DNA from: Terramyces sp. JEL0728
Lineage: Eukaryota; Chytridiomycota; Chytridiomycetes; Rhizophydiales; Terramycetaceae
Direction: 5' to 3'
DNA: 11,464 nucleotides
Assembly (NCBI GenBank): GCA_027603945.1
Contig: JADIIU010000222.1
Coordinates: forward strand, 1 to 11,464
The notes below the pieces were generated by a model. The model did not search any database. It was given only the letters and a program-made list of their open reading frames with translations, and was not told the origin of the DNA. Below, in pieces: positions 1 to 11,464 of this stretch (position 1 is the stretch's first letter; the number at the start of each line of letters is the position of its first letter). Position numbers and translations under genes: made by a program.

Positions 1-2
1 CA

Positions 3-155
3 GCAGAAAAAGGTAAACTTCAAGAATTTGTAGTTGGGATGAAAGGACTAAAATTATTCTGGGGGAATACATGGAATCTCAGAGTATACATTCATGCCAG
101 AGTGCTCGCTTATCAGGAGGAAGTATCGCGTGCTCATATAAAACGCGACAGATAG
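3..155 (+). CDS. Possible 3' tail of an unidentified gene entering from the left edge
   Basis: The frame beginning at base 3 is open from the window edge to a TAG at 153-155 and would give the last 50 residues of a protein (it contains LKLFWGNTWNLRVYIHARVL). I recognise no family. A competing reading removes a 21-nt GT-AG stretch at 13-33 and continues in another frame to a TGA at 173-175, but 21 nt is longer than any intron confirmed here. The end of either reading overlaps the inverted ACGCGA pair and TATA-like box before the next gene, which would be tight even in a compact genome. It may be non-coding. Confidence 0.25.
   Translation, partial: AEKGKLQEFVVGMKGLKLFWGNTWNLRVYIHARVLAYQEEVSRAHIKRDR
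126..148. promoter_or_regulatory. Inverted TCGCGT/ACGCGA pair with TATA-like box before the SWIRM gene
   Basis: TCGCGT (126-131) and ACGCGA (143-148) are exact reverse complements separated by 11 bases, and the spacer includes TATAAA at 137-142. The pair ends 30 bases before the ATG at 179. A similar ACGCGA/TCGCGT pair lies just before the Sec5 gene. The motif resembles the MCB-type element (ACGCGT) bound by fungal MBF-like factors, but binding is inference. Confidence 0.3.
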
Positions 156-178
156 TGTTTACAATTTGAGTAAAAAAT

Positions 179-819
179 ATGACCACTGACGTTGATGTCC
201 AAACGACACTGCAACAACAAACATCAAAATCGCAGTACGAGTATCCGTCCCCAAAAGAATCTTGCCCGCCGACCCCAAGATTAGCAGAATACAAAGTGTC
301 AAAGAGGAAATCGACACCCTCGAGATCCCTCTCACACATCAACAGCACAGACGAAAAATATCTACAAGGAATAGTCACTCTTGACGTTTATTCAGTATAC
401 AGAGACAATCCGCAAATGTTGCTAAATAGAGCAGAAAAGAAGGAACTACCTTTCGACTTGGCTAACTTCAAGAACACAAGAGGGGCACCAGAAGTAGTGT
501 GGAAAAAAGGTATTTTCAAACTAAATAGGTGGAGTGTTGGATATCTCGCCAGATGAAGATATGTATGATCAACTGACACCTGAAGAAATCCGCATTAGTT
601 CAACATTACGCGTTTTACCGTTACAATATCTACACATAAAAGAGACGATCCTCACCCAAGTACATAAACGCGGACCATTCAAAAAAAGAGACGCAAAATC
701 TTGGTTTAGAATAGATGTAAACAAGGTAATTTTTAGTAATGTAGACTGCCATACTATTTGACTGGTTCAAGGCACTGGGATGGATCCCATCGGATGACGA
801 GTGGGAAAAGAAAAAGTAG
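179..819 (+). CDS. SWIRM-domain protein, fungal Fun19/YOR338W type
   Basis: Exons 179-509, 529-725 and 745-819 give 200 residues ending at TAG. The two introns are both 19 nt (510-528, phase 1; 726-744, phase 0). The C-terminal 75 residues are a SWIRM domain, a helical module of chromatin proteins that binds DNA or histones. Visible signatures are LTPEEIRISSTLRVLPLQYL (126-145), then RIDVNK (171-176), and TAILFDWFKALGW (177-189) directly after the second splice. Without that splice the DWFKALGW helix is lost. Residues 1-110 are polar and probably disordered, with Ser/Pro/Lys-rich stretches, as in fungal proteins that carry the domain at the extreme C-terminus. The ATG at 179 is chosen because a TGA (173-175) lies in frame just upstream. 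Its exact chromatin partner cannot be told from sequence. Confidence 0.87.
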
Positions 820-835
820 ATTATAGACACAATAG

Positions 836-841
836 AATAAA
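836..841 (+). terminator. AATAAA polyadenylation signal of the SWIRM gene
   Basis: AATAAA starts 17 bases after the SWIRM stop codon and is followed by an AT-rich stretch. The position fits a short 3' UTR. Confidence 0.45.
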
Positions 842-995
842 TAGACCCTTTTGCGAAATACAGCGCGTCATTAGAACAAGCAATTTTTAATAAATATTAC
901 CTTTAAAAGAGTATTGAAAATTGTATTAATGAAATCAACAATGAAAGTGTCTTGTGGCATAACCTTGTATTTCTCCATCTGGATTGGACAGCACC

Positions 996-1067
996 GAGAT
1001 TGGCACTGAGATTGGCACTGAGATTGGCACTGAGATTGGCACTGAGATTGGCACTGAGACTGGCTCT
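996..1067. repeat. 12-bp minisatellite, unit GAGATTGGCACT
   Basis: Five exact copies of GAGATTGGCACT run from 996 to 1055. A sixth, diverged copy (GAGACTGGCTCT) follows at 1056-1067, and a weaker relic (GATTGGACAGCACC) may precede the array at about 982-995. Exact identity of the inner copies with decay at the flanks is typical of slippage-driven minisatellites. On the minus strand the unit reads as a Gln/Ser/Cys or Ser/Ala/Asn/Leu repeat. Confidence 0.9.
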
Positions 1068-1288
1068 GATCATCAATTCGCAATAGCTGGAATTCTCTAA
1101 TGCTGTCATTGTAATTTGACTATATGATAGGTGCGCTGCCCTAAACCGTCACCTGTAAATGTAAAACTGGTGCTACTCTGCTGATCCAACTTGTAATCTG
1201 AAATACTTACCTCTCACACCCAAATTGCTATATTCAATTTCTTTTAGTGTATTTATCAGTTATCGTCTTGGACAAACAATGGATTGAA

Positions 1289-1308
1289 ACGTCAATAATA
1301 TCTGACGT
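1289..1308. promoter_or_regulatory. Inverted ACGTCA/TGACGT pair (CRE-like) before the RING gene
   Basis: ACGTCA (1289-1294) and TGACGT (1303-1308) are exact reverse complements with an 8-base spacer, ending 38 bases before the ATG at 1347. TGACGT is the half-site core of ATF/CREB-type bZIP factors. The function is inferred from motif and position only. Confidence 0.28.
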
Positions 1309-1346
1309 GACCCTGTCAAATACATTGTTTTTATTCAAAAATTAAC

Positions 1347-2563
1347 ATGGAGCATACAGATACAGAATCAGAAACTTTCTCAGAGTCCAATTTCACTCCT
1401 AATGAAGGGATACTGGAAAATCTCTTGCCGTTCACACCTCCAAGAGAGAGAACAGAGCCATTGGAGAATAGGAGGGTAATGTCACTATTCCTCAAAGCGC
1501 TTCTGTCTTTGATCTTTCGGCTATGGATTGCGACTCTCACCGTTTCTGTTTTAATGTATTTTGTAAGAAGAGTTCCGTTACAGCCAATTGTACACCATTC
1601 TGGAAAATTAGTAAGAGAACAAATACTAGAGGCAAGTATAGCAGGAGAGCAAAATGATTGGCAAGTCACTCCGGCATTGTTTGGAGCTCCATTCGAATCT
1701 GAGATAACAGGTAATGGGTTTCTAATGGAAGGACCAGCAATGGCACTGGAACATAATGCATGTCTGCCATTTACTTTTAATTACACAATAGACTACAAAA
1801 TTGACATGGAAATTAAAGATCACTCATTAATTGGTCTAGTAACCCGTGGCGGATGCGAATTTGACAGAAAAGCATTCCATATGCAAAACGCAGGATTCAC
1901 TGTTGCCTTAATTTACAACAACGATAATGAACAAGCATTAGCCAATATCAGAATGTCATCCCACTCGATGGGCGACAAGGTCCAAATCATGGCTGGATTT
2001 ATGAATTTATATCAAGCTACTCAGTTGCTGGATATTATAGAAGATAAACAGTCGCATCTACTAAAAATCACTCTTCCATACCAAGAGTGGATAAACAAGA
2101 AAATAGTTATTAGTGGCTTAATAGACATGCTTCTACTCTTTGCCCTGGTGGTTGTTACCGGAACAGGATTCTTGCTCCTCGGCCTAGCAATAAACATTGG
2201 CCACAATTTAGTCACTAGAGGCCAGTTTCTTACTCTAGAAACAATCCACGAAGCATCTATATTAATTTTAGCCATTTCACCATCATCAAATCCGCCAAAG
2301 CTTGAAAAAATTACTTTTCCTACAAAAATATTGGCTGAAAGCGACTTGACTGCTAGTTGGAAAGAAGGTGGTATTGCAGGACACGAAAGCTGTCCGATTT
2401 GTATTGAAGAATTTGAAGTTGGAAATGTGCTTCGAGAACTTCCATGTCATCACGTATTCCATGACACATGGTAATTAAACATTAATGCAGTGTTGATCCA
2501 TGGTTACTAGGACATAACAGACTATGTCCAGTTTGTAAACAAGATGTATTAAAAGTTGAATGA
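1347..2563 (+). CDS. PA-TM-RING membrane E3 ubiquitin ligase
   Basis: Exons 1347-2470 and 2491-2563 give 398 residues ending at TGA; the intron is 20 nt (2471-2490, phase 2). Domains in order: an acidic cytoplasmic-type N-terminus (1-43); a hydrophobic segment (about 45-70) that could be a signal anchor; a protease-associated lumenal domain (about 100-240) with the typical LVTRGGCEFDRKAFHMQNAG stretch; a second membrane segment (about 252-285); and a RING-H2 zinc finger (349-390). The RING reads C-x2-C, then CHHVFHDTC, then C-P-V-C, so all eight metal ligands are present. Splicing is needed to supply the second half of the finger; unspliced, the protein ends in HDTW and is dead. The family (RNF13/GRAIL-like, fungal Tul1-like in role) ubiquitylates membrane or vesicular cargo from Golgi or endosomal membranes. 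Two membrane segments, rather than signal peptide plus one, leave the topology open. Confidence 0.92.
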
Positions 2564-2586
2564 ATATCACATGCAGAATATTTGGA

Positions 2587-2592
2587 AATAAA
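2587..2592 (+). terminator. AATAAA polyadenylation signal of the RING gene
   Basis: AATAAA begins 24 bases after the RING stop, within the 71-base gap to the convergent Oca-like gene. The two 3' UTRs must be very short or overlap. Confidence 0.4.
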
Positions 2593-2634
2593 TGATTATC
2601 AATTGCTGTTACTTGATTGGGTTATCAAAATATA

Positions 2635-3482
2635 TTAATTCCTACCATATTCAAGGTCAAGGGCCATTATAGTGCGACTTACGCGAGCTTCTTGCTCAAA
2701 TTCCAACCGGCTGTCAAAGGTATTCTGTCTCTTTGGCGTCTGTGTCCCTTCTTCTGGGTCATTGTATACCTTGTCGTCTAAAATTGAGCCTCTTTCAGAA
2801 GTAGAAGGCAACCTGGATGCAGGCAATAGATTTGTATTGGAAAAAGAAGATCGGAGTGTGCTCAAATCCAAGAGAGATGGTTCAGCTTGAGTAGTGCCCA
2901 GTCTTAGCTTCAACGTAGGATGCTTTTTAGGATTGACGATAGCAAATACCCATTTTGGCAGTCTAGCAACTAAATTTACCGGGATTTCAAGTTCTCCGTT
3001 AAATTTTGTTACAAATTCAACCTCTTCAGACGATAGTTCATCTTCCTTTAGAAACCTGAATTAGTTTAAACTACCTTTGGGCTTCAGAGAGGTATGAATC
3101 AGCCGACCATCCTTGCAATTTCCTCAGACACATTATTGCAACCATGGTTACGACTGCTCCATCCAGACAATGTACATAGATTGGATGGTACGCTGGATCA
3201 ATCAAGATCAGAAGGATTTGGAAAACTTTTTGAAATGTCAACGGAACATTTTCCTTTGGCTTGTCTATCTTTATATGCATGTGAGTTATATTTTCCTTTG
3301 TACAATACTCTTCGATGTTTGGTTGGTGTGGGGTTAGAGACAAGATTGTTTTTAATTGCAAACGTCGCAGGAACTCTAAATTTCGCTGCTTCAGATATCC
3401 GCCTTTGTTACCATTATGTACCTCTGTATACATCCTCTTCAACGCATCCGAATCTGAGAGGCGGGAACAAGTAAAAGTGCAT
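2635..3482 (-). CDS. Oca/Siw14-type tyrosine phosphatase-like protein, probably inactive
   Basis: Read right to left, exons 3482-3422, 3402-3075 and 3055-2635 give 269 residues ending at TAA. Both introns are 19 nt (3403-3421, phase 1; 3056-3074, phase 2). The first splice creates the family opening FPPLRFGCVEEDVYRGGYLK (6-25), followed by NLEFLRRLQLKTILSLTP (28-45). The P-loop region is PIYVHCLDGAVVTMVAIMCL (94-113). Cys99 of the HC motif is present, but the arginine expected at Cys+6 is Val105, so the CX5R signature is broken. Yeast has a set of related Oca proteins, and I recall several of them also having imperfect signatures. The domain continues to LPKWVF near residue 170-185, and the remaining tail is polar. 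Likely role: a non-catalytic or phosphate-binding member of the Oca complex, linked in yeast to inositol pyrophosphate metabolism and TOR-related signalling (inferred). Confidence 0.88.
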
Positions 3483-3521
3483 TTTCGCAAAGAAAAATCC
3501 AGCGAGCAGGAAACGGATATT

Positions 3522-3695
3522 ATGCGAGCAGGAATAAATATTATTCAACAGCACGGCAATCTGGATATCACTCTCAAATTAAACCGCGGAGAGCAGGATT
3601 ATGCGACTGACGAGGGTTGCAGTAGTCCATCCTCAATAACAGCAACATGGACTGAAATCCAGCCTCATTCCGATCGCACTCCATTTCAATTGTAA
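3522..3695 (+). CDS. Doubtful small ORF, 57 residues
   Basis: ATG at 3522 to TAA at 3693-3695 encodes 57 polar residues (starts MRAGINIIQQ, ends SDRTPFQL). It starts 39 bases from the Oca-like start, divergently, and ends 12 bases from the end of NUXM, convergently, so it would fill the gap neatly. I recognise no family. The same DNA also has a minus-strand ATG frame (3684-3574, 36 residues), so openness is weak evidence. It could equally be a 5' leader or promoter DNA of the Oca-like gene. Confidence 0.22.
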   Translation: MRAGINIIQQHGNLDITLKLNRGEQDYATDEGCSSPSSITATWTEIQPHSDRTPFQL

Positions 3696-3702
3696 AACTA
3701 TG

Positions 3703-3708
3703 TTTATT
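3703..3708 (-). terminator. AATAAA signal overlapping the NUXM stop codon
   Basis: On the minus strand the NUXM stop TAA (3710-3708) shares its last A with AATAAA (3708-3703). This predicts an extremely short 3' UTR. The Sec5 gene has the same overlap. Confidence 0.4.
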
Positions 3709-4114
3709 TACCATTGCTGATCACTCCACTTTCTAGGTTCTGCTGGTTCCAATTTACTAAACATTTCAACTTCTCTACTATTTTCTTGCCATCCCCAGAA
3801 GCGAACTAGGATTAAAAATAAATTACGCAACACATTCTGGTAAGAGTACATAAATCCTGCAAACATAAAGAACGGCACCTGGACCATCATAATTCTAGGG
3901 AGTAGTCTAGGGTGGCATGAAGGTGACGAGCGTTCTTGTATTAATTGTAATTACCCCATAAATAGAATGCTGCTGGGAATCCTGTTCCAAACAAACCAAT
4001 GTTGAGGTAATCCCGAGGTCTGAAGAATGAAACTACTGTTTTTACATGTGGATTTTCATCCAGTTTTTGGAATGGGACATGCTGGTTATCTGGAAGGTTT
4101 GAAAAGAATTTCAT
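3708..4114 (-). CDS. Mitochondrial complex I subunit NUXM (fungal 21-kDa type)
   Basis: Exons 4114-3955 and 3934-3708 give 128 residues ending at TAA; the intron is 20 nt (3935-3954, phase 1). The family, known from Neurospora and Yarrowia, is a membrane-arm accessory subunit of NADH:ubiquinone oxidoreductase. Matching features are NPHVKTVVSFFRPRDYLNIG near residues 23-42, a hydrophobic segment (GLFGTGFPAAFYLW), a second one after the splice (MMVQVPFFMFAGFMYSY), and the family motif RFWGWQENSREVEMF. The protein then stops within about 16 residues, whereas the fungal subunits I know continue for several tens of residues, so it is C-terminally short. I chose the ATG at 4114 because it gives the usual 20-30 residues before the FRPxDY motif. 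An in-frame ATG at 4189 would add 25 residues. Confidence 0.8.
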
Positions 4115-4148
4115 TTCCAAGTTTTTTGATTGAAAAAAATAGCAAGAA

Positions 4149-4154
4149 TTTATT
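4149..4154 (-). terminator. Candidate AATAAA signal for MoaD
   Basis: AATAAA on the minus strand lies 92 bases after the MoaD stop and 35 bases before the chosen NUXM start. It is the only such hexamer in the 131-base gap. Confidence 0.3.
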
Positions 4155-4245
4155 AGACGGGTCGTTAGAATTAATGGTACACAGAGCATCGCCAAAGGAT
4201 AATTAATGAGATACCATAGCGCATCCCGGTGTTGGTTACCAACAT

Positions 4246-4503
4246 TTACCCGCCAGAGACTGGTGGTATTAGTGCGATTTCGTCTCCTTCTCGAAGGACG
4301 ATATCATTACCATCCGCATCCTTTCCATCCAATTCCACATACTCTAAATTGACTGCCAACATGCACGCTGGTAATATCTTGGATAACTCTGGATATTGTC
4401 CAAGCAAGCACTCTATTAATTCCGGGATTGATTTCGTTAATGGTATCTCTGCAGTCGCTGTATTTGTGATCTCCTTGGCTGCTGCAAAGAACAGAACTTT
4501 CAT
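4246..4503 (-). CDS. MOCS2A: Molybdopterin synthase sulfur carrier subunit (MoaD/MOCS2A)
   Basis: An uninterrupted 85-residue frame with start ATG at 4503 and stop TAA at 4248-4246. It has the ubiquitin-like beta-grasp pattern of MoaD: MKVLFFAAAKEI at the start, LAVNLEYV in the middle, then GDEIALIPPVSGG at the end. The C-terminal Gly-Gly is the residue pair that becomes adenylated and thiocarboxylated, then donates sulfur to cyclic pyranopterin monophosphate on the MoaE/MOCS2B subunit. The product serves molybdenum enzymes such as nitrate reductase and sulfite oxidase. The frame is open further upstream to 4680 but has no earlier ATG, and the length matches the family. In animals MoaD and MoaE share one transcript; no MoaE is present here. 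Confidence 0.94.
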   Translation of the reverse strand: MKVLFFAAAKEITNTATAEIPLTKSIPELIECLLGQYPELSKILPACMLAVNLEYVELDGKDADGNDIVLREGDEIALIPPVSGG

Positions 4504-4570
4504 TTTTTGTAAAGAATTTGTTGGATGAAAAATAGATTTGATTAGGATATCGTTGAATAAGTTGTAACGG

Positions 4571-4750
4571 CTAGAGCAGCGAATAAATTGCCCTTGAAAT
4601 TGATTGATGTAATATGAACATCCCTGCCCGCTTGATTGAACCAGCCCTATCCGCCCAAATATCTGCAGATGCGGTATCACGAAATAGATTCTGCCAATAA
4701 CAATTGCTCAAGGCACCAGATAGCTTATTGCAAAACGAGGCATATTCCAT
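4571..4750 (-). CDS. Doubtful small ORF upstream of MoaD, 59 residues
   Basis: ATG at 4750 to TAG at 4573-4571, ending 67 bases before the MoaD start. The frame stays open upstream of the ATG to a TAA near 4860 without another ATG. The 59 residues include several Trp and Cys and a hydrophobic tail (MFILHQSISRAIYSLL). I recognise no family, and it is not MoaE. The opposite strand is also open here, in frame with the HutD start, so only one strand, or neither, is likely to be coding. Confidence 0.25.
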   Translation of the reverse strand: MEYASFCNKLSGALSNCYWQNLFRDTASADIWADRAGSIKRAGMFILHQSISRAIYSLL

Positions 4751-4851
4751 CAGGCTCAACCAAGTCTCCCAGTTGCAATCAGCAGGACTATTGCCACAGT
4801 CCGCGGTTCTGTTTTGATCTACCAGTGGACAAAGTCTATTTTTTTTCGAAA

Positions 4852-7252
4852 ATGGAAAAGCTTACACTACCAGCAAATGTTACGTCTCACCAAAAGAATG
4901 GGAACGAAAAAGAATTAAGCAAGAGTCCCAGTGGATTCTCTGATATATCAAGCGCCGGCACCAACGTTCAAGTTATAACTGTTAATGTAGATCATCAAGT
5001 CATCCCAATCCAACAAACGCATTTGGAAGAACGGACTAGGGCAAACTACTGAAATAGCGATCGATCCACCCAGCTCTGACTTTCACACTGACGATTTTGT
5101 CTGGAGATTCTCTACTTATGAAGTACATGATTCGTGCAATTTCTCATTATTCCCAAACCACGATATCACGCTTGTCCTGTTGCCTGACGCTCATCAAAAT
5201 AGCACTTTCTCGAGAGCTCAAATTCGCCATTTGGATTTTGAAAGCCCTGTAGATCTACATGTTTGTCAGCCTTACACATATAATGGGGAGTGGAATACTT
5301 CATGTAAAATCACTTCTCAGCCATTGAAATTGCTCAACATCATGACCAACAAAATGAAGGCAAAGGTAAGCGGTGTTGACTTAGATATCCGTATCCGTTG
5401 AAACTATTTGCTCAAACTCACTGCTTAGTGATGACAGTTCCGCTGAAAATCTTCCGTTCACTTCAGATCCCATTGATATTAGTGAAATTCCAAACAAAAT
5501 GTCAAAGCTGGAGCTGGAAGAAATTGTAGAATCTGGAACACCGCATACCAAAATTGGTCCGTCAACTTCAACAATGTCAATGGGTAACATTACTATCTTG
5601 TATGTCATTAAAGGATCTATCAAGGTCAATGTTGAAGGAAATTCCAAATCATTTGTTGTAGAAAAAGGAACTACCTTAGTATGCGATAAAGATAAGTCGT
5701 CGTTCCCAACCGATGTTACAATGACGCCTTTGCTTAAACCAACCACTACTGGAGAATACGACTATGTTGTCAAGGGTGGATTGGGAATCTCTACCATCTC
5801 GGAATCGGAAGAGACAGGTAACCGAAGCTAATCAAGACGATGCAGTGGTAATTTTGGTCCACATTTATCTTTTACCTTCGCCTCTATTGCCTGCTGACAG
5901 TGCAATCATGAGTCCCCCTATCATCAATTCTTATCCATCCAGTGCTTCTCTTGTTCAGGGTCAATCTGGGCCACGAAATAGCAGGACTCGTAAAGGATCC
6001 ATCATTGTTTATGATGATCAACCAATGATGAATTTGCCTAATGAACTTATGAGAAGGGAATCTATTGCGGCTGAATTAGGCAATGTCGGCAAAGGGAAAA
6101 CAAATTTGTCGACAAAGTATTGGGAATCCGCTCATCATTACATCCCGCCTGTACTATCTGACAGACATTGCAATGAGAGCGATGTGCCGCCTCCAATTGT
6201 TCGAGACGATTTGAATATCGAGGACTTTCCTGCCGGAACTATCAGCACCGCGTGGATCAATATGGTGAAGCAAGGCTTATCAGAATGGATTAGAATTCCA
6301 GTTATTGTTGCTAGGGGCACACAAGCAGGGTAAGCATCATTAATGTAGCCCGGTTGTCGGCATTACAGCGGTTGTCCACGGAAACGAATTGAACGGCGTA
6401 CCTTGTATCCACAGAGTTATCACTGATATTGACGTATCGACATTGATTGGTACTGTGGTTGCAGTTCCCTGTGTCAATGTACCGGGATATCTTCGATTTA
6501 CCAGAGAATTCTCTGACGGTAAAGATTTGAATAGATCATTCCCAGGGCACGGCAACGGAACTGCTTCTCAAGTATACAATCACAATTTATTCACCAAAAT
6601 CATCAGGAAATTCAATTTTTTGATAGACTTGCACACTGCATCATTTGGTCGCGTCAATTCGTACTATGTAAGAGCAGATATGAATGATGTGGTGTCTGGT
6701 GTTTTAGCCAAGCTACAACAGCCTCAAATCATTTTACACAACAGTGGGCAAGATGGTAAGTGTTGCTTATTTAGGTACGTTGAGATCTGCAGCAAGTAGC
6801 ATTGGCATTAAAGCAATCACAGTAGAAATCGGGAATCCGCAGTTATTCCAAAATCAATACGTTCAATGGTCATACAAAGGTGTGATGAGAATTTTGTCTT
6901 ATTTGAATATGTTTAATTCGGATTTGTCTCTACTAACTGGAGGATCACCACTCACAATTGTTTGCTCGCGCGGATTTTGGTTGTATACCCGAACTGGAGG
7001 TGTTCTAGAGGTCTATCCCAATGTAAACACTATTGTAAAGAAAGGCGACTTGATTGCGAGAATCAAAAACATTTTTGGCAACATCATCGATGAAATCTAC
7101 TCAACCCATACCGGAGTGGTGATTTTATATTGACATAGACAATTGGCCGCAGTTCGAATCCTGTTGCAATGGCTGGAGATCGAATTTTGCATATGGGCGT
7201 CATTAAGAAGGAAAATGAAGTATTGGCTGCTGAAGCAAAGGAAAACTATTAA
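4852..7252 (+). CDS. HutD-AstE/aspartoacylase fusion protein
   Basis: Seven exons: 4852-4971, 4991-5365, 5385-5817, 5837-6329, 6349-6755, 6775-7118, 7139-7252. They give 761 residues ending at TAA. Introns are 19 nt except the last (20 nt). Residues about 40-322 form a HutD-like cupin-fold domain: IWKNGLGQTTEIAID (51-65), DDFVWRFS (74-81), LLNIM (154-158), an acidic insert (about 171-232), ITILYVIKG (234-242), and a last strand DDAVVILVHIY (310-320). A polar linker (about 323-430) leads to an AstE/AspA-type zinc deacylase. This has HGNE (484-487) and H569 in IDLHT as metal ligands, DLNRSFPG (533-540), the catalytic Glu in VEIG (E627), and a C-terminal lipoyl-like beta region ending GRSSNPVA. 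All catalytic residues are present. HutD belongs to bacterial histidine utilisation; AstE relatives hydrolyse N-acyl amino acids. A further in-frame ATG at 4669 would add 61 residues. If the fusion is wrong, the deacylase could start at 5908. Confidence 0.87.
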
Positions 7253-7291
7253 TTTCGACTAGGCAATTTGTTGATTGTTGTTAGACTATGA

Positions 7292-7297
7292 AATAAA
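7292..7297 (+). terminator. AATAAA polyadenylation signal of the HutD-AstE gene
   Basis: AATAAA starts 40 bases after the stop at 7250-7252 and precedes the Sec5 promoter motif by 15 bases. Confidence 0.45.
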
Positions 7298-7312
7298 TCT
7301 ATTTTTATTCTC

Positions 7313-7332
7313 ACGCGATAGTTTCCTCGCGT
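7313..7332. promoter_or_regulatory. Inverted ACGCGA/TCGCGT pair before the Sec5 gene
   Basis: ACGCGA (7313-7318) and TCGCGT (7327-7332) are exact reverse complements with an 8-base spacer, ending 16 bases before the Sec5 ATG. The same hexamers, in the opposite order, lie before the SWIRM gene. The site is MCB-like in sequence; factor and function are inferred. Confidence 0.3.
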
Positions 7333-7348
7333 TTGAGTGGATATCAAC

Positions 7349-10300
7349 ATGTCTGATCCAAAACTGCTGCAAGTAAAAATGCAAGGAAGAATGCGAACTG
7401 GAACTCAAAGTTCTTCATTGCCAAGAGGGCCGGATCGATTCCAAAATATACAGCCAAAAGACTCTGACAGCGAAGAGTCTGAGGATAATGATTCAGCGCA
7501 TCACTCCCAAATAAACTTGGCGCCAACTCAAATGGATTGGACTCCGGAAGAACAGGCGATAGGTATCAGAATTTTAATTCAGTGTTTAAATATTACGGGC
7601 TGGATGCGCTGTTTCCAAAAAAGTGGACGGAAGATGGTTCAATACCCTTAAATAACGGGAACGGCAATTCCAACGTTCAACAAAATGAATTGCTGATAAA
7701 GAAACCTGCTGGACCGGAACAGGATAAATCAGACCCACTAAAGATAAAAGATGCCATCATCAAGTAATGCTCTCTAATAGTAGGATAAAAGGGACACCAA
7801 AGTATAAAGGACAAGATGTATCGGTATTTATTTCAGACAAGAACTTTCATTCAAAGACATTTCTAACACGAATCCACCAAAAAACTGATTTCAAGCAGTT
7901 GGAGCAAGGATTATCCAAATTAAAATCATCCATCAATGAAAAGAGCGATTCTGCTAAAGGCATCGTAAAGAAGCACTTTGCGAAATTTGTTAATGCCAAA
8001 AGTACGATTGATTGTAAGCATAATCTAACAAAGCTTTCTACAAGGAAATGAAAAACAAAAATTTAATTTCACGTCAAGACTTTGGGATACAGCCATTCAT
8101 GGCATCTATCCAGGAACTTGAAACTAGCGCATTGCAGCTGTACGGACCTGTGCTAGAGAGAAGATCCAAAGCAGACAAAATACGAATAACACTTAGTATA
8201 CTGGAGCAATGGAAATTCTTTTTCAATCTTGCTAGTAATTTATCTGAAATGGTAAAGATGGGACGATACGATGCCGCTGTCAGGGACTACAAGAAAGGCA
8301 AGTACTTGATGCAATCGTCATTTGACACTACACTAGAGCCGCTGAAAGAAAATAAAAATGACAAATTTATGAATGATGGATCTGCTCTATTGCCAAGAAA
8401 CTATAAATCGGTATTTGAAAAATTGTGGAGCGAAGTTGAACGGGTGGTTGGGGAAGTAAGAGAGGAAATGTTCAAATCACTCAGTGTAATGTCCAATCCT
8501 ATCGACACACAGGAAAAAATAATGTCATATTTGGTCGAGTTGGATTCCAAAAGAGATCCGATATGGTGCTATTTGGAAACACAATACAACTATATCATTG
8601 ACAATTGCGTTTCGTCGTACGAAGGCCACTCGGAGGTAATGGATGCTATTTTGGCTCAGTCAAAGAATAGACCAATTAGACGGCTTTCGTCATCAGATTC
8701 GCTGGACGTAGTGTTTAGCACCGATTCTCTGAATATGTTGGCAATGCAGTCCAGAAAAGACACCGAATCAGCTAATTCTGTGAATGTCGCATCCTCAGGA
8801 TCTAATCTTGGAGAAGTATCGCCATCAGCACCATGGAAACTAAATGATATCAAGAATGCCTTGAATTGTGTAAAAATGTCTACTTTTGACACCCAATTCG
8901 GAAAGGAATTGCTGGTCTGCTATTGGAAACAAACACTAAAGTTTCTCACCACAGTATGCGAGATTTTGTCAAGGCACTTGCCGCTCTTTTGCAAAACGTG
9001 TAAACTATACACAGAAAGTAAACAGAAAAAGAACAAGCAAATAGAGCAATTGCGTAAACAAACTGGAAGCAAGCGGCTGAAAGATAGTCAATTGATGATG
9101 AACAACATTTTTGGTTTGTTCCATGATATTGCAAGTCTGATATTTGCAATTGAAAAGAAAATTGATTCTGACGACCATAGTGAAGCTGCAAGCATTAAAG
9201 ACTTTATGGCAATGAAGGAAATTACCGGATCAATGCTATCGTTGCTTCCCCTCGAGAATGACAAGTTTGAAGAGAATAATGTAAAGGAAAAGTACAGGAC
9301 CGCACTCGAACAATTGAACCCGTTAATTGATCTAGACTACTTGTCTGCACATCCATTGATGGTCATTCACTACTCTGTCAGAATAATGGAGCTGCTAAAC
9401 AAATGCCATTCCGATATTAAGCCGCACTTTATCTCTGACGACAACTTTTTATCTGCACAAAATTTCACAGATTCAGTCGAATCCATAAGGGATAACTTTA
9501 TAGACAGGATCTGTAATGGCTGGATAGAAAGTAAATATTATTAATGCAGCCTCTGCCAAACTTCATGAATTTGAAGATTGGACTTTTGAGAATAACTTTG
9601 CCCAGACATCCAACCCAAATATTCCAATTAAACCAGATTGTACTTTGTTGATGAAGCTGTCACATTCAATATCGAAATTCATCCTGCAAAGTTTGGCTAT
9701 ATTCTTGGGAAAAGGGGATCCCCAATTAGGATACTTACGAGCTGAAAAAATCAAATCGAGTTTCTTTGAAAGTATGTTTAGACAACTAGATGGGATGGAG
9801 TGGGAAATAACGTTTTGGCGCGATCCAGAGTGTTTATCAGCCGAAGCAAATACTCTAGGCTACGTTGCGGTCGAAAAGAATGAAATATTAAAGAGTACTT
9901 TTCCAAGTAAAAAGTTTGGACAGTTTATTCCTGGAATTACACAGTCAGTATTTGAAGCTACAACACCAAACATGAACACTGGCTTGGTAATTTCTATTGA
10001 TTTTAGGATGCAAGATCATTCATGGTGCTGAGTAACTTGCGGTACATGAGTTTGTCGATGCTGCCAAAATTATCCAAAATGCTGTCTACAAAGTATCAGG
10101 TTTCTGTTTCTGGTGATTTGCAGTATTTGAATGTTACTCTCGAGTTGCTGGAAAAGATTATTATCGCCAACTATACTAAAAAACAGAATGAATTGCTGAA
10201 ACATGTGGTTAAAAGGAATATTTTCTTTTCAGGATTAGACTGGTCGTGTTTACAAAGTCCGCATGGTACTTTTACTTGATTCTAGAAATCAGACATTACT

Positions 10301-10709
10301 GCTATACCATACTGCACCATTTAGTGTATGTGCACGCTTCTATTAGCGAAGTATCAAAGTCTCTTGTTAATAGGGTAATGCAAGAAATAGTGTTACTCTT
10401 GACCCAGGAGCTCCTGCTTGCGTTTAGACAAGTGGATCGATTCAATATAGCTGGTATGCTCCAAGTACGCTATTTCTAATCCAGGCCACGCTAGAAATGG
10501 AATACTTGCAATCAATGCTGAAGGCTTATGAAACTACGACTTCTGCGAATATATTTACGCAGATATATGAGACATTGGAAAGAGCGACAGATCCCGAGGA
10601 CAAGATTGAGCCTTCCAAGATGAATGAATTTGTGGGAAATGTAAAGCAATATTTGCTCACTGCCAAAACCACTACATTTACCCAGTTCAGGTGCTTTGGG
10701 GTGCAATAA
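7349..10709 (+). CDS. SEC5: Exocyst complex subunit Sec5 (EXOC2)
   Basis: Eight exons: 7349-7562, 7583-7763, 7784-8013, 8034-9530, 9550-9986, 10007-10265, 10286-10464, 10485-10709. They give 1073 residues ending at TAA; six introns are 20 nt and one (9531-9549) is 19 nt. Sec5 is a rod-shaped helical subunit of the exocyst, which tethers secretory vesicles to the plasma membrane. Visible family marks are YYGLDALFPKKW (75-86); FLTRIHQKTDFKQL then HFAKFVNAKSTIDSFYKEM (to 214); GRYDAAVRDYKKGKYLM; LWSEVERVVGEVREEMF; LDSKRDPIWCYLETQYNYI; SGLDW; EIRHYCYTILHHLVYVHASI; and FRQVDRFNIAGMLQATLEME. Each of the last blocks appears only after splicing. The length is slightly above yeast Sec5 (971). The N-terminus is Ser/Asp/Glu-rich and disordered. 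The Ral-binding TIG domain of animal Sec5 is absent. The ATG at 7349 is the first in frame. Confidence 0.95.
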
Positions 10710-10710
10710 A
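10705..10710 (+). terminator. AATAAA signal overlapping the Sec5 stop codon
   Basis: The last sense codon CAA (10704-10706) and the stop TAA (10707-10709) together form AATAAA at 10705-10710. If used, the 3' UTR is only a few tens of bases, which fits the 151-base gap to pICln. Confidence 0.4.
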
Positions 10711-10860
10711 ACATTGGATTTTGATGTATTCAAGTGAAGCTGCTGTCCATTGGAATTTATTCCTGCCATCATTTTGGTTTCTTTGACTGTTCTTCTACAT
10801 CAAAAGAGTCTGAAAATCAAAATCGAATTGTTTTCTTTCAAAAACAGATCTAAAGTTTTA

Positions 10861-11406
10861 ATGGCAATTCTTAAAAGCCAGACTGCAGATATCGATCCAA
10901 CCACTGTCAGACTAGCTCTAGACAATGTAGAAATACTGTTTGATCCGATATTAAAGGAAATTACCACAGGAACAGGAAAATTAACAATCACCGACCAGTT
11001 TTTAGTTTGGAATAATGAAATCGTTTGTTTGTCAATCGATTATCCTTCAATACTAATGCATGCGATTTCCAGACAGGATCCGGTTACTCAAAAACCATTG
11101 ATTTACTGTCAGTTGGATGATTCTCTTTGCCAAGAAGAAGACTTGGCAGCTTTTGAAATGAAACTGCTTCCAGCTGATGAATCTCAATTAGAAGCAATTT
11201 ATAATGCGCTGGCAGAGTGTTCTGCTTTGCATCCAGATCCTCAAGATGATTTGGATTTGAATGGTGATGGATGGGTTACTGCGGAGAATGTTGATTCTTT
11301 TAATACTTCAACTGGATTGTTTGATAAACTCTTGGATGAGATGGAATCTCAGGATAATTTGAACAGTAATGGAAAGCGGGAGAATAGCAAAGATTTACTG
11401 CGTTGA
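10861..11406 (+). CDS. CLNS1A: pICln, methylosome subunit and Sm-protein assembly chaperone
   Basis: An uninterrupted 181-residue frame, ATG at 10861 to TGA at 11404-11406. It matches the pICln/Lot5 PH-like fold: TGTGKLTITDQFLVWN (34-49 region), LSIDYPSILMHAISRQD, IYCQLDD, and the diagnostic ECSALHPDPQDD followed by an acidic stretch. pICln holds Sm proteins in an open ring and hands them on during spliceosomal snRNP assembly with PRMT5; older literature calls it a chloride-channel regulator. The frame is open upstream into the spacer, but MAILKSQ aligns with the normal start (human MSFLKSF). The C-terminus is shorter than in animals. No intron interrupts the CDS. It lies 151 bases after Sec5 on the same strand. 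Confidence 0.92.
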   Translation: MAILKSQTADIDPTTVRLALDNVEILFDPILKEITTGTGKLTITDQFLVWNNEIVCLSIDYPSILMHAISRQDPVTQKPLIYCQLDDSLCQEEDLAAFEMKLLPADESQLEAIYNALAECSALHPDPQDDLDLNGDGWVTAENVDSFNTSTGLFDKLLDEMESQDNLNSNGKRENSKDLLR

Positions 11407-11464
11407 TAATGTTTTTAATATAAAATTGGTTTTAATATTCCTGGTATCGATATTTCCAGTCTAC
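11407..11464. other. Right-edge spacer, no gene assigned
   Basis: This is AT-rich sequence after pICln with an ATATAAA run that may serve 3'-end formation. Two minus-strand frames are open from the edge for 10 and 15 codons, so the tail of a convergent gene is possible but cannot be shown. Confidence 0.3.

Follow-up and report, generated by a model that had tools for sequence, protein, structure and literature searches.

Predicted introns of 19–22 nt make up nearly all detectable introns in a chytrid, Terramyces sp. JEL0728

The analysis presented here indicates that nearly all detectable introns of the chytrid fungus Terramyces sp. JEL0728 are 19–22 nt long, which would place them close to the smallest lengths that a splicing machinery is known to remove. 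The introns are very probably ordinary U2-type spliceosomal introns that became shorter until they reached a floor particular to their lineage, and their length appears to be the sum of two short spans, one before and one after the branch A. An earlier note on the window (the whole stretch of 11,464 nt that was analyzed) had described real introns near the lower size limit, a description that holds at the sequence level, and had held that the genome is neither a nucleomorph nor that of a ciliate; it is indeed that of a chytrid.

Introns of the window

Nineteen introns had been proposed in the window, and all of them (19/19) have GT..AG borders at the positions and on the strands given below; the proposed split into ten introns of 19 nt and nine of 20 nt is likewise borne out, with no intron of 21 or 22 nt among them. 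Once the introns are removed, all eight genes of the window become complete open reading frames. The SWIRM gene (179–819, plus strand) contains two 19-nt introns, at 510..528 (phase 1) and 726..744 (phase 0), the first with a junction that is continuous with the proteins of Globomyces, Gorgonomyces and others. A single 20-nt intron at 2471..2490 lies in the PA-RING gene (1347–2563, plus strand), inside the Pfam RING match. On the minus strand, the gene for an Oca/Siw14-type phosphatase (2635–3482) has two 19-nt introns, at 3056..3074 and 3403..3421, both inside the Pfam PF03162 match, and the gene for the complex I 21 kDa subunit (3708–4189) has one of 20 nt at 3935..3954, inside the PF10785 match. 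The location of these four introns (2471, 3056, 3403 and 3935) within Pfam-matched domains of the spliced proteins was judged by position. The HutD-AstE gene (4852–7252, plus strand) holds six introns, five of 19 nt at 4972..4990 (phase 0), 5366..5384 (phase 0), 5818..5836 (phase 1), 6330..6348 (phase 2) and 6756..6774 (phase 1), and one of 20 nt at 7119..7138 (phase 0). The Sec5 gene (7349–10709, plus strand) holds seven, of which the one at 9531..9549 is 19 nt long and those at 7563..7582, 7764..7783, 8014..8033, 9987..10006, 10266..10285 and 10465..10484 are 20 nt long. The gene content of the window is ordinary.

Alignment of the spliced HutD-AstE, Sec5 and SWIRM proteins with other chytrid proteins revealed no insertion at the junction in 15 of 15 cases, the flanks being poorly conserved around 5818 and 7764 and, for the latter, variable outside Terramycetaceae. 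Retaining any one of the 13 HutD-AstE and Sec5 introns singly leads to a premature stop (13/13).

Intron lengths across the genome

Introns were predicted with a gene finder that has no length preference, operating on intron lengths of 12–200 nt in the coding regions of a genome sample. In a sample of 211 kb, corresponding to 1.4% of the 15-Mb nuclear genome, 157 of 256 predictions measured 19–22 nt (19 nt, n = 53; 20 nt, n = 71; 21 nt, n = 27; 22 nt, n = 6), and a larger sample of 278 kb yielded 221 of 357. One locus repeats bases 1–1115 of the window; a rerun that left it out, covering the decoy comparison and the raw motif scan only, gave 220/356 and 31 instead of 32 in one motif cell (14,5; see below), with the rest unchanged. 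Two further loci share a duplicated stretch and were both kept in the counts. When six decoy dinucleotide pairs were used as borders, only 1–7 predictions fell at 19–22 nt and no peak was seen. With permuted weight columns the peak persists (77–107 introns at 19–22 nt in the 278-kb run), but this run is no test of the peak, because the GT..AG borders were kept. A whole-genome search for the pattern GTAATT..TTAATNNAG, spanning up to 45 nt, gave 375 matches versus 48 in reversed controls, and among the matches listed 89 of 100 were 19–22 nt long. The near absence of length spread that the earlier note had described thus reappears as the same narrow peak in both the genome sample and the pattern search; the uniform 19–20 nt, however, is particular to the window, the genome-wide range being wider at 19–22 nt, mostly 19–21. 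Predicted intron lengths in Terramyces are unimodal near 19–22 nt, with longer introns apparently almost absent at lengths up to 200 nt in coding regions, and the intron total for the genome is estimated at ten thousand or more.

It could be argued that only part of the introns are ultrashort and that a second class, comprising introns in UTRs, introns above 200 nt or introns with weak motifs, has escaped a finder confined to the lengths, regions and sample given above. The finder did return 128 predictions of 24–200 nt. With the same weights, however, the six decoys returned 221–319, so that this longer class does not rise above noise, and the eight genes of the window contain no longer intron. 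Such a second class is thus rather unlikely.

Intron anatomy and the spliceosome

The typical intron opens with a GTAATT-like donor and closes with an acceptor that is mostly YAG; between the two lie about 4–6 free bases, rich in T, and then a YTRAY-like branch motif. Usually 13–15 nt of intron precede the branch A and 5–6 nt follow it, with a sharp edge at a total of 19 nt. A raw motif scan, which uses no gene model and sorts matches into cells by the number of nucleotides before and after the branch A, gave 66 matches for (13,5), 39 for (13,6), 32 for (14,5) and 20 for (14,6), while the row with 12 nt before the branch A is close to zero. The 18-nt class 13+1+4 was found 0 times, versus 9 for 14+1+4. 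Some selection against intron lengths divisible by three may act, but the idea has been weakened, since the 20 matches of the 21-nt cell (14,6) are close to the approximately 19 predicted from the three other cells if the two spans are independent. An in-frame stop is carried by 48 of 54 predicted 21-nt introns, compared with 55 of 101 of 19 nt and 90 of 152 of 20 nt, in a setting where detection favors stop-bearing 21-mers; 21-nt motif matches inside predicted coding sequence number three.

A strong YTRAY-like branch motif, complementary to the GUAGUA of U2, was present in 198 of 224 introns. The U2 snRNA was found with its GUAGUA intact, so that two features of U2-type introns, GT..AG borders and a U2-complementary branch motif, are in place. 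SF1 is present, as detected by its domains, and so is the large subunit of U2AF, whose own predicted gene model holds four introns of 19–20 nt. The searches for U1 and U6 snRNA were negative. The Rfam U1 search did not recover U1 among the 41 of 233 candidates that were scored, a U1 5' end pattern gave four matches, fewer than the 12 of its reversed control and none of them U1, and a U1 loop pattern gave no match. For U6, the Rfam search (48 of 1328 candidates scored) gave two sub-threshold, nearly identical and unconvincing candidates, a pattern for the U6 core gave no match with up to three mismatches, and a U6 3' pattern gave two matches, neither of them U6; an intron within the U6 core, if there is one, might have made both patterns fail.

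As we envisage it, a normal spliceosome would remove the 19–22 nt introns from RNA. The intron would be recognized as one unit, with U2 and SF1 at the branch and the next AG serving as the 3' splice site, and the Terramyces spliceosome would tolerate no fewer than 13 nt ahead of the branch and no intron shorter than 19 nt. Position +5 of the donor is T in 94 of 224 introns and G in only 45, so that canonical U1 pairing would be weak. A more elaborate version, to which we assign little probability, is that a retuned chytrid spliceosome measures the whole intron as one unit, with a ruler that starts at the 5' splice site, passes through the branch (at least 13 nt) and ends at the 3' splice site, for a minimum of 19 nt overall, and with a U1 that is strongly diverged or replaced.

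Introns at the same sites in relatives

For relatives, intron lengths were worked out at the protein level, from the letters of unspliced environmental open reading frames and annotated proteins. Five environmental frames point clearly to introns at homologous sites, 18–23 nt in length: 20, 18 and 23 nt at site 726 (P0148, P0156 and P0159, respectively), 19 nt at site 6756 (P0134) and 19 nt at site 7119 (P0106). The evidence at site 510 is weaker, with in-frame inserts of 21, 27, 27 and 60 nt in four environmental frames. Among annotated proteins, that of Globomyces JEL0801 is most readily accounted for by a 30-nt intron left in at site 9531, and at site 6756 Clydaea appears to have an intron of 42 nt and Mucor one of 65 nt. 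Since some annotated fungal proteins thus imply 30–65 nt at the same sites, old introns were probably shortened in the Terramyces lineage, as the longer introns that some relatives appear to have at these sites would suggest. The uncultured relative with P0156 appears to carry the 18-nt class 13+1+4 that is absent in Terramyces, and the floor may therefore evolve between close relatives.

The uniform length would also be expected of recent gains, i.e. introner-like insertions that all have one set size, as opposed to old introns that shrank, and 48 of 63 environmental tests at Terramyces sites are without insert (6 had no clear outcome); so few interior bases are free that little is left outside the splice motifs in which to look for similarity. 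The same positions, however, seem to be occupied in relatives by introns of other lengths (sites 726, 6756, 7119 and 9531, and more weakly 510), and we consider recent gain improbable. Still less probable is removal of the segments from DNA by programmed elimination, or from RNA by a non-spliceosomal route. The failure to recover U1 and U6 genes would fit such a process, but GT..AG borders, a YTRAY-like branch motif, U2, SF1 and the large U2AF subunit are all present, and the segments are still in the assembled DNA. Finally, assembly insertions or frameshift errors that mimic introns hardly merit consideration: one place where contigs overlap identically, close to a tandem repeat, reveals an imperfect assembly, but the insertions have donor, branch and acceptor motifs in common across sample and genome, decoys give no peak and some of the positions appear to be occupied by introns in relatives too, so that motif statistics strongly disfavor an artefact.

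Comparison with known ultrashort-intron systems

Genomes in which all introns are ultrashort have been found in print for vestigial nuclei, for certain ciliates and for one group of parasites (PMC10245619, PMC9505925), and a search of the open-licence literature found no report of such introns for chytrids. The comparison cases named in the earlier note, chlorarachniophyte nucleomorphs and some ciliates, are the published ones, and mikrocytids are an additional case (PMC10245619). The nucleomorph of the chlorarachniophyte Bigelowiella natans is described as having more than 800 introns of 18–21 nt (PMC10245619), and so resembles Terramyces in its many introns and nearly identical length window, but it is the vestigial nucleus of an endosymbiont, its genome extremely reduced, whereas Terramyces has a 15-Mb fungal nuclear genome. 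Heterotrich ciliates (Stentor), with introns of 15–16 nt, are reported to have U2 with canonical GUAGUA, U2AF homologues and a U1 with ACUUACCU (PMC10245619, PMC9505925). Like Terramyces, Stentor is no reduced endosymbiont and has GUAGUA U2 and U2AF; its lineage is unrelated, however, its introns are shorter still and its U1 was found, while that of Terramyces was not recovered. Mikrocytids, parasites with a reduced spliceosome, share the very narrow length range (16–17 nt), but with 224 predicted introns (PMC10245619) as against the ten thousand or more estimated here. Microsporidia, fungal relatives that also have relatively short introns, differ in having few of them and, as parasites, a reduced spliceosome (PMC10245619). 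In the intron-rich fungus Cryptococcus neoformans, introns that are called relatively short average 63 bp (PMC8476143), three times the length of those in Terramyces.

Terramyces thus offers biologists a fungus in whose genome the minimal requirements of an intron can be studied. It belongs to an order with other sequenced members, and the same sites in other chytrids appear to hold introns of 18, 19, 20, 23, 30 and 42 nt, so that the minimum intron length and the spliceosome parts changed to allow it can be compared among relatives.

Deposited gene models

The splice choices of the deposited models, as judged from their proteins, differ at 3 of 15 junctions from those proposed here: the deposited SWIRM protein is without VNK at junction 726, three residues are missing from the HutD-AstE protein at 5818, and conserved residues are missing from the Sec5 protein at 9531. 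Deposited models from Boothiomyces are gapped at or beside four junctions. The B. macroporosus model restarts one residue ahead of junction 5366, the gap in the JEL0838 model begins exactly at the 9987 junction, and gaps in two models begin exactly at the 10266 junction. A 20-nt minimum intron in the annotation pipeline was considered and rejected, since several introns of 19 nt agree with the HutD-AstE and SWIRM proteins as deposited. In practical terms, both Terramyces and Boothiomyces models drop conserved residues of exons at, or close to, some of the ultrashort introns.

Ultrashort introns of the window

At the level of sequence, the ultrashort introns of Terramyces are real, and they are genome-wide as far as sampled. 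Terramyces sp. JEL0728 belongs to the chytrid family Terramycetaceae (order Rhizophydiales), with a saprotrophic, free-living lifestyle and a genome of 15.0 Mb in 231 contigs, one of which (11,464 b) is the window. The eight genes of the window are complete once spliced: SWIRM, PA-RING, an Oca/Siw14-type Y_phosphatase2, the 21 kDa subunit of complex I, ThiS/MoaD, HutD-AstE, Sec5 and a Voldacs/pICln-like gene. The earlier note had remarked that this gene content fits neither a nucleomorph nor a ciliate, as the source, a chytrid fungus, bears out. The 19 introns that it had called all have GT and AG at their ends, ten being 19 nt and nine 20 nt long. Retaining any one of the introns of HutD-AstE (4972, 5366, 5818, 6330, 6756 and 7119) or Sec5 (7563, 7764, 8014, 9531, 9987, 10266 and 10465) yields a premature stop (13/13), and none of the 13 spliced junctions carries an insertion relative to chytrid orthologues; conservation of the protein flanks is weak near 7764 and 5818, and gaps occur in deposited Boothiomyces models at or beside four of the 13. 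Both SWIRM junctions (510 and 726) are continuous in alignment. The other four introns, 2471 and, on the minus strand, 3056, 3403 and 3935, lie inside Pfam matches, their placement being read from coordinates.

A genome-wide length peak at 19-22 nt

The distribution of intron lengths was assessed with a gene finder using a flat length prior (12-200 nt) on the window and 20 further 10-kb regions, amounting to 211 kb, or 1.4% of the genome. The 256 predicted introns comprised 53 of 19 nt, 71 of 20 nt, 27 of 21 nt and 6 of 22 nt, with at most four predictions at every other length. Within the window, 14 of the 19 introns of the earlier note were recovered exactly, together with two wrong predictions, and the sensitivity of the finder is therefore moderate. 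Its splice-site weights were seeded with the 19-22 nt introns of a first round, which, unweighted, peaked there too (12, 16, 5 and 4 of 109). Loci from other searches were then added, giving 42 sources and 278 kb after exclusion of four overlapping or near-duplicate loci. In this enlarged set, 221 of 357 weighted GT..AG predictions measured 19-22 nt (220/356 upon removal of locus L005, which duplicates window 1-1115), as against 1-7 for six decoy dinucleotide pairs with identical weights; without weights, the figures were 100/214 for GT..AG and 3-10 for seven other pairs. Predictions of 24-200 nt in the same 278 kb numbered 128 for GT..AG versus 221-319 for the weighted decoys, and this finder run hence gave no sign of a longer intron class in that range. 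Across the whole genome, the exact pattern GTAATT N(0-30) TTAATNNAG had 375 matches versus 48 for its reversed control, and among 100 matches listed, 58 were 19 nt, 24 were 20 nt, 5 were 21 nt, 2 were 22 nt and 11 had other lengths.

Because this exact motif occurs in 7 of 224 predicted introns, the intron total can be put roughly at 10,500, from (375-48)/(7/224). With a length prior, a run on the same 211 kb predicted 233 introns in the 19-22 nt range, or 1.4 for each kb of predicted coding sequence, which scales up, again roughly, to 16,500 across the genome; in a published survey (PMC8476143), two Chytridiomycota average 3.93 introns per kb, and the value for their ancestor is 5.30. That the introns are introner-type gains strikes us as highly improbable.

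Intron anatomy and a possible 19-nt floor

Among the 224 introns predicted at 18-24 nt, 198 have a strong YTRAY-like motif, the 26 with a weak branch motif being left out of branch scoring. Counting the bases before the branch A, the A itself and the bases after it, scored introns of 19 nt follow 13+1+5 in 58 of 68 cases, those of 20 nt divide between 13+1+6 (44/91) and 14+1+5 (39/91), and those of 21 nt are mostly 14+1+6 (16/26); every one of the 71 introns of 19 nt has A as base 14. Donors resemble GTAATT, position +5 being T in 94/224 and G in 45/224; the bases from donor to branch are 45% T, and little space is left for a pyrimidine tract 3' of the branch.

A scan of raw sequence for GTA, YTAAY and YAG, independent of any gene model and tallied by bases before and after the A, matches this anatomy: (13,5) 66, (13,6) 39, (14,5) 32, (14,6) 20, (14,4) 9 and (13,4) 0, with the row for 12 nt before the A near zero. 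Of these cells, only (14,5) shifts without L005, to 31. The spans on either side of the branch A seem to vary independently (39/66 and 20/32). The (13,4) class, 18 nt in total, is missing (0/66 versus 9/41 for (14,4); Fisher p = 1e-4), also with a stricter donor (0/33 versus 5/19, p = 0.0045), in cells picked post hoc, once the table was known. The gap points either to a minimum total length of 19 nt or to a (14,4) class whose true branch is the preceding A. This possible floor and the range of lengths in relatives are points that a specialist would test.

Intron lengths in relatives

Some environmental ORFs, called without splicing, contain translated introns, from which lengths in relatives were derived by solving for the insert after which the downstream exon matches Terramyces again, GT and AG having to be possible. 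As a control, 367 of 379 tests on annotated proteins returned zero insert. Three annotated proteins, P0011 of Globomyces JEL0801 (30 nt at 9531), P0092 of Clydaea vesicula (42 nt at 6756) and P0135 of Mucor circinelloides (65 nt at 6756), scored 3.6-3.9 and look like cases of unspliced introns; the nine remaining nonzero results (1.1-2.5) were taken as noise. The 63 environmental tests gave zero insert in 48, an insert in nine and no clear solution in six. Five inserts are clear (scores 4.2-5.7, runner-up at most 2.4): 20 nt in P0148, 18 nt in P0156 and 23 nt in P0159 at site 726, and 19 nt in both P0134 at 6756 and P0106 at 7119. Four weaker ones at site 510 (P0157, 21 nt; P0158 and P0152, 27 nt; P0154, 60 nt) score 1.8-2.7, in or near the noise range; the exon downstream is poorly conserved there, and for three of the four BLAST shows an insertion at the site or no more than one residue away. 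By hand reading, the stop that ends P0124 lies at a point compatible with a 20-nt intron at 6756. Inserts whose length is a multiple of three (18, 21, 27, 30, 42 and 60) could in principle be coding.

The nearest relative of P0148 is Terramyces, Kappamyces and Terramyces are about equally near to P0156, and Gorgonomyces is slightly nearer to P0159. The P0156 insert fits 13+1+4, a pattern that Terramyces lacks. A YTRAY branch is possible in P0148, P0156, P0157, P0158, P0152, P0154, P0124, P0092 and P0011, and not in P0159, P0134 and P0106. Hand reading of the frame of P0158 at site 726 indicates that a GC..AG intron, roughly 23 nt long, would fit the residues past DVNK.

In Boothiomyces, missing stretches of the Sec5 models begin exactly at 9987 (JEL0838) and 10266 (JEL0838 and JEL0866), and the B. 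macroporosus HutD-AstE model restarts one residue ahead of 5366. Of ten gap edges compared with Terramyces sites, three are exact, one is within a residue and six lie apart; we infer that Boothiomyces probably has intron positions in common with Terramyces at these sites.

Splicing machinery and prior reports

A U2 snRNA was found (140 bits) with GUAGUA intact. The predicted large U2AF subunit (438 aa) resembles solved U2AF65 structures in the regions of its two RRMs and its C-terminal domain, and it also matches the solved U2AF59 segment; its own gene is predicted to contain four introns (20, 20, 19 and 19 nt). The helix-hairpin and KH domains of SF1 were also found. Six genome searches did not find U1 or U6, with Rfam candidates scored in part, so that absence is not implied. 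Two near-identical loci on different contigs, L032:1501-1606 and L033:1501-1605, give sub-threshold U6 matches with ACAGAGA and little else conserved.

No report of ultrashort introns in chytrids was found in the open-licence papers searched (including PMC10245619, PMC12316389, PMC8476143, PMC9505925, PMC5364385, PMC6572847, PMC13391722 and PMC11649378), and Terramyces is the first such chytrid that we could find there. It works like known ultrashort-intron genomes and is best filed as an independent addition to them.

Deposited gene models and contig context

The predicted Sec5, HutD-AstE and SWIRM proteins are 99%, 100% and 99% identical to the deposited Terramyces sp. JEL0728 proteins HDV01_003360, HDV01_003359 and HDV01_003356, respectively. 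Deposited models agree with ours at 12 of the 15 intron sites of these genes, their splice choices being deduced from protein sequences and not from exon coordinates; at 5818, 9531 and 726 the deposited proteins lack residues kept in relatives, as would be expected had these models called a longer intron there. HDV01_003360 continues into the downstream Voldacs gene (window 10706-10861); since Sec5 of several relatives terminates near QFRCF, this fusion is probably an annotation error. HutD-AstE and Sec5 adjoin in window 4852-10709, and their locus tags are adjacent or near-adjacent in Kappamyces, Polyrhizophydium and Rhizophlyctis, an apparent old gene neighbourhood.

Window 1-1115 is identical over 1,115 bases to the tail of another Terramyces contig, G000:C12 (L005:944-2058), and the shared stretch includes a tandem repeat of unit GATTGGCACTGA at about 990-1065; the two are adjacent contigs overlapping near a repeat. 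On contig G000:C18, two SWIRM-bearing loci about 62 kb apart (L002 and L003) have long identical stretches in common and represent a recent local duplication.
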